DNA from: Herpetosiphon aurantiacus DSM 785
GTDB lineage: Bacteria > Chloroflexota > Chloroflexia > Chloroflexales > Herpetosiphonaceae
Reading direction: 5' to 3'
Assembly: GCA_000018565.1 (NCBI GenBank)
Contig: CP000875.1
Location: 3,673,199 to 3,737,198 of the forward strand
Length of the DNA stretch: 64,000 nucleotides
In this document: in pieces, positions 1 to 64,000 of the stretch
Position numbering within the stretch: the stretch's first letter is position 1
Layout of the letters: each line of letters opens with the position of its first letter
Made by a program: the position numbers and the translations under genes
Notes under the pieces: model-generated
The model's input: the letters and a program-made list of their open reading frames with translations, nothing else
Database searches by the model: none
What the model was told of the DNA's origin: nothing

Positions 1-196
1 CAATTAAGGCAAAATTCTTTTCACGCTCAAAAATATCCGAGGCATCATCGGCAATATGATTACTAACCCCAAACTCAGCATCTTGATTGAGCTGGTTGGT
101 GGCCTCTTCCAAACGCTGAACTTCTTCATTCAGATGGTTATGCATATCGTGCAAGCGCTCTTTGAAATAGCCTAATTGTGCTTTTGATAAAGTCAT
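1..196 (-). CDS. TraR/DksA-type zinc-finger family protein, N-terminal part (cut by window edge)
   Basis: Reading leftward from an ATG at 194-196 gives 65 residues before the window ends. The start is rich in charged helix (about residues 5-45), followed by the segment SNHIADDASDIFEREKNFAL. This matches the helix-plus-acidic-tip layout of TraR/DksA-like proteins (typical form D-x-A-D-x-x-x-x-x-F-E-R-E-x-x-x-x-L). The C4 zinc finger that would confirm the family lies outside the window. Relatives bind in the RNA polymerase secondary channel or are small stress proteins of unknown role. Family fairly sure, role unknown. Confidence 0.75.
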   Translation of the reverse strand, partial: MTLSKAQLGYFKERLHDMHNHLNEEVQRLEEATNQLNQDAEFGVSNHIADDASDIFEREKNFALI

Positions 197-357
197 CGTG
201 TACTCCCACACAAATTTTAAGCCAGGATTATAGCACGCCCATGGGCAAGACTCTAGCCATGAACTGCGATTTTGCTCGAATCTTGTAGAGATCTAACGCT
301 TTTGCTGCTTGTGTGGATGGATCGTGGCGCTATTGTACACGATATTTAGCTATATGC

Positions 358-1431
358 TTAGTGACTAGCCCATTCTAAAAACCAATAGGGTTGCACGGGT
401 GTCAAAGCACGATCTTCACCAGTTGCCAAGGTATATTCCATTAATCCATCATAGCCATGGATAAAGAGAAAATGCTCGCCATCGGGATTCCAGGCTGTGC
501 GGCCATCGTCAATATTTTGCGCTAAGGGCTTCAAGGCTCCATCATTGGCATTAACTTGCCACAATGAAACTGGCTCGCCGTGAGCACTAGCAATCTCGAC
601 TCCTAACAACACTTCCCACCAAGCCAAGCTTGGCTCTGCGCCGCCACCAATTGCGCCAGGCCCGCCGCCAACCGTCATCACAATGCTGCTGCCATCGGGC
701 GACCAGCGCGGGGCGACAATCGATTTGAAGGGCAGATCTGGCTGGCCGAGTGGCTGGGCAGCGCTGCCATCAAGTTTGGCAAGCATCAACGAGGGAAAGC
801 CAATTTCAACATTCGGCTGCACATAGACCAGATGTTGACCATCGGGCGAAAGTGCAGGTGTAGTTGCACCTTCAACCACAACCGTTTCTTGGTTGCTGCC
901 CAAGGCATAGCGTGCGACGGCAATTTCTTCGCCAACAAATTGGTTTTTCGCGTCGAGCAGGGTGCGACGGCGGGTCAAATACAACGATTGATTATCACTA
1001 GCCCAGCTTGGCTCACTTAATGAAACATCGATATTGCCATAGGCTAAAAGGCTGCCTTTGCCAGTGGCCGCATCGATTCCACAGACAATACTCGATTGCA
1101 ACCACGGAATCGCCAAATCAATTGGCGGCAACATCAACGAATAGGCTAAAGTTTTGCGATCATGCGACCATGCTGCATCACGAATGAGCGTGCGTTCCTT
1201 GACGGTGGTTAATTGACTGGCCTCTGTGCCATCGCCGTTAATTGACCACATATTGCCTTCGAGGCCGACGATCACGGGCTTGGTGATCGGTGCAGTATCA
1301 ACACAATAGCCAGCCAAGTTAGCAGCATCGGGTGCTGTTAGAACTTGGGGAACAGTCGTAACGCTGTTTGAGGCCGCGCCACAGCCAGCTAAACCAACAA
1401 TTAAACCAACAATTAAAAGCTGTTTTTTCAT
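358..1431 (-). CDS. PD40/WD40-like beta-propeller lipoprotein
   Basis: The 357-residue protein starts with a short basic-hydrophobic signal ending in lipobox LAGC (Cys17), so it should be a membrane-anchored lipoprotein. Propeller-type repeats follow, each with a W/L-S-x-D or S-P-D-G turn: near residue 88 (AAWSHDRKTLAYS), 145 (SWASDNQSLYLT), 195 (LSPDGQHLVYV), 243 (RWSPDGSSIVM) and 315 (WNPDGEHFLFI). This is the TolB-like PD40 pattern. The role is unknown; such proteins usually bind partners or ligands at the cell surface. It stands alone, downstream of the nucleotidase gene on the same strand but separated from it by a terminator hairpin. Confidence 0.85.
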   Translation of the reverse strand: MKKQLLIVGLIVGLAGCGAASNSVTTVPQVLTAPDAANLAGYCVDTAPITKPVIVGLEGNMWSINGDGTEASQLTTVKERTLIRDAAWSHDRKTLAYSLMLPPIDLAIPWLQSSIVCGIDAATGKGSLLAYGNIDVSLSEPSWASDNQSLYLTRRRTLLDAKNQFVGEEIAVARYALGSNQETVVVEGATTPALSPDGQHLVYVQPNVEIGFPSLMLAKLDGSAAQPLGQPDLPFKSIVAPRWSPDGSSIVMTVGGGPGAIGGGAEPSLAWWEVLLGVEIASAHGEPVSLWQVNANDGALKPLAQNIDDGRTAWNPDGEHFLFIHGYDGLMEYTLATGEDRALTPVQPYWFLEWASH

Positions 1432-1449
1432 TATGATTATGCCATTTGA

Positions 1450-1485
1450 TTAAAACAAACCGCTGAGTGCAAACCACTCAGCGGT
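1450..1485 (-). terminator. Rho-independent terminator after the 5'-nucleotidase gene
   Basis: Perfect 11-bp arms at 1459-1469 and 1475-1485 with a 5-base loop. Read leftward the hairpin is followed by a T-rich tract (complement of 1450-1458). It lies 26 bases beyond the stop codon of the leftward nucleotidase gene. Confidence 0.8.
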
Positions 1486-1510
1486 ATTGTAACGCGTTTT
1501 ACTAAGTTCG

Positions 1511-4129
1511 TTATTTGCCAACTAATGGCAGATAAAGCTTGTTGTTGACTACAGTTACCACAAAGGTACGTTCGAAGGTGTCTTCGCCATCATTAACGGT
1601 AACCGTAATGGTGGTTGTACCAGTTTGGCTGGCGGCTGGAGTCAAGCTCAAGGTACGTTCTGAGCCAGTGCCAACAATTGAAATATTGGCATTTGGTACC
1701 AAGATCGTGTTTGATGATTCAGCGGTAACGGTTAAGTTGGCGGCTGCATCATCAATATCGGCCACGGTAAACAGAATTGGCCCAAGGGTTGAATTGACGT
1801 TGATCGTTTCATCCATAAAGGCCGAAAGCTCAGGTGCATCGTTAACCGCATTGACGGTCAAGGCAACGGTCTGGGTATAGGCTGAAACACCATCCTGAAT
1901 AAAGAAGTTCAGGTTGGTTGTACCCGAAGCATTCAAGACTGGAGCAATCGTGAAGGTACGGGTATAAACGTTGGTTGCGCCAGTTTCCACAATATCAGCA
2001 TTGGCAACCAAATCTTGATCACCCGATAAGCTAGTAATTGTAATATCGCTGGCTCTGGTGTCGCTATCGATTATGCCAATATTAAGCGTGACCGAAGCAT
2101 CTTCATCGGTGGTCAGGCTGGCAACACTGTTGGCAGTTGGCTTATCGTTCACCACCACCACAAAGGTATCACTGGCTGAGCCTTGACCATTAACCCGAAT
2201 TTGAATGGTAACTGTGCCTGTACGACCAGCCACTGGCGTGACCGTTACTGTTCGATTGATACCACTACCAGTCAAAACAATATTGGCATTTGGCACCAAA
2301 GTAGTGTTTGATGAAGTTCCAGTCAAGGTTACGGTGGTGGTATTAGGATCGGTCGTCAAACGTGGATCGCTAATCATGAAGTTCATGGCCCCAGTGGTGC
2401 CATCCTTTGGAATGATCCGATCGTGAATATCCTCGATACGGGTTACATCAAGCAAGCGATCTTGGATGCTTGGGATAATTGGTGTTGTTTGGCTGATATA
2501 TTCCAACACCACATCGGCCATAACCGCTAAGGTCGTGCCTTTGCCATCGTTGAGCATGGTATAGCCGTCGCCACCAGCGTTGGTAAAGTCGTTGGTTGCG
2601 AGGGTATAGATCGAGGTGGTATTTGAAAGCACCTGTGTACCATTATCCAAGGTGATCGATTGGACTTGCTGGCCGATTGGCTTTGATGAATCGAAGGTTA
2701 CTTTGAAGCCCGAAATTTGTGGGAAGCGGCCATTTGCCCCAGGCAACGCGCCCAAGCCAAATTCCATTACTTGCCATAATTGACCACCAGTAACGGTTCG
2801 GGTTACCACCGTATTACCGAATGGCAAGACCGCATAGATATCGCCTAACACCAAATCATAGCCTGGGCCAGTTGGGTAGCCGACGCTCGCACGGCGCAAG
2901 TTGCGATTAATTGGCGTGTAGGACGATGGCAAGGTGTCGCGCAAACCGCCGCCGTTGGTAAAGGCAATTTGGGTGCCATATTTGACCCGCATTGCATCGG
3001 TTACCAAATTGCCCAATGGTACTTCAGCAACCCGTTCGACGTTATTGCCACGGGTGTAGAAGCCACTGGTCGTACCAATCGGGGTGTCAAATTGTTGGGC
3101 TAATTGTGCCCGATAGGGAGCCAACATGGCTTCAATCGCAGCAACTTTAGGCACATTGGCAGTTGGCGTAACAAAGGTAGCACTCTTGTTGGTTACAGTT
3201 TCGGTTGTGGTATCGTAGGTCAAGTTAACCTTAAGATACTGCAACCCTTTGCTCTTGTTTTCGGTAACCAATGCCCCGTTGATTGTATTTTGGAAGTTTA
3301 AGTCGGTGTGATCGCCTAAGATTAAATCAAAGCCAGTCACGCCGTTGGCAAAATCAATCAATGGGCCTTGATTTGGGGCGGTGATCCCTTTGTGGGTAAT
3401 TGCCACAAACACATCAGCGCCTTCAGTTTCGGCTTGGGCTTTGGCTGCCATCGCCGCTGCAACTGAATCGGTAATTTGAATTGGCCCGAAGTTGCCTGGC
3501 TTCACCAAGCTTGGAGCTTCTTCGTTGACCAAACCGATGATCGCAACTTGTACGCCTTGGAATTCAAAAATCTTGTAGGGAGCTACGCCAGTCAACACGC
3601 CAGTGGTGTTGATCAAGTTGGCTGCTACATAGTGAAAAGGAATCCCATTGTTGTAGATTGAGCTAGGAGTTAATGGACTGGTTGGCGAGCCAGCCAATTC
3701 GATCATCTGTTGCAAGTGAGCAACCCCACGGTCGAAGTTGTGGTTGCCAAAGGTATTCACCTGAATACCCATCATGCGTTGGGCCAACACAGCGGGTACT
3801 TCATCGAACATCCCCGAAAGCGGAGGAGTAGCCCCAAAGTCATCGCCAGCAGTCAAAGTAATGGTGTTGGGGTTGGCAGCGCGATCAGCATTCCAATAGG
3901 TTGCGATCGTCGAGGCTCCCCCAGCTGCTGGTGTACCACTTGGGTCGAGTTGCCCGTGCCAGTCGGAAACATTCAACAATTGAATATCGACAATAGCAAC
4001 TGGCGCGGCACTGGTCAAGGTTGAGCTGAGCGGAACAAGCGCACTCAATATGGCGCAGAGGGCAACAAGGACAAGTAGTTTTCGTTTCGTCATAGCCATG
4101 TGATGACAGAGGTTTGGCACCTTTGCCAT
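1511..4129 (-). CDS. Secreted 5'-nucleotidase / metallophosphatase with C-terminal cadherin-like repeats
   Basis: The first two thirds show the 5'-nucleotidase pattern: metal-site motifs near the mature N-terminus (SDWHGQ, GDDFGATP, GNHNFDRG), then VAITHKG and GDHTD, then the C-terminal substrate domain (PLGNLVTDAMR, FTNGGGLRD, AVLPFGN). About 270 further residues hold cadherin/Big-like beta domains; two share a repeated block containing LVPNANI. The protein ends LYLPLVGK. A signal peptide follows KRK about 13 residues in. I place the start at 4127-4129 because AAAGGGGGATCG precedes it; an in-frame start 19 codons upstream is less likely. Likely role: hydrolysis of extracellular nucleotides or other phosphoesters for scavenging. 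Exact substrate not shown. Confidence 0.9.
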   Translation of the reverse strand: MAKVPNLCHHMAMTKRKLLVLVALCAILSALVPLSSTLTSAAPVAIVDIQLLNVSDWHGQLDPSGTPAAGGASTIATYWNADRAANPNTITLTAGDDFGATPPLSGMFDEVPAVLAQRMMGIQVNTFGNHNFDRGVAHLQQMIELAGSPTSPLTPSSIYNNGIPFHYVAANLINTTGVLTGVAPYKIFEFQGVQVAIIGLVNEEAPSLVKPGNFGPIQITDSVAAAMAAKAQAETEGADVFVAITHKGITAPNQGPLIDFANGVTGFDLILGDHTDLNFQNTINGALVTENKSKGLQYLKVNLTYDTTTETVTNKSATFVTPTANVPKVAAIEAMLAPYRAQLAQQFDTPIGTTSGFYTRGNNVERVAEVPLGNLVTDAMRVKYGTQIAFTNGGGLRDTLPSSYTPINRNLRRASVGYPTGPGYDLVLGDIYAVLPFGNTVVTRTVTGGQLWQVMEFGLGALPGANGRFPQISGFKVTFDSSKPIGQQVQSITLDNGTQVLSNTTSIYTLATNDFTNAGGDGYTMLNDGKGTTLAVMADVVLEYISQTTPIIPSIQDRLLDVTRIEDIHDRIIPKDGTTGAMNFMISDPRLTTDPNTTTVTLTGTSSNTTLVPNANIVLTGSGINRTVTVTPVAGRTGTVTIQIRVNGQGSASDTFVVVVNDKPTANSVASLTTDEDASVTLNIGIIDSDTRASDITITSLSGDQDLVANADIVETGATNVYTRTFTIAPVLNASGTTNLNFFIQDGVSAYTQTVALTVNAVNDAPELSAFMDETINVNSTLGPILFTVADIDDAAANLTVTAESSNTILVPNANISIVGTGSERTLSLTPAASQTGTTTITVTVNDGEDTFERTFVVTVVNNKLYLPLVGK

Positions 4130-4506
4130 CGATCCCCCTTTCGTGGAGCAACAATGATTTATTAAGCATGTTGGCTGATTTGACACATCTATTGTACCCG
4201 ATCTTAATAACCGAGCAACTATTAGAATTATTTAATAGCGGGTTAAATTTAGGTTATCTTCATCAATTAAAGCTAAATATTTGATGAGAATGCCAAAATA
4301 CTCTAGGAGTGCTTTCGGCGGCGATTATGAGAAAAATTGTTGCCAACGAGTGCCAATCGTAGTTATTTTTTAATCTTTTTGCTGGCGAATTATGTTGACG
4401 AAATCTGCAAGCCTTGGTATCCTCCCCCGCCGATACACCATGCATTGTGTATTGCATCCTAGTTTCGATGGTGGCTCCATGTTGAGCCTGGTTTTCTGGA
4501 GGTTCC
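4130..4506. other. Divergent intergenic region, nothing recognised
   Basis: About 375 bases between the leftward nucleotidase and the rightward M23 peptidase. It must hold both promoters. It is AT-rich around 4190-4400, and I see no RNA gene, repeat or convincing small gene in it. Confidence 0.5.
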
Positions 4507-5637
4507 ATGGTGAAACGGACACTGCGCTCGGTGTTGTTTGGGGTTATCGGGGTCGCGGTGTTGCTGGGGTTTGCTCAATCGGCACAGGCCGAAGGCAAGC
4601 CAACATTGTATCTACCAACGCCACCAGGCCAAACGTGGGAAGTAATTCAAGGCTATAACTGCGGGACACACGACGGTTGGGGCCGACTCTCGTTCGATTT
4701 GGTCAATACCGAAGGGCCAACGACTGGTGCACCAATCTATGCCGCAGCCGATGGTACAATCTTTTTCTGGACAGGTCGCTCTGGTTCGCTGATTCTCTCT
4801 CACGGTGATGGCTACTACACGATGTATTCACACTTATCATCGTGGATCGAAGCTCCGGTTGGCACTTCGATCAAACGTGGTCAATATATCGGCAACGCAG
4901 GCGCGACTAATCCCACACCCACAGTTCCCCACTTACACTTTACCTTTTTCCGTGGCGATGGCCCATATGCCTACAATCGCCAACCAGTGGCTTTAGCCTT
5001 CGCTGAAGGCCACGATTTTCCGGATACTGGCAAATGTAATCAATATGCTGGCACGCAATTAGTTGCGAATGGCGAAGCTGATAACATTGCTCCAACCCTC
5101 GAATGGGCTGGCCCAGCCGAACGCACCTGGGTCAACAGTGGGCGGCTCGATTGGCAATTAGCCGATAATCAAAGCATCCTTGGCTTTAGCCAAAATTGGG
5201 ATGCCCCCGCTGCCACTGAAAAACCGCAATTTGCCGCCAACACAGGCTACCTTGAGTTGATCGCAGGTCAACACACCGCCTATGTGACGGTGTGGGATGC
5301 CGCTAGCAATCAAGCAAGCTTCCAACGGGAAATCTGGTTTGATCCAACTGCGCCCAGTTTGCCAACCACGACCGTGACCGAAAGCCTCAAACTCAACGGC
5401 AGCCAAGCCAGTTTGGTGCTCAATTGGCAAGCGGCCAGCGATGCCGATTCGGGAATCAAAGGCTATCAAGTCTATTTTGGCACTGATCCGTTGGGCACAA
5501 GCGAATGGTTTGTGGCGGAGCAACAAGTTGATGTTGGCTTACGCGAACCAGGCTTCTACTACTTCCGTATTCGCAGCGAAGATAATGCCCATAATTTCAG
5601 CGAATGGACAACCCTGCAAACGGTGCAAATTAATTAA
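4507..5637 (+). CDS. Secreted M23 (LytM-type) metallopeptidase with C-terminal beta-sandwich domain
   Basis: A signal peptide covers residues 1-28 (cleavage after AQA). Residues 45-165 form an M23 fold. His55 and Asp64 fit the variant H-x8-D metal motif (THDGWGRLSFD), His109 lies in MYSHLSSW, and His142/His144 form the PHLHF motif. Residues 190-376 look like a bacterial immunoglobulin/fibronectin-type extension with WxxAxDxDSGIKGYQVY. M23 enzymes cut peptidoglycan cross-bridges or other short peptides. Here it could work in wall turnover or in lysis of prey cells; the latter is inference from the presumed predatory lifestyle. TGGAGG precedes the ATG. Confidence 0.9.
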   Translation: MVKRTLRSVLFGVIGVAVLLGFAQSAQAEGKPTLYLPTPPGQTWEVIQGYNCGTHDGWGRLSFDLVNTEGPTTGAPIYAAADGTIFFWTGRSGSLILSHGDGYYTMYSHLSSWIEAPVGTSIKRGQYIGNAGATNPTPTVPHLHFTFFRGDGPYAYNRQPVALAFAEGHDFPDTGKCNQYAGTQLVANGEADNIAPTLEWAGPAERTWVNSGRLDWQLADNQSILGFSQNWDAPAATEKPQFAANTGYLELIAGQHTAYVTVWDAASNQASFQREIWFDPTAPSLPTTTVTESLKLNGSQASLVLNWQAASDADSGIKGYQVYFGTDPLGTSEWFVAEQQVDVGLREPGFYYFRIRSEDNAHNFSEWTTLQTVQIN

Positions 5638-5773
5638 GTCAAGCGATTAATTTTCTGTATTGAATACCATATCAGCCATCGCCACAAAAGTGCTAGCAGA
5701 GTGTCATTGCCAAGCGTGCTGATGACCTTTATACTCAGTTTATCCCCGTCTAGCCTTTGGGAGGATCGCTGAT

Positions 5774-6565
5774 ATGGTGTTCTTTGGGATCGTCTTGCTG
5801 ATCGCGGCTGTTATCTGCTTCTTTTTCGCTCGCAGTCAATCCAATAAATTGGCCGATCTGAATGCTACCGACACCTATACAACCCAAATGTTGCATGATT
5901 TGCACAAAAAAGTTGTGGAAACGCTCGGGGCCGAGGCGCTGGCCGAACCCTGCGAAATTGAAGGCCAAGTTAGCTGCGATAATCCATTGGTCGCCCCGAT
6001 TTCTGGTCAAACCTGTATTGCCTACCGTTTTTCGTTAACTCGCGAATATAGCGAAGTTGTGCATGACACCGATAGCGAAGGTCGCAAACGTACCCGTACC
6101 CAAACTGGCAGTGAAACGATTAAATCTGAGGAAGAGTGCGCCTATTTCTGGATCAACGATAATTTTGGTAAGGTCTGGGTTGACCCAACTGATGCCGAGA
6201 TTGAGTATGAGGCGGGCCAAAATATTCTGCTGCCTTCGCCAGATAAGGCTTCAATTTTGCATTTTGGCGATTTTGAATTTGCCGCCCCAGCCTCAAACAA
6301 GGGTGCTCGCCGCACCACTGGCTATCGGGCGCAAGAAGAGCTTTTTACCGACGATGGGCGAGCCTACATTCTTGGTTGTGTGACTGATGACGAGGGTGAG
6401 CCAACCATCGCCTACCATGAAAAGAAGCTTGATCGCATGCTGGTTAGCCGCAAAACTGAACGCGAATTGGCTAACAGCGCGGCTGGTTGGTCACGCAATC
6501 TCTATTATGGCGCTGCTGGCTCAGCCGTAGCTGGTATCATCTTCACGATTTGGGGTTTGTTGTAA
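5774..6565 (+). CDS. GIDE-domain membrane protein (E3 ubiquitin ligase-like N-terminal module)
   Basis: The 263 residues have one membrane helix at each end (about 1-18 and 243-263), with a soluble middle. The stretch from about 57 to 95 (EIEGQVSCDNPLVAPISG, then CIAYRFSLTREY) has the pattern of the GIDE domain found between the two membrane helices of eukaryotic MUL1/MAPL and in many bacterial proteins. No RING finger is present, so ligase activity is not implied. The start follows GGGAGGATCGCTGAT. It ends 5 bases before the stop of the convergent glycosyltransferase-like gene. Function unknown. Confidence 0.75.
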   Translation: MVFFGIVLLIAAVICFFFARSQSNKLADLNATDTYTTQMLHDLHKKVVETLGAEALAEPCEIEGQVSCDNPLVAPISGQTCIAYRFSLTREYSEVVHDTDSEGRKRTRTQTGSETIKSEEECAYFWINDNFGKVWVDPTDAEIEYEAGQNILLPSPDKASILHFGDFEFAAPASNKGARRTTGYRAQEELFTDDGRAYILGCVTDDEGEPTIAYHEKKLDRMLVSRKTERELANSAAGWSRNLYYGAAGSAVAGIIFTIWGLL

Positions 6566-6570
6566 TAACC

Positions 6571-8541
6571 CTATTTTAAGCTTCCATACACCCGTAAAAT
6601 CGGATCGATTGCGCTGAGGTGGCTCAAAGCCCAAGCCAAACTGGCAGCCTGAACTGCCTCAGCCAACCAACGACTGCCTCGTGGCCAACGCCAGGCCTGC
6701 CCGCGCAACCACTCCAACCAATACGCGCCAAGCACCAACAACAAGGGCACAATCGGTAGATAAAAACGATCTTTGTTCCAGGTTAGGGCAATAATTGGAA
6801 TATAGCTTAAACTCAGCCATGCCAACAAACTCAAACGCGGGTCAGCCCGTTTCAATACCGCTAAGCCCAATCCCAAAAGCATCAATAAGCCAAATGGCCA
6901 AATAAAGATTGTGTGCAAGGTAAAGCTAAAAAATTGGCTTAAATTAGCTTGCCAATGACGAAATAGGCCATATGGATCAAACGCCACAATATCGTATAAG
7001 CCTGTATCGCTGGGCGCGGTGGCAATCGCTTCGGGGCTATCGGCAGCTACTACCGCATCAACCCGATTGTAGGCAGCTTGCCAGATGTTTTCATATTGTT
7101 GTGAGAAAAATGGTCGCCCTGTATCGCGAATATCGAGCACCCACTGCGGCGATGACCCAAGCAAAAATCCGGCTAAAAGCAAACTTGGAGCAAACCAACC
7201 TGCCAAACGTTGCGGCCAACGCGGCGGGGCAGGCAGGCGTTGCAGCCATAACCATGGCAAAACCAGCACCACAATCACTATCGATTGAAAACGGAATAAA
7301 TAAGCCAACCCCAAGCACAACCCAGCCAGTGCGACGCGGCGGCGGGTCAGTTCTGGTTGCCAAACTAGGATCAATAACGCAGCTAAATAGGCTGGCAATT
7401 GGACACTATCGCTGCTGGCCACCACGCCAAAAGCCAGTAATAGCGGGGTTGCTAAGGCCAAAATCAAGGCGACAATTGCCCCACGCAAGGCCAAGATCCG
7501 ATAGGCCAATAAGCCCGTGAGCAGCAAGCTCAAGAGCATGCTGATAAATCCAGCGGTTTGCCCAATCGCTAGTTGATCGCCGTTCCACAACAAACCAAGC
7601 CATAAGATTAGCGGAAATCCCAATGGATAGAAGGGATGCGCCCGAAACACCGATTCGGCAGAACTACCATGGTTGGCGTGCCAGCCAAAATCTGGCCCCT
7701 CAACCGCCCACCACTGGCGCGAGAGCAGCATCACAATTGCCGCAATGCCAATTAAACTGAGTACTGGCAAGGCTTGCCACCAGCCTTGCCATGGCCAGCG
7801 CAATAGTGCAAACCCCGCCAAGGGCAAAATCAACAAACTAGGGGCAAAGCGTAATGGCGACCAAACGCTTTGATCGTTGGCAAGCCAGCTCAGGCCGCCG
7901 AGCATTAGGCTTAACCCAATAGCCGATAGTGCAAACCAAAGCCAATCACGCCGTTGCTGTGGCCTGATTAATGCCGCTAAACTCACCACCAGCGCGGTAA
8001 TCCAGGCAAATGGTAATAACGAAATGCTGCCAGTAGGCGACCAACTGAGGTTTTGCAAGACTACGCCTAGTTGGCGTTGATCGCTGCCTTCAAGCACTTG
8101 CAGCTCGCTATTGAGCGTAAGTTGCTGGTCGCTAGCCCAACGCAGCCAATTCAGCGAGATATTGGGCCGCCAAAAAATTTGATAATAGCGCGGCGCATTA
8201 CTAATCGGTAGCTCAAGCACCCGATGTCCAGCATTATTGAGCTGAACAACCGTGGTTGTTACGGGAGAAACTAAACTCAAGCCTAGCATATAACTACGAT
8301 GAGTTGCTGGTGAGCCAATAATTCCATGGCCATTCGTCCAACGATAGGCTCCCAATTCTGAGCGTTCTTTGGTTTGAAAGCCCTCCACCAGCCATGGTGA
8401 ATCGTATTTGCCACCAATTGTGACCTGCGCAGGGCTACGTTGCAGTACCCAAATTAAGGTTATGGCTAAACAAAGAGCTAAAATAGCTATAAAACTGCTT
8501 ATTTGAATAATTCTACGTTGCACAATCAATCCAATCCTCAT
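6571..8541 (-). CDS. Polytopic membrane protein, probable GT-C type glycosyltransferase
   Basis: About 656 residues. One N-terminal helix (residues 12-32) is followed by a soluble beta-rich domain of roughly 110 residues, then about ten membrane helices and a short tail. The loop after an early helix carries acidic and aromatic residues (VEGPDFGWHAN), and the general layout is that of the PMT/ArnT/GT39-87 class, which moves sugars from a lipid carrier. No decisive motif is visible, so substrate is unknown. Start choice is uncertain: ATG at 8539-8541 or GTG at 8551-8553. Neither has a good ribosome site, and an inverted repeat covers the region. Confidence 0.65.
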   Translation of the reverse strand: MRIGLIVQRRIIQISSFIAILALCLAITLIWVLQRSPAQVTIGGKYDSPWLVEGFQTKERSELGAYRWTNGHGIIGSPATHRSYMLGLSLVSPVTTTVVQLNNAGHRVLELPISNAPRYYQIFWRPNISLNWLRWASDQQLTLNSELQVLEGSDQRQLGVVLQNLSWSPTGSISLLPFAWITALVVSLAALIRPQQRRDWLWFALSAIGLSLMLGGLSWLANDQSVWSPLRFAPSLLILPLAGFALLRWPWQGWWQALPVLSLIGIAAIVMLLSRQWWAVEGPDFGWHANHGSSAESVFRAHPFYPLGFPLILWLGLLWNGDQLAIGQTAGFISMLLSLLLTGLLAYRILALRGAIVALILALATPLLLAFGVVASSDSVQLPAYLAALLILVWQPELTRRRVALAGLCLGLAYLFRFQSIVIVVLVLPWLWLQRLPAPPRWPQRLAGWFAPSLLLAGFLLGSSPQWVLDIRDTGRPFFSQQYENIWQAAYNRVDAVVAADSPEAIATAPSDTGLYDIVAFDPYGLFRHWQANLSQFFSFTLHTIFIWPFGLLMLLGLGLAVLKRADPRLSLLAWLSLSYIPIIALTWNKDRFYLPIVPLLLVLGAYWLEWLRGQAWRWPRGSRWLAEAVQAASLAWALSHLSAIDPILRVYGSLK

Positions 8542-8600
8542 CACACAAATCACATCCGTGCTTATCCTAGCACATCTGTTGCGCGACGAGGATTGGATTG
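8527..8600 (-). promoter_or_regulatory. Inverted repeat in the 5' leader reaching the start codon of the GT-C-like gene
   Basis: Perfect 13-bp arms, 8527-8539 (CAATCCAATCCTC) and 8588-8600, are separated by 48 bases. On the leftward transcript the second arm begins at the ATG of the gene. Folding would pair the leader with the first codons. Confidence 0.5.
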
Positions 8601-8630
8601 GTCAGTTTTGGATTAATTGCTAATTAAGAT

Positions 8631-9881
8631 TTAGCCAATGCTAATCCATTGGCTGCGCAAGCGTTGAATAATTTGGCTTTCATAGCCAAGCAACTCGTTG
8701 GTAATTGCAGTCATGATGTTCGTTTCAGGCTTAATTGTGGCCTGTTGGGGAGCAATCGTGCTCAGAAACTCGATTCGCTGGGCGGTTGGCGGATGTGAAG
8801 CATCAAGCAATGAGCCTTCTAAACGAGCTACGCGCCGCAAGCGTTCGCGCTCATGATCAGGAATCGTCGTAATATGCTCTGCCAAATATTGCAAAATATG
8901 TGGTTTGGCAGGGCTAAGCACGGCCCGCTGAATTGCCAAATGACATGAATCGTCAAGGTGAATCCGATCCAGCAAATCGATTGCGGCGGCACTGCCACCT
9001 AATTCAGCTGCCTTATAATCGGCCAAATATTCAGCTCGTTGGCTTTCGCGGCCAGCCAATAGCACCATGAGCCGCATCCAACCCAGTAGAAGCCAACAAA
9101 AGCCCCGTAGCAACAGATTAAACGGTAACAACAAAAAGCCTTTCAATCCTAGCTCAGGCTGTACCAGCTCGACTGGATAGATCGTTTGAACCCATGTCGC
9201 TAATGCGTTAATTGCCGAATGAATTAAGAACGAGCGATTAATATCATTGTTGATGCTATGGTCAATTTCATGGGCGATTAGGGCAACCCGTTCTTGGTTG
9301 CTCAAAGCTAACCACAAGGGCAGCCCAAGGCCCAGTACTGGCGTTCGATGCCAACCCAAACTGCTGAACGAGGCATTAAACCGTTCATCAACCACCACAA
9401 CTTCAATCGGTTTTGCACCAAGCTGAGTGGTCATTTGGTTGAGCAAGTTAAACAACGTTGGCGCTTCTTTTGGTGTTAGAATTAATTCATCTTTGGAAAA
9501 TTTGGCCAACCTTGGACGCAAGAGCCACACCATACCCAGCAGCACGACCCCAAAAACTACCGCAAAGGGATTGGGCCAGCCATCAAAAATTAAGAGCACG
9601 CCTAAAACGAGGATGAGCAGCGTAAATCCATGAATGAGTCCAGCCATCAACCCAACCACGACTTTGCCGAACGTCCAACGCGGTTTAAGATCATTCAGCG
9701 ATTGCATCTGACGTAACATCTGGTTACCCAAACGCCGACTCACATTGGTATAGATCTTGTCGAACATGCCATAGGTTTCAGGCAGCGAACGTGGCTTGAT
9801 ATTCCAGCCACATTCACACCATGGCAAATAGGCTGGGTTGAACGCAAGCTGGCGTTGGCATTGGGGACATTGCTGTTGCAT
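8631..9881 (-). CDS. M48-family zinc metallopeptidase with N-terminal zinc ribbon
   Basis: The N-terminus is a small zinc ribbon (CPQC at residues 5-8 and C-x-C at 22-24). Two to three membrane helices lie around residues 75-125. The catalytic motif is HEIDH at about 204-208 and the third zinc ligand is the Glu of AEYLAD near 284, with another hydrophobic hairpin at 245-275. This is the Ste24/HtpX-type M48 arrangement; such enzymes cut membrane or misfolded proteins. I prefer the ATG at 9879-9881, preceded by GAGAGAG, over an ATG four codons upstream that lacks a ribosome site. It stands alone. Confidence 0.88.
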   Translation of the reverse strand: MQQQCPQCQRQLAFNPAYLPWCECGWNIKPRSLPETYGMFDKIYTNVSRRLGNQMLRQMQSLNDLKPRWTFGKVVVGLMAGLIHGFTLLILVLGVLLIFDGWPNPFAVVFGVVLLGMVWLLRPRLAKFSKDELILTPKEAPTLFNLLNQMTTQLGAKPIEVVVVDERFNASFSSLGWHRTPVLGLGLPLWLALSNQERVALIAHEIDHSINNDINRSFLIHSAINALATWVQTIYPVELVQPELGLKGFLLLPFNLLLRGFCWLLLGWMRLMVLLAGRESQRAEYLADYKAAELGGSAAAIDLLDRIHLDDSCHLAIQRAVLSPAKPHILQYLAEHITTIPDHERERLRRVARLEGSLLDASHPPTAQRIEFLSTIAPQQATIKPETNIMTAITNELLGYESQIIQRLRSQWISIG

Positions 9882-9990
9882 AAACTCTCTCATCAAACAA
9901 TATGGTTCGTGTAGTTGGGAATAGGGCTAGTTTAATCGAGGCCCAGGCTCGGTGCATCCTGCTTTGGGCCTAGATTTCACGCTCAAAGCA

Positions 9991-10022
9991 GCCCCCTCGA
10001 CTAATTGGCGAGCAGAGGGGGC
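9991..10022 (-). terminator. Hairpin downstream of the M32 carboxypeptidase gene
   Basis: Perfect 8-bp GC-rich arms (GCCCCCTC at 9991-9998, complement at 10015-10022) sit 24 bases beyond the stop of the leftward gene. The following T-run is weak, so it may terminate poorly or only protect the 3' end. Confidence 0.5.
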
Positions 10023-10045
10023 GAGGCATTGCTTATTTACTGTGG

Positions 10046-11539
10046 TTAATATAATTCAGCAAATTTGGTTTGTAAATACTTAACGTAAGGCGCTGCATCC
10101 ATTGACCGGCCCGTTGCTCGGGTAATCAACTCGTTAGGCAAGAATTTACTGCCATGCTGATGGATATGTTCACGCATCCAACCAAGCAGTGTGCCAAATT
10201 CACCACGGCGCATTTCATCCCAAATCTCAGGATGTTGGGCGATTGCCGTATCAAATAGTTGAACCGACAGCACATTGCCAATAGTGTAGGTGGGGAAGTA
10301 GCCAAACATCATGCCCGACCAGTGAATATCTTGGAGTACACCCTCAGCATCGTTGGCTGGGGTGATGCCAAGGTAGGCTTGCATCTTGGCGTTCCAAGCT
10401 TCGGGCAAATCGGCAACCTTGAGCGTGCCTTCAACCAAGGCAATTTCTAGCTCCATACGCAGCAAAATATGCAAATTGTAGGTTAATTCATCAGCTTCGA
10501 CGCGAATCAATGAGGGCTTAACCGCATTAACGGCCCGATAGAAGCGCTCCAGATCGACATTGGCTAATGGCTCAGGGAAGGTCGCCTGCAAATCGCTGTA
10601 GAAAAACTCCCAGAATGGTCGCGAACGCCCAACAATATTTTCCCACATACGCGATTGCGATTCGTGGACACCCAACGAGGTACCGCGACCAAGCGGCGTG
10701 CGATCAAGTTCGGGCTTGATATTTTGTTCGTACAAGGCATGCCCGGTTTCATGCAATGTGCCAAAAAGCGCTGGTGAAAGCCAATTGGGATTAAAACGCG
10801 TGGTGATCCGTACGTCGTTGCGCCCAAAGTTGCTACAAAATGGATGGGTGCTGCGATCTTGCCGACCGCGATTCCAATCGTAGCCATAACGCACGGTCAC
10901 TTTTTTGCCAAATTGTTCTTGGAGCGCTTCGGGATAATTGCCATGCAACGGGGCATCGCGGCCATCGTCGCCCATCGCGGCAATTTTGAGCACCAATGGC
11001 ACAGTGCCGGCCTTCAATTCATCGAACAAGCCAAGCGCTTGCTTGGTTGTCAAACCACGCTCGTAGCTATTGAGCAAGGCATCGTAGGGATGTTCATCGT
11101 AGCCCAGAAATTGGGTTTGTTCGCGCACCATCTCAACAATCGTTTCAAGATGCGGCTGAAACTGGCTGAAATCGGCGTTGGCACGGGCATCTTCCCAAAC
11201 TTTGCCCGCTAATGCCCGTACCCGCGATTGTTTGGCGACAAATTCGGCAGGCAATTTGCTCGAACGTTCGTAATTGTAGCGGGTATGACTGATCAAACGA
11301 GCATCATCAGAGTCGGGCGATAAATCAGCAACATCAACCGCATCAAGCAAGCTGAGGGTTTTCTCGCCAGTGAATAGCTCATGCGAAATTCGACTGATGG
11401 TAGCTAATTGCTCAGCACGCGTGCTGGCCCCACCACGCGGCATTTGAGTGCGCTGATCCCAGGCAAGCAATCCTGCGGTGTGATTAAGATCGCGGATAGT
11501 TGCGAGATGGTCGCGAAGTTGCTCAAGAGCTTGGCTCAT
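10046..11539 (-). CDS. M32-family metallocarboxypeptidase (carboxypeptidase Taq type)
   Basis: The 497-residue length is normal for the family. The M32 signatures are all in place: HPF at 232-234, the zinc motif HETGH at 263-267, HESQSRMWEN at 292-301 supplying the third ligand Glu293, and IRVEADELTYN further on. No signal peptide, so cytoplasmic. These enzymes remove C-terminal residues from peptides with broad specificity and probably finish peptide breakdown. It is a single gene. Confidence 0.95.
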   Translation of the reverse strand: MSQALEQLRDHLATIRDLNHTAGLLAWDQRTQMPRGGASTRAEQLATISRISHELFTGEKTLSLLDAVDVADLSPDSDDARLISHTRYNYERSSKLPAEFVAKQSRVRALAGKVWEDARANADFSQFQPHLETIVEMVREQTQFLGYDEHPYDALLNSYERGLTTKQALGLFDELKAGTVPLVLKIAAMGDDGRDAPLHGNYPEALQEQFGKKVTVRYGYDWNRGRQDRSTHPFCSNFGRNDVRITTRFNPNWLSPALFGTLHETGHALYEQNIKPELDRTPLGRGTSLGVHESQSRMWENIVGRSRPFWEFFYSDLQATFPEPLANVDLERFYRAVNAVKPSLIRVEADELTYNLHILLRMELEIALVEGTLKVADLPEAWNAKMQAYLGITPANDAEGVLQDIHWSGMMFGYFPTYTIGNVLSVQLFDTAIAQHPEIWDEMRRGEFGTLLGWMREHIHQHGSKFLPNELITRATGRSMDAAPYVKYLQTKFAELY

Positions 11540-11718
11540 AAATGCTTAAATCCTTTTCGTTAAAGCCGCATAAACCAGATGTAGCTTAAGTGGCTGATTA
11601 TTCCCAGAGTATTTTAGCATATGTTGATATGATCATACGAGCTTTTTTAAAGATTAAGCCATCACCTTCTGCTCAAACGGGCCATTTGGTTTCAGCCCTC
11701 ATTCTTCATGCGTGTCTA

Positions 11719-11727
11719 TGCTATCAT
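11719..11727 (+). promoter_or_regulatory. Probable extended -10 promoter of the malQ operon
   Basis: TGCTATCAT, an extended -10 (TGn plus TATCAT at 11722-11727), lies 56 bases before the malQ start. No clear -35 is needed for this type. Similar elements precede fbaB and the STAS gene at 39.1 kb. Confidence 0.5.
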
Positions 11728-11783
11728 ACCAAGAACATACATTAAATTTTACGAGATACTCACCGATAGTTGGAGGTAGTTCG

Positions 11784-13343
11784 ATGACCTTCGAACGTGC
11801 TGCGGGGATTCTTCTGCACCCCACGTCGTTGCATGGTCGCTATGGAATTGGCGATCTTGGCAGCGAGGCTTACCAATTTGTGGATTGGCTACAAGCTGCT
11901 GGCGCACGGCTATGGCAAATTTTGCCACTCGGCCCAACTGGCTATGGCGATTCGCCCTATCAATGTTTTTCGGCGTTTGCTGGCAACCATATGCTGATCA
12001 GCCCCGATTATTTGGCTCGGATCAATTTGCTAGCCGAATGGGACTTGGAACAACTCACCCATTTGCCAGCCGAAGCTGTCGATTTTGGCGCGGTAATTCC
12101 GGCCAAATTGCAGCTTTTGCGCACCGCCTTTGAAAATTTCAAGGCTCAAGCCGATGATCGTGGTTTTCGCGCGTTTTGTGTTGCCGAACAAGCGTGGCTC
12201 GACGATTATGCCTTGTTTATGGCTTGTAAAGCAGCTCATGGCGGCGCTTCTTGGACGACATGGGATCAGGCAATTGCTTTGCATGAACCAGCGGCAATCA
12301 GCGAATGGGGCAACAAATTAGCTGATGATGTGCAGTTTCATAAGTTTTTGCAGTGGGCCTTTTTCAGCCAATGGGATGCCTTGAAGCACTATGCCAACGA
12401 GCGCGATATCAAAATTGTTGGCGATATTCCAATTTTTGTAGCTCACGATAGCGCCGATGTTTGGGCTAATCGCAGCCTGTTTTTGCTGCATCCCGATGGC
12501 AATCCGGTTGATATTGCGGGTGTGCCACCAGATTATTTTTCGGCGACCGGCCAGCGCTGGGGCAACCCACTCTATCGTTGGGATGTGATGGCCCAAGATG
12601 GCTATCAATGGTGGCAACAGCGAATTAGTGCCAGTTTGCGCACCGTCGATATCGTGCGGGTTGATCACTTCCGTGGCTTTGCCGGCTATTGGGCTGTGCC
12701 AGCAAGCGAAGAAACCGCTGTTAATGGCGAGTGGCGACGTGGCCCAGGCGCAGATTTCTTCCAAGCAATTAGCCATGCTTTTGGCAGTTTGCCGTTGATT
12801 GCCGAAGATTTAGGCATGATCACGCCTGATGTGTATCAATTGCGCGACCAATTTGCCTTGCCTGGCATGCGGATTTTGCAATTTGCCTTCACATCGGGAG
12901 CCTTCCAATCGAACTTCTTGCCCCATACCTATGTGCAAAATACGGTTGCCTACACTGGCTCGCACGATAACGATACCTCGCGCGGCTGGTACACGAGTGC
13001 TGGGCCAGAAGAACAGCATCGTGCTCGTACCTATTTGTATTGTGGCGAAGACGCGATTGTGTGGACGATGATTCGCACCTTGTATGCCTCAGTTGCCGAT
13101 ACGGTGATTATCCCCATGCAAGATGCGCTTGATCTGGGCAGCGAAGCCCGTATGAATCGGCCTGGCTACACTGGTGGTAATTGGGCATGGCGCATCAAGC
13201 CCGACCAGCTATCCTATGATTTAGCCCGTTCGCTTTATGGGCTGGCCGAAGTGTATGGGCGCTTGGCTCAGCCAGCGATCAGCAATGAGCTTGATCCCAA
13301 TGCTCCGCCCTATTTTGACCTACAAGAAACCAGCGAACTATGA
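11784..13343 (+). CDS. malQ: 4-alpha-glucanotransferase (GH77, amylomaltase)
   Basis: The 519 residues have all GH77 landmarks: HPTSLHGRYGIGDLG at 12-26, QILPLGPTGYGDSPYQ, GDIPIFVAHDSADVW, nucleophile Asp294 in VRVDHFRG, acid/base Glu341 in AEDLG and Asp395 in GSHDND. The enzyme moves glucan chains between maltodextrins in the cytoplasm during glycogen or maltodextrin metabolism. The ATG at 11784 is preceded by TTGGAGGT; an upstream in-frame start lacks this. The stop overlaps the next gene by four bases (ATGA), so the two are translationally coupled. Confidence 0.97.
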   Translation: MTFERAAGILLHPTSLHGRYGIGDLGSEAYQFVDWLQAAGARLWQILPLGPTGYGDSPYQCFSAFAGNHMLISPDYLARINLLAEWDLEQLTHLPAEAVDFGAVIPAKLQLLRTAFENFKAQADDRGFRAFCVAEQAWLDDYALFMACKAAHGGASWTTWDQAIALHEPAAISEWGNKLADDVQFHKFLQWAFFSQWDALKHYANERDIKIVGDIPIFVAHDSADVWANRSLFLLHPDGNPVDIAGVPPDYFSATGQRWGNPLYRWDVMAQDGYQWWQQRISASLRTVDIVRVDHFRGFAGYWAVPASEETAVNGEWRRGPGADFFQAISHAFGSLPLIAEDLGMITPDVYQLRDQFALPGMRILQFAFTSGAFQSNFLPHTYVQNTVAYTGSHDNDTSRGWYTSAGPEEQHRARTYLYCGEDAIVWTMIRTLYASVADTVIIPMQDALDLGSEARMNRPGYTGGNWAWRIKPDQLSYDLARSLYGLAEVYGRLAQPAISNELDPNAPPYFDLQETSEL

Positions 13344-13699
13344 GATTTGACCGTTCTTGGATGCCCGCGATCATTGCAATTTTGGGCTTGTTTATGCTGC
13401 GCACCCAAGTGTTGGCGATGCCAAACTTGGCGCGAGTGGCAATTATGTTGGTTGGCTGCGGCTTTCTGCTCTGGATTGCTTGGCAAATCTGGCAGAATCG
13501 TCAAGGCTCAAGGCTCTTTAGCAGCAGCCCGCAAGTTCAATACTGGCGCGGCCAGCGAATTGAAATGAAACCAACTCAGAGCTATAAAAAGAGCCTTAAG
13601 CTTGAGCCACGGACAATCGCGCTCATCGCGCTATATGGCCTTGCTGGATTAACGGGCATTATTGGCACGTTATTGAATCTTGGCCGTTTTGGCTTCTAA
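13340..13699 (+). CDS. Small membrane protein of unknown function
   Basis: The 119 residues contain about three membrane helices (roughly 9-27, 31-48 and 92-112) with a basic, Ser/Gln-rich loop between the second and third. I do not recognise a family. Its ATG overlaps the malQ stop, and its stop is 20 bases before the start of the NHL lipoprotein gene. It therefore belongs to the same transcript and probably works at the membrane with the lipoprotein or phosphatase downstream (inference). Confidence 0.75.
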   Translation: MRFDRSWMPAIIAILGLFMLRTQVLAMPNLARVAIMLVGCGFLLWIAWQIWQNRQGSRLFSSSPQVQYWRGQRIEMKPTQSYKKSLKLEPRTIALIALYGLAGLTGIIGTLLNLGRFGF

Positions 13700-13718
13700 A
13701 GCGCACTTTGGAGCATGC

Positions 13719-14666
13719 ATGCGCCGCTGTCTTTCATTCTTGCTTGTGGGGTTGTTGGCTGGCTGTAGTCAGCAACCTCAACACTTGCTGCGTCCAAATG
13801 GCGTTGCCGTTGCCAGCGATCAACACATTTATGTGACCGATCGTGGCAATTATCGCATCGCTCAACTCGACTCCACTGGCCAAATTGCCGCCAGCATTGG
13901 GGTTTTTGGGGTTGGCCCAAGCAATATTCACTCTGGCTGGGATCTTGGGCGCGATAGTTTTGGCCGTTTGTATATCGGCAATTTTATCTATAATGATGAG
14001 GCGACGCTGGTGCACGATGGGGTGCGCAGTTTCGAGCCTGATGGTTCGTTTGTGCGCGAATTCGGTGGCAACGATTATGATCCAGCCATGGATGAGCCAA
14101 CCAACGAACCCTATGGCGTAACTGTCGATAGTGCCGACCGCATTTGGGTGGCAAATTACAAGGCCAATCGGGTGGTGGTCTATCATCGTGATGGCCAGCA
14201 ATTGGCCGAATTTTTTGGCGAGTTTGGTAATGGCAACGAACAATTTAGCGGCATCAGCGATTTAGTCGTTGATCGTGAGCGTCGCCATGTGTATGTGGTC
14301 GATTCGTTCAATGGTCGAATTCAAGAATTTTCGTTGCACGAAGCTGGCGATACGATTTCACTGCAATTTTTGCGGGTCATTGGTCGCTATGGCAGCAACC
14401 TTGGTGAATTTTCCTACCCACTTAATATTGCGCTTGATCAAGCGACTGGCGATATTTATGTTGGCGATATGGGCAATCAGCGGATTCAACGCCTAACCCA
14501 TGATGGTCAGCCAATCGCGGCTTTTGCGCCTGATCTGGCGCGTTGGCAAGTTTTTGGTTTGGCGTTTCACAACAATCATGTTTATGCTGCCGACGCTTAT
14601 AACAACACGATTTGGCGCTTTAATGCCGATGGTAGCAATCCACAACGCTTGGGGAGCGAGCAATGA
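13719..14666 (+). CDS. NHL-repeat beta-propeller lipoprotein
   Basis: A short signal with lipobox LAGC (Cys16) indicates a surface lipoprotein. About six NHL repeats follow, with the typical hhVxDxxNxRIQ pattern: YVTDRGNYRIAQ, WVANYKANRVVVY, YVVDSFNGRIQEF, YVGDMGNQRIQRL and YAADAYNNTIWRF. NHL propellers bind protein or other ligands, and a few are enzymes; the role here is unknown. I chose the ATG at 13719 because the signal peptide begins there and TTTGGAG precedes it. Its stop overlaps the start of the following phosphatase gene (ATGA), which suggests it may report to that membrane sensor. Confidence 0.88.
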   Translation: MRRCLSFLLVGLLAGCSQQPQHLLRPNGVAVASDQHIYVTDRGNYRIAQLDSTGQIAASIGVFGVGPSNIHSGWDLGRDSFGRLYIGNFIYNDEATLVHDGVRSFEPDGSFVREFGGNDYDPAMDEPTNEPYGVTVDSADRIWVANYKANRVVVYHRDGQQLAEFFGEFGNGNEQFSGISDLVVDRERRHVYVVDSFNGRIQEFSLHEAGDTISLQFLRVIGRYGSNLGEFSYPLNIALDQATGDIYVGDMGNQRIQRLTHDGQPIAAFAPDLARWQVFGLAFHNNHVYAADAYNNTIWRFNADGSNPQRLGSEQ

Positions 14667-16228
14667 AACTGCGTATTCCACTGATTATCAAGGTGTTGTT
14701 GCCGCTCCAAGTGATCATTATTGCGACGCTGATCTTTGCTGGCCTGAGTTTTTATCGTGAAACCAACCAGCGTTGGCAACGCGAGATGGATACACGCTTG
14801 GCACGAGTCGTTGAATTGATTGCCCGTGAGCTTGATCCAGCCTTGTTGAGTCAAATTGATGCGCCAGCTGATTTGTATACCGAGGCCTATACTACGCTGC
14901 AAAAGCAATTGGCCCAAGCCCAAACTGCGGCCAACGTGGGCTTTATTGGCATTTTACGCCGCGATATCAAAACCCATCGTTTGTATTATTGGGTCGATGT
15001 TGATAATACTGGCATCAACTATCCCTTCTTCTACGATACGCCTGAGCACTGGGCCGCCTTTGAGGATGGCCAGCGCCATGCCGTGCGCTATGCCGATGAA
15101 TTTGGCTCGTACTATGGCTTGGTTGCGCCAATTGTGGTTAATGATGCTCAAGGCCAGCCCTATGTGATTGCCATTGTCGAGGCTTCGCTGTCGGTTGAGG
15201 CGCGTGATCTGACCCAACAATCGTTGATTAACCAACTGTTGCCATTGATTATTGGTGGCAGTCTGGTGGCGATTGCTTGTGCTTGGCTAGCGACGGTTTT
15301 TGTGGTCAATCGGCCACTTCAGCGTTTGAAACATGGTGCGTTGCAACTTGCTGACGGCCATTTGGGTCATACCCTGCCTGATGATCAACGGGTTACCGAT
15401 GAATTAACCGACCTGACGCGCACTTTTAATCTTATGTCGCAGCGGATTGCCAAGCTTTATACCGAGCAGAGCGAACGCGAACGAATGCTGAGCGAACTGC
15501 AAATTGCGCGAAATGTGCAACAAGCGCTGTTGCCGAAACGCCTTCCAAGCGTGGCTGGGCTTGAAGTTGCCGCAATTTGTTTGCCCCAACGCGAGACCTC
15601 AGGCGATTTCTATGGCGTAATCGCTCAAGGCAGCAGTACCGTTGATCTGATGATTGGCGATGTTTCGGGCAAGAGCGTGCCTGCCGCCTTAGTAATGGTC
15701 GCAACTTACAGCACCCTCCGCGCCTTGGCTGGCACTCAAGCGACTCCAGCGATGATTCTTGATCAAACTAATACTAGTTTAGTGCAAAATATTCCCCGTA
15801 GTATGTTTGCGGCGGTGAGCTATGCTCGGATCGATGCCTTGGCTCGCACCTTGGTTTGGGCCAATGCTGGCCAAGTATACCCATTTTTAATTCATAGCAG
15901 TCGCAACCAGCCAGAGTTTCCTGAATATTTGACTGGGCGCGGCCAATCATTGCCGCTTGGCATCACACCATTAATTCAATATGAAGATAGCCCAATTCAA
16001 TGTAATCATGGCGATATGCTGTTGTTTTTCACCGATGGAATTGTCGAAGCCATGAATAGCAGCGACGAAATGTATGGCTTCGAGCGTTTAGAAGATTTGG
16101 TGCGCTCATTGCCAGCCGATATTCATGCTCAAGCCTTGCTCGATGCTGTGCTCAACGACGTGCAAGACTTTGCCAACCATACCGAGCAACACGACGATAT
16201 TACGATGCTGGCCGTGAAGTTTGTGTAG
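14663..16228 (+). CDS. Membrane sensor phosphatase: extracytoplasmic domain, HAMP, SpoIIE/PP2C
   Basis: Two membrane helices (about 8-28 and 190-212) enclose an extracytoplasmic sensor domain of about 160 residues. A HAMP segment follows (FVVNRPLQRLKHGALQLADG), then a coiled stretch and an RsbU/SpoIIE phosphatase from about 275 to 520. The phosphatase metal motifs are ETSGDFYGVI, MIGDVSGKS, FFTDGIVEA and the terminal QHDDITMLAVKF. Such proteins dephosphorylate STAS-type anti-sigma antagonists. Three STAS proteins occur elsewhere in the window, but none adjacent. It is the last gene of the malQ operon, coupled to the lipoprotein gene by ATGA. Confidence 0.93.
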   Translation: MKLRIPLIIKVLLPLQVIIIATLIFAGLSFYRETNQRWQREMDTRLARVVELIARELDPALLSQIDAPADLYTEAYTTLQKQLAQAQTAANVGFIGILRRDIKTHRLYYWVDVDNTGINYPFFYDTPEHWAAFEDGQRHAVRYADEFGSYYGLVAPIVVNDAQGQPYVIAIVEASLSVEARDLTQQSLINQLLPLIIGGSLVAIACAWLATVFVVNRPLQRLKHGALQLADGHLGHTLPDDQRVTDELTDLTRTFNLMSQRIAKLYTEQSERERMLSELQIARNVQQALLPKRLPSVAGLEVAAICLPQRETSGDFYGVIAQGSSTVDLMIGDVSGKSVPAALVMVATYSTLRALAGTQATPAMILDQTNTSLVQNIPRSMFAAVSYARIDALARTLVWANAGQVYPFLIHSSRNQPEFPEYLTGRGQSLPLGITPLIQYEDSPIQCNHGDMLLFFTDGIVEAMNSSDEMYGFERLEDLVRSLPADIHAQALLDAVLNDVQDFANHTEQHDDITMLAVKFV

Positions 16229-16375
16229 CGTGGGGATTAGTTGGCAGGGATTAGAACTCGAGTTATTGGTCCTCAAAACACTTGAGTTAATGGTGTAGCT
16301 ACAATTTAACCCAGAGACGCAGAGTTCTATTTTATTTGTGAGAGCAAGGATGAACTAGCGCTTTGGCAATGTGTC

Positions 16376-16398
16376 ATCCTTCATCCCTCATAATTCAT
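16376..16398. repeat. Copy of a short dispersed intergenic sequence
   Basis: The 19-base string TTCATCCCTCATAATTCAT at 16380-16398 recurs exactly at 60537-60555, both times between genes. Confidence 0.6.
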
Positions 16399-16433
16399 AA
16401 TGCACAACTCTGCGCTTCTGGATTAAAAAGCTG

Positions 16434-17444
16434 CTAATCTCGCCACCATTCAGTTAAATGTTCGGGCTGGCTTGGCTCGACTGGCTGACCAAGTTGCGGC
16501 GTGAGAATGCTGATCGGGCTGGCGTGGGCAGCCTTCAGCAAACGCTCGATTGGCTCATCCCAAGCATGCAACGAAAGGCAATATGCGCCCCAATGTACCG
16601 GCAACATCGTGCGAGCTTGCAACATTTCAGCCGCTTGCAACGCCTCTTCCGGCTGCATATGCACACCAGGCCAAGCAATATCATATTGGGCCATTTCGAG
16701 CGTGGCCAGTTCAAACGGGCCATAACGTTGCCCAATATCATTAAATCCGGCGAACATCCCACTATCACAGCCCACATAAATCCGTGAGTTTTGGCTCATC
16801 ACCACCCACGAAGCCCAAAGTGTGCTATTGCGCTTAAGGCCACGCCCAGAGAAATGTTGGGCTGGCACAGCGGCAATCGTCAAACCAAATTCGGCCAAAT
16901 GCAATTCTTCCCACCAATCCAGCTCGTGGATGCGGCTGCTGGCGATACCCCAACGTTCAAGATGCTCGCCAACACCCAAGGCGGTGACGAAAGGCATCGA
17001 GCCACGGGCTAGCCAGCGAATTGTTTGCTTATCAAGATGATCATAATGGTCGTGCGAAAGCAGCACTAAATCGATTGCTGGCAATTGTTCTAGCGCAATC
17101 GGCGCAGTTTGAAAACGCTGTGGCCCAATGCCCTGCACCGGCGATAAATGCTTAGCCCACACCGGATCAGTTAATAGCGTGATGCCCGCAAATTCGATTA
17201 ATAACGTTGAATGGCCAAGCCATGTAACGCGTAACCCCGAGGCTGGCGGTGTTTGGTGAAAACGTTGACCAGGCCAAGCACTCGGCAAGGGCTTGGTTGG
17301 CCGCCGTTGTTCCTTGCCAAAAAACTGGCGGCGCAAGGTCGAAACCATTGAATTGGCTTGAAGCATAGCCGTTGGATACAAATTTTGAAATTGGTTATTG
17401 CGATAGTAGGGCGATGCAAGAATGCGTTGTTGGCGGCTGCGCAT
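16434..17444 (-). CDS. MBL-fold metal-dependent hydrolase, NAPE-PLD/UlaG-like
   Basis: The 336-residue protein has WLGHSTLLIEFAGITLLTDP at about 74-93 and the metallo-beta-lactamase metal motif LLSHDHYDHLD, then further ligands at VPAQHFSGRG, GCDSG and MLPVHWGAY. The long N-terminal part before the fold and the HYDH-centred motif are typical of the NAPE-phospholipase D / RomA / UlaG branch. Reactions in this branch include phosphodiester or lactone hydrolysis; the substrate cannot be told. GAGGAACGCCC precedes the ATG. No signal peptide. Confidence 0.87.
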   Translation of the reverse strand: MRSRQQRILASPYYRNNQFQNLYPTAMLQANSMVSTLRRQFFGKEQRRPTKPLPSAWPGQRFHQTPPASGLRVTWLGHSTLLIEFAGITLLTDPVWAKHLSPVQGIGPQRFQTAPIALEQLPAIDLVLLSHDHYDHLDKQTIRWLARGSMPFVTALGVGEHLERWGIASSRIHELDWWEELHLAEFGLTIAAVPAQHFSGRGLKRNSTLWASWVVMSQNSRIYVGCDSGMFAGFNDIGQRYGPFELATLEMAQYDIAWPGVHMQPEEALQAAEMLQARTMLPVHWGAYCLSLHAWDEPIERLLKAAHASPISILTPQLGQPVEPSQPEHLTEWWRD

Positions 17445-17599
17445 GGGCGTTCCTCACACAGAAAAATCGTTGCTGCAATGAGCATAGCACGTTGTTCGCG
17501 TGAGAATCCAGCAGAATGATGAATAAGCTGTGATCAACCATTAACGCTTAGCCTTTGGGGTACAATAAAGCTAGATTTGTGTTGCGAGGATGCTTGATT

Positions 17600-18829
17600 A
17601 TGCCTATTTTTGAACCGATCGGCCTAGCCTATATTGAGCTAGCATTTCGAATTAGCCAACATATCGATGGCTACGTTGATGCCTATTGTGGCCCAAATTA
17701 TCTACGCGACCAAGTGTTGGATAGCGCTGCTTGGCCAACCAACCAGTTGGTGCAGGCCGCTGAACAACTGCTAGAGCAGATTGAAGCCAGTGATTTGCCA
17801 ATTCGCCGTCGCACCTATTTGCGCAAACAGGTGACTGGTATGGCCACCACCTGTCGCCAGTTGGCTGGCGAACGTTTTGATTATCGCGAGGAAGTGCGGC
17901 GTTGCTTCGATATCGAGCCAGCAATGATCGACGAAGCCGTGTTCGATGAGGCAATCGACGAACTTGATAGTTTATTGCCAGGCCAAGGTGACGTACTCGA
18001 ACGCACTCAAATCTGGCGACGACAATTTGAAATCAACGGCGAACAGGCCCAACCCTTGTTGCAGTTGATCGAAACTGAATTACGCAGCCGCACGTTGGCG
18101 TTATATCCCTTGCCTGCTAGCGAAAAAGTCGATTTTCGCTTGGTCAACAATCAGCCTTGGAGCGGCTATAACTGGTATTACGGCAATTATCATTCAGCGG
18201 TCGATATCAACACCGATTTGCCAATTGCCCTCAATAGTCTGACAAACTTAGTTGCCCACGAAGCCTATCCAGGCCATCACACCGAGCATTGCATCAAAGA
18301 ACGTGATTTATATGCTGGTCGGGGCTGGGCAGAGCATTCGATCTTTTTGCTGAATACGCCTGAATGTGTGATGGCTGAAGGTATCGCCAATAGCGCGGTG
18401 GGCATATTGTTCAGCCCTAAAGAGTTGGTCGAGTGGCAAGCTCAAACCCTCTATCCCAAGGTTGGCATCACTGGCGACCCAGCCCAAGAACTACGAATTA
18501 ACACGGCACTCAAGGCCTTGGCGGGGGTGGCTGGCAATGCCGCGTTGCTATTACATGCTGAAGGTCGGCCTGCTGATGAGATTGTTGATTACTTGGTGCG
18601 CTATGGCTTAACCAGCGAAGAACGAGCACAGCAACGCTTGCGCTTTATTAGCTCACCATTGTGGCGAGCCTATATTTTCAGCTATTTCTATGGCGAACAA
18701 TTGATTAGTCGTTGGTTTGAGCGCGGCGATAAAATTGAGCGCTTTGGCACATTATTGAGCGAGCAAATCTACCCATCACTGCTTGAGCAATGGGTGATCG
18801 AGCAAGCCAACCAATGTTATAAAGGCTAA
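17600..18829 (+). CDS. DUF885-type putative metallopeptidase
   Basis: The 409 residues carry HEAYPGHHTEH at 220-230, the hallmark of DUF885 proteins, where HExxxGHH takes the place of the usual HExxH zinc site. It is followed by ECVMAEGIANSAVG, which can supply the third acidic ligand. It is shorter than many DUF885 members (often over 500 residues) and lacks a signal peptide, so it is probably a cytoplasmic peptidase. Activity is predicted, not shown. The ATG at 17600 follows GAGGATGCTTGATT, and a possible -10 (TACAAT) sits at 17561-17566. Confidence 0.75.
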   Translation: MPIFEPIGLAYIELAFRISQHIDGYVDAYCGPNYLRDQVLDSAAWPTNQLVQAAEQLLEQIEASDLPIRRRTYLRKQVTGMATTCRQLAGERFDYREEVRRCFDIEPAMIDEAVFDEAIDELDSLLPGQGDVLERTQIWRRQFEINGEQAQPLLQLIETELRSRTLALYPLPASEKVDFRLVNNQPWSGYNWYYGNYHSAVDINTDLPIALNSLTNLVAHEAYPGHHTEHCIKERDLYAGRGWAEHSIFLLNTPECVMAEGIANSAVGILFSPKELVEWQAQTLYPKVGITGDPAQELRINTALKALAGVAGNAALLLHAEGRPADEIVDYLVRYGLTSEERAQQRLRFISSPLWRAYIFSYFYGEQLISRWFERGDKIERFGTLLSEQIYPSLLEQWVIEQANQCYKG

Positions 18830-18837
18830 GAGTAATG

Positions 18838-18995
18838 ACCTCACCCCAACCCCTCTCCCACGGCGGCGGGCGAGGGGCGTTTGGTTTGGTGCTTCCCCTT
18901 GATCGCTCGGTGGGAGAAGCAGGGCATGCCACCTCGCTTGATTTGATCAAGTTTCCCCCTCTCCCGCTCGGCGGGAGAGGGGTTGGGGGTGAGGG
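18838..18995. repeat. Palindromic intergenic repeat, copy 1
   Basis: The outer arms CCTCACCCCAACCCCTCTCC and its near-complement (ending GGTTGGGGGTGAGG) enclose two GC-rich hairpins built from CTCCC-CGGCGG-GGGCGAGG-like blocks. Similar copies lie at 21.5, 57.7 and 60.6 kb. It contains no gene. Confidence 0.8.
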
Positions 18996-19041
18996 AGCTT
19001 AAAACCTACTCTTGTAAGGAGGAGGATAGGGGGTGAGGGCA

Positions 19042-19698
19042 TCAGCCAAGCTGCTGCTTGAGCCACTTGACCACCACTTGCAAACTATCCAAATTAATTT
19101 CGTGGCCCATGGCAAATTCATGGTATTCCAGTTGCACAGGCAGGGTTTGCAGAAAATCGCGAATCGCCCGCCCATATTGAATTGGAATAACCTCATCGTA
19201 TACGCCATGAACCGCCACAATTGGCTTGTTGGCGATGTGTTCGCGGTCGGTTTGCGGGCCAACTTCGGGCATCCAACGGCCACTCATCAAAATTGTGCCA
19301 GCAATCAATTCGGGCTTGGTCAGGGTTGCACCTAAACTCATAATTGCGCCTTGCGAAAAACCGCCCAAATAAATTTGTTTAGGATCGCAATCGTAGGCGC
19401 TGCATGCTTCACCCAAAAAGCGCTGCACCGTCTCCCAGCTTTGTTGGGCTTGATTGGTATCAATATTAAAACCCTTGGCATGCCAATGAATATCGAACCA
19501 CGAAAAGCCGCCAAATTGATAGCGATGGGGTGCGCGAGCCGAAACGACACACAAACGTGGGTCGAGATATTGAGCCAAAGGCAACAGATCATGCTCGTTG
19601 GCTCCCACGCCATGCAACATGACCAACAAGGGCGCTTTAGCCTCGGCACTGGTTTGGCGTGGTTTAACGACTTCGTGGGTTAATGAAATTTGACTCAT
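19042..19698 (-). CDS. Alpha/beta hydrolase, phospholipase/carboxylesterase family
   Basis: About 218 residues with the layout of the YtpP/EstB carboxylesterase group: oxyanion motif LLVMLHGVGANEHDLLP near 25-40, nucleophile Ser in GGFSQGAIMS, Asp in VYDEVIP and His in FAMGHEIN. It hydrolyses short-chain or lysophospholipid esters in the cytoplasm; the exact substrate is unknown. The start at 19696-19698 places AAGGAG upstream. It is the last of three leftward genes (methyltransferase, SDR, esterase) with 16 bases between it and the SDR stop. Confidence 0.9.
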   Translation of the reverse strand: MSQISLTHEVVKPRQTSAEAKAPLLVMLHGVGANEHDLLPLAQYLDPRLCVVSARAPHRYQFGGFSWFDIHWHAKGFNIDTNQAQQSWETVQRFLGEACSAYDCDPKQIYLGGFSQGAIMSLGATLTKPELIAGTILMSGRWMPEVGPQTDREHIANKPIVAVHGVYDEVIPIQYGRAIRDFLQTLPVQLEYHEFAMGHEINLDSLQVVVKWLKQQLG

Positions 19699-19714
19699 GG
19701 ATGTAGGATGCTCC

Positions 19715-20428
19715 TTAGGCCCAGCGACGACCGCCATCAACAAAGATGGTTTCGCCGGTAAAATAGGGCGATTCGACGATAAAACGCACAGCTTTGGCGA
19801 TATCTTCGGGCACGCCCAGCCGTTTCAAGGGAATTTTGTTTAATGAATTGTGGTCTTCTTGCCAACCATCAGGCAAAAGTGCTACGCCTGGCCCAACTGC
19901 CCCAACCCGAATAGTAGGAGCCAAAGCTAATGCTAAACCACGGGTCATCATGATTAATGCAGCTTTGGTCATGCCATAAGGCACAAAACTAGGCCATGGC
20001 ACTTCGCCACCAACATCAACAATATTCACAATCACCCCATGGTCAGGCATGAGTTTGGCGGCAGCCTGAGCACAAAAAAACGGGGCACGTTGATTGAGCG
20101 CAACCAAATCGTCCCAGGTTTGCTGGCTCACGCTACCAATCGGTGTGCGCGGAAAATCGGCAGCACTATTGACCAAAACTGCCAATTTGCCACAACGTTC
20201 GCCAATTATTTGAAACATTGTCTCAATTGCAGCCACATCGCGCAGATCGGCGCTATAAGCCCATGCCTCACGCCCAAGTGCCTGAATCTCGCTACAGGTT
20301 TGTTCGGCCTCAGCCTGAGCCGCATTGTAGTGAATAATTAAATTGTAGCCAGCGCGGGCTAATTCCAGCGCAATTGATTTGCCCAAGCGCCGAGCGCCGC
20401 CCGTGACGATGGCCCAGCCATGATTCAT
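19715..20428 (-). CDS. SDR oxidoreductase, pteridine reductase (PTR1/FolM)-like
   Basis: The 237-residue protein has cofactor motif TGGARRLG at 9-16, the TGxxxRxG form typical of PTR1/FolM that favours NADPH. Its active site is Asp138, Tyr151, Lys155 in VDVGGEVPWPSFVPYGMTK: Asp takes the place of the usual SDR serine at exactly the Asp-Tyr spacing (13) of Leishmania PTR1. That points to reduction of dihydropterin or dihydrofolate substrates. A plain FabG-like ketoreductase is less likely because the catalytic serine is missing. Its ATG overlaps the stop of the upstream methyltransferase gene by four bases. Confidence 0.85.
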   Translation of the reverse strand: MNHGWAIVTGGARRLGKSIALELARAGYNLIIHYNAAQAEAEQTCSEIQALGREAWAYSADLRDVAAIETMFQIIGERCGKLAVLVNSAADFPRTPIGSVSQQTWDDLVALNQRAPFFCAQAAAKLMPDHGVIVNIVDVGGEVPWPSFVPYGMTKAALIMMTRGLALALAPTIRVGAVGPGVALLPDGWQEDHNSLNKIPLKRLGVPEDIAKAVRFIVESPYFTGETIFVDGGRRWA

Positions 20429-21354
20429 AATTCACCCTCTGCTTGCTTCTGAAAAATTAACAAAAATTGATGCACCTGATTGGCAACAAAACTATAGGGA
20501 TAACCAAATGGATAGAGCATTGCACTTTGATCGTACCAGATGCGATAGCCGCGATAGCGCAGCTGCGATAATTGATACAACGCTGACACGATATCGGCAT
20601 GGAGCATGTTATGATGCTCTGGGGTTGGTTGCAGATCTTTGACAAACAACACCAAATGGCCGCCAACCCGCAACGATTGCAAGGTTTGCGCCACAATTGA
20701 AGTCAATTCACGCAGAAAGGTTGGATAATCGACATTGCCAAGATCGGCGGGATCATCGGTGAAGGGCGTGGCTGCGCCGTTACCCTGTTTGCGACGCTGA
20801 CCAGTGCGTGCTCGACTGAGCATTGAACTATAGGGTGGGTCGGTCAACACCAAATCAAAGCGTTGTTGCTGGATGCTTGGGCTGTTGAGTACTTCACGGG
20901 CATCGCCTTGCAAAACTGGCAAACGAGCCAAATTCAGTGCATCAGCCGCCTGTCCATACAAATCGATATAGTGCGGCGATAATTCGATGCCGATTGCTTG
21001 GCGTTGGGTTTGGGCACAAGCCAGCAGCGTGCCGCCAACCCCAGCAAATGGGTCGAGCACCCAACCGTTGGGCTTGGTAAAAAAACGAATAATTTCGCTA
21101 AGCAAGGCTGGTGGTTTAGGCGATGGATGGGCTTTGCGAATATGATGGGCAGCCGAAGCAGGGCCACGGGTTGGGTAAGCGCTGGCTAAAATTGGGGCTG
21201 ACCAAGCCGCCCATTCTTCAGCAGTTAAATCGTTGAGTGGCGTTGGTGGCGTGCCAGTTAGCGCAATCGAACGCGTTGCATAAAGCCACTCGCGCCCCGA
21301 TAAATCGTTTAACTGGTTGCGACGGTGGGGCTGTTGCGCTTCTGAATCGCTCAT
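20425..21354 (-). CDS. DNA amino-methyltransferase (N4-cytosine/N6-adenine type), orphan
   Basis: About 309 residues. A motif X-like segment (KAHPSPKPPALL) is followed by the SAM-binding motif I (VLDPFAGVGGTLL), GIELSPHYIDLY, and the catalytic motif IV DPPYSSML about 60 residues later. The order X-I-IV is that of gamma-class DNA methyltransferases. No restriction endonuclease gene is adjacent, so it may be a solitary modification enzyme. An RNA methyltransferase with the same fold cannot be fully excluded. AAGGAG precedes the ATG at 21352-21354. It heads the operon with the pteridine-reductase-like SDR and an esterase. Confidence 0.82.
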   Translation of the reverse strand: MSDSEAQQPHRRNQLNDLSGREWLYATRSIALTGTPPTPLNDLTAEEWAAWSAPILASAYPTRGPASAAHHIRKAHPSPKPPALLSEIIRFFTKPNGWVLDPFAGVGGTLLACAQTQRQAIGIELSPHYIDLYGQAADALNLARLPVLQGDAREVLNSPSIQQQRFDLVLTDPPYSSMLSRARTGQRRKQGNGAATPFTDDPADLGNVDYPTFLRELTSIVAQTLQSLRVGGHLVLFVKDLQPTPEHHNMLHADIVSALYQLSQLRYRGYRIWYDQSAMLYPFGYPYSFVANQVHQFLLIFQKQAEGEL

Positions 21355-21454
21355 AACGGCTCCTTCTTTCGCGGACACACTGGTTGCGCTATTGTAGCAT
21401 TGAACCAATATCTTGATATGCTTGATGGGATAAACTGTGCAGTCGATTAGCCTG

Positions 21455-21575
21455 CCCTCACCCCCTCACCCCCAACCCCTCTCCCGCACGTGAGGCGAGG
21501 GGGGAAGCAGCCTAGCATGATAGATGGAATGCCCCTCGCCCGCCGCCGTGGGCGAGGGGTTGGGGGTGAGGGAGC
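21455..21575. repeat. Palindromic intergenic repeat, copy 2
   Basis: CCCTCACCCCCAACCCCTCT on one side and GGGGTTGGGGGTGAGGG on the other enclose two hairpins and a less GC-rich spacer (GCATGATAGATGGAATGCC). The spacer resembles that of copy 3 near 57.75 kb. It occupies the divergent gap before the DUF3467 gene. Confidence 0.8.
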
Positions 21576-21629
21576 TTAAAATCCAAACCGCCATAAATTG
21601 AGAAAAATCATTTTTAAGGAGTACTATAG

Positions 21630-21932
21630 ATGAGTGATCAATCACCACGGGCAGCGTATGCTAATCAGGTACAAATTAGCGGCAGCCCTTACGATTTTAC
21701 AATCGATTTTGCTTGTGTCGAAGATGTTCGCAATAATACTGCCAGTGTTCAACCAGTCGCACGAATCATGATGAGCCCGCAACATACCAAAGTGTTGGCG
21801 TTGATGTTGCTCAAACATGTGGCAGCCTATGAGCATGCCATTGGCGTAATTGAATTACCAAGTGCCTTGCTAAATGATATGAAGCTTGGTAACTTAGAAC
21901 ACTTTATTAGTCAAGTAAATTTAAACGAATAA
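21630..21932 (+). CDS. DUF3467 family protein
   Basis: The 100 residues match DUF3467 well: an N-terminal beta part (ISGSPYDFTIDFACVEDV) followed by ARIMMSPQHTKVLALMLLKH and a helix ending YEHAIGVIELP. Function of the family is unknown. TAAGGAG lies 9 bases before the ATG. It is the first of four rightward genes with a TPR-like protein, CbiX and endonuclease V. Confidence 0.85.
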   Translation: MSDQSPRAAYANQVQISGSPYDFTIDFACVEDVRNNTASVQPVARIMMSPQHTKVLALMLLKHVAAYEHAIGVIELPSALLNDMKLGNLEHFISQVNLNE

Positions 21933-21960
21933 TTTAACAATACGTTTGAGGAGCATGTTC

Positions 21961-22464
21961 ATGTCACCCCCATCGCGGCTGCTTTCGCCCTTGCCAGTCA
22001 CTCGTCGGCGTTGGTATCATCGTTTACCGTTGGGTTGGACGATTGTGCTGGGCTTTGTGATTGTGGCCTTGTGTTATCCGATCATCTATTTTGGGCGCAC
22101 CGCCGTCCCGTTGATTTATATTGATCAGGCTGATCAGGCCATGCTCAAGGGCAAGTGGGATACCGCCCGTGAAGCCTATAACACGGCGATGGATTGGAGT
22201 ATGAATTACGAGGAGCCATTCGATCTGCGCTGGAGTTTAGCGCTTCGAGCCAACGCGATTCAGGCCGCTGTTGATGATTTTGGCATGGTGATTACGGCGC
22301 ACCCTGAGCGCTATATGGCCTATTGCTATCGCGCCGAAGCCTATATGGAGTTAGAGCAACATCCTGCGGCGCTGGCCGATTATCAAGCCTGTTTGGAGCG
22401 TGAGCCTAGCCCAATTTGGCAAGCAACCGCCCGTAATATGGTCGATTATTTGCAAAAGAAGTAG
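21961..22464 (+). CDS. Single-pass membrane protein with TPR-like repeats
   Basis: About 167 residues. A basic N-terminus is followed by one membrane helix (about 26-46). The outer part has two TPR-like helical hairpins, seen in AMLKGKWDTAREAYNTAMDW and YMAYCYRAEAYMELEQHPAA. I chose the ATG at 21961, seven bases after GAGGAG, over nearer upstream starts. It probably acts as a scaffold; no partner is evident. It lies 28 bases after the DUF3467 gene and 12 before cbiX. Confidence 0.78.
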   Translation: MSPPSRLLSPLPVTRRRWYHRLPLGWTIVLGFVIVALCYPIIYFGRTAVPLIYIDQADQAMLKGKWDTAREAYNTAMDWSMNYEEPFDLRWSLALRANAIQAAVDDFGMVITAHPERYMAYCYRAEAYMELEQHPAALADYQACLEREPSPIWQATARNMVDYLQKK

Positions 22465-22476
22465 TGGAATCAACCA

Positions 22477-23235
22477 ATGCAAGCACTATTGATCATTGGT
22501 CATGGGAGTTTATTCGCTGGTTCGGGGGCAACCATGCTGCGTTTGGCTGCACGGCTGCGCGAGCGCGGCGTTGCCCAATTGGCTGGGGCGGGTTTTCTCA
22601 ATTATAGCCAGCCTGATCTGACCCAAGCAACCGCCCGTTTAGTCGCGCAAGGCGCAACTGCAATTAGGGTCTTGCCCTATTTTTTGATCGATGGCTATTT
22701 TGTCCAAGTGAGTTTACGCCAACAGGTTGCGCAAATGGCCGCCAATTATCCTAATGTAGCTTTTTCGATGGCCCCAGCGTTTGGCGAACACCCCGCCTTG
22801 GCCCAACTCGTGCAAAAACGCGCTAATCAGGCTTGGCCTGATTTAGATTATGCGCAAGCTGGCTTGTTGGTAATGGTGCATGGCAGTCCACGCCCAGCCT
22901 CAAATGCACCGATTGAAGCCGTTGCTGAACGGGTACGCCAAGCAACACCTTGGGCCGCAGTCCAGGTCTGTTTTATGGATTTGAACGAGCCAAGCATCGC
23001 GGAAGCCCTTGATAGGCTGGTTGCCCAAGGTTTGAAGCAGCTTGTGGCCGTGCCCTATTTTATTCAATTTGGCAGTCATGTGCGTGAAGATTTGCCCGAA
23101 ATTATTCAAGCAGGCCGTGATCGTCATGCTCATACCACAATTGTGTTGGCAAAACATCTCGATTATGACGAATTATTGATCGATGTACTAACCGATCGGG
23201 TTGCCGAACACCGACCTGTTATCACTAATGGATGA
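22477..23235 (+). CDS. cbiX: CbiX/SirB-type sirohydrochlorin chelatase, two-domain
   Basis: The 252 residues form two CbiX domains. The first starts ALLIIGHGSLFAGSGATM with metal/substrate His9; the second starts LLVMVHGSPRPASNAPIE near 128. The long tandem form inserts Co2+ (CbiX) or Fe2+ (SirB) into sirohydrochlorin for cobalamin or siroheme; which metal is used cannot be told from sequence. No other tetrapyrrole gene is nearby. The ATG has no good ribosome site and lies 12 bases after the preceding stop, so it probably relies on coupling. Confidence 0.88.
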   Translation: MQALLIIGHGSLFAGSGATMLRLAARLRERGVAQLAGAGFLNYSQPDLTQATARLVAQGATAIRVLPYFLIDGYFVQVSLRQQVAQMAANYPNVAFSMAPAFGEHPALAQLVQKRANQAWPDLDYAQAGLLVMVHGSPRPASNAPIEAVAERVRQATPWAAVQVCFMDLNEPSIAEALDRLVAQGLKQLVAVPYFIQFGSHVREDLPEIIQAGRDRHAHTTIVLAKHLDYDELLIDVLTDRVAEHRPVITNG

Positions 23236-23243
23236 GGCAATAG

Positions 23244-23942
23244 ATGAGTCGTTTTCCAAATAGCCAAGTGCATCGCTGGGATTTAACGCCCGAGCAAGCG
23301 ATCGATCTGCAACTCCAACTACGCGATCAGGTGCGTTTAGTCGATGATTTTGCCCAGCCACTTCAAACGGTGGCTGGGGTTGATGCTGCCTTTGAAGACG
23401 ATGGCGCAACCACCCGTGCCGCAATCGTGATCTTGAATTTTCCAGCACTTCAACCAGTCGAAAAAACCTTAGTTCGTCGTCCAACCAACTTCCCCTATAT
23501 TCCTGGCTTGCTGTCATTTCGCGAAATTCCGGCAGTGTTGGCAGCCTTGGAGCAATTGCAACAGCTGCCCGATGTGTTGTTGTGTGATGGGATGGGCATT
23601 ATGCATCCCCGTCGTTTTGGCATTGCCGCTCATTTGGGTGTTTTGACCGATTTACCAACAATTGGCGTGGGCAAAAGTTATTTATGCGGAACCCACGAAC
23701 CAGTGCCCAATCAGCAAGGTGCGTGGGTTCCCGTCTATGATGCTGGCGAACAGATTGGGGCGGTTGTGCGAACGCGGGTTGGCACAAATCCGCTCTACAT
23801 TTCGCCTGGCCATCGCGTAAGCATTAGCACTGCTGTCGATTTAGTGTTGGGTTGCACAACCAAATATCGATTGCCTGAAACTACCCGCCACGCCGACCAA
23901 CTTTCCAAAGATAAAGCCAATAATGGTGGCATTCAACTCTGA
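23244..23942 (+). CDS. nfi: Endonuclease V
   Basis: The 232-residue protein has the full active site in the spacing of Thermotoga EndoV: Asp47 (AGVDAAF), the PYIP wedge Tyr85 (FPYIPGLLSFRE), Glu94, Asp115 (LLCDGMGIMHP) and His121, then GVGKS and ISPGHRVSISTAVDL. It nicks DNA near deoxyinosine from deaminated adenine and may also act on inosine in RNA. GAGGCAATAG precedes the ATG. It starts 8 bases after cbiX and ends 10 bases before the stop of the convergent molybdoenzyme gene. Confidence 0.95.
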   Translation: MSRFPNSQVHRWDLTPEQAIDLQLQLRDQVRLVDDFAQPLQTVAGVDAAFEDDGATTRAAIVILNFPALQPVEKTLVRRPTNFPYIPGLLSFREIPAVLAALEQLQQLPDVLLCDGMGIMHPRRFGIAAHLGVLTDLPTIGVGKSYLCGTHEPVPNQQGAWVPVYDAGEQIGAVVRTRVGTNPLYISPGHRVSISTAVDLVLGCTTKYRLPETTRHADQLSKDKANNGGIQL

Positions 23943-23952
23943 GTAGAAGCAA

Positions 23953-26028
23953 TCACACAACTGCTTGCACCTCGACTGCTATTCCATTTAAGGCAGCATT
24001 GCCACTTAATGGATCGATCGCTTGATCATCGGTTAAATCGTTGATGCTGCTGCCAGCATGGGCTTGGGCGATTTGAATTTTGGTATCAGAATAGCGATGA
24101 CCCCAGCCATGCGGCAAGCTGACCACCCCAGGCATCATTAACTCACTGACTTCAAGCGCCACCTCGATTGTGCCAACTCGTGAACTGATGCTGACCTGCT
24201 GGCCATGGCTCAGTTGGCGTTGCGCTGCATCGGCTGGGTGCATTTGCAGGGTACAACGATCATCGCCCTTGACTAAACGTTGGCTATTGTGCATCCAAGA
24301 ATTGTTGCTGCGCAGTTGCCGACGGCTAATCAAGCGTAGTTGCTTGCTTGGTGCTTGTTGCAACAATTCGGCTAGTCGATCCAAATCGTGGGCAATTGCT
24401 GGTGGCACAAGCTGAATTTGTTTATCCTCAGTGAAAAGTCGTTCAGGCAGGCGTGGTTGCAATGGCCCAAGGTCAATCCCATGCGGTTGTTGAGCTAATT
24501 CGCTGAGTTGAATCGCATATGGCCCTGAACGCAATCCACGCTCAAGCATCGCTTTTGGTGGAAAAATGCGCCCCTCTTTTTCGCTCATGCGCTGGGTTAA
24601 TTCGCCGAAAATTTGCCAATCGTGGCGAGCAGCTTGATCGATCTCGAATAGCGCGGGGCTGTATTTAGCGGTGTTACGAATCGCCAAATTGTGAAACAGC
24701 ACATCATAATGATCATGCTCCAAGGGTGAGCTTGGTGGCAAAATCAAGTGGGCATGGCGAGTGGTTTCATTCAAATAGAAGTCGATTGAGAGCATAAATT
24801 CAAGCCCAGCCAAAGCTTGGTCAAGTTGTTGACCATTGGGCGTTGAAAGCACCGGATTGCCCGCCGAGGTGATTAATCCTCGAATTTGGCCTTCGCCCGG
24901 GGTCAAAATCTCTTCGGCCAAAGCGACTGAAGGCAGCTCGCCAGCGAATTCGGGCAACTGGCGCACACGAGTATGCCACCGCCCAACATTACCTTTACTG
25001 CCCAGTGGCAACGTATCGAAGGCTGGCGTGGCAAACATCGAGCCACCCTCGCGATCCAAGTTGCCAGTAATGATATTCAGTACCTGAATTAACCACTGGC
25101 TGAGTGTACCAAACTGCTGGATTGAAACCCCAATTCGGCCATAGCAAACAGCGCTACTGGCATGGGCAAAATCATGGGCTAGTTGCAATATTGTATCAGC
25201 TGCTACACCCGTTGCCTCAGCGACTGCTGCTGGGCTGAATCGTGCGAACAGCGCTTCAAGCTGATCAAGCCCATTGGTAAAGCCAGCTAGCCGATCAGGA
25301 TTAGCCCAACCTTCTTTGAGCATCGTATGAATCAGCGCTGCCAATACCAAGCCATCGCTACCAGGCTGAATAAAATAATGTTGATCGGCTAATTGTGCTG
25401 TTTCGCTTTGGCGGGGGTCAAACACCACAATTTGGCCGCCGCGCTGCTGAATCGCCTTCAAACGGCGTTTAATATCGGGGGCGCTCATAATGCTCCCATT
25501 TGAAACCGCTGGATTCGCCCCAAAAATCAACAAAAACTGAGTTCGATCTAAATCAGGCACAGGCAACATTAATTGATGCCCATACATGTGATACACCACC
25601 AACTGATGCGGCAATTGATCGACCGAGCTAGCCGAGAAGCGATTTTTGGTGCGCAAACTGCGGACAAACGCGCCAGCACCTAAAGCTGTGCCAAGATTAT
25701 GTACCGAAGGATTGCCCTGATAAATCGCGATTGCATCGGGGCCGTAGCGAGCCTGAAGTTGTTTTAATTGGGTAGCAGCATAATCAAAAGCCTCATCCCA
25801 ACCAATTTGATGCCAGCCATCAGCACGGCGTTGAAGTGGCTGGCGCAAGCGATCAGGGTCGTGGTGAATATCGCCGAGGGCACTACCTTTGGGGCAAATA
25901 TGCCCACGGCTGAGTGGATCATCCTGATCACCCCGAATCTGCTTGACTGCATTGTCGGCGACCGTAATTGCCAAGCCACACATTGCCTCACAGAGCGGGC
26001 AGGTTCGATAATGAATTTGTTCAGTCAT
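23953..26028 (-). CDS. Molybdopterin-dependent oxidoreductase of the DMSO reductase/formate dehydrogenase superfamily
   Basis: About 691 residues. Cys10, Cys13, Cys17 and Cys45 (CPLCEAMC then GHICPKG) form the [4Fe-4S] site. Molybdopterin-binding segments follow (FGANPAVSNGS, VVFDPRQSETAQ), with the C-terminal domain ending in PHGWGH and INDLTDDQAIDPLSGNAALN. There is no twin-arginine signal, so it should be cytoplasmic. The metal-ligand segment (FSASSVDQLPHQ) does not identify the substrate, and no electron-transfer subunit is adjacent. The start at 26028 is chosen because AAGGAGG precedes it. Confidence 0.9.
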   Translation of the reverse strand: MTEQIHYRTCPLCEAMCGLAITVADNAVKQIRGDQDDPLSRGHICPKGSALGDIHHDPDRLRQPLQRRADGWHQIGWDEAFDYAATQLKQLQARYGPDAIAIYQGNPSVHNLGTALGAGAFVRSLRTKNRFSASSVDQLPHQLVVYHMYGHQLMLPVPDLDRTQFLLIFGANPAVSNGSIMSAPDIKRRLKAIQQRGGQIVVFDPRQSETAQLADQHYFIQPGSDGLVLAALIHTMLKEGWANPDRLAGFTNGLDQLEALFARFSPAAVAEATGVAADTILQLAHDFAHASSAVCYGRIGVSIQQFGTLSQWLIQVLNIITGNLDREGGSMFATPAFDTLPLGSKGNVGRWHTRVRQLPEFAGELPSVALAEEILTPGEGQIRGLITSAGNPVLSTPNGQQLDQALAGLEFMLSIDFYLNETTRHAHLILPPSSPLEHDHYDVLFHNLAIRNTAKYSPALFEIDQAARHDWQIFGELTQRMSEKEGRIFPPKAMLERGLRSGPYAIQLSELAQQPHGIDLGPLQPRLPERLFTEDKQIQLVPPAIAHDLDRLAELLQQAPSKQLRLISRRQLRSNNSWMHNSQRLVKGDDRCTLQMHPADAAQRQLSHGQQVSISSRVGTIEVALEVSELMMPGVVSLPHGWGHRYSDTKIQIAQAHAGSSINDLTDDQAIDPLSGNAALNGIAVEVQAVV

Positions 26029-26249
26029 CGCTACGCCTCCTTGCGTCACACAATTAGCAGCATTATCGCATAGCAAAATCAGTCGTGCGAGGGATGAGCC
26101 ATGGCTCAACCTATGCTAGAGTATCAGCAAAGAGCAACCACAGCGATTCCTTGGTGAAAGGCGGAACCCACATGATAAAGATATGGTAAAAGCGCAAAGT
26201 TGTTGTTTTGTAGTAAGCTACGCTGTGGTCACGAAATTTAAGGAGATCT

Positions 26250-27584
26250 ATGAGTAATTCTGTCCGTGAACGGATGCATGTCACCGCCAAACCCAAGGAA
26301 CGTGCCCTATTAGTCGGGGGCGATATCTATAATAATCGCGAAGCTTGGCACATCGACGATTCACTTGATGAATTGGCGTTACTGGCCGATACTGCTGGAC
26401 TCGAGGTGGTTGGCACGGTTTCGCAAAAGCTTGATCATCCCAATCCCAAAACCTATATCGGGCCAGGTAAAGTGCGCGAAGTTGCTGATTTGCGTTCGGA
26501 AACGCCCTACGATGTGGTGATTTTCGATGAGGAGCTTTCGCCTTCGCAAGCCCGCAACCTCGAAGAAGCAATCAAAGTTAAAGTGATCGATCGCACAACC
26601 TTGATTTTGGATATTTTTGCCCAACACGCTCGCACCCGTGAAGGGAGTTTGCAGGTGGAGTTGGCGCAATACGATTATTTGCTGCCGCGTTTGCGCCGCG
26701 CTTGGACCCACCTTGAGCGCCAATCTGGCGGTGGTGGCGGTGGTTCGGGGGTCGGGGTTGGGTTGCGCGGGCCTGGTGAAACCCAGCTCGAAAGTGACCA
26801 ACGAATAATTGGCAAACGCATCGCCTTGTTGAAAGAACAATTGGCTGATGTGCATCGTCATCGCGAATTGTATCGCCAAAACCGCCAAGAATCGGGCTTG
26901 CCAATTATTTCGGTGGTTGGCTACACCAACGCTGGCAAATCGACCTTGCTCAATCGTTTGGCTCAAGCCGATGTGCTGGCAGCCGATATGCTGTTTGCCA
27001 CGCTCGACCCAACCACCCGCAAAGTGGCCTTACCTGGTGGTCGCGCAGTTTTGATGACTGATACGGTCGGATTTATTCAACGCTTGCCAACTGCCTTGGT
27101 CGCTGCATTCCGCGCTACCTTGGAAGAAATTGCCGAAGCCGATGTGTTATTGCACGTTTTGGATCTGACCCATGCCAATGTTGAAGAGCAATTCAAAACC
27201 GTGATTGATACGCTCAGCGAACTCAAAGTGCAGGATAAGCCAATTCTGACCGTGTTCAACAAAATCGACAAGATCGATAGCCCCAGCGATGCCGAAATTG
27301 TGCGTATGATCACAGAGTTGGGCTTGCCGATCGATCGTTGGGTGGCGATTTCGGCTCAACAAAACATTGGAATTGATCGCTTACAAACCGCGATTGAACA
27401 GATGTTGATGGAGCGTATGGTTAAATTTGAGGTCATGATTCCCTATCGAGCCAACGAGCTGGTAGCGCTTTGGCATGAACGTGGGATGATCGAAAGCGAA
27501 GAATTTGGCGCTGAAGGCACAACCTTGCGTGGTGCAGTGCCCCGCCAATTTGCCCATCGCTTCGAGCCATATCGCGTAAAATAA
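26250..27584 (+). CDS. hflX: Ribosome-associated GTPase HflX
   Basis: The 444-residue protein has the HflX N-terminal domain (TYIGPGKVREV near 70-80, FDEELSPSQARNLE), the hallmark GLRGPGETQLE, and a G domain with GYTNAGKST, DTVGFI and NKID. The glycine-rich linker before the hallmark (GGGGGGSG) is usual. HflX binds 50S subunits and splits or rescues stalled or stressed ribosomes. AAGGAGATCT precedes the ATG. It is a single gene ending at a strong terminator. Confidence 0.97.
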   Translation: MSNSVRERMHVTAKPKERALLVGGDIYNNREAWHIDDSLDELALLADTAGLEVVGTVSQKLDHPNPKTYIGPGKVREVADLRSETPYDVVIFDEELSPSQARNLEEAIKVKVIDRTTLILDIFAQHARTREGSLQVELAQYDYLLPRLRRAWTHLERQSGGGGGGSGVGVGLRGPGETQLESDQRIIGKRIALLKEQLADVHRHRELYRQNRQESGLPIISVVGYTNAGKSTLLNRLAQADVLAADMLFATLDPTTRKVALPGGRAVLMTDTVGFIQRLPTALVAAFRATLEEIAEADVLLHVLDLTHANVEEQFKTVIDTLSELKVQDKPILTVFNKIDKIDSPSDAEIVRMITELGLPIDRWVAISAQQNIGIDRLQTAIEQMLMERMVKFEVMIPYRANELVALWHERGMIESEEFGAEGTTLRGAVPRQFAHRFEPYRVK

Positions 27585-27593
27585 GCCATATCC

Positions 27594-27640
27594 AAACACT
27601 GGGTTAGATTAATTATCAATTTAACCCAGTGTTTTTTATT
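27594..27640 (+). terminator. Rho-independent terminator of hflX
   Basis: Perfect 13-bp arms at 27594-27606 and 27622-27634 with the second arm running into a T tract (27632-27637). It sits 10 bases after the hflX stop. Confidence 0.92.
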
Positions 27641-27656
27641 GATAATTGATGTGTTC

Positions 27657-27688
27657 CCTCGCCCACAGCAGCGGGCGAGGTTTTTTTT
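27657..27688 (+). terminator. Second terminator-like hairpin after hflX
   Basis: CCTCGCCC at 27657-27664 pairs with GGGCGAGG at 27673-27680, followed by eight T. The arms resemble part of the dispersed palindromic repeats, which suggests a repeat unit recruited as a back-up terminator. Confidence 0.75.
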
Positions 27689-27746
27689 AGTTTAATGGTT
27701 CAGCCTTGAGCGATTCAACCATTGCTAGCTTTGCTGCTTTCGTGAG

Positions 27747-29702
27747 TTATTGTCGCATTCCCCACAACTGTATTTGCCCGCCTTCAATCGCTAGATAAAG
27801 CCGATTATCAGGCGAAAGCATGCCTTGTTTGATCCGATACATTGGCATTCCATCGCTGAGTCGATAGACAATCGCTGTATGATCAGGCAAATTAACCGGA
27901 ATGATCATAAAATCAGCATTGTTAACGATTTGGATAGGAACACTTTTTCGATATGATTGATACCTTATATTATCATAATCAATCGCAAATTGACCTTCAA
28001 CTGCGCCAAAAGTTCTGACAATACTTAAATCGTTGCGATTAAGCAATGCTGCAATAATTGACTGAGGATTTTCCTCGAAGCTTGCAATAATGGAATTATT
28101 ATCGCTGCTAAATGATAATTCTCTGACTGGATACGGAAATATCCTAGCTTGAATAAATGATTTAAGCGCTAGATCGTAGATCTGTAATTCGTTATTATTG
28201 AAAATAAAGCCAATTTGCTTCCCATCAGCGCTAAAATAGGCATCATTTAAGGTTTTAGTAACGGTAAAGCTACTATGCAGCTGATCGGCTTGGAAAAGTT
28301 TTAGCGCAAGTGGCTCATTCATTCCAGTAAATTGCTTTTCGCTGGTTACTATCCAATCGTTTGCACCATGAACAATCGCCATGCCCGAAGCTACATCACC
28401 AAAGAATGGCAATCGTTGCTGGCGAATTAATGGTGGATCTTGATTAACCGCCCAAATATTTTCGCCATTGCTGATGCGTTGACCATCGCTACTAAATGTT
28501 GGGCGGGTATAGGTGCGATACATCGTATCAATCGGCTGATTTGGAAAAGTTTTGAAAAGGCGTGCTTGATTCACATCGAGCAATTGAAAACCATCACCCG
28601 TTGCATAGAGGGTATTGTCGGGGCTGAAATTGCCATACGTGTAAGCTGGAATAACCAACGACGTGACAACTGCTGAATTCAAATCGATCAATTGAATCGA
28701 GTGCTGAAAAAACACCGCAGCATAGGTACTATCAGGGCTAAATCGTAGATACAGCGACTGCTCATCAGTATAAATCGTTGTTTGATCGATGACCCGCTCG
28801 ATGGCTACTCCTAAGCCAACCGCTAAACCTGGTGGCGGCTCAAGCTGGGCGAAAAATGCTTGATTTGGGCTATAAGCACCATAACCACCAGCATGATTTG
28901 GAATTGATTGGGTTCCAATGCGTGGTTCACTTGCATCCCATTGGTTCACATCAACCATCTGCTCAGTCTCATCAAGAAACGCGCCTGTTTGGCTTACGTA
29001 ACGGCGAAGCGTTGCCTTAGCTGGAGCAGGATTAATTAAATCGGGGTTGAGCAATAGGTTAATCGTGGCACTATCAGCACTAATGCTAAGGTTGTAGATC
29101 GTTGCCGGAACTTGAGCAACATAGCGTTGCTCTAAACTTGGTAGATCATACACCACAATATTGATCGCCGTTGCAATCGCAATAAATTGATTATTCGGCG
29201 CAATCGCAAGATCAATTACGTCACCCAAACCAATTTTTTGTAAGAGACTGAGGTTAGGCAAGCTTGCCAAATTGATCGTTTCGACACGACGTTCTGGTAA
29301 TAGTACCGGATTGGCATAGGTTGTTTGATCATTCAAATCAAAGGTTAGCGGTGGATCAAGCGTCGTTGGCATAAGGCTTGGCAGTGGCTCGTTGATCAAA
29401 ATTGGATCGGGCAATGGTTCAATGCTAGCTGTAAAAGGGGTTGGGCTTGGTGCTATGGTTGGCTCAACCGTTGGTGTTGCCAAAACTTGGGCCGCCTCAG
29501 TTGGCGTTACTGGCTCGTTGGTTGCTACCAGCGATGGCGTTGCTGAATGCTGGGTTCGTTGGGTTGGGTTTGCTTGGGCTTGAGTTTCAATCGATGCTGT
29601 GATTTGGGCCGTAGCTGTCGATTGGCTTTGGCTTGGTTGACAAGCACTCAGCCCAAGCACAATCGTGCCGCAAAGAAATAATCCCACAAGACGCTTAAAC
29701 AT
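27747..29702 (-). CDS. Large WD40/PD40-like beta-propeller lipoprotein
   Basis: Lipobox LSAC (Cys21) is followed by a roughly 90-residue Thr/Pro/Ser-rich linker, then a propeller of about 500 residues. Repeats of the S-P-D or S-x-D form occur about seven times: YSPNQAFFAQ, FSPDSTYAAVF, FSPDNTLYATG, FSSDGQRIS, FSADGKQIGF, FSSDNNSIIAS and LSPDNRLYLAI. It is probably a seven-bladed surface-anchored propeller; ligand unknown. The ATG follows AAGGAGGAGTT, but that ribosome site lies inside a strong hairpin, so translation may be controlled. Confidence 0.87.
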   Translation of the reverse strand: MFKRLVGLFLCGTIVLGLSACQPSQSQSTATAQITASIETQAQANPTQRTQHSATPSLVATNEPVTPTEAAQVLATPTVEPTIAPSPTPFTASIEPLPDPILINEPLPSLMPTTLDPPLTFDLNDQTTYANPVLLPERRVETINLASLPNLSLLQKIGLGDVIDLAIAPNNQFIAIATAINIVVYDLPSLEQRYVAQVPATIYNLSISADSATINLLLNPDLINPAPAKATLRRYVSQTGAFLDETEQMVDVNQWDASEPRIGTQSIPNHAGGYGAYSPNQAFFAQLEPPPGLAVGLGVAIERVIDQTTIYTDEQSLYLRFSPDSTYAAVFFQHSIQLIDLNSAVVTSLVIPAYTYGNFSPDNTLYATGDGFQLLDVNQARLFKTFPNQPIDTMYRTYTRPTFSSDGQRISNGENIWAVNQDPPLIRQQRLPFFGDVASGMAIVHGANDWIVTSEKQFTGMNEPLALKLFQADQLHSSFTVTKTLNDAYFSADGKQIGFIFNNNELQIYDLALKSFIQARIFPYPVRELSFSSDNNSIIASFEENPQSIIAALLNRNDLSIVRTFGAVEGQFAIDYDNIRYQSYRKSVPIQIVNNADFMIIPVNLPDHTAIVYRLSDGMPMYRIKQGMLSPDNRLYLAIEGGQIQLWGMRQ

Positions 29703-29745
29703 AACTCCTCCTTAGATGCATAGCTCTATCATCTAAGAAGGAGTT
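29703..29745 (-). promoter_or_regulatory. Leader hairpin that covers the ribosome-binding site of the propeller lipoprotein gene
   Basis: Arms of 16 bases at 29703-29718 and 29730-29745 pair with a single C/T difference (a G-U pair in the transcript) around an 11-base loop. On the leftward mRNA the second arm contains AAGGAGG and ends directly at the ATG. No T-run follows, so it is not a normal terminator. Confidence 0.65.
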
Positions 29746-29795
29746 GCGACACGACATCATACGGGGCTGATAGTTGGCTCATAATTAACTGAGAA

Positions 29796-31076
29796 CTAAT
29801 CGGCCTGTTCGCTCAATAAACGCACTTCAGCAGGTTTATTGGCCAGCGCAAACAGCGTATCACCAGCATAGACGACATACAAATATTCGTTATTGCGATA
29901 GCTCCAACGGCGTTGGCTTGACAATGGCGCACCAAGGTTGGCTTCTAAAGCTTTTTTGATAAATGGCAATTTGGCATCGAAGCTTGTATTGATGCGGCTA
30001 TACATGGCACGGTTGATCGTTTCACGTAGCGCGGCATCGGCGGCAGAGGCATTTTGAGCGGCCACAATTGCACTAAGTTGCTTGACTACCGACCAATTGG
30101 TTGTGCCAGTGGCGGCAATTGGCGTATACAGCGCATCCAGCGAGAAAAGTTGGGCTGCATAGGCCGCGCCATCGCCAGCTTGCAAGCGGCTGCTGTTACC
30201 CAACGGCACTCCAACGAGCTTGCGCGGTGGCCGACTGATAAATTGATAAAAGGCTTGATCCGGTCGGTAATCCACGCCCAACGCGCCATAGGTAAATTGC
30301 ATCAAGGCATTATAAACATCTTGATCGGTCAGATCATTGGCGCGAAGCACAATATCCCATTGATTGTATGGGCTAATAATTACATCACGGCCATACACCT
30401 CGCCAGTATAGCGCACGCCCTTCACGCTAAAATCCATGCCAACCCGAATCGGCGAGCCAAGTTTGTTTTTGAAGGCATATTGATGAAACATCCAATCAGG
30501 CCGATATTCACCCTTGGCCAGTTTATAGACTTCGTTGCGCAGTTGTGCGCCAAGGGTATTGGGGCGTGGGCCAGTGCTGGGAAGGCTACTTTCATCAAGC
30601 AATTTCAAGGTATATTCAACACTATAGCCCCGTGGATCATCTTTATAGCCAGGTGCAACCGTGCTATGGGCAAAGAAATAGTCACGATTAATGGGAATCG
30701 CATAGGTATCACGAAAATAGCGAATTAATTCAACCAAGGCTTTGGTTTGGGCAGTAGTGATCGGCGTACCATCATTTGGTCCCTCAACCTCAACTCCAAT
30801 CGCGTATACATTGATTTCGCCGCCGCTATAGCCGCGTGCCCAACTGCGTACTCCAGCATGCCAAGCAATATAGGATTTTTCATTGACGTAGTGATAGGTC
30901 TTACCATCACGGGCAATCAAATAATTATAACTGGAGCGAACTTCGGGCCGCAAATTCCATTCGAGTGAGCCATAGCCCGCCGTTTCGTGTAAAATCACAA
31001 ATTCCGGCTTGAAACTCGTGGTGTTACGGGCGGTTTTGTTGGGGGTTTTGTTGAGATACGAGGTATCAAACTGCAT
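29796..31076 (-). CDS. N-acetylmuramoyl-L-alanine amidase (Amidase_2/PGRP fold) with C-terminal extension
   Basis: The first 180 residues are an Amidase_2 domain. His30 (FVILHETAG) is the first zinc ligand, IAWHAGVRSW and the segment INVYAIGVEVEG mark the core, and FFAHSTVAPGYKDDPRGYS carries the second His and the Asp that replaces Cys. About 240 residues follow that I do not recognise. No signal peptide is visible, so it is either exported by another route or released on lysis. It should cut the bond between MurNAc and L-Ala in peptidoglycan. No phage genes are nearby. Confidence 0.87.
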   Translation of the reverse strand: MQFDTSYLNKTPNKTARNTTSFKPEFVILHETAGYGSLEWNLRPEVRSSYNYLIARDGKTYHYVNEKSYIAWHAGVRSWARGYSGGEINVYAIGVEVEGPNDGTPITTAQTKALVELIRYFRDTYAIPINRDYFFAHSTVAPGYKDDPRGYSVEYTLKLLDESSLPSTGPRPNTLGAQLRNEVYKLAKGEYRPDWMFHQYAFKNKLGSPIRVGMDFSVKGVRYTGEVYGRDVIISPYNQWDIVLRANDLTDQDVYNALMQFTYGALGVDYRPDQAFYQFISRPPRKLVGVPLGNSSRLQAGDGAAYAAQLFSLDALYTPIAATGTTNWSVVKQLSAIVAAQNASAADAALRETINRAMYSRINTSFDAKLPFIKKALEANLGAPLSSQRRWSYRNNEYLYVVYAGDTLFALANKPAEVRLLSEQAD

Positions 31077-31226
31077 ACAAGCTCCTTACATGATGCCAAT
31101 CATTGCATCATTACTACCGCTCCTAATATTCCCGTTGTTAATGTACTACAAAATATAGAAACTAAGGAATTGGTTCAGTGAAGGGCGGGGTACGAATATC
31201 GCTGGTATGAGGAAGCGCCAATCGCC

Positions 31227-31261
31227 ACAAAAAAAGGACGTAGCAAGTTTGCTACGTCCTT
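31227..31261 (-). terminator. Terminator of the tRNA-Lys transcript
   Basis: Arms at 31234-31246 and 31249-31261 (core GGACGTAGC) form a near-perfect hairpin. Read leftward it is followed by a run of T (complement of the A run at 31229-31235). It begins 7 bases after the 3' end of the tRNA. Confidence 0.9.
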
Positions 31262-31267
31262 GATGTT

Positions 31268-31342
31268 TGGTGAGCCGGGTGGGACTCGAACCCACAACCA
31301 GCTGATTAAGAGTCAGATGCTCGACCATTGAGCTACCGGCCC
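31268..31342 (-). tRNA. tRNA-Lys (anticodon CTT)
   Basis: The leftward 75-base cloverleaf has acceptor GGGCCGG pairing with CCGGCTC (one G-U), D arm around GCTCAATGGTCGAGC, anticodon stem CTGA/TCAG with loop CTCTTAA and a T arm with GGTTCGAGTCC. CCA is encoded in the gene. It is the only tRNA in the window. Confidence 0.97.
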
Positions 31343-31461
31343 AAACAGCGTCTGCAAGTATACACAGCCGTTGAATTTTTGTCAAATTATTAACATGAGC
31401 TCAGCATAATGGCTCCAATGCCGATCACCATGATCCCCTAGCGCACTAACCCAACCCCTCA

Positions 31462-32058
31462 TTAAACAAAGGTTTGGGCAGCCAATGGTAAATGCCCAAC
31501 ATCACCATGGCGAATTAAACAACGCCAACCTTGATCGGTAATACTCATCTCAGTTAAACCACAATGTTGAATATCGGCGTTGATCCAATGGGTATTGGCT
31601 GCTCCAAAAATCGCTGCAACTACCGCACTAATCAAATTGCCATGACTCACCAAGAGAATCTGCTCGTCGGCTCGAGCTGGGCCAAAATACTTTTGCCAGA
31701 GGTCAGCAAATTGCGCTGCCCCTGCAGCAACAATCGCAGGCTCAAGTTTGGCAAAAAAGGCTTGGGTCGATTGAGGCAAGGCTTCTTCATTGGGAATCGA
31801 AGGAATTAATTCGAGCAACAATGGCTCAATTTGCAAGGGAATATTCGGATGCTGTTGCTGAAGCCATTGGGCAGTTTCAGTCGCACGAATACTCGGGCTA
31901 TGCCAAATCTGGCTGATCGGTAGCGCAGCCAAGCGCGTTGCCAACGCCTGAGCTTGTTGCTGCCCTAAATCGGTCAACGCTCCATCGGGCATCGCCGATT
32001 CGCCAGCTTGATTGCAATACTGTCCATGGCGAACCAAATAGATTGTCCGTTTAGCCAT
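31462..32058 (-). CDS. Histidine phosphatase family protein (phosphoglycerate-mutase-like)
   Basis: About 198 residues. The catalytic RHG motif sits right at the N-terminus (YLVRHGQYCNQAG), with DLGQQQAQALATRLA, WHSPSIRATETA and the second histidine in ILLVSHGNLI. These are the signatures of histidine phosphatases of the cofactor-dependent mutase-like branch. Substrate unknown: sugar phosphate, nucleotide or phosphoprotein. AAAGGAGG stands before the ATG at 32056-32058. Confidence 0.9.
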   Translation of the reverse strand: MAKRTIYLVRHGQYCNQAGESAMPDGALTDLGQQQAQALATRLAALPISQIWHSPSIRATETAQWLQQQHPNIPLQIEPLLLELIPSIPNEEALPQSTQAFFAKLEPAIVAAGAAQFADLWQKYFGPARADEQILLVSHGNLISAVVAAIFGAANTHWINADIQHCGLTEMSITDQGWRCLIRHGDVGHLPLAAQTFV

Positions 32059-32270
32059 CCAAACCCTCCTTTGATTGATCAGGAGCCTCAGCATAGCAAA
32101 TTTTAGCCGACTGCCAATGATAGCAAACTGAGATCCTCAGCCAAAAAGAGCTAGCAAATGGATCGTACTTTTGGCTATTGACAGCAGCCATTAGCTCTAC
32201 GATGATATGGAAATCCCCAAACTTGTTTCCATGGCGATTTGTTGGCGTTGTTTTAAGGGAATGTGTGATT

Positions 32271-34105
32271 ATGCATATACCAATCCTTTCGCGCATCAGC
32301 ACAAAAATTACCTTAGCCAGTGCGTTCTTGCTGTTTGCAACAATTTTGCTGGTGGTCATTGGGCTATTGCGTGGCTTTGCTCAAACGCGCACCGATGTAA
32401 CCACCGCTAGTCAACATGGTTTGCAAAATCAAGGTCAGGTAGCCTTGTTTGATCTCACGCAAGTTGAGGCCAAATTGCTCAATGCCAACCTTGAGCAAGC
32501 CGCCAGCACGACTCGCCATCTAGTTAGTTTGTTTAATAGCCTTGATCAAGTTCCGAGCCTGAGCTTGGATGACCCATTGAGCCAACTCACAACTGGCCCT
32601 GCCAACAATCGTTTTGATGCTAACCCCGACCGCAAGAGCGATTTAGTGATTTTTGCCAATACGCCTGATAGCGCGTTACTGCGTCAAAACCTACGCGATT
32701 CGCAGATTCTCGATGCGATTTTCCCTGGGGTTTTGGCCAATTTGGGCGATGCGCTAGCAATTTATTATGTTAGCAACGAAGGCATGACCCGCTATTATCC
32801 GGTTTCGAATTTGCAAGATATTGTGCCGTCTGATTTCGATGTGCCCAACGAAAATTTTTATACGATTGTGGCGGCAACCCGCAACCCTGAACGCAAAACC
32901 GTTTGGACAGATATTTACTCGGATGAATTGGGCAAAGGCTTACTAACAACCGTCAGTTCGCCAATTTACCAAGGCGATCAATTTCGTGGCTTTATTGGTA
33001 TCGATATTACACTCAATGAATTTTTGAAACAACTTGATACGATTCCACGCCCAGTAGCTATGCTTTTGTGCTTGATCAACAGGGCGATGTGATTGCTGCG
33101 CCCCAAATTGCGCTCCAAACATTTTTGAATATTCCTAGCTCGCAAACCCTTAGCCCAAGCCAAACCCTCGAACTTCAGATGAACCCCACCACCGCGCCAG
33201 CATTAGCCAGTGTGCTTGAGCGAATGCAGAATAACCAAAGCGGCATTCAAACGCTCCAGGCGAACAATCAAGAACTAGTGGTAGCCAACGCTGCACTCAC
33301 CTCGATCAATTGGCATATTGTGGTGGTTGCGCCTAAAACCGAGATCACCAGTGAAGCCCAAGCGGTCACCGCCACAATCGAAACCAGTTCAGGCCGAATT
33401 GTTGGCAAACTGCTGTGGTTTTTGGCAGCCTTGACTATTATCACCCTGCTAGCGACTTGGTTGATCAGCAATCGGCTGAGTCAGCCAATCGTGGCGTTGG
33501 TGCAAAATACCCAAGCCTTAGCCGAATCGAATCAGTTTGTGCAGTTGCCCGAGCAAAGCAACGATGAGCTAGGATTTTTGGCTCGCGCCTTCAATCAAAT
33601 GGCTAGTAAAGTTCAGTCAGCGCAACAAAGTCTCCAACAAGTCAATCAAAATCTTGAGCAAACCGTGCAGCAACGCACCCATGAGCTAGAACAAGAGCGC
33701 GAATCGTTGCAACAAACCCTTGATCAACTCCAACAGGCCAATAGTACAGTGGCCAAACTGACCGCGCCAATTATTCCGGTGGCCCAAGGCGTGGTGGTTG
33801 TACCAATTACTGGTAGCCTGAATACCGAGCGAATCGAGCAATTGCAACAAGCCATGTTGCGCACTGCTGAGCGCCTACGGATTCATACCGTAATTCTCGA
33901 TGTGACCGGACTTGAAGTTTTGGAAGATTCTGCGACCTTTGTCCGCAGCCTTGATGCCTTGCGCTTGCTTGGTTCAAAAGCAATGTTGGTTGGGGTAAGT
34001 GCCGATTTTGCCCAAGATTTGATTCAGAGCGGCATCAATCTTGATTCAGTTACGACCATGGCCAATCTTCAAGCAGCTGTCCGAGCAACATTAAATCAAG
34101 CCTAG
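32271..34105 (+). pseudogene. Cache-HAMP-coiled-coil-STAS sensor, broken by a one-base frameshift
   Basis: Two overlapping frames make one protein. The first (from ATG 32271) has a membrane helix at 13-35 and an extracytoplasmic Cache-like domain ending GFIGIDITLNEFLKQLDTIP; it then runs into a stop at 33090-33092. The second frame continues the Cache domain (YAFVLDQQGDVIAAP), then a second membrane helix, HAMP (SNRLSQPIVALVQNTQALAE), a long coiled coil and an RsbR-like STAS domain. STAS carries Ser in LEDSA at the usual phospho-site. Adding one C in the CCC at 33050-33052 restores a single reading frame of about 610 residues. It may be a recent mutation or a sequencing error. Confidence 0.85.
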
Positions 34106-34125
34106 AACTTAACGAACCACATAAT

Positions 34126-34161
34126 AAACCCCCGATCCATTTGGTATGGATCGGGGGGTTT
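34126..34161. terminator. Bidirectional terminator between convergent genes
   Basis: CCCCCGATCCAT at 34129-34140 pairs with 34146-34157 around a 5-base loop, followed by GTTT on the right and flanked by A-rich sequence on the left. It lies between the STAS sensor and the leftward binding-protein gene. Confidence 0.8.
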
Positions 34162-34175
34162 GGTTCGATGCGGGT

Positions 34176-35177
34176 CTAGCGGTCAGGAATAACATCTAAG
34201 AACAAGGTTGAATAGGCCCGACCCAACTCAATTGGCTCTTTGAGTGCGCCCTGGGTTTGCAACATTTGGTGGGTAAACGACCAAAGATCGGGTCGCATAT
34301 CGCCAATTTTGGTGTTCGCAGGCTTGATCAACTTCAGCATTTCAGTTAAGCGCCGTAGTTGGGCATCGCGATTGAGCTTAACATCGTAGGTCACAACATA
34401 ATCAACCGCTTGGCTTGGATTAGCAATTACGTCATTCCAACCTTTGAAGGTAGCTTTGAGGAAACGGGTGACCAAATCGGGATTTTCAGTTGCCATTTTT
34501 TCGGTAGTAATAATCACCAACTCATAGCTATTGATGCCGTAATCGCTCATCAACATAATTGAGGGTGGATAGCCCCGCTCGCTTAATTCAATTGCTTCGT
34601 TGATATTCCAAGCCACCAACGCATCAATTTCGCCATCAATTAACTGATCGATACCTGAATCGAAGCGTGGTAAGGGCTTGGCGCTCTCCAAATCGATGCC
34701 TTGGGCGGTCAGCAAGGTATTGTAAAGCTGGGTTGCCCCGCCTTCCGAGACCAGCACTTTCTTGCCAACCAAATCTTGGGGCGTGCGAATATTAGCGCCA
34801 GGCAAGGAAAGAATCGCTAATGGGCTATTTTGGGTTAGCACGGCAATCCCAACCACAGGTTTGCCATTAGCACGAGCTTGAATCACACTATCGGCGCTGG
34901 CTACCCCAAAATCAGCGGCCCCACTACTGACTTTTTCAGTACCATCAATATAGCCGTTAGCATCAAAACCGCCTGCAATCAACTCGACATTCAAATTCTG
35001 CTCGCCAAAACGACCATTCTTTTCAGCAGCAAAAAAGCCCGACGACGAATAATCAAAAACCCAGTTCAACTGAAGCTTGACCGAATCCTTAGGGGCTGGG
35101 GTGGGGGTTGCTTGGCTCGTACTACAAGCAGCCAGTAACACCAGCATGAGCACACTGAGATAGCTTAACCGGCGCAT
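34176..35177 (-). CDS. ABC transporter substrate-binding lipoprotein, NMT1/THI5-like
   Basis: About 333 residues with lipobox LAAC (Cys18), followed by a Thr/Pro linker. The SsuA/THI5-like fold is seen in LQLNWVFDYSSSGFFAAEK, GAADFGVASADSVIQARANG and the later DALVAWNINEAIEL. Relatives bind thiamine precursors, riboflavin or sulfonates. No permease or ATPase gene is next to it, and I find no TPP-type leader, so the ligand is open. The start at 35175-35177 has GAGGAG upstream. It is divergent from the SDR gene. Confidence 0.88.
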   Translation of the reverse strand: MRRLSYLSVLMLVLLAACSTSQATPTPAPKDSVKLQLNWVFDYSSSGFFAAEKNGRFGEQNLNVELIAGGFDANGYIDGTEKVSSGAADFGVASADSVIQARANGKPVVGIAVLTQNSPLAILSLPGANIRTPQDLVGKKVLVSEGGATQLYNTLLTAQGIDLESAKPLPRFDSGIDQLIDGEIDALVAWNINEAIELSERGYPPSIMLMSDYGINSYELVIITTEKMATENPDLVTRFLKATFKGWNDVIANPSQAVDYVVTYDVKLNRDAQLRRLTEMLKLIKPANTKIGDMRPDLWSFTHQMLQTQGALKEPIELGRAYSTLFLDVIPDR

Positions 35178-35448
35178 CCTAACTCCTCGGCGAGACAGAA
35201 GCTTAACCATGGGCAACCTCCATGAACAAAAAAGCACTAAGCGCAATATAATCTAGATACGGGCTGTGTAAATGTCATTATTAGATCGACTAAAGTCCTT
35301 GTCAAGGTCTATAAGTCCTAGCCAAGCGCTAGGCGTATACCCTGAAGCAAGCCCAATTAAGTGTCAGATTTTTGGGCCTGCTGGCCCTCTCTACTACGGC
35401 AGATAATTAAGCTATATAGCTAGTTTGTGTTGAGTAGAAAGGATTTCC

Positions 35449-36342
35449 ATGGCACACGCTCAAACAATTTTGGTAACTGGGAGCAGCAGCGGTTTGGGTC
35501 GGGCAATCGTCGAAACTTTGGCCCAGCATGGCCACACCGTATTCGCCTCAATGCGCGGGATTGCTGGCAAAAATGCCCAGGCCGCCCAAGAATTACGCGA
35601 TTTTGCTAGCCAACATGGATTAAACATCGAGCCAATCGAGCTTGATGTAGTCAATCAAGCCTCAGTCGATCAGGCAATTGCCACAATTCAAGCCAAAGCA
35701 GGCCGCCTCGATTGTTTGATCAACAACGCGGGCGCTGGCTTGGCGGGCTTAACCGAGGCTTGTAGCATCGAGCAAGTTCAGCAATTATTTGATATCAATG
35801 TGTTTGGGGCATTGCGGGTTAGCAAAGCTGTTTTGCCATTAATGCGCCAACAGCAAGCAGGCCTGTTGATCACGATCTCCAGTACCAGTACCCAAATCGT
35901 TGTGCCATTTTTGGCCGCCTATGGAGCCAGCAAAGCTGCTGAAGAAATTATGGCCCAAAGCATGTTTTACGAATTGACCTCGCTGGGGATTGATAGCGTA
36001 ATTTTGCAACTAGGTGGCTATGCAACCAAGTTTGGCACGAATATTCAGGTTGCCGCCGACCAAAGCCTGAATGCCGCCTATGGCTTGGCTGGTCAATTTG
36101 CCCAAGGCATCAGCACAGGCATTGTGGCTGGGCTTGAGTATGCTGATAATCCAGTTGACGTTGGCAATAAAATCAACGAAATTTTGGCAATGCCCAGCGA
36201 GCAACGCCCACGCAAATATAGCATGGGCGGTGGTTCACAAGGCCTGAATGAACTCAACCAACAGCTTGAGCCATTGCAAGCAGGTTTGATCAGCTTGATG
36301 CAGATGGAACCATTGTTGTTGCGCAGCCAAACTGCCAGCTAG
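35449..36342 (+). CDS. Short-chain dehydrogenase/reductase
   Basis: The 297-residue protein is a classical SDR: TGSSSGLG at 10-17 for the cofactor, NNAGAGLAG near 92, and Ser/Tyr/Lys in ISSTSTQ and YGASK. The C-terminal third is longer than minimal SDRs. The substrate cannot be inferred, and no neighbour suggests a pathway. AAAGGA precedes the ATG. Confidence 0.9.
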   Translation: MAHAQTILVTGSSSGLGRAIVETLAQHGHTVFASMRGIAGKNAQAAQELRDFASQHGLNIEPIELDVVNQASVDQAIATIQAKAGRLDCLINNAGAGLAGLTEACSIEQVQQLFDINVFGALRVSKAVLPLMRQQQAGLLITISSTSTQIVVPFLAAYGASKAAEEIMAQSMFYELTSLGIDSVILQLGGYATKFGTNIQVAADQSLNAAYGLAGQFAQGISTGIVAGLEYADNPVDVGNKINEILAMPSEQRPRKYSMGGGSQGLNELNQQLEPLQAGLISLMQMEPLLLRSQTAS

Positions 36343-36375
36343 CCTACTCGTTGAGAGTCGAGAGAGGCAGCAGGA

Positions 36376-36960
36376 TTAATCCTCAAGCTCATTCAAATGC
36401 AATTCGATCCGGCGATCAGGCAAGAGCCACATAATTGCTACCGCCACATAGAAAAAGCCCGCCAAGGCTGGATGAATAAAAGCACAACCAATTGCCACAG
36501 TGTAGAGCAAGGGCGAGAGTTTACCTTTAAGATCACGTCCGATCAATTTTGCCAGCGAAGAATTTGGGCCTTGGCTGCGAATAATCGTGCCTTGCAAGAC
36601 CCAATAGGCAACCCCTGCTCCCAACATCACAATCCCATAGGCGGCGGTAGGAATCGTGGCAAAGTGATTTTCGCCCATCCAGCCAGTCGTAAATGGCACA
36701 AGTGAGAGCCAAAACAACAAGTGCAAATTAGCCCAAAGTATCGCCCCATTGGACTGGTTGGTCACATGCAACATATGATGATGATTGTTCCAATAGATCC
36801 CGATATACACAAAACTCAAAATATACGATAGCAACACTGGCACTAATGGCTGAATATCAGCCCAAGTATCCCCATGAGGAATTTTCAACTCCAACACCAT
36901 AATCGTCAAAATAATCGCGAGCACCCCATCACTAAACGCCTCTAACCGCTGTGTTTTCAT
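36376..36960 (-). CDS. TMEM175-family membrane protein (probable potassium channel)
   Basis: The 194 residues with about six membrane helices open with RLEAFSDGVLAIILTIMVLE, the family signature of TMEM175 (FSDGxxAI in helix 1). Bacterial members with a single six-helix repeat form tetrameric K+-permeable channels. Helix-1 Ile and Leu residues of the filter region are present. The ATG at 36958-36960 follows CAGGAG. The gene is convergent with the SDR gene and divergent from the secreted propeller gene. Confidence 0.88.
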   Translation of the reverse strand: MKTQRLEAFSDGVLAIILTIMVLELKIPHGDTWADIQPLVPVLLSYILSFVYIGIYWNNHHHMLHVTNQSNGAILWANLHLLFWLSLVPFTTGWMGENHFATIPTAAYGIVMLGAGVAYWVLQGTIIRSQGPNSSLAKLIGRDLKGKLSPLLYTVAIGCAFIHPALAGFFYVAVAIMWLLPDRRIELHLNELED

Positions 36961-36995
36961 CACCACTCCTGAATCTGGCTGGAATTACAGCTATT

Positions 36996-37010
36996 TGACA
37001 ATTTTTGTCA
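36996..37010. promoter_or_regulatory. Small inverted repeat in a divergent promoter region
   Basis: TGACAA and TTGTCA with three T between lie midway between the TMEM175-like gene and the secreted propeller gene. It could be an operator; the arms are short. Confidence 0.35.
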
Positions 37011-37079
37011 TATTGTGTCAATACCCAATCGACTAGGCTTACCACTATACAGGTTGATAGCGGTTACAGGAGGAATATC

Positions 37080-38105
37080 ATGCATTTGAAGAAATGGTCG
37101 TTGATTGGAGCTGCATTGGTTGGTTTATTGCTCGCTCAGCCAATTACCCCAAGCACAGCTAGCCCACAAGCTTTGGATATCGCTACTAGAGGATCGATTA
37201 GTTGTGCCAGCCCGACGACTGATCGAATCGATTGCTTTGTGGTGGGCGATGATAAACAAGTTTGGCAACATTCATGGCAAAGCGGTTTTGGTTGGGGCAC
37301 TTGGGTTGGTTTGGGCTTTCCCTATTTCACAATCGATCCAGGCGGGGGTGTTTCGGCGGTTGCGCGTGATGGCACGACCATTGATATTTTTGTGAGTGGC
37401 AAGGATGGTAATTTTTTCAATCTATACCAACGCACCTGGAATGGCACAACTTGGAGCGATTGGACGAGCTTAGGCGGGCCAGGCTCGTGGGATATTTACG
37501 AATTGAGCTGTACCTCAGCTTCGGCGACCAACATTAGCTGTTTTGTGCGAGCGAGCGACAACCACCTTTGGCAAAAAACCTGGAATGGCAGCAATTGGTC
37601 AACGTGGAGCGATCTTGGCACATTTGTTAATGGCGGCCCATTTAAAGGTCTCGCTTCAAGTAATTATAACGCTGATAGTATTCTGCTTTTTGCAATCGGC
37701 AGTGATGGTCATGCCTATCGTCGTTTTTACGAAAGCGGCACATGGAGTGGCTGGCTCGATGATGGCGGGCCAACTGGCAGTAGCTTCGATCAAGTAAATT
37801 GCCAGGATCAAGCAGGCAGCAAGATCACATGTGCCTTTACTGATACCATGGGGGACGTTTGGTATCGCACATGGGATGCAGGTTGGAGCGCATTCACGCA
37901 GCTAGCAACCCCGCCATCAAGTGCTAAGGGGGTTGCGGTAGCCCATTATTCTAGCTTGGGAAGGGTGATCGTTACCAATGGCTTTGATGGTAGGCTTTAT
38001 CGAACATTTCAGCCAGACCCAACCAGCGCTTGGGCTAGTTGGCTCGACGATGGTCGCCCGCAAGATCTTCAAATCTTTCTGCCAATGGCGATAAAGCCCA
38101 ACTAA
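37080..38105 (+). CDS. Secreted PLL-like/tectonin-type beta-propeller (possible lectin)
   Basis: About 341 residues with a signal peptide (residues 1-27). Six or so repeats of roughly 48 residues share DxxLWQKTWNGSNWSTWSDLG-like cores, spread as HSWQSGFGWGTWVGLG, RTWNGTTWSDWTSLG, KTWNGSNWSTWSDLG, YESGTWSGWLDDGG and RTWDAGWSAFTQL. This pattern is found in PLL-like fucose-binding and tectonin propellers, so surface carbohydrate binding is plausible but unproven. The end is LQIFLPMAIKPN, similar to the tail of the nucleotidase at 1.5 kb. AGGAGG lies before the ATG. Confidence 0.82.
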   Translation: MHLKKWSLIGAALVGLLLAQPITPSTASPQALDIATRGSISCASPTTDRIDCFVVGDDKQVWQHSWQSGFGWGTWVGLGFPYFTIDPGGGVSAVARDGTTIDIFVSGKDGNFFNLYQRTWNGTTWSDWTSLGGPGSWDIYELSCTSASATNISCFVRASDNHLWQKTWNGSNWSTWSDLGTFVNGGPFKGLASSNYNADSILLFAIGSDGHAYRRFYESGTWSGWLDDGGPTGSSFDQVNCQDQAGSKITCAFTDTMGDVWYRTWDAGWSAFTQLATPPSSAKGVAVAHYSSLGRVIVTNGFDGRLYRTFQPDPTSAWASWLDDGRPQDLQIFLPMAIKPN

Positions 38106-38614
38106 GCCTTGAGCAAAGCAAAATGGCGCATATCGGCAACTTGTTGCTTGTTGCGTTTGAATAATTCTTGATTGTAGCCCACAATCAAAGCCAAAGCGCT
38201 AGCTTCATATTCGCTGTAGTCTGCATCAAAATACATTGCAGCCGCCAGCATGAGGCTAGCGCGATCGGTATATTGATGGCCGATTAATTGGCGTTTCGCT
38301 GTAGCCAACGAAATTTCGGTGACTGGCAGGCCCGTCCCATAAATCAAGCCAATCAAAGCTCCCACAATCCGTTGACAGGCAATCAGATCGGCGGGCTGGG
38401 TTTTGGGCAATGGCGCATTAATCACACATTCAACCAATTTTGGATAATCGCGCAGCCATTGTTGGCATGATTGAACTGCGAGGATAATTCGTTGTTTAGG
38501 GGTACAACGGCGGGCATCGAGATCGAGATGGGCATGTTCTACAACGCGGGCGGTGGCACGTTCAAAAACAACCATCCCCAAATTTGCGGCTGAAATATCA
38601 AGTGCAAGAATCAT
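38102..38614 (-). CDS. RuvC/RNase H-fold protein of unknown function
   Basis: The 170 residues begin ILALDISAANLGMVVFE, the first strand and acidic residue of an RNase H-like fold. Later come VECVINAPLP (second strand), VTEISLATAKRQLIGHQYTD (a RuvC-like helix before the last site) and DYSEYEASALALIVGYN, where Asp-Glu residues stand in the place of the final RuvC acids. This resembles small RuvC-like nucleases, but not every acid is in standard position. Its stop overlaps the convergent propeller gene by four bases. Confidence 0.7.
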   Translation of the reverse strand: MILALDISAANLGMVVFERATARVVEHAHLDLDARRCTPKQRIILAVQSCQQWLRDYPKLVECVINAPLPKTQPADLIACQRIVGALIGLIYGTGLPVTEISLATAKRQLIGHQYTDRASLMLAAAMYFDADYSEYEASALALIVGYNQELFKRNKQQVADMRHFALLKA

Positions 38615-38934
38615 CGTTCTACTCCCTTATGTCGTGTAATAGGTCAGGAGGTCGCATGAATGGCAATAAACATATGGCAATGGGCATGGCTCTAGACTCA
38701 GAATCTCAGTACTAACCATTCGCTCAAGGGTTAATCCTTGGATGCTAACCCATAGGGGTGATATTTAATCCGGAATTGCCCCAAGTACTAGCCCTAGTTA
38801 GGTTGCTGATACGACCTATTGTCTTAGCTCAGCCTTACCAAAAGGATTACCACCAAACCTGTAATTAACCATGCAAGGCCTCAACGTTGGGGTTAGCGTG
38901 ATTGTGGGAGCAACGAAATCGTAAACGCCTAAAA

Positions 38935-38968
38935 CCACAAACGGCTCGCAAAATGGAGCCGCTTGTGG
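38935..38968. promoter_or_regulatory. Strong hairpin in the long intergenic region
   Basis: CCACAA-a-CGGCTC (38935-38947) pairs with GAGCCG-c-TTGTGG (38956-38968) with one mismatch and an 8-base loop. The T-rich side is on the left, so it could terminate leftward transcripts. Confidence 0.6.
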
Positions 38969-39063
38969 GAGAGAAGAGAGAGGAGAAGGTTTGACATGAA
39001 TATAGCAAAACTAGCTTAATTTGTCAAGTAGCAAATCGCCTTGCACACTAGCCCAACGTTGTA

Positions 39064-39072
39064 TGGTATCAT
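39064..39072 (+). promoter_or_regulatory. Probable extended -10 promoter of the RsbR-like gene
   Basis: TGGTATCAT (TG plus TATCAT at 39067-39072) lies about 70 bases before the STAS gene. TTGCAC at 39041 is slightly too far for a standard -35. Confidence 0.45.
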
Positions 39073-39143
39073 CGAATGCCACATCCTACTAAAACACTAC
39101 GCTCATTGCCACCAGCGATCATGTGGGTTAGGAGCACGCAACT

Positions 39144-39959
39144 ATGTCCTTCGGAAGCGTTTTTATTGCCATGGAAGAATCCATGAGCGATCAATTGATT
39201 GATCAAGCTTTGGTGGAGATTCCAGGTTACCGCAAATTGCCCCTCACCAAGCAACAATTGGCTCAACGGGTGCTGATTACCGTTCATGCCTTCGGAATGG
39301 ATTTGGATGAGGAAGAACCCCATTTTTACCGTACCCACCTCGAAGAAGGGGCTTACCAACGCGCCATGCAAGGCCTGCCTATCGACGATTTTGAGCAATT
39401 GGTGTTGCTCTGGCACCGCCGGGGCATCGAAATGCTTATGGCCAAATTCGAGCACCCAGCTGAGCATGTCGCCCTTTTACGCCAAACGTTAAAAGTTATT
39501 CAATCGGGGCTAGCTGGGTTATATCGTGGCTATGATCGGGCACGGATCGGCCAACTCGACCGCCAACAGGCAATTTTGAGCGAATTGGCGCTCCCGATTA
39601 TTCCAGTCTACAAGCATATTTTGGCAGTTCCGCTGATTGGGGTCATCGATAGCAGCCGTGCGCAGCAAATGATCGAGCGTTTGCTCGATGAAATTACCAC
39701 TCTCAAAGCTCAAATGGTCATCCTCGATCTCACAGGTGTACCATTAATTGATACTGGCGTGGCCCACCATTTGCTTAAAACCGTGCATTCGGCCCGTTTA
39801 CTCGGTGCACGGGTGATTATCGTGGGGATTCGTGGCGAAATTGCCCAAACCATGGTCCATTTAGGCATTGATCTGAGCGAAATTACGACCCGCGCCAATC
39901 TCCAAGCAGGCGTAGAATATGCCCTCGCTTGTACTGGCTTTGCAATTCGCCCATTGTAG
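39144..39959 (+). CDS. RsbR-like stressosome protein: helical sensor domain plus STAS
   Basis: The 271 residues split into a helical N-terminal domain (about 15-135) and a STAS domain from about 148. The junction LPIIPVYKHILAVPLIGVID is typical of RsbR paralogues. STAS has DLTGVPLIDTGVAHH; Thr204 sits where RsbR is phosphorylated, followed by GARVIIVGIRGEIAQT. RsbR proteins form stressosomes with RsbS and RsbT, but neither is adjacent here. Start at 39144 follows TAGGAG; an ATG 13 codons on is possible. It is followed 21 bases later by the DUF1003 gene. Confidence 0.9.
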   Translation: MSFGSVFIAMEESMSDQLIDQALVEIPGYRKLPLTKQQLAQRVLITVHAFGMDLDEEEPHFYRTHLEEGAYQRAMQGLPIDDFEQLVLLWHRRGIEMLMAKFEHPAEHVALLRQTLKVIQSGLAGLYRGYDRARIGQLDRQQAILSELALPIIPVYKHILAVPLIGVIDSSRAQQMIERLLDEITTLKAQMVILDLTGVPLIDTGVAHHLLKTVHSARLLGARVIIVGIRGEIAQTMVHLGIDLSEITTRANLQAGVEYALACTGFAIRPL

Positions 39960-39980
39960 CGTGGGCAGGGAATTTGGATT

Positions 39981-40517
39981 ATGGCTAACCAAACGCCGCA
40001 ACACGATCATTCACATCAATTAAGTGCTTTAGCCGCCCGCGAACGCGAGTTGATCAAACATTTAATCGAACACCCCACGATTAGCAAAAATACCAATCAT
40101 CAATTTGAGGCCGACCAAACCTTTGGTGAGCGTTTGGCCGATCGAGTAGCGGCGTTTGGTGGTTCATGGCCCTTCTTGATCGGCTTTTCCAGTGCTTTGC
40201 TCGGTTGGATGCTGCTGAACGGGCTATTCTTGACCAAACCGTTCGATCCCTATCCCTTTATTTTGTTAAATTTGGTGCTATCGAGCGTTGCAGCCTTGCA
40301 AGCGCCAATTATTATGATGTCGCAAAGCCGTCAGGCCGCCAAAGATCGGCTTGATGCCAGCAACGATTATGAAATTAATCTCAAGGCCGAGCTGGAAATT
40401 CAGCGCCTGCATAACAAAATTGATGATCTACGCGAAGCTCAATGGCACGAGCTGGTGCAGCTCCAACAAGAGCAAATTCGCTTGCTCAACCAAATTTTAA
40501 GCCAACGCCCTGAATAA
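39981..40517 (+). CDS. DUF1003 membrane protein
   Basis: The 178 residues have a polar N-terminus, then FGERLADRVAAFGGSWPFLIG, two membrane helices (about 62-80 and 92-110) with the connecting NGLFLTKPFDPYPFILLNLVLS, and the MMSQSRQAAKDRLDASNDYEIN segment that defines DUF1003. A coiled coil ends the protein. Function unknown. Its close position behind the RsbR-like gene suggests co-transcription. Confidence 0.9.
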   Translation: MANQTPQHDHSHQLSALAARERELIKHLIEHPTISKNTNHQFEADQTFGERLADRVAAFGGSWPFLIGFSSALLGWMLLNGLFLTKPFDPYPFILLNLVLSSVAALQAPIIMMSQSRQAAKDRLDASNDYEINLKAELEIQRLHNKIDDLREAQWHELVQLQQEQIRLLNQILSQRPE

Positions 40518-40605
40518 GCACCCAACTCGTTAACTTTCCGGTTATGTTGCCTTGCCATACTGCTACTATCAATCCTAAAAGGCTTTCAATCCTAGGAGCA
40601 AGCAG

Positions 40606-40791
40606 ATGGATGCAGCACTCAGAAAATCACAACGCCACGGCAACCTGTTGTTGGTTGGTTTGTGTCTGCTTTTATTATTGATTGGCATGCATTTGGGCTA
40701 TCAATTGGCCCATTCCACCCAGCAACAGTTTCGTGCAGCTAACCCAGCAATTAAATGTAATTACCTTTGTAAAATGAGCATCAGCGAGTAA
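40606..40791 (+). CDS. Small single-pass membrane protein, not recognised
   Basis: The 61 residues have a basic start, one strong membrane helix (about 13-32) and a short outer tail with two cysteines (IKCNYLCKM). CTAGGAG lies 7 bases before the ATG, which supports a real gene. There is no family I recognise and no Trp. It stands upstream of the AT-rich control region of the polyprenyl-synthetase-like gene. A role as a peptide precursor is only a speculation based on position. Confidence 0.6.
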   Translation: MDAALRKSQRHGNLLLVGLCLLLLLIGMHLGYQLAHSTQQQFRAANPAIKCNYLCKMSISE

Positions 40792-41205
40792 AAAATACTT
40801 TTGTGTGTCGGTTTAAAAGTAATCAATATCTCAATTTCAAGTTCAAATTAACTGTATTCATATGTGTTTAAACTGAAAATTGTTCATTTTAAGCTTCTCA
40901 TTCAAATTTCTTGCAGATGTATTCAGTACTTCTAGCCTAATACCACATTAACCATTCGGTACGTCCTAAAAAATGACTAGGCCAAAGGAGCGGCTATTTT
41001 AGTTTGTGCTGCTACAAAAGTACTTGACTAGAAGTACTAACGCTTATTTCACAGAAGTACGGTAAATAGTTAACGTTTTGGTTGATTGTGTTAATTGCTT
41101 TTTTAATAAAAAATAAAGATATAAATTATTGATTTGGTTCAGTGAGCATCAGCATTACAATCAAGCACCACACTCGCGAGCCTTCAGCCATTGCGAGAGG
41201 TTTGT
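40792..41205. other. AT-rich control region with repeated half-sites
   Basis: About 410 bases distinctly richer in A/T than the rest of the window. No ATG-started frame of more than nine codons is present on the rightward strand. It contains the AGTACTT cluster described separately and should hold the promoter of the gene at 41206. Confidence 0.6.
40925..41060. promoter_or_regulatory. Cluster of AGTACTT(CTAG) half-sites, probable operator
   Basis: AGTACTTCTAG at 40925-40935 reappears in reverse at 41028-41038. The second copy pairs with AGTACTT at 41019-41025 as an inverted repeat with a 6-base spacer, and AGAAGTAC at 41053-41060 adds a fourth half-site. Confidence 0.5.
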
Positions 41206-42228
41206 ATGTCAGGTAGCACAATTCAGTTTCCACAAAAATTTCAAGGTATTTTCAAGCGTTCTCAAGCCAGCTTCGCCCCCCATCTCCAAGTCGCCCGCCA
41301 GTTACTCAATAGTCTCAATATTCCAGCGCCATTGCAACATGTCTGGGATTATGTAGTCGTGGACAATCCACAGCCATCGTTCATTCTACTGCCCTTGCTT
41401 TTTTTAAGTTTGGCTGAGCAATTGGGCGGCATTACACCAGCCCATCAACGGGCGTTGCCAGTAATTATGTTAACCATGGAAGCGGTTGCAGTGATGGACG
41501 ATACGGTCGATATTTCCAGCCGACGTTCGGAGCGAGCAACCGTGCCTGCCCGCTTCGGCGTAACCCAAGCCACGCCGATTGCCACCAGCCTCACCGCAAC
41601 CATCGCCGAATTGGCGGTCGAAATTGACCCACGTTTGGTTCAGCCAACCATGAATTTTTTGCGCGAATTAGGCGCTTTGCAAATTTGGGAAGTCGAACAT
41701 AGCTACCCTGAGCAGGCTGAATGGGACGAATGGATGCAGCAACGCTATCGCCAAGGCCAAATTGCCACCGAATTTGCCCTCAATTTAGCCCTGATGTACC
41801 ACCGCCAAGCGCCATTTCCGGCCACGCCTGCCTATTTCTTTGCCCAAATAATGCAAGATGTTGATGATGTCGTGGGCCTTTTAGAGCAACGAGTGCAATT
41901 CGGCGAGGGCTGTGATCTTCAGCGCGGTCGGGTTATTGCCCCACTGGCTGATGCGTGTGATAATAATATTCAGCTAGCTAGCTTAATCAGCCAGCTTTGG
42001 CGTAAAAAACAAGCCTTGTTGGCCGAATCCAATCAAACAACCTTCCAACAACTCAACCAACATGTGCTGGAAGCCGGATTAGCCACAACCCTTGATCGCT
42101 TGACCCAGATTGCCATAGCCTGCGAAGAACAAACACCGCCAGCGCTCCAAGCCTGGATGTATGATGTGATTTGCACTTTTATGGCTCGCCTCAGCGGCGT
42201 TGGCCTAGCGCAAACCCAAACAGCCTAG
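41206..42228 (+). CDS. Polyprenyl synthetase-like (class I isoprenoid synthase fold) enzyme
   Basis: About 340 residues. The first Asp-rich motif is intact (MDDTVD, Asp98-Asp99-x-x-Asp102), followed by SSRRSERATVPARFG, which corresponds to the RRG-x-P-T-x-x-x-x-x-G stretch of trans-prenyltransferases. The second Asp-rich motif is divergent (QDVDDVVG, 217-224). It may make or transfer an isoprenyl diphosphate. It directly precedes a membrane histidine kinase, as comQ does in comQXPA loci, although homology to ComQ cannot be shown by eye. The ATG at 41206 follows GAGAGGTTTGT. Confidence 0.8.
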   Translation: MSGSTIQFPQKFQGIFKRSQASFAPHLQVARQLLNSLNIPAPLQHVWDYVVVDNPQPSFILLPLLFLSLAEQLGGITPAHQRALPVIMLTMEAVAVMDDTVDISSRRSERATVPARFGVTQATPIATSLTATIAELAVEIDPRLVQPTMNFLRELGALQIWEVEHSYPEQAEWDEWMQQRYRQGQIATEFALNLALMYHRQAPFPATPAYFFAQIMQDVDDVVGLLEQRVQFGEGCDLQRGRVIAPLADACDNNIQLASLISQLWRKKQALLAESNQTTFQQLNQHVLEAGLATTLDRLTQIAIACEEQTPPALQAWMYDVICTFMARLSGVGLAQTQTA

Positions 42229-42290
42229 TGCTATGGCACGCCCACTGATGGCTTACAATCATGATAGTCGCGGCTATCAGTGGAGCAATC

Positions 42291-43562
42291 ATGAAGGATG
42301 GATGGGGCAATTTAGCGCAATCATGGTTCAACGCCTATCAACGCATCGGCCAACAACTTGATCCATTGCCGTGGATTACATGGCTGATTGCCTGCTTTAG
42401 TGTGGGAGTCGGCGCTCTCGGCTTAACTGGCATCGATCAAACCGCGCCTAAACTCTTAATTTGGATCGATTTTGGCCTAGCGTTGTATCTGTTTTGGCTG
42501 GGATGGGTGGTCTATCGCCGCCCAAACTTGAGCTGGCCGCGCTGGCTGATTGTGCTCAGTATGACTTCAACCTGTTTGATCGCCCTCAGTATTGTCGAGC
42601 TTGAAAGCGCCGCAGTCGTCTTGGTGACCGTGCCAATTTTGTTGGCAATTATCACGACCGGACGTTTATGGCCAATTATTAGTTATCCGGCGTTTATGCT
42701 AATTGCGACACTGGTTCACCCTGCTGGCTGGAGTTTGTTTAACCCAGCGGTGATTGTGTTTAATTTGTTGTTGTTTTTGACGATGTGGCAATTGCGCAGC
42801 TCGGCCAGCCGCGCCACCCAAATTCAGGTGTTGGCCAAAGCCCAGCTTGAGCAAGAACAACAAGCGCGTCAATTTATTCGCTTTTTTCAGCACGAATTAC
42901 GCGGCTATAGCAGTGGCTTAGAAGGTTTAGTACCAATTTTTGAGCGTTTTTTGGCCAACGCGCCGCAACAAAATGCTGGTATTAGCAGTGACGAAGCCTT
43001 GAGTGCCCTCGCCACCACAACCCAACATCTCAAGCAATTAACCACACAACTATTAATTTTAACTCGCGATGGGGTTTTACAACCCCAACAATTACAAACT
43101 CTCAATTTAGCCGAATTATTACAACAAATTGTCAATGAGGTGCGCACTTCACATCAGCTTGATGCTGAGCACCTGCGTTTGAGTTTATGCAAACAGCAAC
43201 CAGTCTTGATTAAAGGCAATGATTTGTTTATTACTCTAGCCTTACGAACAATTATTCAAAATTCAATCGAGGCCAACCCAAGCTCAATCGCTGGACAACA
43301 GATTAGCCTTGAGTGCTGTACCAACAACGAAATGGCCGTAATTAGCATTAGCGATCAAGGCGCTGGTTATCCCAACGAATTGCTGCAACGGCTCGCTACC
43401 AATCAGATTCCGGCAGTGCTAGGCTGGAGCGGCAAACTTGGTGGCAATGGCCTAGGCTTGGCATTAATTATGCAGGTTGCTCGTTTGCATCAAGGCTCGG
43501 TTCGTTTTGAAAATCAAGCTCAAGGCGGCGCACGCACCAGTTTGGCCTTGCCGCGCATTTAG
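42291..43562 (+). CDS. Membrane sensor histidine kinase
   Basis: About 423 residues. Roughly six membrane helices fill residues 15-175 with only short loops, so the sensor is the membrane part itself. Then come a coiled linker, the phospho-acceptor region FFQHELRGYSSG (His near 203), the N box IIQNSIEANP, ISDQGAGYP and the G2 box GGNGLGLALIMQVARLHQG. GTGGAGC precedes the ATG; the gap to the preceding stop is 62 bases and contains TTACAAT. It overlaps by its stop with the receiver gene on the other strand, its likely partner. Confidence 0.92.
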   Translation: MKDGWGNLAQSWFNAYQRIGQQLDPLPWITWLIACFSVGVGALGLTGIDQTAPKLLIWIDFGLALYLFWLGWVVYRRPNLSWPRWLIVLSMTSTCLIALSIVELESAAVVLVTVPILLAIITTGRLWPIISYPAFMLIATLVHPAGWSLFNPAVIVFNLLLFLTMWQLRSSASRATQIQVLAKAQLEQEQQARQFIRFFQHELRGYSSGLEGLVPIFERFLANAPQQNAGISSDEALSALATTTQHLKQLTTQLLILTRDGVLQPQQLQTLNLAELLQQIVNEVRTSHQLDAEHLRLSLCKQQPVLIKGNDLFITLALRTIIQNSIEANPSSIAGQQISLECCTNNEMAVISISDQGAGYPNELLQRLATNQIPAVLGWSGKLGGNGLGLALIMQVARLHQGSVRFENQAQGGARTSLALPRI

Positions 43563-44050
43563 GCAATGAGCTGATTGGTAGCCCATGGCACGGGCAAGCC
43601 CACACACGTCCAGCCTGCGCCATGCAAGCGCTGCTGATAAATCCATTCGATGGCTTGGGCAACCTCGTTTTGGGCTAAATGCTTGCTGATAAAGCCATCG
43701 AAGCCAACCGAACGAAACAAGCTATCAACATCTTCATAGGCGCTCCAGCCAATGAGCAAGGCCTCGGGATGCAAGGCTGGGTGCAATGTGCGATTGGTAC
43801 GCAAGCGATAAATAATATGCAGCGGCGTGCGCCCAACCATCGCATAATCAACCACCATCAAACGAATACTTTGGGCTGGATATAAATCGAGTTGACGTTC
43901 GAGATCGCCAACCGAACTAACCCGATCACAGCCATAGCTTAAATTGCGCAACAAACTCAAACGTTGATCGGCGATCGCTGCTTGGAGGCCTAAGGCAGCG
44001 GCTGGTTGATCATCAACAATTACCACATATGGTTGATTTGTAAGCTGCAT
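43559..44050 (-). CDS. Single-domain response regulator (receiver only)
   Basis: The 163 residues form a receiver domain with Asp13/Asp14 (IVDDQP), phospho-acceptor Asp68 (VVDYAM), Ser103 (GWSAYED) and Lys123 (FISKH). About 40 residues follow with no DNA-binding motif. Output must be by protein contact, or it serves as a phosphate relay or sink. It converges on the kinase gene with a 3-base overlap of stop codons, an arrangement that allows mutual antisense effects. Confidence 0.9.
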   Translation of the reverse strand: MQLTNQPYVVIVDDQPAAALGLQAAIADQRLSLLRNLSYGCDRVSSVGDLERQLDLYPAQSIRLMVVDYAMVGRTPLHIIYRLRTNRTLHPALHPEALLIGWSAYEDVDSLFRSVGFDGFISKHLAQNEVAQAIEWIYQQRLHGAGWTCVGLPVPWATNQLIA

Positions 44051-44289
44051 ACTGCTTTCCTTTCACGCCATTTTTATCAGCTTTACAAGGTCAAAACAGG
44101 CTTTTTGATTGCGGCTTGTGGCTGTAATCTTCCTTGTTCGCTTGATTATACTGTGATTCAATTACGAAAACTACCATCAATAGTCTGAGTATTTAAAGGT
44201 AGTTGGGCATGGCAAATTCTTGCAGCAAACGCCTTTTAGGCTGAGCCAAAGTTCAGTCGTAAAACCGATGCCCCGCCCCACGAACGGCC

Positions 44290-44295
44290 TATAAT
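44290..44295 (+). promoter_or_regulatory. Possible -10 box of the acetyltransferase gene
   Basis: A perfect TATAAT lies 40 bases before the ATG at 44336. No good -35 is visible at the expected distance. Confidence 0.4.
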
Positions 44296-44335
44296 CAAGC
44301 AACAATCGCAATCGCAGCCTTGTAGAAGGGTCGTT

Positions 44336-44932
44336 ATGAGCAGTGAAAATCCAATTTATCCAGTGGTAACGGGCCAGCAAATTTATTTTGCAACCCTGCG
44401 CCATGAGCATGTTCCGTTGTATGTACGTTGGTTTAGCGACCTTGGTATGAGTGCCAATCTAGGGTCGCTCGGCTTTGCTGCCACGCTTGAAGATGAAGAA
44501 GCATGGTATCAACAAGCGTCACGCCAAAACGCCGAACGCATAACCTTTGCCATCCATATCAAAGAAACTGACCAGCCGATTGGCAACATTAGTTTGTTTG
44601 AAATCAATCACCGTCGCCAAAGCGCAGCCTTAGGCATTTTGATTGGCGAAGCGAGCCAGCGTAGCAAAGGTTATGGCACCGAGGCTGTGCGTTTGATGGC
44701 TGAATATGGCTTTTTCTTCTTGAATTTGCACAATATCAAGCTTTGGTATTACGGCTACAACGCCCGAGCTGGCCGCGCCTACGAACGGGCAGGCTTTCGC
44801 GAGGCTGGGCGGGTACGCGGCGCAATCCCCTTGGGCAATCAGCGCTACGACGAAATTTTGATGGATATTGTGCGCGACGACGTTGATTTGCGAGCTATGA
44901 GTATGCTGGTTCCTGGGGCAAATCATGACTAA
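44336..44932 (+). CDS. GNAT acetyltransferase, RimJ/RimL-like
   Basis: The 198 residues have the N-acetyltransferase fold of the RimJ/RimL type: FATLRHEHVPLYVRWF at the N-terminus, IGNISLFEINHRRQSAALGI, the acetyl-CoA loop IGEASQRSKGYGTEAVRL (Q/R-x-x-G-x-G/A) and NARAGRAYERAGFREAGRVRG. It transfers acetyl from acetyl-CoA to an amino group of a protein N-terminus or small molecule. The next gene starts eight bases before its stop, so they are coupled. Confidence 0.92.
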   Translation: MSSENPIYPVVTGQQIYFATLRHEHVPLYVRWFSDLGMSANLGSLGFAATLEDEEAWYQQASRQNAERITFAIHIKETDQPIGNISLFEINHRRQSAALGILIGEASQRSKGYGTEAVRLMAEYGFFFLNLHNIKLWYYGYNARAGRAYERAGFREAGRVRGAIPLGNQRYDEILMDIVRDDVDLRAMSMLVPGANHD

Positions 44933-45470
44933 GCTGTGGCAGCCCAATCCTGCGCTGCTCTATCATCTCAGCGAAGATGCCACGATTAGTCAATTTGCGC
45001 CACGTCCGCATCCGCGCAAGCCCGAGCATCCACCAATCGTTTGGGCAATTCAAGGCAGTCTTGTGGCAAATTATTTGTTGCCACGAGATTGCCCCCGCAT
45101 CTGCATGCGCTGCGATCAGCAGACCAGCCCCGACGATCAAACTCGTTTTTTTGGCTTGAGCAACGCCCAAACAATTATCGCAATCGAGCATGCTTGGCTC
45201 GACCGAATTCGTGCGACGACCCTGTATGCCTATGCGTTTGAGCAGGCAGATTTTGAGCTTGCGGATGCAGCGGCAGGCTATTGGATTAGCTTTCGTCACG
45301 TTGACCCAATCGCCATGCATCCAATTGATGATCTCTTGGGTCAGCTTGTCAGTTTGGGGGTTGAATTACACGTCATGCCCAATTTATGGCGTTTGCATGA
45401 CTCGGTGGCCCAATCGAGCCTGCAATTTTCGATGATTCGCATGCGCAATGCCACGGCACGTAGCGAATAG
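44925..45470 (+). CDS. DUF6886 family protein
   Basis: The 181 residues match the DUF6886 pattern: LYHLSEDATISQFAPRPHP near the N-terminus, PIVWAIQGSLVANYLLPRDC, then FFGLSNAQTIIAIEHAWLDR. Conserved Arg/His/Asp positions suggest a small enzyme or ADP-ribose-binding-like fold, but no activity is known to me. It overlaps the GNAT gene by eight bases and is the end of that two-gene unit. Confidence 0.8.
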   Translation: MTKLWQPNPALLYHLSEDATISQFAPRPHPRKPEHPPIVWAIQGSLVANYLLPRDCPRICMRCDQQTSPDDQTRFFGLSNAQTIIAIEHAWLDRIRATTLYAYAFEQADFELADAAAGYWISFRHVDPIAMHPIDDLLGQLVSLGVELHVMPNLWRLHDSVAQSSLQFSMIRMRNATARSE

Positions 45471-45515
45471 GTCACCATGGGTAGTGCTTCCTCCCCCCAG
45501 CGGTTGCGCACAGCA

Positions 45516-45524
45516 TGCTATAAT
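45516..45524 (+). promoter_or_regulatory. Extended -10 promoter of fbaB
   Basis: TGCTATAAT, an ideal extended -10 (TATAAT at 45519-45524), lies 32 bases before the fbaB start. It fits a strongly expressed glycolytic gene. Confidence 0.7.
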
Positions 45525-45556
45525 GGGCGCGTTGTCAGCCATAAGGAGCATTCTCA

Positions 45557-46627
45557 ATGATTGACCGTATTGCAGAATTATTAGGCGATGAAGCATCGTC
45601 ACTCTTAGAACATCAATCGAAAACGATTAGCAAAGATTTGATCCATCAACCAGGGCCAGATTTTGTTGATCGGGTCTGGACTGCCTCAGATCGCAGTATT
45701 CCGGTATTGCGCAACTTGCAAAGCCTCTATGGCACAGGCCGCTTGGCCAACACTGGCTATCTTTCAATTTTGCCAGTTGACCAAGGTATCGAACACTCCG
45801 CTGGTGCTTCATTTGCCCCAAATCCTGCGTATTTCGACCCTGAAAATATTGTAAAACTTGCTATCGAAGGTGGTTGTAACGCCGTTGCTTCAACCTTTGG
45901 GGTGCTGGGTTCAGTTGCCCGTAAATATGCCCATAAAATTCCGTTCGTGGTCAAAATCAACCACAACGAATTCTTATCATATCCCAACAAGTTTGATCAA
46001 ATCTTGTTTGGCACAATTAAAGAAGCCCACGAAATGGGCGCTGCCGCAGTTGGCGCAACCATCTACTTTGGCTCAGCCGAATCAGGCCGCCAAATTGTTG
46101 AAGTTGCCCAAGCCTTCAAGATGGCCCACGAGTTGGGCATGGCCACAATTCTGTGGTGCTACTTGCGTAACAACGCATTCAAGAACAGCACTACCGACTT
46201 CCATGTTTCAGCCGACTTGACCGGCCAAGCCAATCACTTGGGTGTAACGATCGAAGCCGACATCATCAAGCAAAAACTGCCTGAAAACAACGGCGGCTAC
46301 AATGCAGTTACCTCAAAAGACAACCCATATGGCAAAACCGACAAGCGCATTTATAGCGAATTGACCAGCGATCATCCAATCGACTTGGTACGCTATCAAG
46401 TTGCCAACTGCTACATGGGCCGCGCCAGCTTGATCAACTCAGGTGGTGCATCGAGCGGCGAAAGCGACACCGCCGAAGCAGTCCGCACCGCCGTGATCAA
46501 CAAGCGTGGTGGTGGCGCAGGCTTGATTTCAGGCCGCAAAGCCTTCCAACGCCCAATGGCCGAAGGTGCAGCCTTGTTGCAAGCCATCCAAGATGTTTAC
46601 CTGTGCGAAGACGTTACCATCGCCTAA
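45557..46627 (+). CDS. fbaB: Class I fructose-bisphosphate aldolase, FbaB (DhnA) type
   Basis: The 356 residues are close throughout to bacterial Fba[73 protein letters not shown] and [16 protein letters not shown]. The likely Schiff-base lysine lies in the ADIIKQK segment near 235. It splits fructose 1,6-bisphosphate into the two triose phosphates, or runs in reverse, in the cytoplasm. Codon use is C-rich compared with neighbours, as in highly expressed genes. TAAGGAG precedes the ATG, and promoter and terminator make it a single unit. Confidence 0.97.
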
Positions 46628-46652
46628 ACATCGCGCAATCAGCCAAATCAAG

Positions 46653-46683
46653 CGAGTGCATAGCCTAGCTATGCGCTCGTTTT
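46653..46683 (+). terminator. Rho-independent terminator of fbaB
   Basis: Arms 46653-46664 and 46668-46679 pair with one G-U, a 3-base loop and a following TTTT. It starts 25 bases after the fbaB stop. Confidence 0.87.
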
Positions 46684-46698
46684 CAGTGGAGCACAATT

Positions 46699-47253
46699 AT
46701 GGCATCCTATGATTATCGCACTCGACGCGGGGTTGACCCAATTAGTTGGCAACGCTTCGAGGAACTAACCCGCCAGCTTGCCGTGCAAATTGCCCCATGG
46801 GGACCAGAACTCGTCTTGGGGATCGCCCGTGGGGGCTTGTTTCCGGCCACCTTGCTTTCATATGCCCTGCGCCGCGAACTCTACCCAATTCGCTTAACCC
46901 GCCGTTTTGAAGATCAAGTTGTGCGGCGTGACCCATCGTGGTTGGTTAAACCACCCGAAAAAGTGCGCAATCGGCGGGTGCTGATCGTCGATGAGATGGC
47001 TGATTCAGGCCAAACCTTGTTGGTCGCGGCGCTGGTAGTGCGCGATATGGGTGCTGCTGATGTCAAAACTGTTGCGCTCTACGCTCATACGTGGGCTAAT
47101 CCACGGCCAGATTATGTAGGCTTGTTATCAGATCAACTGATTATGAACCCGTGGGATCGCGAAATTTTGCAGGATGGTCATTTTGTGCAGCACCCTGAAT
47201 ATACGGCGGCAATTCGCGCTCAGGATGACGAACAACCATCGGAACAACCATAA
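46699..47253 (+). CDS. Purine-type phosphoribosyltransferase
   Basis: The 184 residues have a type I phosphoribosyltransferase fold. LVLGIARGGLFPATLLSYAL forms the PPi loop, and VLIVDEMADSGQTLLV is the PRPP-binding signature (hhhhDE/D-x-x-x-S/T-G). The C-terminal WANPRPDYVGLL with DQLIMNPWDRE resembles xanthine/hypoxanthine-guanine enzymes, so purine salvage is likely. Which base is used is not certain. GTGGAGC precedes the ATG. Confidence 0.9.
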   Translation: MASYDYRTRRGVDPISWQRFEELTRQLAVQIAPWGPELVLGIARGGLFPATLLSYALRRELYPIRLTRRFEDQVVRRDPSWLVKPPEKVRNRRVLIVDEMADSGQTLLVAALVVRDMGAADVKTVALYAHTWANPRPDYVGLLSDQLIMNPWDREILQDGHFVQHPEYTAAIRAQDDEQPSEQP

Positions 47254-47348
47254 AACTATAGTAAAGTAGGACTGTTGCGCTATAGGCAATAACGACAAAA
47301 TCTACTACATTGCAGCATAGTCGTTAACTTTTTTAAGGATACGCACAT

Positions 47349-47639
47349 ATGCGGGCATTGGTTGTTAGCAGTTTAAGCATTTGCTTTACCATGCTCTTAG
47401 TGGTTGCCCTCTTAACCGCGCAATCATTAGCTGGGGTAGAGCAAGCCCAAGCACAAACTATCGGGGCGCAACAAGCCGCACAAACATTTCAGCATCACAT
47501 CCAACAAACGGCGGTTAATATAGCCTTCTATCGCCTAATTGATCATGGGGCTAGTCGCATTCAATCCGCCGCCTCAATCAAGCCAATTTACATTCCAGAA
47601 CACATTTTAGGGCGCTATCAACTGACTATGCAACGCTAA
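47349..47639 (+). CDS. Small signal-anchored or secreted protein, not recognised
   Basis: The 96 residues have an N-terminal hydrophobic segment (about 5-25) followed by an Ala/Gln-rich stretch with heptad-like spacing. TTTAAGGA lies 10 bases before the ATG. No family is recognised. The convergent hairpin at 47668 follows its stop. It may be an exported small protein; no partner can be named. Confidence 0.6.
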   Translation: MRALVVSSLSICFTMLLVVALLTAQSLAGVEQAQAQTIGAQQAAQTFQHHIQQTAVNIAFYRLIDHGASRIQSAASIKPIYIPEHILGRYQLTMQR

Positions 47640-47667
47640 TTGGCTTGCATGTAGCGCCCATTCCGTC

Positions 47668-47696
47668 GCCTGCTCCCATCAATTGCGGGAGCAGGC
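47668..47696. terminator. Hairpin between convergent genes
   Basis: Perfect 10-bp arms (GCCTGCTCCC at 47668-47677, complement 47687-47696) with a 9-base loop. There is little T after it on either side, so it may act as a weak bidirectional terminator. Confidence 0.6.
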
Positions 47697-47704
47697 GGTC
47701 ATTT

Positions 47705-48196
47705 TCAGCCGTGCAAACGCTCAAAATAGGCTTGCATCGCTTCGTTGTGCAAGGGAAACGCCAACACTTGCGGAGCATCGATCACCACTAAGGCTTCGGT
47801 TTCGCTGCGATCAAAGTCGTTTGGTACATCAGTACGACGAATCGGCTGGGCCAAGCCAAAAATCAAAATCATGCCATCGGGCGTGCTGCGCGTCCACCAA
47901 TCGCGAATACTGTGCGGATCGAGCTGAATATTCGTTTCCTCGAACACCTCGCGCACTCCAGCAGCTTGCCAACTTTCATCGACGTTAACAAAGCCGCCAG
48001 GCAAGGCCAATTGACCTTTGCGCGGCTCGATTGCCCGCCGCACAGTTAATAATCCGCGCTCAACTGGCAATAAAATCACACTGACCGGAATTGGATTACG
48101 ATAGGTCGAATTGCCACATGCGCTGCAAACGCGCGGAAATCCTTGTACCGCGCCAAACGCCGCCCCACACCAATGACAATGCTGAAACGCTGGCAT
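47705..48196 (-). CDS. Nudix hydrolase with N-terminal zinc ribbon
   Basis: The 163 residues begin with a four-Cys zinc ribbon (HCHWCGAAFG, then VCSACGNSTYRNP) as in NADH pyrophosphatases. A Nudix box follows from GGFVNVDES to REVFEETNIQL, with the last Gly replaced by Asn. It lacks the SQPWPFPxS motif of true NudC, so it is a general Nudix hydrolase of nucleoside diphosphate derivatives with unknown substrate. GAGGTAGATTGC precedes the ATG. Confidence 0.92.
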   Translation of the reverse strand: MPAFQHCHWCGAAFGAVQGFPRVCSACGNSTYRNPIPVSVILLPVERGLLTVRRAIEPRKGQLALPGGFVNVDESWQAAGVREVFEETNIQLDPHSIRDWWTRSTPDGMILIFGLAQPIRRTDVPNDFDRSETEALVVIDAPQVLAFPLHNEAMQAYFERLHG

Positions 48197-48250
48197 GCAA
48201 TCTACCTCATCAAATGCAGAATCTGAAGTTTAGCTTAACTGAGCCACGCT

Positions 48251-48284
48251 AAAAAAACAACAGCGTATCGCCACTGATACGCTG
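48251..48284 (-). terminator. Terminator of the small gene at 48.3-48.6 kb
   Basis: CAGCGTATC at 48261-48269 pairs with GATACGCTG at 48276-48284. Read leftward a T7 run follows (complement of 48251-48257). It is 30 bases after the stop of the leftward gene. Confidence 0.88.
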
Positions 48285-48313
48285 CTACAATCACCCATCA
48301 TGGCCTAGCTTCA

Positions 48314-48559
48314 TTACAATAAGGCTGCTCCATGGTCAACCAAAATCGACTGAATGCGCCCACGGGCGGTAGCAGGATCGTGAAGTTGGGCAACTGGCAC
48401 TTCTAACCGGAAATGACAGCCATCACGCACTCGTTCATCGGGATGCCAATAGATCTTCGTGATATTCAGGCTGGTACGAATCGTGCGCATTGCACGCCAT
48501 AAAATCGGGACGGTCGCTTCCACTGGTACTACAATAAATGCACTCGAATCAACGGCCAT
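48314..48559 (-). CDS. Small protein of unknown function
   Basis: The 81 residues form an alternating strand-helix pattern (AFIVVPVEATVPILW, then ITKIYWHPDER and HFRLEVPVAQL) that could be a small ferredoxin-like fold. I do not recognise a family. AAAGGAGG lies 7 bases before the ATG at 48557-48559, and a clear terminator follows, so the gene looks real. A 10-bp palindrome 120-150 bases upstream may regulate it. Confidence 0.7.
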   Translation of the reverse strand: MAVDSSAFIVVPVEATVPILWRAMRTIRTSLNITKIYWHPDERVRDGCHFRLEVPVAQLHDPATARGRIQSILVDHGAALL

Positions 48560-48675
48560 GCCGAACCTCCTTTGGGTAGAATCACCCGTGTGGTATAGGA
48601 CAGATGTTTTGGCGATTGTAACGATGCAGTGTAGCAAGCTTTGACCAAGATTTCAAGCCCCTTGATCACGCATTT

Positions 48676-48705
48676 GGGTGATTAACGGGTGGTACTTAAT
48701 CACCC
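48676..48705. promoter_or_regulatory. Palindrome upstream of the small gene, possible operator
   Basis: GGGTGATTAA (48676-48685) and TTAATCACCC (48696-48705) form perfect 10-bp arms with a 10-base spacer, one helical turn apart. AATCACCCGTGTGGTA nearer to the gene (around 48582) repeats the AATCACCC half. Confidence 0.5.
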
Positions 48706-48762
48706 ATTGATAGTATAGCTATCTACCCATATTAATCAAGATTAATTTTTACAATTTCAGAC

Positions 48763-49305
48763 TTATTCGCGCTGACTGCTCAAACAAACGTTCATGTGTT
48801 CGGCATGATCTGCCAGTTGTTGGCCTTGATCGAGGCTCAAACGCCAAATTTCTTGCACACATTGCCATCCTTGCGCTTGATAGAAGCGTTTGGCACGGTG
48901 ATTACTAGCGGTTACATACAACTGTATCCGTTGATAGCCCTGTGCGCTGGCCCATGCTTGGGCTAGGTTAAGCAAGCTTTGCGCCACGCCAAGCCCTCGA
49001 ACTTCTTGTACAACATACAATGCCAGTAACTCTGCCCAGTTACGATGCTTAAATAATGCTGATCCCTGCTGACCTGCCAGCATCAACAAACCAATTGGAG
49101 TTGAGCCATGCCATGCCAGCATCGTTATACCACGTTGATTCAGCGCTTGATCGATCAAAAATGTATGTAAGGCCTCGCGCCAATCTGGCGACAAGCTAAA
49201 GTAGTGATCAAGCGATGTGTTATAGTAGTGTAATCCTTCAAACAGTTGTGCAACCGCCCATTCCTCATGAGCTTGCGTCGGGCGAATTTCAAAAGCAATC
49301 GTCAT
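48763..49305 (-). CDS. GNAT acetyltransferase
   Basis: The 180 residues show the GNAT fold with LLALYVVQEVRGLGVAQSLL as the acetyl-CoA loop (V-x-x-x-x-R-G-x-G-x-A), followed by LYVTASNHRAKRFYQAQGW. The substrate is unknown. AAGGATA precedes the ATG. It stands alone, with a separate transcription unit on each side. Confidence 0.9.
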   Translation of the reverse strand: MTIAFEIRPTQAHEEWAVAQLFEGLHYYNTSLDHYFSLSPDWREALHTFLIDQALNQRGITMLAWHGSTPIGLLMLAGQQGSALFKHRNWAELLALYVVQEVRGLGVAQSLLNLAQAWASAQGYQRIQLYVTASNHRAKRFYQAQGWQCVQEIWRLSLDQGQQLADHAEHMNVCLSSQRE

Positions 49306-49392
49306 AGCGTTTTGGGTATCCTTATGCCTGCAAACAATCCTTATTGGTTCTACTGATTATGCGTTGTTTTTGGATGCTTGCCTGCATGCAGC

Positions 49393-49425
49393 AAAAAGTA
49401 GGCCATTCCAAACTGGAATGGCCTA
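49393..49425 (-). terminator. Terminator of the glycosylase-acetyltransferase operon
   Basis: Perfect 11-bp arms at 49399-49409 and 49415-49425 with a 5-base loop. Read leftward a T5 run follows. It lies 23 bases beyond the stop of the GNAT gene. Confidence 0.9.
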
Positions 49426-49448
49426 GAATAATACCAGTGATCGCTATG

Positions 49449-49916
49449 TTAATGGGTTACAAAACTCCAAATCGTACCATCCCAACCATAAGCTGCACCA
49501 TCCAAGGCTGGGCAAGCATGGCCAAGGTAGCGATCAAGCGTGCTTTGCCAAAAGCTTAATCCCGCGCGATTGCTCGCTAAACAGCGAATCTCCCACGTCG
49601 CTGGGAAGCGATCGAACAACAGCCACGCTGTTTGCTGCGCCAAGCCTTGACCACGCGCATGCGGCTCGACGTAAAATTCAGCAATCGCCAGCGTCGTTTG
49701 CGGCAGCAAGGCATAGCGATTCAGCAGCACAAAGCCGATGCGCTGCTCAGCTCGTTCGATCCACAATGGCACGCGCTCGGCATCTTCCCAATAGCTCTTT
49801 AAATAGGGATACTCGCCGCTTGCTGTCGGATCAAGCTCAGCTAGATAATCAGCGATTAGCGCGGCTAATTGGGCTTGTTGCTCAACCAAAATTGGCCGTA
49901 GTTGGATTAGCTGCAT
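49449..49916 (-). CDS. GNAT acetyltransferase, second of two-gene operon
   Basis: The 155 residues include IAEFYVEPHARGQGLAQQTA, the GNAT acetyl-CoA loop, and IRCLASNRAGLSFWQS near the end. It starts 4 bases after the AlkX/YcaQ-like gene and is surely co-transcribed with it. Whether it helps in DNA repair or in resistance to a natural product cannot be told; the pairing makes drug or product modification one option. Confidence 0.9.
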   Translation of the reverse strand: MQLIQLRPILVEQQAQLAALIADYLAELDPTASGEYPYLKSYWEDAERVPLWIERAEQRIGFVLLNRYALLPQTTLAIAEFYVEPHARGQGLAQQTAWLLFDRFPATWEIRCLASNRAGLSFWQSTLDRYLGHACPALDGAAYGWDGTIWSFVTH

Positions 49917-49920
49917 AATC

Positions 49921-51126
49921 CTAGCTCACGCGGGCTTGCACTTCGTCAGCCACCTGCGGCGGATCGCTCATTGTAATGCTGATGGTTGGCGTGCGATGCC
50001 AATTGGCACAATCACGCAGCATCACGGCCAGATCGTCGTATAAAGCTTCGCTTAGCTCGATGTTTGGTTCCAAATGCAGGGCATGCACCCGAAAAATCCC
50101 AGCACTGCGCTCAGCCTTGGCATCAATCCGCCCAACTACTCGATCTTTCCAGAGAATTGGCAAGGTGAAATAGCCATAGCGTCGCTTGGGCGCTGGGGTA
50201 TAGCATTCAAGCCGATAGTCAAACTGCCAAAAATCCAGCGTGCGTTGGCGATCCCAAATTAAGTTATCGAAGGGCGAAAGCATCGTCGTCAGACTGGGCG
50301 TGGGTGTTTGCTCCAACAAATGGCGCTGGTCATGATGAATATAGGCTGGAGTTTTCCAACCTTCCACATGCACCTCAATTGCCTTGCCTTCAGCCGCCCA
50401 AGTTTGCAAGCGTTCTTTGATGCCTGGTCGGCGTTGGCGAAAGTAATCGGGCAGATGCCGCTCGGTGGCAATCCCCATCGCCCGCAAGCCACGCTCACTC
50501 AATTGCTCGGCGGCTGCCTCAAAACTAAGCACATCGCGATCATCCCAATCGGGCACAACCCGCTCGGTCAATTCATAAACCCGTTGGAATTTCTCGCGGC
50601 GCACAATCATCAATTCGCCCATGCCCCAGAGGATATCGAGCGCCGATTTGGCTGGTTTCCAATTCCACCAGCCACCGCCAGCATGATCGGCTGGGGCTTC
50701 AAAATCGGCTGAACGCAACGGGCCACGTTCGCGAATCATGGCCAGCACACCATCAGCCACCGCCTTATTTTCCTCGAGCCAACGCCGCGACCTGTGCCAA
50801 TCGTGGATATAGCGCAACATCGCTGGACGCAGCAAGGGAAATAATTCGATCGGCAAGAACGAGGCTGCATGTGCCCAATATTCAAATAATTGACCCGCCG
50901 GATATTGCAATTGCTCAAACCAAGCAGGATCATAATCACCCAAACGGCTCCAGAGCACAAAGTAGGGCGCACGTGCTACCACATTGATCGTATCGATCTG
51001 GACAATTTGCATGCGCTGGATGGTTTGTTGCAATGTGGTTTGATCAACAGTGTTGGGACGACGATCTAAGCCTTGGGCAGCAATTGCAATCGCCCGCGCT
51101 TGATCAAGCGAGATAGTCCGAGTCAT
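49921..51126 (-). CDS. AlkX/YcaQ-family DNA glycosylase (winged-helix, HTH_42)
   Basis: The 401 residues match the YcaQ family throughout, with the catalytic Q-x-D form at Gln43-Ile44-Asp45 (IVQIDTINVVARAP), the segment RLGDYDPAWFEQL, LSPFDNLIWDRQRTLDFW, and YFTLPILWKDRVVGRIDAK near the end. The QxD version is that of AlkX (E. coli YcaQ), which unhooks interstrand crosslinks and removes alkylated bases; the AlkZ branch has QxQ. Cytoplasmic. It is the first gene of an operon with a GNAT acetyltransferase. Confidence 0.9.
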   Translation of the reverse strand: MTRTISLDQARAIAIAAQGLDRRPNTVDQTTLQQTIQRMQIVQIDTINVVARAPYFVLWSRLGDYDPAWFEQLQYPAGQLFEYWAHAASFLPIELFPLLRPAMLRYIHDWHRSRRWLEENKAVADGVLAMIRERGPLRSADFEAPADHAGGGWWNWKPAKSALDILWGMGELMIVRREKFQRVYELTERVVPDWDDRDVLSFEAAAEQLSERGLRAMGIATERHLPDYFRQRRPGIKERLQTWAAEGKAIEVHVEGWKTPAYIHHDQRHLLEQTPTPSLTTMLSPFDNLIWDRQRTLDFWQFDYRLECYTPAPKRRYGYFTLPILWKDRVVGRIDAKAERSAGIFRVHALHLEPNIELSEALYDDLAVMLRDCANWHRTPTISITMSDPPQVADEVQARVS

Positions 51127-51189
51127 ACATCATCCTTAATTCAAACTCAACCGACACAACGAGGCCACATGTTGAGTTGCCACAGCAGA

Positions 51190-52239
51190 TTAATTGGCTG
51201 ACAGGCTGGCAAGATCAATCACAAAACGATATTTGACATCACTTTTGAGCATCCGTTCGTAGGCTTGGTCGATTTGGGTTACCCCAATTAATTCGATATC
51301 CGCCAAAACATTATGTTCAGCACAAAAATCTAACATTGCTTGGGTTTCGGCGATACCGCCAATCAACGAGCCAGTTAATTGCCGTCGCCGAAAGATCAAA
51401 TCGGGGTAGCTCGGAGTTGGATGAGGATTTTCCGGCACGCCAACGAGGCAGAGCGTACCATCACGTTTCAACAAGCTTAAATAATCATCGAGATTATGCG
51501 CGGCAGAAACTGTATTGAGAATAAAATCGAAGCTGTTGCGTTGGCTGCGCATGGCTTCGGCATCTTTGGAGATTACCACTGAAGCGCCCAAACGCTCGGC
51601 ATCAGCGGCTTTATGCGGCGAGGTGGTGAACAAAACCACTTCCGCACCCATGGCTTTGGCAATTTTCACCCCAATATGCCCCAGCCCGCCCAAGCCGACC
51701 ACACCAACTTTTTGGCCTGGCTGGACGTTCCAATGGTGCAACGGCGAGTAGGTCGTGATGCCAGCACAGAGCAATGGCGCAACCCGCGCTAAATCCAAAT
51801 GCTCAGCAATCCGCAACACAAAATGCTGATCAACCACAATGTGGCTGGAATAGCCGCCATAAGTTACGCCGCCAGTGTGCAAATCAGGGCTATTGTAGGT
51901 ATAAGTGGTTTTCGGGCAGAATTGTTCTTGGTCATCGCGGCAATCGAAACATTCGCCACACGAATCGACCATACAGCCAACCCCAACGGCATCGCCGAGG
52001 TTGAATTTGTGCACGTCAGCACCGACTGCCACAACCCGCCCAACAATTTCGTGGCCAGGCACAATCGGGTAGACCGTGCCATCCCACTCGCTGCGGGCTT
52101 GATGTAAATCGGAATGGCAAATGCCACAATATAAAATTTCAATTTGTACATCGTTGGCAGTTAAATCGCGGCGCTCGAATTGGAAGGGGGCAAACGGAGC
52201 ATCGGCGCTAAAAGCAGCAAACCCTTTGGTCGTTAGCAT
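51190..52239 (-). CDS. Zinc-dependent NAD(P) alcohol dehydrogenase, cinnamyl alcohol/YahK-like
   Basis: The 349 residues have the medium-chain zinc dehydrogenase layout: catalytic zinc in YCGICHSDLHQ and PGHEIVGRV, structural zinc cysteines in SCGECFDCRDDQEQFC, and the cofactor motif GLGGLGHIG near 185. The order and spacing are those of the YahK/cinnamyl alcohol branch that reduces aldehydes with NADPH. AGGAGGAAGCCC precedes the ATG at 52237-52239. The cellular substrate is unknown and it stands alone. Confidence 0.93.
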   Translation of the reverse strand: MLTTKGFAAFSADAPFAPFQFERRDLTANDVQIEILYCGICHSDLHQARSEWDGTVYPIVPGHEIVGRVVAVGADVHKFNLGDAVGVGCMVDSCGECFDCRDDQEQFCPKTTYTYNSPDLHTGGVTYGGYSSHIVVDQHFVLRIAEHLDLARVAPLLCAGITTYSPLHHWNVQPGQKVGVVGLGGLGHIGVKIAKAMGAEVVLFTTSPHKAADAERLGASVVISKDAEAMRSQRNSFDFILNTVSAAHNLDDYLSLLKRDGTLCLVGVPENPHPTPSYPDLIFRRRQLTGSLIGGIAETQAMLDFCAEHNVLADIELIGVTQIDQAYERMLKSDVKYRFVIDLASLSAN

Positions 52240-52366
52240 GGGCTTCCTCCTACAACAAAACATATGTGCAGTTTACCCAAAAAATGCTAACCGTGCATAT
52301 GACCTAAGGCTTATTTTCACAGGTGCTTGTTTCGCTAACCTTACGTTATAAACCCCCTATGCTCGT

Positions 52367-53452
52367 TTAACGCCACAATTGCTCACAATGCCATTCATCG
52401 TTAGCAGCGGCGAGGCCTTGAAGTTTGGGCCACCAATAGGCCTGATCTGCGCCATCGATAGCATTTCCAATTGGTTCAAAAAGCATGTAAGCTAACATCA
52501 AACGATAATCGCTGCAAAGCTGTTGCCACGAGTAATCGATGCCTGAGCCGATTAAGCCTGCCAAATAGCGCCGTAACAGTTGCTCCTCGTAGAATGCGCG
52601 TTGGGTTGGATTCCAAAACGTTGCCAGCAGAGAAACCAAATCGTAGGTTGGTAAATTGGCCGAAGCAGCACTAAAATCCAAAAGGTAAGCGTGATCTTCT
52701 TGGGGATTTTTGGGGCAGAAAAATTGATTGAAGGCGCAAGCACCATGCACGAGGGTTAATTGGCGATGGCTACTGATGCGTGGCTCAAGCCAACGTTGCC
52801 AAAGCGTGGGTAAGGCAGCCAAGGTTGAAGCCAAACGATCATGAATTGCATCGGTGAGAATTGGGCCATGCTGAGCCAGAAATCGCTGCCATTCGGTTTG
52901 ACGACGCTGCACATGCTGAGCATGCGCCACTGAATCGTTATACCAACAGTGTACTGCAAACGGCGAATTAGCCTCGCCAATCACGGGTGCTTGCCACCAC
53001 GAACTATGCAGTTGAGCTAAACCATCGATGCACATGAAACGACGCTGCTCATTAGGAACATGTTCGCCAGTGATTAATAATTGGCGATCAATGGCTGGTT
53101 CATAGGTTTCGCTTAAATCGGCCAATAAAAGGTTAGAAACCCCTGAAACAGGATCGTAGCTAGCAGCAAAACACGGCACAAACGGCAAATGATTAAGATC
53201 GTTGGCCTGCGCATACTGATAAATTGCCACTTCATGAGCGCCATGCTGTTCATGATTGATTTTAAGCAGCAATTGACGCGGCGCTTTGATCGGCGTGCGA
53301 AACAATTGTAATTGAATATGACCAAGCTGCGAATTGGGCGTATGGGCTTCGATCAGCTGCATATGCTTGATCATGCCTGAACCCAACCAAGGCTGTAAGT
53401 GTTCGGTCAGCCAAGCCAACGAAATATCGCCCAGCGAATGCAGGATGGTCAT
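52367..53452 (-). CDS. Aminoglycoside-phosphotransferase/EcKinase-like protein lacking the usual catalytic Asp
   Basis: The 361 residues follow the APH/choline-kinase-like fold: PRQLLLKINHEQHGAHEVAIY with Lys64 and Glu74, LADLSETYEP, a region LAQLHSSWW, then LVHGACAFNQ at 234-243 and YLLDFSAASANLPTYDL with Asp259. In active members the fourth block is HGDxxxxN; here Ala238 stands for the catalytic Asp and the spacing to Asn is one shorter. Metal-binding Asp259 remains. It may be inactive or use another base. It lies 25 bases downstream of the PAS-STAS gene, with which it is probably co-transcribed. Confidence 0.8.
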   Translation of the reverse strand: MTILHSLGDISLAWLTEHLQPWLGSGMIKHMQLIEAHTPNSQLGHIQLQLFRTPIKAPRQLLLKINHEQHGAHEVAIYQYAQANDLNHLPFVPCFAASYDPVSGVSNLLLADLSETYEPAIDRQLLITGEHVPNEQRRFMCIDGLAQLHSSWWQAPVIGEANSPFAVHCWYNDSVAHAQHVQRRQTEWQRFLAQHGPILTDAIHDRLASTLAALPTLWQRWLEPRISSHRQLTLVHGACAFNQFFCPKNPQEDHAYLLDFSAASANLPTYDLVSLLATFWNPTQRAFYEEQLLRRYLAGLIGSGIDYSWQQLCSDYRLMLAYMLFEPIGNAIDGADQAYWWPKLQGLAAANDEWHCEQLWR

Positions 53453-53477
53453 GATCGCTCCCTTTGCCGCCTATCGA

Positions 53478-55127
53478 TCAATTTCCGCGATACCTAACAT
53501 TCATTTGCTGCCCACGGGTCGCATTGATCGCATAGGTAATTCCTTGTTGCAGGCTACTATGCGTCATGATCGAGCGGAAATCAACCCCCAAGGTAACCAA
53601 GGTTTGCGCCAATTCTGGCCGAATGCCAGTAATGATTACGCGTGCTCCTAGTAGCTGGACGCTGGTTGCGGCACGAATCAACAGGCCTGCCACTTGGGTA
53701 TCCATCACTGGAACGCCCGTCACATCGACAATTGCGATTTGAGCTTTATTGATATGCACACCTTCGAGCAAGGTTTCCATAAATTGCTGTGCCCGCGCGG
53801 TATCAACGCTGCCAACTAACGGCAAGAGCACCACCGTGTCGGCAATCGGAATCAGCGGGGTAGAAAGCTCGATCAAGGCTTGTTGTTGGGTGCGAATAAC
53901 TTCTTCGTGCAAGCGTTGGCGTTCAGCTTCAGCCTGTTTTTGGTCGCTAATATCATGGGCGATCATCGAGAAGAAGCTGGGTTGGTGATCAATATCATAA
54001 TGACAGAGCATTTGATACATCACAGGGAGCTTTTGGCCTTGAGCCGTTTGTAGTTGATGCTCGCCCATCCACGAGCCATGGATTTGGGCATGCTGCAAGG
54101 TTTTGGCTAGCCATGTTTGCTCAGCTTGGTTGGGGTGTAAATCGTGCCAGGTTAATTGACTGACCTGATCGGTTGGCTCAAGTTGCAACAAGCGCCGCGC
54201 CGCCGGATTCAAATATTGCATCTGGCCTGACAAATCGGCAATCGCTACCAAGTCCGGGGTCGAACTTAGAATGGTATCAAAACGCCCCAACAAGGCTTCA
54301 GCTTGTTTTTGTTGGGTAATATTTAATAGCAAACCATCCCATAAAATGGCTCCATTGGCCAATTTCGTGGGCCGAGAAGCCCCTTGCAGCCAGTTTTCTT
54401 GGCCATTGATATAAACCCGACCTTCCCAGCGCCATGGCTCAAGCGTTTGAGCCGAAGTCATAATCGCCTCTTGAAAGCGCAGTCGGTCAGCTGGATTGAC
54501 GGCCTCGGTCACGATGCTGGCATTTTGCATAATCGCTTCTGGTTCGAGGCCATAAATATCGCGGCTGCCAGTGCTGACAAATGGAAAACGCATCGTATGA
54601 TCTGGCTCAAGCAAAAATTGATAGACCATGCCTGGTACATTTTCGATGATCCGTTGCAAGCGAGCCTCGTTATCGGTTAGGGCTGCCGAGGCCGCTACCT
54701 CGTTGCTCAGATCACGCGAAATGCCAACCGTGCCGATGATCGAGCCATCGTGATTGCGAATGGGATGTTTGGTGGTGGCAAACAGATGCACTTCACCGGT
54801 ATGGCGCGTAACTGGCTCTGAATCGATCACCAAGGCTTGGCCAGTTTGAAACACCTGAGCATCATCGCGAATATATTGCTCGGTATAACTTGGTTGGTTA
54901 AAATCTGCGTCGATCAGATCTTGCAGCTGCTGGCTATCCATGCCATAGTATTCGCGAAAAGCGCGATTGGCGTAGCGAATATGCGAACCTGGGCCTTTGT
55001 ATAAAATCAAATCGGGGATACTATCTAAAATCTGTTCGTAGATCGCGATCTGGGCACGCAAGTTGATGATGGTTTGTTGCTGGTCAATCGTCGTTTCATC
55101 CCGTTCCACATACACATCAGTCCCCAT
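53478..55127 (-). CDS. PAS-PAS-PAS-STAS signalling protein (RsbR-like)
   Basis: The 549 residues start with a coiled coil, then three PAS domains at about 30-140 (SIPDLILYKGPGSHIRYAN), 155-265 and 275-395 (STPDLVAIADLSGQMQYLN). A coiled coil of about 30 residues leads to a STAS domain from about 425: STPLIPIADTVVLLPLVG, then DVTGVPVMDTQVAGLL with the phospho-site Thr. The protein is cytoplasmic. It should work like RsbR, with PAS domains as sensors. GAGGAGG precedes the ATG. The gene after it encodes a kinase-like protein with an altered motif. Confidence 0.92.
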   Translation of the reverse strand: MGTDVYVERDETTIDQQQTIINLRAQIAIYEQILDSIPDLILYKGPGSHIRYANRAFREYYGMDSQQLQDLIDADFNQPSYTEQYIRDDAQVFQTGQALVIDSEPVTRHTGEVHLFATTKHPIRNHDGSIIGTVGISRDLSNEVAASAALTDNEARLQRIIENVPGMVYQFLLEPDHTMRFPFVSTGSRDIYGLEPEAIMQNASIVTEAVNPADRLRFQEAIMTSAQTLEPWRWEGRVYINGQENWLQGASRPTKLANGAILWDGLLLNITQQKQAEALLGRFDTILSSTPDLVAIADLSGQMQYLNPAARRLLQLEPTDQVSQLTWHDLHPNQAEQTWLAKTLQHAQIHGSWMGEHQLQTAQGQKLPVMYQMLCHYDIDHQPSFFSMIAHDISDQKQAEAERQRLHEEVIRTQQQALIELSTPLIPIADTVVLLPLVGSVDTARAQQFMETLLEGVHINKAQIAIVDVTGVPVMDTQVAGLLIRAATSVQLLGARVIITGIRPELAQTLVTLGVDFRSIMTHSSLQQGITYAINATRGQQMNVRYRGN

Positions 55128-55181
55128 TACGTGCCTCCTCGATTTATTTTTTTGTAATTACTTTAGTGTCCCCCATGTGGG

Positions 55182-56039
55182 CTACCCTGCGCCTCCCACA
55201 AAGGTCACGATCTTATCTAGTACTTCTGGCGAATGGAGGATGCCACTATGGCCCAATTTGTTGGTCGCCAATAGTTCAGAGTTGGGCCAGTGCTGCTGCA
55301 ATTCTTGACCATAGCGAAAATCAACCCGCAAATCATTGCGATCATGCACAATCAAAGCTGGCGGTAAATGTTCGGTTGGCATTGATTTCATGGCATAATG
55401 GCTGGCTGGTTGGCCAAATTGCCGTTGCAAGGCTTGCTCAAACAAACGCTTGAGCCGTTGCGATAAACCAAATCCATCGGCAAACGCCCCTGTCATATAT
55501 TCGCCGCTGGTTGGTGCACCCATCAACACAACTCGCTGCGGCAAGCTAACCCCAAGCGTGCCTAGCATCCAAGCGCTGCAAGCCGCCCCAAACGAGTGCG
55601 CAATGATCACCTCGAACGGGCCAAGTTGCTGCACCGTCGCCGCCAAAGCTGCGCTAAAATCAGGGATGCTGGTGGTTTTGCCTTCGGAAGCGCCATGGGC
55701 TGGGCCATCGATCGCCGTTACTTCGTAGCCCAAACTTGCTAGACGTGGAGCTAAAGCATGCCAGCGGCGAGCATCGTGTTCCCAGCCATGCACCAACAAT
55801 ACTTTGCGCGAGCCAGCGCCCCAACGATAGGCTTGCAAACGCCGCCCTGCATGCTCAACATTCAAACGTTGGGCCGATTGGAGAAATTTTGAAGGTTTGG
55901 GGCTGGTTGCCCGCCGTGGTTGTAAAAAAAGCTGAAGCACCATGCGCCCAGCAAGTTGCGGCGCGAGATAGCTCAAGCCGCCAATGCCATTGCGCAATAG
56001 CCGCGCTTGCCATGGAAGTTTAATTGATTGAGTTGCCAT
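55182..56039 (-). CDS. Alpha/beta hydrolase
   Basis: The 285 residues contain the hydrolase fold: VLLVHGWEHDARRWHALAP (oxyanion loop) near 78-96, nucleophile in VIIAHSFGAACSAW, Asp in VHDRNDLRVDF and His in NKLGHSGILHSP. The substrate is unknown. AAGGGGAACAT precedes the ATG. It is divergent from the TetR gene, 95 bases away, with an inverted repeat between, so the regulator probably controls it. Confidence 0.9.
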   Translation of the reverse strand: MATQSIKLPWQARLLRNGIGGLSYLAPQLAGRMVLQLFLQPRRATSPKPSKFLQSAQRLNVEHAGRRLQAYRWGAGSRKVLLVHGWEHDARRWHALAPRLASLGYEVTAIDGPAHGASEGKTTSIPDFSAALAATVQQLGPFEVIIAHSFGAACSAWMLGTLGVSLPQRVVLMGAPTSGEYMTGAFADGFGLSQRLKRLFEQALQRQFGQPASHYAMKSMPTEHLPPALIVHDRNDLRVDFRYGQELQQHWPNSELLATNKLGHSGILHSPEVLDKIVTFVGGAG

Positions 56040-56101
56040 ATGTTCCCCTTAGAAATTGCCTATTTGCAAATCGCCAAACGCATGGTAATTATTGTAATGA
56101 G

Positions 56102-56124
56102 CAATGTTACCACTGTCAACATTG
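56102..56124. promoter_or_regulatory. Inverted repeat upstream of the TetR gene, probable operator
   Basis: CAATGTT (56102-56108) and AACATTG (56118-56124) with a 9-base spacer lie just before the TetR start and in the promoter zone of the divergent hydrolase. Confidence 0.55.
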
Positions 56125-56134
56125 AGGTAGCTAC

Positions 56135-56746
56135 ATGATGGAAGAACGGTATCATCACGGCGATTTGCGCCAAGCCCTTTTGACGCTTGCCAAGCAGCAG
56201 CTCACCAGCCAAGGGATCGAATCGCTGAGTTTACGGGCGATCAGTCGCGAGGCTGGGGTGAGCCATGCAGCGGCCTACCGCCATTTTCCCAATAAAGAGG
56301 CCTTGGTGGCGGCCTTAGCCTGCGCTGGGTTTGAGCAATTACAAATATTCGTTGCCGGAGAAGTAGCCCAGTACAGCGAAGATCCAACTGAACAATTTTT
56401 TCAATGTGGCATTGCCTATGTCACATTTGCGATCAACAATGCCACCTTATTTCGTTTGATGTTTGGGGTTTCTGGAGTTGATCGTTTGCAATACCCCGCG
56501 ACTCATGCGGCGGCTCAGGCTAGTTTTGGGGTGTTGGTTGGCACAATTGAACGCGGCCAAGCGGCGGGCTTGATTGGCTCCGGTGAACCACGCCAACTGG
56601 CATTTACGGCATGGGCTGCGGTTCATGGTTTAGCAACCCTAGCGCTCCAAGATCAAATCACACCGCAAGGCACAATCGATCCCGAGCGCTTGGTGCGTAA
56701 CAGCGCAAAATTGCTTTGGCATGGCTTGAAATATGGGCAAATTTAG
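56135..56746 (+). CDS. TetR/AcrR-family transcriptional regulator
   Basis: The 203 residues open with the TetR helix-turn-helix: LRQALLTLAKQQLTSQGIES, LSLRAISREAGVSHAAAYRH and FPNKEALVAALA. The C-terminal half (about 75-200) is of the type seen in regulators with a WHG-like ligand domain. It most likely represses its own gene and the divergent hydrolase, perhaps also the second hydrolase behind it, which converges on it with overlapping stops. GAGGTAGCTAC precedes the start; either of two adjacent ATG codons is possible. Confidence 0.93.
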   Translation: MMEERYHHGDLRQALLTLAKQQLTSQGIESLSLRAISREAGVSHAAAYRHFPNKEALVAALACAGFEQLQIFVAGEVAQYSEDPTEQFFQCGIAYVTFAINNATLFRLMFGVSGVDRLQYPATHAAAQASFGVLVGTIERGQAAGLIGSGEPRQLAFTAWAAVHGLATLALQDQITPQGTIDPERLVRNSAKLLWHGLKYGQI

Positions 56747-57576
56747 GCCATATGCGCATCAAGCCATTCAATAACTAAGGGGATTAATGTGGTTTGTTCT
56801 GGCTCGTTCAGCACTTCATGATACAAGCCAGGGTAGCTATGCAGGGTTTTATCTTGCGATTTGAACAATCCAAAGGCATGCATCGCGCCAGCAGGGCTAA
56901 CCAAGCGATCAGCTAAGCCTTGCAAGAGCAGCACTGGCAAGCTAATTTCGTGGGCGCGTTGGTCGATCACTTTGGTTGCATTGATCATCGATGTGCCCAT
57001 TTGGGCTTTGATGCCACCTTTGTAATTCAAGGGATCAGCCTTGAAGGCCTCGACTACCTTGGGATCGCGGCTGTTCCACTGGGGATCGAATGGGGCAACT
57101 GGTAGGTTTGGCAGAAATTTGCTAATAAACGCCCCAACTTTTACCACCACTTTGGGAGTTGTGGCATCAACTTTGAAGGCTGGGCCAGTCAAAACCAAGC
57201 CATGCAAATTATGTCCATAGTCCAACGTGTAGAGCGTGCTGATCAAACCACCCATGCTATGGCCAAGCATAAATAACGGGCCATTTGGCTCTTTATCGCG
57301 CACCAAGCGCACAAAACTGGCTAAATCGTTGACAAATTCATCGAAATGTTTGACCGTTGCGCGATTGCCTTGCGATTGCCCATGGCCACGATGATCAAGC
57401 GCCCAAACACTATAATTGGCCGCAACCAAGGCCTCGGCTACATGTTGATAACGCCCGCTATGTTCGGCGTAGCCATGCACCACCACCACGGTGGCTTTGG
57501 GCGCAGCTGGCCGCCATGTTTGATAAAAAATCGTCGTGTTGTTGCCGCCTGTAAATGTTGCCGTTGTATGTTCCAT
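56743..57576 (-). CDS. Monoacylglycerol lipase-like alpha/beta hydrolase
   Basis: The 277 residues match the lysophospholipase/monoacylglycerol lipase group: VVVHGYAEHSGRYQHVAEAL near 32-51, LDHRGHGQSQGNR, nucleophile in MLGHSMGGLIS, Asp in LLQGLADRLVSP and His in YPGLYHEVLNE. It should release fatty acids from monoacylglycerols or lysophospholipids in the cytoplasm. It converges with the TetR gene, the two stops overlapping by three bases. Confidence 0.93.
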   Translation of the reverse strand: MEHTTATFTGGNNTTIFYQTWRPAAPKATVVVVHGYAEHSGRYQHVAEALVAANYSVWALDHRGHGQSQGNRATVKHFDEFVNDLASFVRLVRDKEPNGPLFMLGHSMGGLISTLYTLDYGHNLHGLVLTGPAFKVDATTPKVVVKVGAFISKFLPNLPVAPFDPQWNSRDPKVVEAFKADPLNYKGGIKAQMGTSMINATKVIDQRAHEISLPVLLLQGLADRLVSPAGAMHAFGLFKSQDKTLHSYPGLYHEVLNEPEQTTLIPLVIEWLDAHMA

Positions 57577-57914
57577 GCACTAGCCTTTCTGTTTTTAGGG
57601 ATCGGTTGTTGGGGATCGGGGATCGGTTCTGCTCCACAAAGGTCACGAAGGATGCAACCGCGAAGAACACTAAGGTTCTAACCGTAACGATTCATTGAGC
57701 CGGCAATGTACCTAGCCCCCTCTCCCGCCCAGCGAGGCGAGGGGGAACCCCTCTATCATGACGATTGGAACGCCTCTCGCCCGCCGCAGTGGGAGAGGGG
57801 TCGGGGGTGAGGGCACGGTGGAACTGGTTGTTAACCTCATAATCTATCACATCTAACCAATTGTTCGATAGCCAATAGCCCAAAGCCGATAGCCATACTC
57901 CCCTATGCTCTGTG
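57577..57914. other. Intergenic region filled with repeats
   Basis: It holds degenerate GGGGATCGG-type strings (57598-57630), a stretch with ninefold-like spacing (cacaaagg, cacgaagg) at 57635-57675 and palindromic repeat copy 3. No gene is supported. Confidence 0.6.
57712..57813. repeat. Palindromic intergenic repeat, copy 3
   Basis: AGCCCCCTCTCCCGCCCAGC and GAGAGGGGTCGGGGGTGAGGG flank two hairpins and the spacer CATGACGATTGGAACGCC. The spacer resembles that of copy 2, so the spacer is part of the element. Confidence 0.8.
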
Positions 57915-59222
57915 TTATAGTCTAATCTCTGACTCTCGATCCCCAGCCCTCGACAGCCGATCCCCAGTTTCTACAAGTTCTGCGTACACCGCCCGAATTT
58001 GGGCATATTTGCGCTCCCACGTTAGCTCGGCCAAGGTTCGCATATAGCCCTGCTGGCCAAGTTGTTGGGCTAAATCAGGGTTGGTCAGCAACTTGGTCAA
58101 GGCTGCTATAAGTTGAGCAACATTGCCATAATCAACCAACAAGCCTGTTTCGTTCTCGCGAATAACCGCTGGCACTCCACCAGCTCTGGCCCCAATCACG
58201 GGCAAGCGATACAACCAAGCCTCAAGATAGACAATTCCAAATGAATCGGTGCGTGAGGGCATGGCGAACAGCGTGGCAGCGGCCAAGGCATCGCGTTTGC
58301 GTGCTTGCGGCGCTCGCGCAAACACATGAATCCGCTGCTTGCTGACAGGATCAAGCGTTTCCCAAAGCTGCTCAAAATGGGCCATCGGCGTGCCAACCAT
58401 CACCAGATGCTCGCTACGCCCGCTTGCCCAAAGCTGCTCCATCGCACGAATCAGGTCGAACGCGCCTTTTTCTTTGGCCAAGGTGCCGATATACAGCACA
58501 AACGGTTGTTGAATGCCAGTTTCTTGGCGAAAACGCTCAGCATCGCCGCCTGCCAATTCATGTGGCTCAACTCCCACCCCAATGCAACGTAGGGTTGAGC
58601 GCGAAATGCCACAATCAGCCAGATAATCGGCCTCAAGCGGCGTTTGTACGATCACTCGATCAGCTTGCTGCATTAACTTAATATGATGCGGCATCGTGTA
58701 ATAGCGCACTAACGAGCGATCGCCAGGCACGCCTAAATGGACATATGGCGAAAGTACAAACGGAATTTTAGCTTGCTTGGCATATTTTAGCGCCGGAATC
58801 AGCATAAAATCTAAGGTAATGTTGGCTGCATGGATCAGATCAAATTTCCCAACTTCTTGGCTTAGGGCACGATTGAAGGTTGGCATGCGCGGCGTAATTT
58901 GACTGAGCGCCATCAACAAGCTGCCTGTGGCTGGCAAACGCCCAAATTCGAGCATTGCCCGTCGCAAAATTGGGTAGACCAAGGCTGGGCCAGGTGCACG
59001 CACGACCGGAAAGCGCCGAATCGTTACGCCATTGTGTTGCTCAGTTGGCTGATCGATGGTGCGTCGCCCGCTAGCCCAAAAATGGTCAAGATCCCATGCA
59101 TTGCTTGTCCAAACATCGACCATATGCCCTTCGGCTGCCAACCGTTCAGCAATCACTTGGCAAACCTGCTCTGAGCCGCCGATATACGGGTAATAGCGCT
59201 GAATAACGTGTAAAATCCGCAT
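57915..59222 (-). CDS. GT4-family glycosyltransferase
   Basis: The 435 residues form a GT-B enzyme: YYPYIGGSEQVCQVIAERLA at the N-terminus (donor-side glycine loop), LYIGTLAKEKGAFDLIRAM near 235, and the C-terminal SRTDSFGIVYLEAWLYRLP with the E-x7-E pattern. It transfers a sugar from a nucleotide donor, probably in surface polysaccharide or glycolipid synthesis. It begins 9 bases after the PLD-like gene and is co-transcribed with it. Confidence 0.93.
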   Translation of the reverse strand: MRILHVIQRYYPYIGGSEQVCQVIAERLAAEGHMVDVWTSNAWDLDHFWASGRRTIDQPTEQHNGVTIRRFPVVRAPGPALVYPILRRAMLEFGRLPATGSLLMALSQITPRMPTFNRALSQEVGKFDLIHAANITLDFMLIPALKYAKQAKIPFVLSPYVHLGVPGDRSLVRYYTMPHHIKLMQQADRVIVQTPLEADYLADCGISRSTLRCIGVGVEPHELAGGDAERFRQETGIQQPFVLYIGTLAKEKGAFDLIRAMEQLWASGRSEHLVMVGTPMAHFEQLWETLDPVSKQRIHVFARAPQARKRDALAAATLFAMPSRTDSFGIVYLEAWLYRLPVIGARAGGVPAVIRENETGLLVDYGNVAQLIAALTKLLTNPDLAQQLGQQGYMRTLAELTWERKYAQIRAVYAELVETGDRLSRAGDRESEIRL

Positions 59223-59231
59223 GAATACTCG

Positions 59232-60446
59232 CTAACGGCCACAACCAGCAGGATTTTTGGCTTGGGCATACAGCCGATCAAATTCAGCCAAATAATGGCG
59301 TGCCAAATCGGGATCAGTAATAATCAATAAATTTTCATCGTTATTATTTTCAGCTGCCGCAGTAAAATTATACGAGCCAGTAATCACGATTTTTTCGTCG
59401 ATAATCATCGTTTTATTATGTAAAATATAACAATTCGCATCACGTAAAATCGGGATTCCGGCATCTTCCAAAATGCCAAACTCCGAGCCAGTGCCATCGG
59501 CGTTGCGAGCTTCCATCACAACTTGAATTTCTAAGCCAGCTTCATGGCGATCGATTAAGGCTTGGGCGGTATCATCGTCGGTAAACGAAAATGCCAGTAC
59601 ATTGACCGATTGTTTGGCCTTTTTAATATAATTGACAATTTTCGAGCGCGGCTTATCGACTGGCGAAAAATAGGTTTCGATCTGCACCCCACCAGCCAAT
59701 TTAATTACTGGGTTGGGCGTATTTTTGGGAGCTTTACTACCCAGCTTGCCAGCGAACAAATCCAAGAAACGCTGGCGATAATTAGCGACCAACTCAGGCA
59801 CGGTGGAACGAATCATATTATTGTTGTTACGATAAACGTCGTTTACAACCAAATTCATCGAGCCAGTCCAAACAATTGTATCGTCAATGACCACGATTTT
59901 GTTGTGCATAAACGCTGAACGCTCATCCCACGTAATTGGGATTTTAGCTGCTTCCAAACGACCTGTCGTTTCGGCAACTTCCGGTGAAGCCAAATTTTCA
60001 TCATCAACCACGAGCTGAACTTTGACTTTACGCTTTTTGGCGCGAATCAAGGCATCGGTCATCAATTCTAAATCAAAATCGAACGATGCAATATAAATCG
60101 TGCTTTTAGCAGCATCAATATCGGCAATCATCGCCGCATCAACCCCACCTTTCCGGCCTGCTGCTTTTTCAGGGTAGCTTGGGCGGGTAAAAAATACCTG
60201 ATACCATGCACCTTCGGCAACATAGGCTTTATCTGGATCAAGCGCCGCGAGCACATTATTGGGATCGGCCATTGTTGGCGGGTTTGTGGGTGTCGTTGGC
60301 CCAGCCACGCTGGTTGGTTCAAGGCTAGTACTGCCAAGCCAACGATTGAAATAGCCCGCCTGATAGGCATAAACCAACCCAGCAATCACCAGAATCACGA
60401 CAATTTGCCAAGGTTTGAGCTTCGTGGTCGATGTGCTACGCGCCAT
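59232..60446 (-). CDS. Membrane-anchored phospholipase D-like protein with two HKD motifs
   Basis: The 404 residues have an N-terminal membrane anchor (about 14-32) and a Thr/Pro-rich spacer. Two PLD half-domains follow, each with HxKx4D: FMHNKIVVIDDTIVWTGSMN near 185 and ILHNKTMIIDEKIVITGSYN near 345. Both active-site halves look intact, so it can hydrolyse phosphodiesters such as phospholipids or DNA outside the membrane (nuclease or lipase). It is the first gene of an operon with the GT4 transferase. Confidence 0.92.
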   Translation of the reverse strand: MARSTSTTKLKPWQIVVILVIAGLVYAYQAGYFNRWLGSTSLEPTSVAGPTTPTNPPTMADPNNVLAALDPDKAYVAEGAWYQVFFTRPSYPEKAAGRKGGVDAAMIADIDAAKSTIYIASFDFDLELMTDALIRAKKRKVKVQLVVDDENLASPEVAETTGRLEAAKIPITWDERSAFMHNKIVVIDDTIVWTGSMNLVVNDVYRNNNNMIRSTVPELVANYRQRFLDLFAGKLGSKAPKNTPNPVIKLAGGVQIETYFSPVDKPRSKIVNYIKKAKQSVNVLAFSFTDDDTAQALIDRHEAGLEIQVVMEARNADGTGSEFGILEDAGIPILRDANCYILHNKTMIIDEKIVITGSYNFTAAAENNNDENLLIITDPDLARHYLAEFDRLYAQAKNPAGCGR

Positions 60447-60502
60447 TATTCCAGCCTTTCGATAGTGGGTAGGGGGCAGGGGCTAGGGATCAGATTTTTA
60501 GC

Positions 60503-60529
60503 CACGAATTCCACGAATTCCACGAATTA
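60503..60529. repeat. Short tandem repeat CACGAATTC x3
   Basis: CACGAATTC occurs at 60503-60511 and 60512-60520, with CACGAATTA at 60521-60529. It lies upstream of the PLD-like gene on the far side of its start. The dispersed string shared with 16380 lies just after it (60537-60555). Confidence 0.75.
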
Positions 60530-60625
60530 TTTAATTTCATCCCTCATAATTCATCCTTCATACTTTCCTCTGACCCCTATGTTTTATGCTCTATGTGTAA
60601 TGGTTTATAGTGCAACGGTCAGCAT

Positions 60626-60668
60626 GCCCTCACCCCCAACCCCTCTCCCACTGCGGCGGGCGAGGGGC
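60626..60668. repeat. Palindromic intergenic repeat, copy 4 (half element)
   Basis: CCCTCACCCCCAACCCCTCT is followed by CCCACTGCGGCGGGCGAGGGG. The second hairpin and right end seen in copies 1-3 are missing. Confidence 0.7.
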
Positions 60669-60740
60669 ACGAGCCATTGCTAGCTCAATAAATCATTAAT
60701 AGAGCCTAGAGTATAACCTTCATCCTTCATCCTTACTAAA

Positions 60741-61232
60741 TTATCCTCGCCAACCACGGCGGCGCTTGATCCGATGTGAGCGAGGTCGCGCATTTGCGCC
60801 CAACATTTGGCCCATGCGGTCAATTTTGGCAGTAATCAGGCTTTGCTTGGCGGCTTGGCCAGCCCCATCAAGCACATTCTGGCCAAGCTTGCTCATTTTC
60901 TCGGCCACACTTGGAATTAATTGGCTCAGCGCATTGGCTACCGCTTGGCCAGCTTGAGCAGCTGGCTCGGCAGTTTGCGGTGTTTCTGCAACCATCGCTT
61001 TATGCGCTTGATTCAACGCTGAATTGGCAGCCGCCAAAACCTCGTTGACCTCAACAATATCATCACGATTAGCTTGACGCGCCGCTTGGAGCACATCGGC
61101 CTCGGCCACCCCAGCCTGAAGTTGTTGCTCAGCCCAACGCAAAAGCGCCTTGGCCGTCACATCAGTCAAATTGTCGGTTAAACGTTCGTTGTTAGCGAGA
61201 CGTTCAAATGCCGCTTGGCGATCAAGGCTCAT
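60741..61232 (-). CDS. Helical protein of unknown function
   Basis: The 163 residues are mostly helical and Ala/Gln-rich, with FERLANNERLTDNLTDVTAK near the start and a basic tail (RPRSHRIKRRRGWRG). The first part resembles a saposin-like or small helical bundle; no family is recognised. AGGAGG precedes the ATG at 61230-61232. It starts 32 bases after the PASTA kinase gene and may be a substrate or accessory of the kinase; this is inference from position. Confidence 0.75.
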   Translation of the reverse strand: MSLDRQAAFERLANNERLTDNLTDVTAKALLRWAEQQLQAGVAEADVLQAARQANRDDIVEVNEVLAAANSALNQAHKAMVAETPQTAEPAAQAGQAVANALSQLIPSVAEKMSKLGQNVLDGAGQAAKQSLITAKIDRMGQMLGANARPRSHRIKRRRGWRG

Positions 61233-61264
61233 TGGAATCCTCCTGTTGATCGATACCATTGGTC

Positions 61265-63073
61265 TTATGGGCGACGCACCCCAAGCACAATTATGCTACC
61301 ACGCGGAATCAAGGCTCCATTATCGATTGGCTGACCATTGGCGGTTGCACTCACCACCGTATTTGCTGCGATGCTATCAAAATTGGGAATCAAATCTGGC
61401 CCTTGTTCATCGACAATATCGAGGCGTAAATCGCTGCGTGTCGCCAAAATTGCCTCAGCCTCAGCCCGCTGGCGGCCAATCAGATCAGGGAACATTACCA
61501 GATCGCCGACGCTCACGACCAATTCAATCTCGCTGCCTTGAGCCAATTTCAAGCCTGCTGGCGGATTTTGGCGTAAGACAAAGCCCGCTGGAATCGTTTG
61601 ATCGGGCGTGTCGGTGCGCCGAACTTTAAAACCAGCCCGAATCAACGCATCCGAGGCGGCATCGAATTGTTGGCGGGTTACATCGGGAATTTCAACTTGG
61701 GCTGGCCCTAAACTTAAGGTAAACGGAATGACCGTGCCTTTAGCGACCTTGGTTCCAGCAGCAACATCTTGGCCGATTACGGTTGCGGCTGGCGCAAGAT
61801 CGTTGCGTGGCTCTTTGCGTTGTTCGCCAAGCTCCAGCGATTTAAGTAGATCAAGCGCTTCGCTTTCGGTTCGGCCAACCAAATCGGGGACTTCAACCAT
61901 TTCTGGGGCGGGAGTTGGCTCACCCGTTGGGGCAACTTGGGTCGGCTTATTTCCACCAAAAGCCTGGCTGATCGATTGCATCACATCAGTAAACATCAGC
62001 ACATAGACCAAACCGCCAATTCCGACCAATAAGAAAGTGGCAATCACCCATAAGCCGCAACCAGATGATTGGCGTGATTGGGGTTGGTTCATTGGCACGG
62101 GATGTTGGGCGGCCAAGGGTGGAGCATAATTTTGGCGCGGGCGAGCTGGCGGCGCTGGTTGTTGACGGGGCGGACGCACCTCGGCAGGCTCTTGGGTTTG
62201 CGGCAAACGGCCAGCATTCGACGAAGGCACAGCCATGGTCGCTTGGTTGCCGCGCTCACGATATAGCCGCAACAACTCGGCAAACGCTCGCGCCGATTGT
62301 GGGCGTTGAGCCGGATCTTTTGCCATCGCTTGGAGTACAATCGCCTCAAGCTGCGGCGGAATCGACGGATTATAGCTGAGCAAAGGCGGCGGTGCTGCCT
62401 GAATATGCTGCAAGGCGACTGCCAAAGGCGAATCGCCACTAAACGGCAAACGTCCGGTCAGCATCTCATAGGTTAGCACGCCCAAGGCATAGACATCGGA
62501 AAGCGGCGTTGCGCCCAAACCTTGAGCCTGTTCTGGCGCAAGATAATCGGCAGTCCCAAAGGTTGTGCCTGGGTCGGTTAATGCCGAGGATTGCTTGCTT
62601 TTGGCGATGCCAAAATCGCTGAGCCGCGCATAATCATTGGTATCAATCAAGACATTTTGCGGCTTGACATCACGGTGCACCAAACCGCTATCATGGGCGG
62701 CTTGCAAGGCCTCGGCCACTTGACGCACAATCGCTAAGGTGCGGGGCACTGGCAAGGGGGCTTGCAACGAAATAATTTCTTTGAGATCGGTACCTTGGAC
62801 ATATTCCATCACAATATAATGCAGATCGCCCTCGGCCCCGATATCATAAACCCGCACAATATTGGGATGCCCCAATTGGGCGGCGGCATCGGCTTCGTGC
62901 TTAAAGCGGCGCAAAAATTGTTCGTCACTGGCATATTGGCCATGTAACACTTTAATCGCAACTGGTCGATTGAGTCGCAAATCGCGCCCAAGATAGACCG
63001 TTGCCATGCCGCCTTGGCCTAGTTTTCGCTCTAATTGATAGCGATTATTGAGAATTCGTGGTTGTTCGCTCAT
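61265..63073 (-). CDS. pknB: Ser/Thr protein kinase with three PASTA domains
   Basis: Residues 12-270 form an intact Hanks kinase: GQGGMATVYLG, Lys41, Glu60, HRDVKPQN (133-140), DFG at 153-155. A Pro/Gln-rich linker precedes one membrane helix (about 345-367). Three PASTA units follow (VEVPDLVGRTESEALDLL, VEIPDVTRQQFDAASDAL, VMFPDLIGRQRAEAEAIL). PASTA domains sense peptidoglycan fragments, so it likely controls wall growth. It lies 7 bases after the DEDD nuclease gene and is followed by the helical protein, forming an operon. Confidence 0.96.
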   Translation of the reverse strand: MSEQPRILNNRYQLERKLGQGGMATVYLGRDLRLNRPVAIKVLHGQYASDEQFLRRFKHEADAAAQLGHPNIVRVYDIGAEGDLHYIVMEYVQGTDLKEIISLQAPLPVPRTLAIVRQVAEALQAAHDSGLVHRDVKPQNVLIDTNDYARLSDFGIAKSKQSSALTDPGTTFGTADYLAPEQAQGLGATPLSDVYALGVLTYEMLTGRLPFSGDSPLAVALQHIQAAPPPLLSYNPSIPPQLEAIVLQAMAKDPAQRPQSARAFAELLRLYRERGNQATMAVPSSNAGRLPQTQEPAEVRPPRQQPAPPARPRQNYAPPLAAQHPVPMNQPQSRQSSGCGLWVIATFLLVGIGGLVYVLMFTDVMQSISQAFGGNKPTQVAPTGEPTPAPEMVEVPDLVGRTESEALDLLKSLELGEQRKEPRNDLAPAATVIGQDVAAGTKVAKGTVIPFTLSLGPAQVEIPDVTRQQFDAASDALIRAGFKVRRTDTPDQTIPAGFVLRQNPPAGLKLAQGSEIELVVSVGDLVMFPDLIGRQRAEAEAILATRSDLRLDIVDEQGPDLIPNFDSIAANTVVSATANGQPIDNGALIPRGSIIVLGVRRP

Positions 63074-63080
63074 CGCCCCA

Positions 63081-63629
63081 CTAATACTCCTCGTCGCTCA
63101 ATGGCGACAGCAACGATTGCTCAGACGCATGCCAAATCGTAACATGCGGGTGCAAATCAGGCTCAGCTAGTTTATGTAAGTAACAACGCAAACGTGGCAA
63201 ATGAATAATATCGTCGCGATTGTAGCGTAATAATAAATCTAAAGCGTTTTGATCGTTATAGTTTTCGTAGGCTTGCCACAAACGCAAGGCATCACGACCA
63301 TCAAGCCCATGAGTAGAACGGGCAATTCCGATCTTTTGTTCAACAACTTTCAAGCCACCGCGCAGATTTTGCCGCCGACATTCGCGCAACAAATCGCAAT
63401 GCTCAAACTCGCGCTTCAAATCTGCACCCAAGGCTTTGTAAATAATCGGCAGATCAAAACTTGCACCATTAAAGGTATAGATCGTTTCGACTCCTGCCAA
63501 GGCCGCATACAAATTAACATCACTAACCCCAGCGCCAACCAGTTGAACTGTACCACGCCGGGGCAAGTAAATCCCAATCACGCTAATCGTGCGCTGCCAG
63601 GTTGTTTCAATATCAAGATATGCGTCCAT
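63081..63629 (-). CDS. DEDD-type exonuclease, YprB ribonuclease-H-like
   Basis: The 182 residues have the three DEDD blocks of the RNase H-like exonuclease family PF13482: AYLDIETT (Asp6, Glu8), YTFNGASFDLPIIYKAL (Asp near 58) and LRYNRDDIIHLPRL (final Asp). The last block has Tyr before the Asp at the DEDDy spacing. It should be a 3'-5' exonuclease on DNA or RNA. It heads the kinase operon. Confidence 0.88.
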   Translation of the reverse strand: MDAYLDIETTWQRTISVIGIYLPRRGTVQLVGAGVSDVNLYAALAGVETIYTFNGASFDLPIIYKALGADLKREFEHCDLLRECRRQNLRGGLKVVEQKIGIARSTHGLDGRDALRLWQAYENYNDQNALDLLLRYNRDDIIHLPRLRCYLHKLAEPDLHPHVTIWHASEQSLLSPLSDEEY

Positions 63630-63778
63630 AATTTGCGAGGGGCTGGAGATTGGGGGTCGGGGATCGGATTAAATAATTAAGGTTATAGTCATTTATAGCT
63701 TAAATCAATATTCCCAAATTGGCTAAAATGACTTCGACCTTAACCCGACCTCCAACAACCGATCTCCGACCCCCAACA

Positions 63779-64000
63779 TTACAACTCCAACATCTCGGCG
63801 ACGTGCAAGGCGCGAATCAGCGAACCAGCTTTGTTGCGGGTTTCGAGATCTTCCAATTTAACATCGCTATCGGCGACAATCCCCGCGCCAGCTTGCATAT
63901 AGGCTACGCCATCTTTGATAACCATTGTGCGAATAGTAATCGCTGTGTCAAGCGACAACCCGCCAAACGAGACATAGCCAACGCAACCACCATATGGCCC
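63779..64000 (-). CDS. trpE: Anthranilate synthase component I, C-terminal part (cut by window edge)
   Basis: The leftward reading from the window edge gives 73 residues ending in TAA at 63779-63781. They contain GPYGGCVGYVSFGG, DTAITIRTM, AYMQAGAGIVADSD and the helix ETRNKAGSLIRAL, the strongly conserved C-terminal end of TrpE/chorismate-binding enzymes. IRTM and QAGAGIVADSDP-like text favour TrpE over PabB or MenF. TrpE makes anthranilate from chorismate and glutamine-derived ammonia, the first step of tryptophan synthesis. The rest and any trpG lie outside. Confidence 0.93.
   Translation of the reverse strand, partial: GPYGGCVGYVSFGGLSLDTAITIRTMVIKDGVAYMQAGAGIVADSDVKLEDLETRNKAGSLIRALHVAEMLEL

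Follow-up and report, generated by a model that had tools for sequence, protein, structure and literature searches.

A conserved hairpin predicted to hide the Shine-Dalgarno sequence of a lipoprotein gene in the genus Herpetosiphon

In phage T4, a stable helix hides the Shine-Dalgarno (SD) sequence of gene e, soc and I-TevI on transcripts derived from upstream, as described in passages of PMC2988022 and PMC3014915. For gene e, a passage of PMC3014915 states that the helix hiding the ribosome-binding site (RBS) lowers synthesis 100-fold. In the FourU and ROSE elements, including that of Yersinia yscW-lcrF, excerpts of PMC3280987 and PMC4166951 place a paired SD in a hairpin between co-transcribed genes. 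According to part of PMC7708055, the E. coli tisB mRNA is translated via a standby site despite a sequestered RBS.

We analyzed a 64,000-nucleotide stretch (the window) of the genome of Herpetosiphon aurantiacus DSM 785 (6.785 Mb, three contigs), in which a hairpin containing the SD directly precedes a lipoprotein gene. The coordinates of the features are summarized in Table 1. As in the T4 leaders, the SD would be hidden by a helix on upstream transcripts and freed by loss of the 5′ strand. The organism, gene and sequence differ; in the passages cited above, transcription from the T4 late promoters begins within the 5′ strand or beyond it, whereas no such start is clearly predicted in Herpetosiphon. 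The paired SD in a hairpin between genes on one putative transcript is also shared with FourU and ROSE elements. However, the lcrF stem contains weak pairs as well as internal loops and is partly open at 37 °C in the excerpts of PMC3280987 and PMC4166951, whereas the Herpetosiphon stem consists of 16 continuous pairs and is predicted to be closed at 80 °C. A stable RBS-hiding structure is common to tisB, as described in that part of PMC7708055, and the Herpetosiphon leader; the standby site is described for tisB.

Table 1 Features of the hairpin locus and of the second lipoprotein leader in the genome of the window.
Feature	Position	Strand	Remarks
Lipoprotein gene	27747..29702	minus	651 aa; ATG at 29702-29700; lipobox LSAC, Pro/Thr-rich linker, WD40-type beta-propeller-like part
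3′ arm with SD AAGGAGG (29707-29713)	29703..29718	minus	Lower 11 positions invariant in 8/8 leaders
Apical part of hairpin	29719..29729	minus	Variable except for conserved AUA on the 5′ side (alignment)
5′ arm AACUCCUUCUUAGAUG, complementary to SD	29730..29745	minus	14-16/16 identical across the ten leader pairs compared
Conserved block CTATCAGNNNCGTAYNATG	29755..29773	minus	In 8/8 leaders; function putative
Gap from amidase stop to lipoprotein start codon	29703..29795	minus	93 nt
Upstream gene, N-acetylmuramoyl-L-alanine amidase (Amidase_2)	29796..31076	minus	426 aa; same strand as lipoprotein gene
Second lipoprotein leader	L165 3674-4813 (G000:C1, about 263.7 kb)

In the mRNA sense, positions 29745-29730 pair with positions 29718-29703, giving 16 pairs including one U-G and an 11-nt apical part, or up to about 21 pairs if apical and flanking pairs are counted. 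The AUG of the lipoprotein gene directly adjoins the stem, the last base of which is the base before the AUG. This confirmed the description in the earlier note, made from the letters of the sequence, of a 16-bp stem with a single G-U that ends at the ATG and carries AAGGAGG in its 3′ arm. The gene lies on the minus strand. An identical stem formed within 141 nt of the mRNA (−46.7 kcal/mol, z −4.1), and none of 200 shuffled sequences was as stable. The plus-strand fold was somewhat weaker, with one A-C mismatch. The statement that no T-run is present was borne out, as the stem is followed by ATGTTTAAG and the site is absent from the list of the terminator scan. An intrinsic terminator was rejected on the same grounds, since ATGTTTAA, ATGTTGAA or ATGTTCAA takes the place of a T-run across the leaders.

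The terminator scan found no terminator-like site between the amidase and lipoprotein genes. A tRNA followed by a terminator-like hairpin is located just upstream of the amidase gene (31234-31342, minus strand); thus, the amidase gene probably begins its own transcript. PDB WD40 proteins were matched by the lipoprotein profile (best match 2ymu, E 3.9e-18), in agreement with the label "propeller" in the earlier note, and the AlphaFold model of the protein was of low confidence (pLDDT 49.8) and mostly beta. The lipoprotein family occurs in six of the nine genomes of its taxonomic family, namely all six of the genus Herpetosiphon. At E 1e-8, six of 301 genomes of the phylum matched, all of them Herpetosiphon, and no relative outside the genus was confirmed when genome contigs were scanned with the lipoprotein. 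The two adjacent genes evolve at very unequal rates (27747-31076 and relatives): the amidase is 92-97% identical to the copy in the window in the four other copies aligned, and the lipoprotein is 28-77% identical.

The energy required to open the SD was compared with that of other genes in the same genome. As background, 1613 ORFs were called mechanically in 2.464 Mb, window included; 916 of them have an SD of 5 nt or longer, and opening it costs 3.49 kcal/mol on average (sd 2.25, 99th percentile 11.4). Freeing the lipoprotein SD costs 19.5 kcal/mol, which is the first rank of the 916. The second rank (19.2 kcal/mol) was a GTG call behind a T-tailed terminator-like hairpin, which we take for a terminator with a miscalled start, and the third was at 13.4 kcal/mol. 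Smaller samples of 470 and 176 ORFs likewise put the lipoprotein gene first. The SD windows are 5-8 nt long and the ranking therefore favors long SDs; freeing the 6-nt AAGGAG alone costs 15.8 kcal/mol for this gene. Lipoprotein genes in general showed no tendency to hide their SD: the median cost of 45 lipoprotein-like ORFs was 3.35 versus 3.15 (Mann-Whitney p 0.39), and a cost of at least 10 kcal/mol was found in 2 of 45 versus 13 of 871 other ORFs (Fisher p 0.17).

When the 5′ arm was shuffled, SD opening cost 4.0 ± 1.8 kcal/mol, and none of 1000 shuffles reached 18 kcal/mol (observed, 18.1 in that frame). The hairpin was found in all six Herpetosiphon genomes, in a total of eight leaders, and the opening cost of these was 18-22 kcal/mol for the 8-nt SD and 10.5-15.9 kcal/mol for AAGGAG alone. 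For RNA beginning at alignment column 57, the cost fell to 5.1-7.9 kcal/mol, and at column 60 it fell to 3.5-5.2 kcal/mol, which is the genome norm; predicted SD accessibility is thus restored once the 5′ arm is removed past CUCCUU. Because starts at columns 57-60 reduce the cost in this manner, removal or opening of the 5′ arm would be the natural mode of release. Using an apparent Boltzmann constant of 0.45 mol/kcal, taken from a passage of PMC3936740, initiation was estimated to drop by approximately 25- to 300-fold for the 6-nt SD and by 900- to 5000-fold for the 8-nt SD relative to the genome-median gene (3.2 kcal/mol), an arithmetic estimate with an energy model derived from E. coli, not from Herpetosiphon.

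The number of leaders exceeds that of genomes, as G004 and G006 carry tandem lipoprotein paralogues, c1 and c2, each with its own leader (loci L003 and L004). The genome of the window (G000) has the c1 gene only. G002, G003 and G005 (loci L006, L005 and L007) have only a c2-type gene, yet a c1-type leader lies ahead of it, and this arrangement suggests recombination between leaders. The gap ahead of the lipoprotein start is 92-93 nt in all eight copies, measured from the c1 stop for the c2 genes. In both c2 leaders (L003 and L004; alignment columns 64-96), the hairpin contains an ATG that shares the reading frame of the lipoprotein (MIDPFSKGGV-M...); in the remaining six leaders, this ATG begins a frame of six codons, the TAA stop of which overlaps the SD.

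The lower 11 pairs of the stem form in 88 of 88 cells of the eight leaders, and 96.9% of 128 cells are paired over the whole 16-bp stem; neither c2 copy can form the upper pairs 62/82 and 64/80. For the lower stem, no leader or genome therefore showed the loss of complementarity that the earlier note, with close relatives in mind, had named as evidence against the hairpin. Within G004 and G006, the c1 and c2 proteins share 30-31% amino-acid identity, with agreement at 36/84 and 24/80 of their 4-fold sites, respectively, whereas their leaders are identical at 15 of 16 positions of the 5′ arm and at 11 of 11 of the lower arm on the SD side. The 5′ arm identity compared with the 4-fold sites gave binomial values of 2.9e-5 and 1.7e-7, with sites taken as independent and 4-fold sites as neutral. 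Gene conversion among leaders may inflate this conservation between paralogues, and the 3′ arm is constrained anyway by its SD function.

Of the two comparative signals that the earlier note had proposed to look for, conservation was found for the lower stem in all eight leaders, with the two upper pairs lost in c2, and covariation was not: none of the 16 stem pairs has substitutions in both of its bases, and 500 of 500 shuffles scored at least as high for covariation as the leaders. The changes at pairs 52/92 (A-U to G-U) and 66/78 (G-C to G-U) remain paired on the mRNA strand, and the fixed pair 58/86 is U-G; all three would read A-C on the opposite strand. We take these G-U-tolerant changes as support, short of proof, for a structure acting as RNA on the coding strand. 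Since no pair changed on both sides, the hairpin is supported by conservation and wobble-compatible changes, not by covariation.

A covariance model of the leader was searched against 82 genomes of the order with stricter filters. It detected only the eight leaders and, as weak further matches, their reverse strand, all in six genomes of one genus, with no match in the other 76. A repeat element was ruled out by this result and by the single match of the leader in its own genome. The pattern CTCCTT...AAGGAG was found 28 times in the nine genomes of the family, eight of which are the lipoprotein leaders. Four matches (L012, L015, L023 and L036; 11.0-15.7 kcal/mol) have T-rich tails after the hairpin and look like terminators. 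One match (L032, 1503-1540, in G006) belongs to a second lipoprotein gene with the SD AAGGAG in the hairpin and a cost of 18.5 kcal/mol, and the remaining matches cost 1.5-9.8 kcal/mol.

This second lipoprotein gene is present in six of the nine family genomes, again all six Herpetosiphon, with 36-87% identity (relatives L149-L154), and its hairpin was found in each of them (10.9-18.5 kcal/mol). Its 11-pair stem is paired in 57 of 66 cells, with one middle pair lost in four of six genomes, and the leader is conserved along its whole length, not in the stem alone (mean column identity, 92%). Selection for pairing is therefore less clear at the second leader.

No known cis-regulatory RNA or riboswitch was matched in Rfam at the gathering score in positions 27000-32500 of the window, apart from the tRNA at 31271-31342. 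The relatives L003 and L005 likewise gave none over the gathering score, with weak sub-threshold matches to microRNA precursors at the L003 leader. Hfq and CsrA were each detected in none of the six Herpetosiphon genomes, and the control genomes were positive in 5 and 3 of 14, respectively; this result does not support a leader controlled by Hfq or CsrA. In the open-licence PMC literature on Herpetosiphon, no report of this leader was found.

From the computed structure, its exceptional stability, its retention across paralogues and the accessibility of the SD after truncation of the 5′ arm, we consider it probable that this conserved hairpin acts in cis as a translational brake on the second gene of an amidase-lipoprotein unit and that loss or opening of the 5′ arm releases the brake. 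The idea of the earlier note that the hairpin hides the RBS is supported by computation in all eight leaders of the six genomes. The 5′ arm CUCCUUCUU would pair with the SD on any transcript with the whole leader, whether it arises by read-through from the amidase gene or begins at the stem base or farther upstream, and the lipoprotein cistron would remain largely untranslated. We infer that the amidase and lipoprotein genes share a transcript and that translation is really low. An RNase cut, transcription initiating within the stem or a helper factor would be the most likely means of release, rather than heat. The target of selection may also be the DNA or a longer RNA, because the block outside the hairpin is conserved as well.

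One alternative, unlikely but deserving consideration, is that the stem is a processing site at which RNase III or another RNase cuts, splitting the amidase message from that of the lipoprotein and exposing the SD. Both the RNase target and the translational switch suggested in the earlier note may apply. A stem of this length and the RNase III encoded in all six genomes, above the curated cut-off, are consistent with it, as is the computed opening of the SD upon loss of the 5′ arm; however, cleavage of both strands of the lower stem could remove the SD as well.

It is rather improbable that the leader is a silencer of read-through transcripts as in T4 gene e and I-TevI, in which upstream transcripts form the hairpin and a promoter start within the stem gives the translatable mRNA. 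The geometry is the same, with the hairpin between genes on the same strand and no terminator-like site between them, and starts at or after columns 57-60 would free the SD. In all eight copies the SD lies by computation in a helix costing 18-22 kcal/mol to open, read-through being assumed, and GATGATA at the top of the arm is kept in all of them, even where its pairing is lost. However, the sole conserved promoter-like hexamer, TAYNAT (29756-29761; columns 35-40), would place the RNA start near columns 46-48, before the stem. Such RNA would still contain the hairpin nearly whole, and the cost from column 46 is 16-22 kcal/mol. TAYNAT has no recognizable −35, and the sigma-70 scan lists no promoter there, in contrast to the conserved promoter-like TTGACT-16-TATAAT upstream of a tatA-like gene, so named by eye from its translation, in four Herpetosiphon genomes (L101-L104, G002-G005).

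We give an equally low probability to the possibility that the 93-nt leader as a whole constitutes a regulatory RNA, undescribed and specific to the genus. In such an RNA, CUAUCA in the conserved block would pair with UGAUAG at the top of the hairpin, forming either a pseudoknot or a competing helix, and the SD would open when a factor or signal shifts the balance. The two segments are complementary in 95.8% of 48 cells, with no covariation among the eight leaders, and shuffling gave a chance value of 1.5%, computed after the pairing had been noticed.

Less likely again is an element acting at the DNA level, a promoter with a palindromic operator for which the RNA hairpin would be incidental. 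The conserved block with TAYNAT in all eight copies and the CTATCA/TGATAG inverted repeat, with centers 42 bp apart, fit this explanation. A search of the nine genomes with the block pattern gave the eight leaders, 11 scattered one-mismatch sites, including the conserved tatA-like promoter, and 13 two-mismatch sites. However, the six of these mismatch sites that were inspected had no such leader, the stem changes tolerated as G-U in the mRNA sense break DNA symmetry, and the SD-complementary part is the most conserved.

Translational coupling through a leader frame, in which a ribosome on the frame from ATGATG (−58) opens the stem and stops just past the lipoprotein start, is highly doubtful. 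A 21-codon frame ending 8 nt into the gene is present in G000 and in the c1 copies of G004 and G006, but it has no SD ahead, stops after two codons in both c2 leaders and, in G002, G003 and G005, continues 56-230 nt into the gene. By inspection, almost every codon that differs between copies encodes another residue, and conserved leader reading frames were rejected.

The RNA thermometer suggested in the earlier note, a stem that melts on warming to free the RBS, did not hold up and is very unlikely. The SD and, in some copies, the AUG lie in a hairpin ending an intergenic leader as in the yscW-lcrF fourU described in part of PMC3280987, but the stem is much too stable: the mean probability that the SD is unpaired, as predicted for the eight copies, is 0.000-0.009 at 37 °C and does not exceed 0.012 at 50 °C or 0.088 at 80 °C. 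The stem also lacks an internal loop close to the SD and a UUUU facing AGGA, and the Rfam matches up to E 5 included no FourU and no ROSE element (27000-32500; relatives L003 and L005).

The proposed translational brake on the lipoprotein cistron belongs to a kind of element that is already known, and the Herpetosiphon hairpin is a new, well-conserved chromosomal case. If this reading is true, a lipoprotein encoded beside a cell-wall amidase would be under a very strong brake in a non-model bacterium without detected Hfq or CsrA, and the brake would be kept better than the protein sequence itself. It would represent a compact case, in a bacterial chromosome, of the RBS sequestration documented in detail for phage T4.
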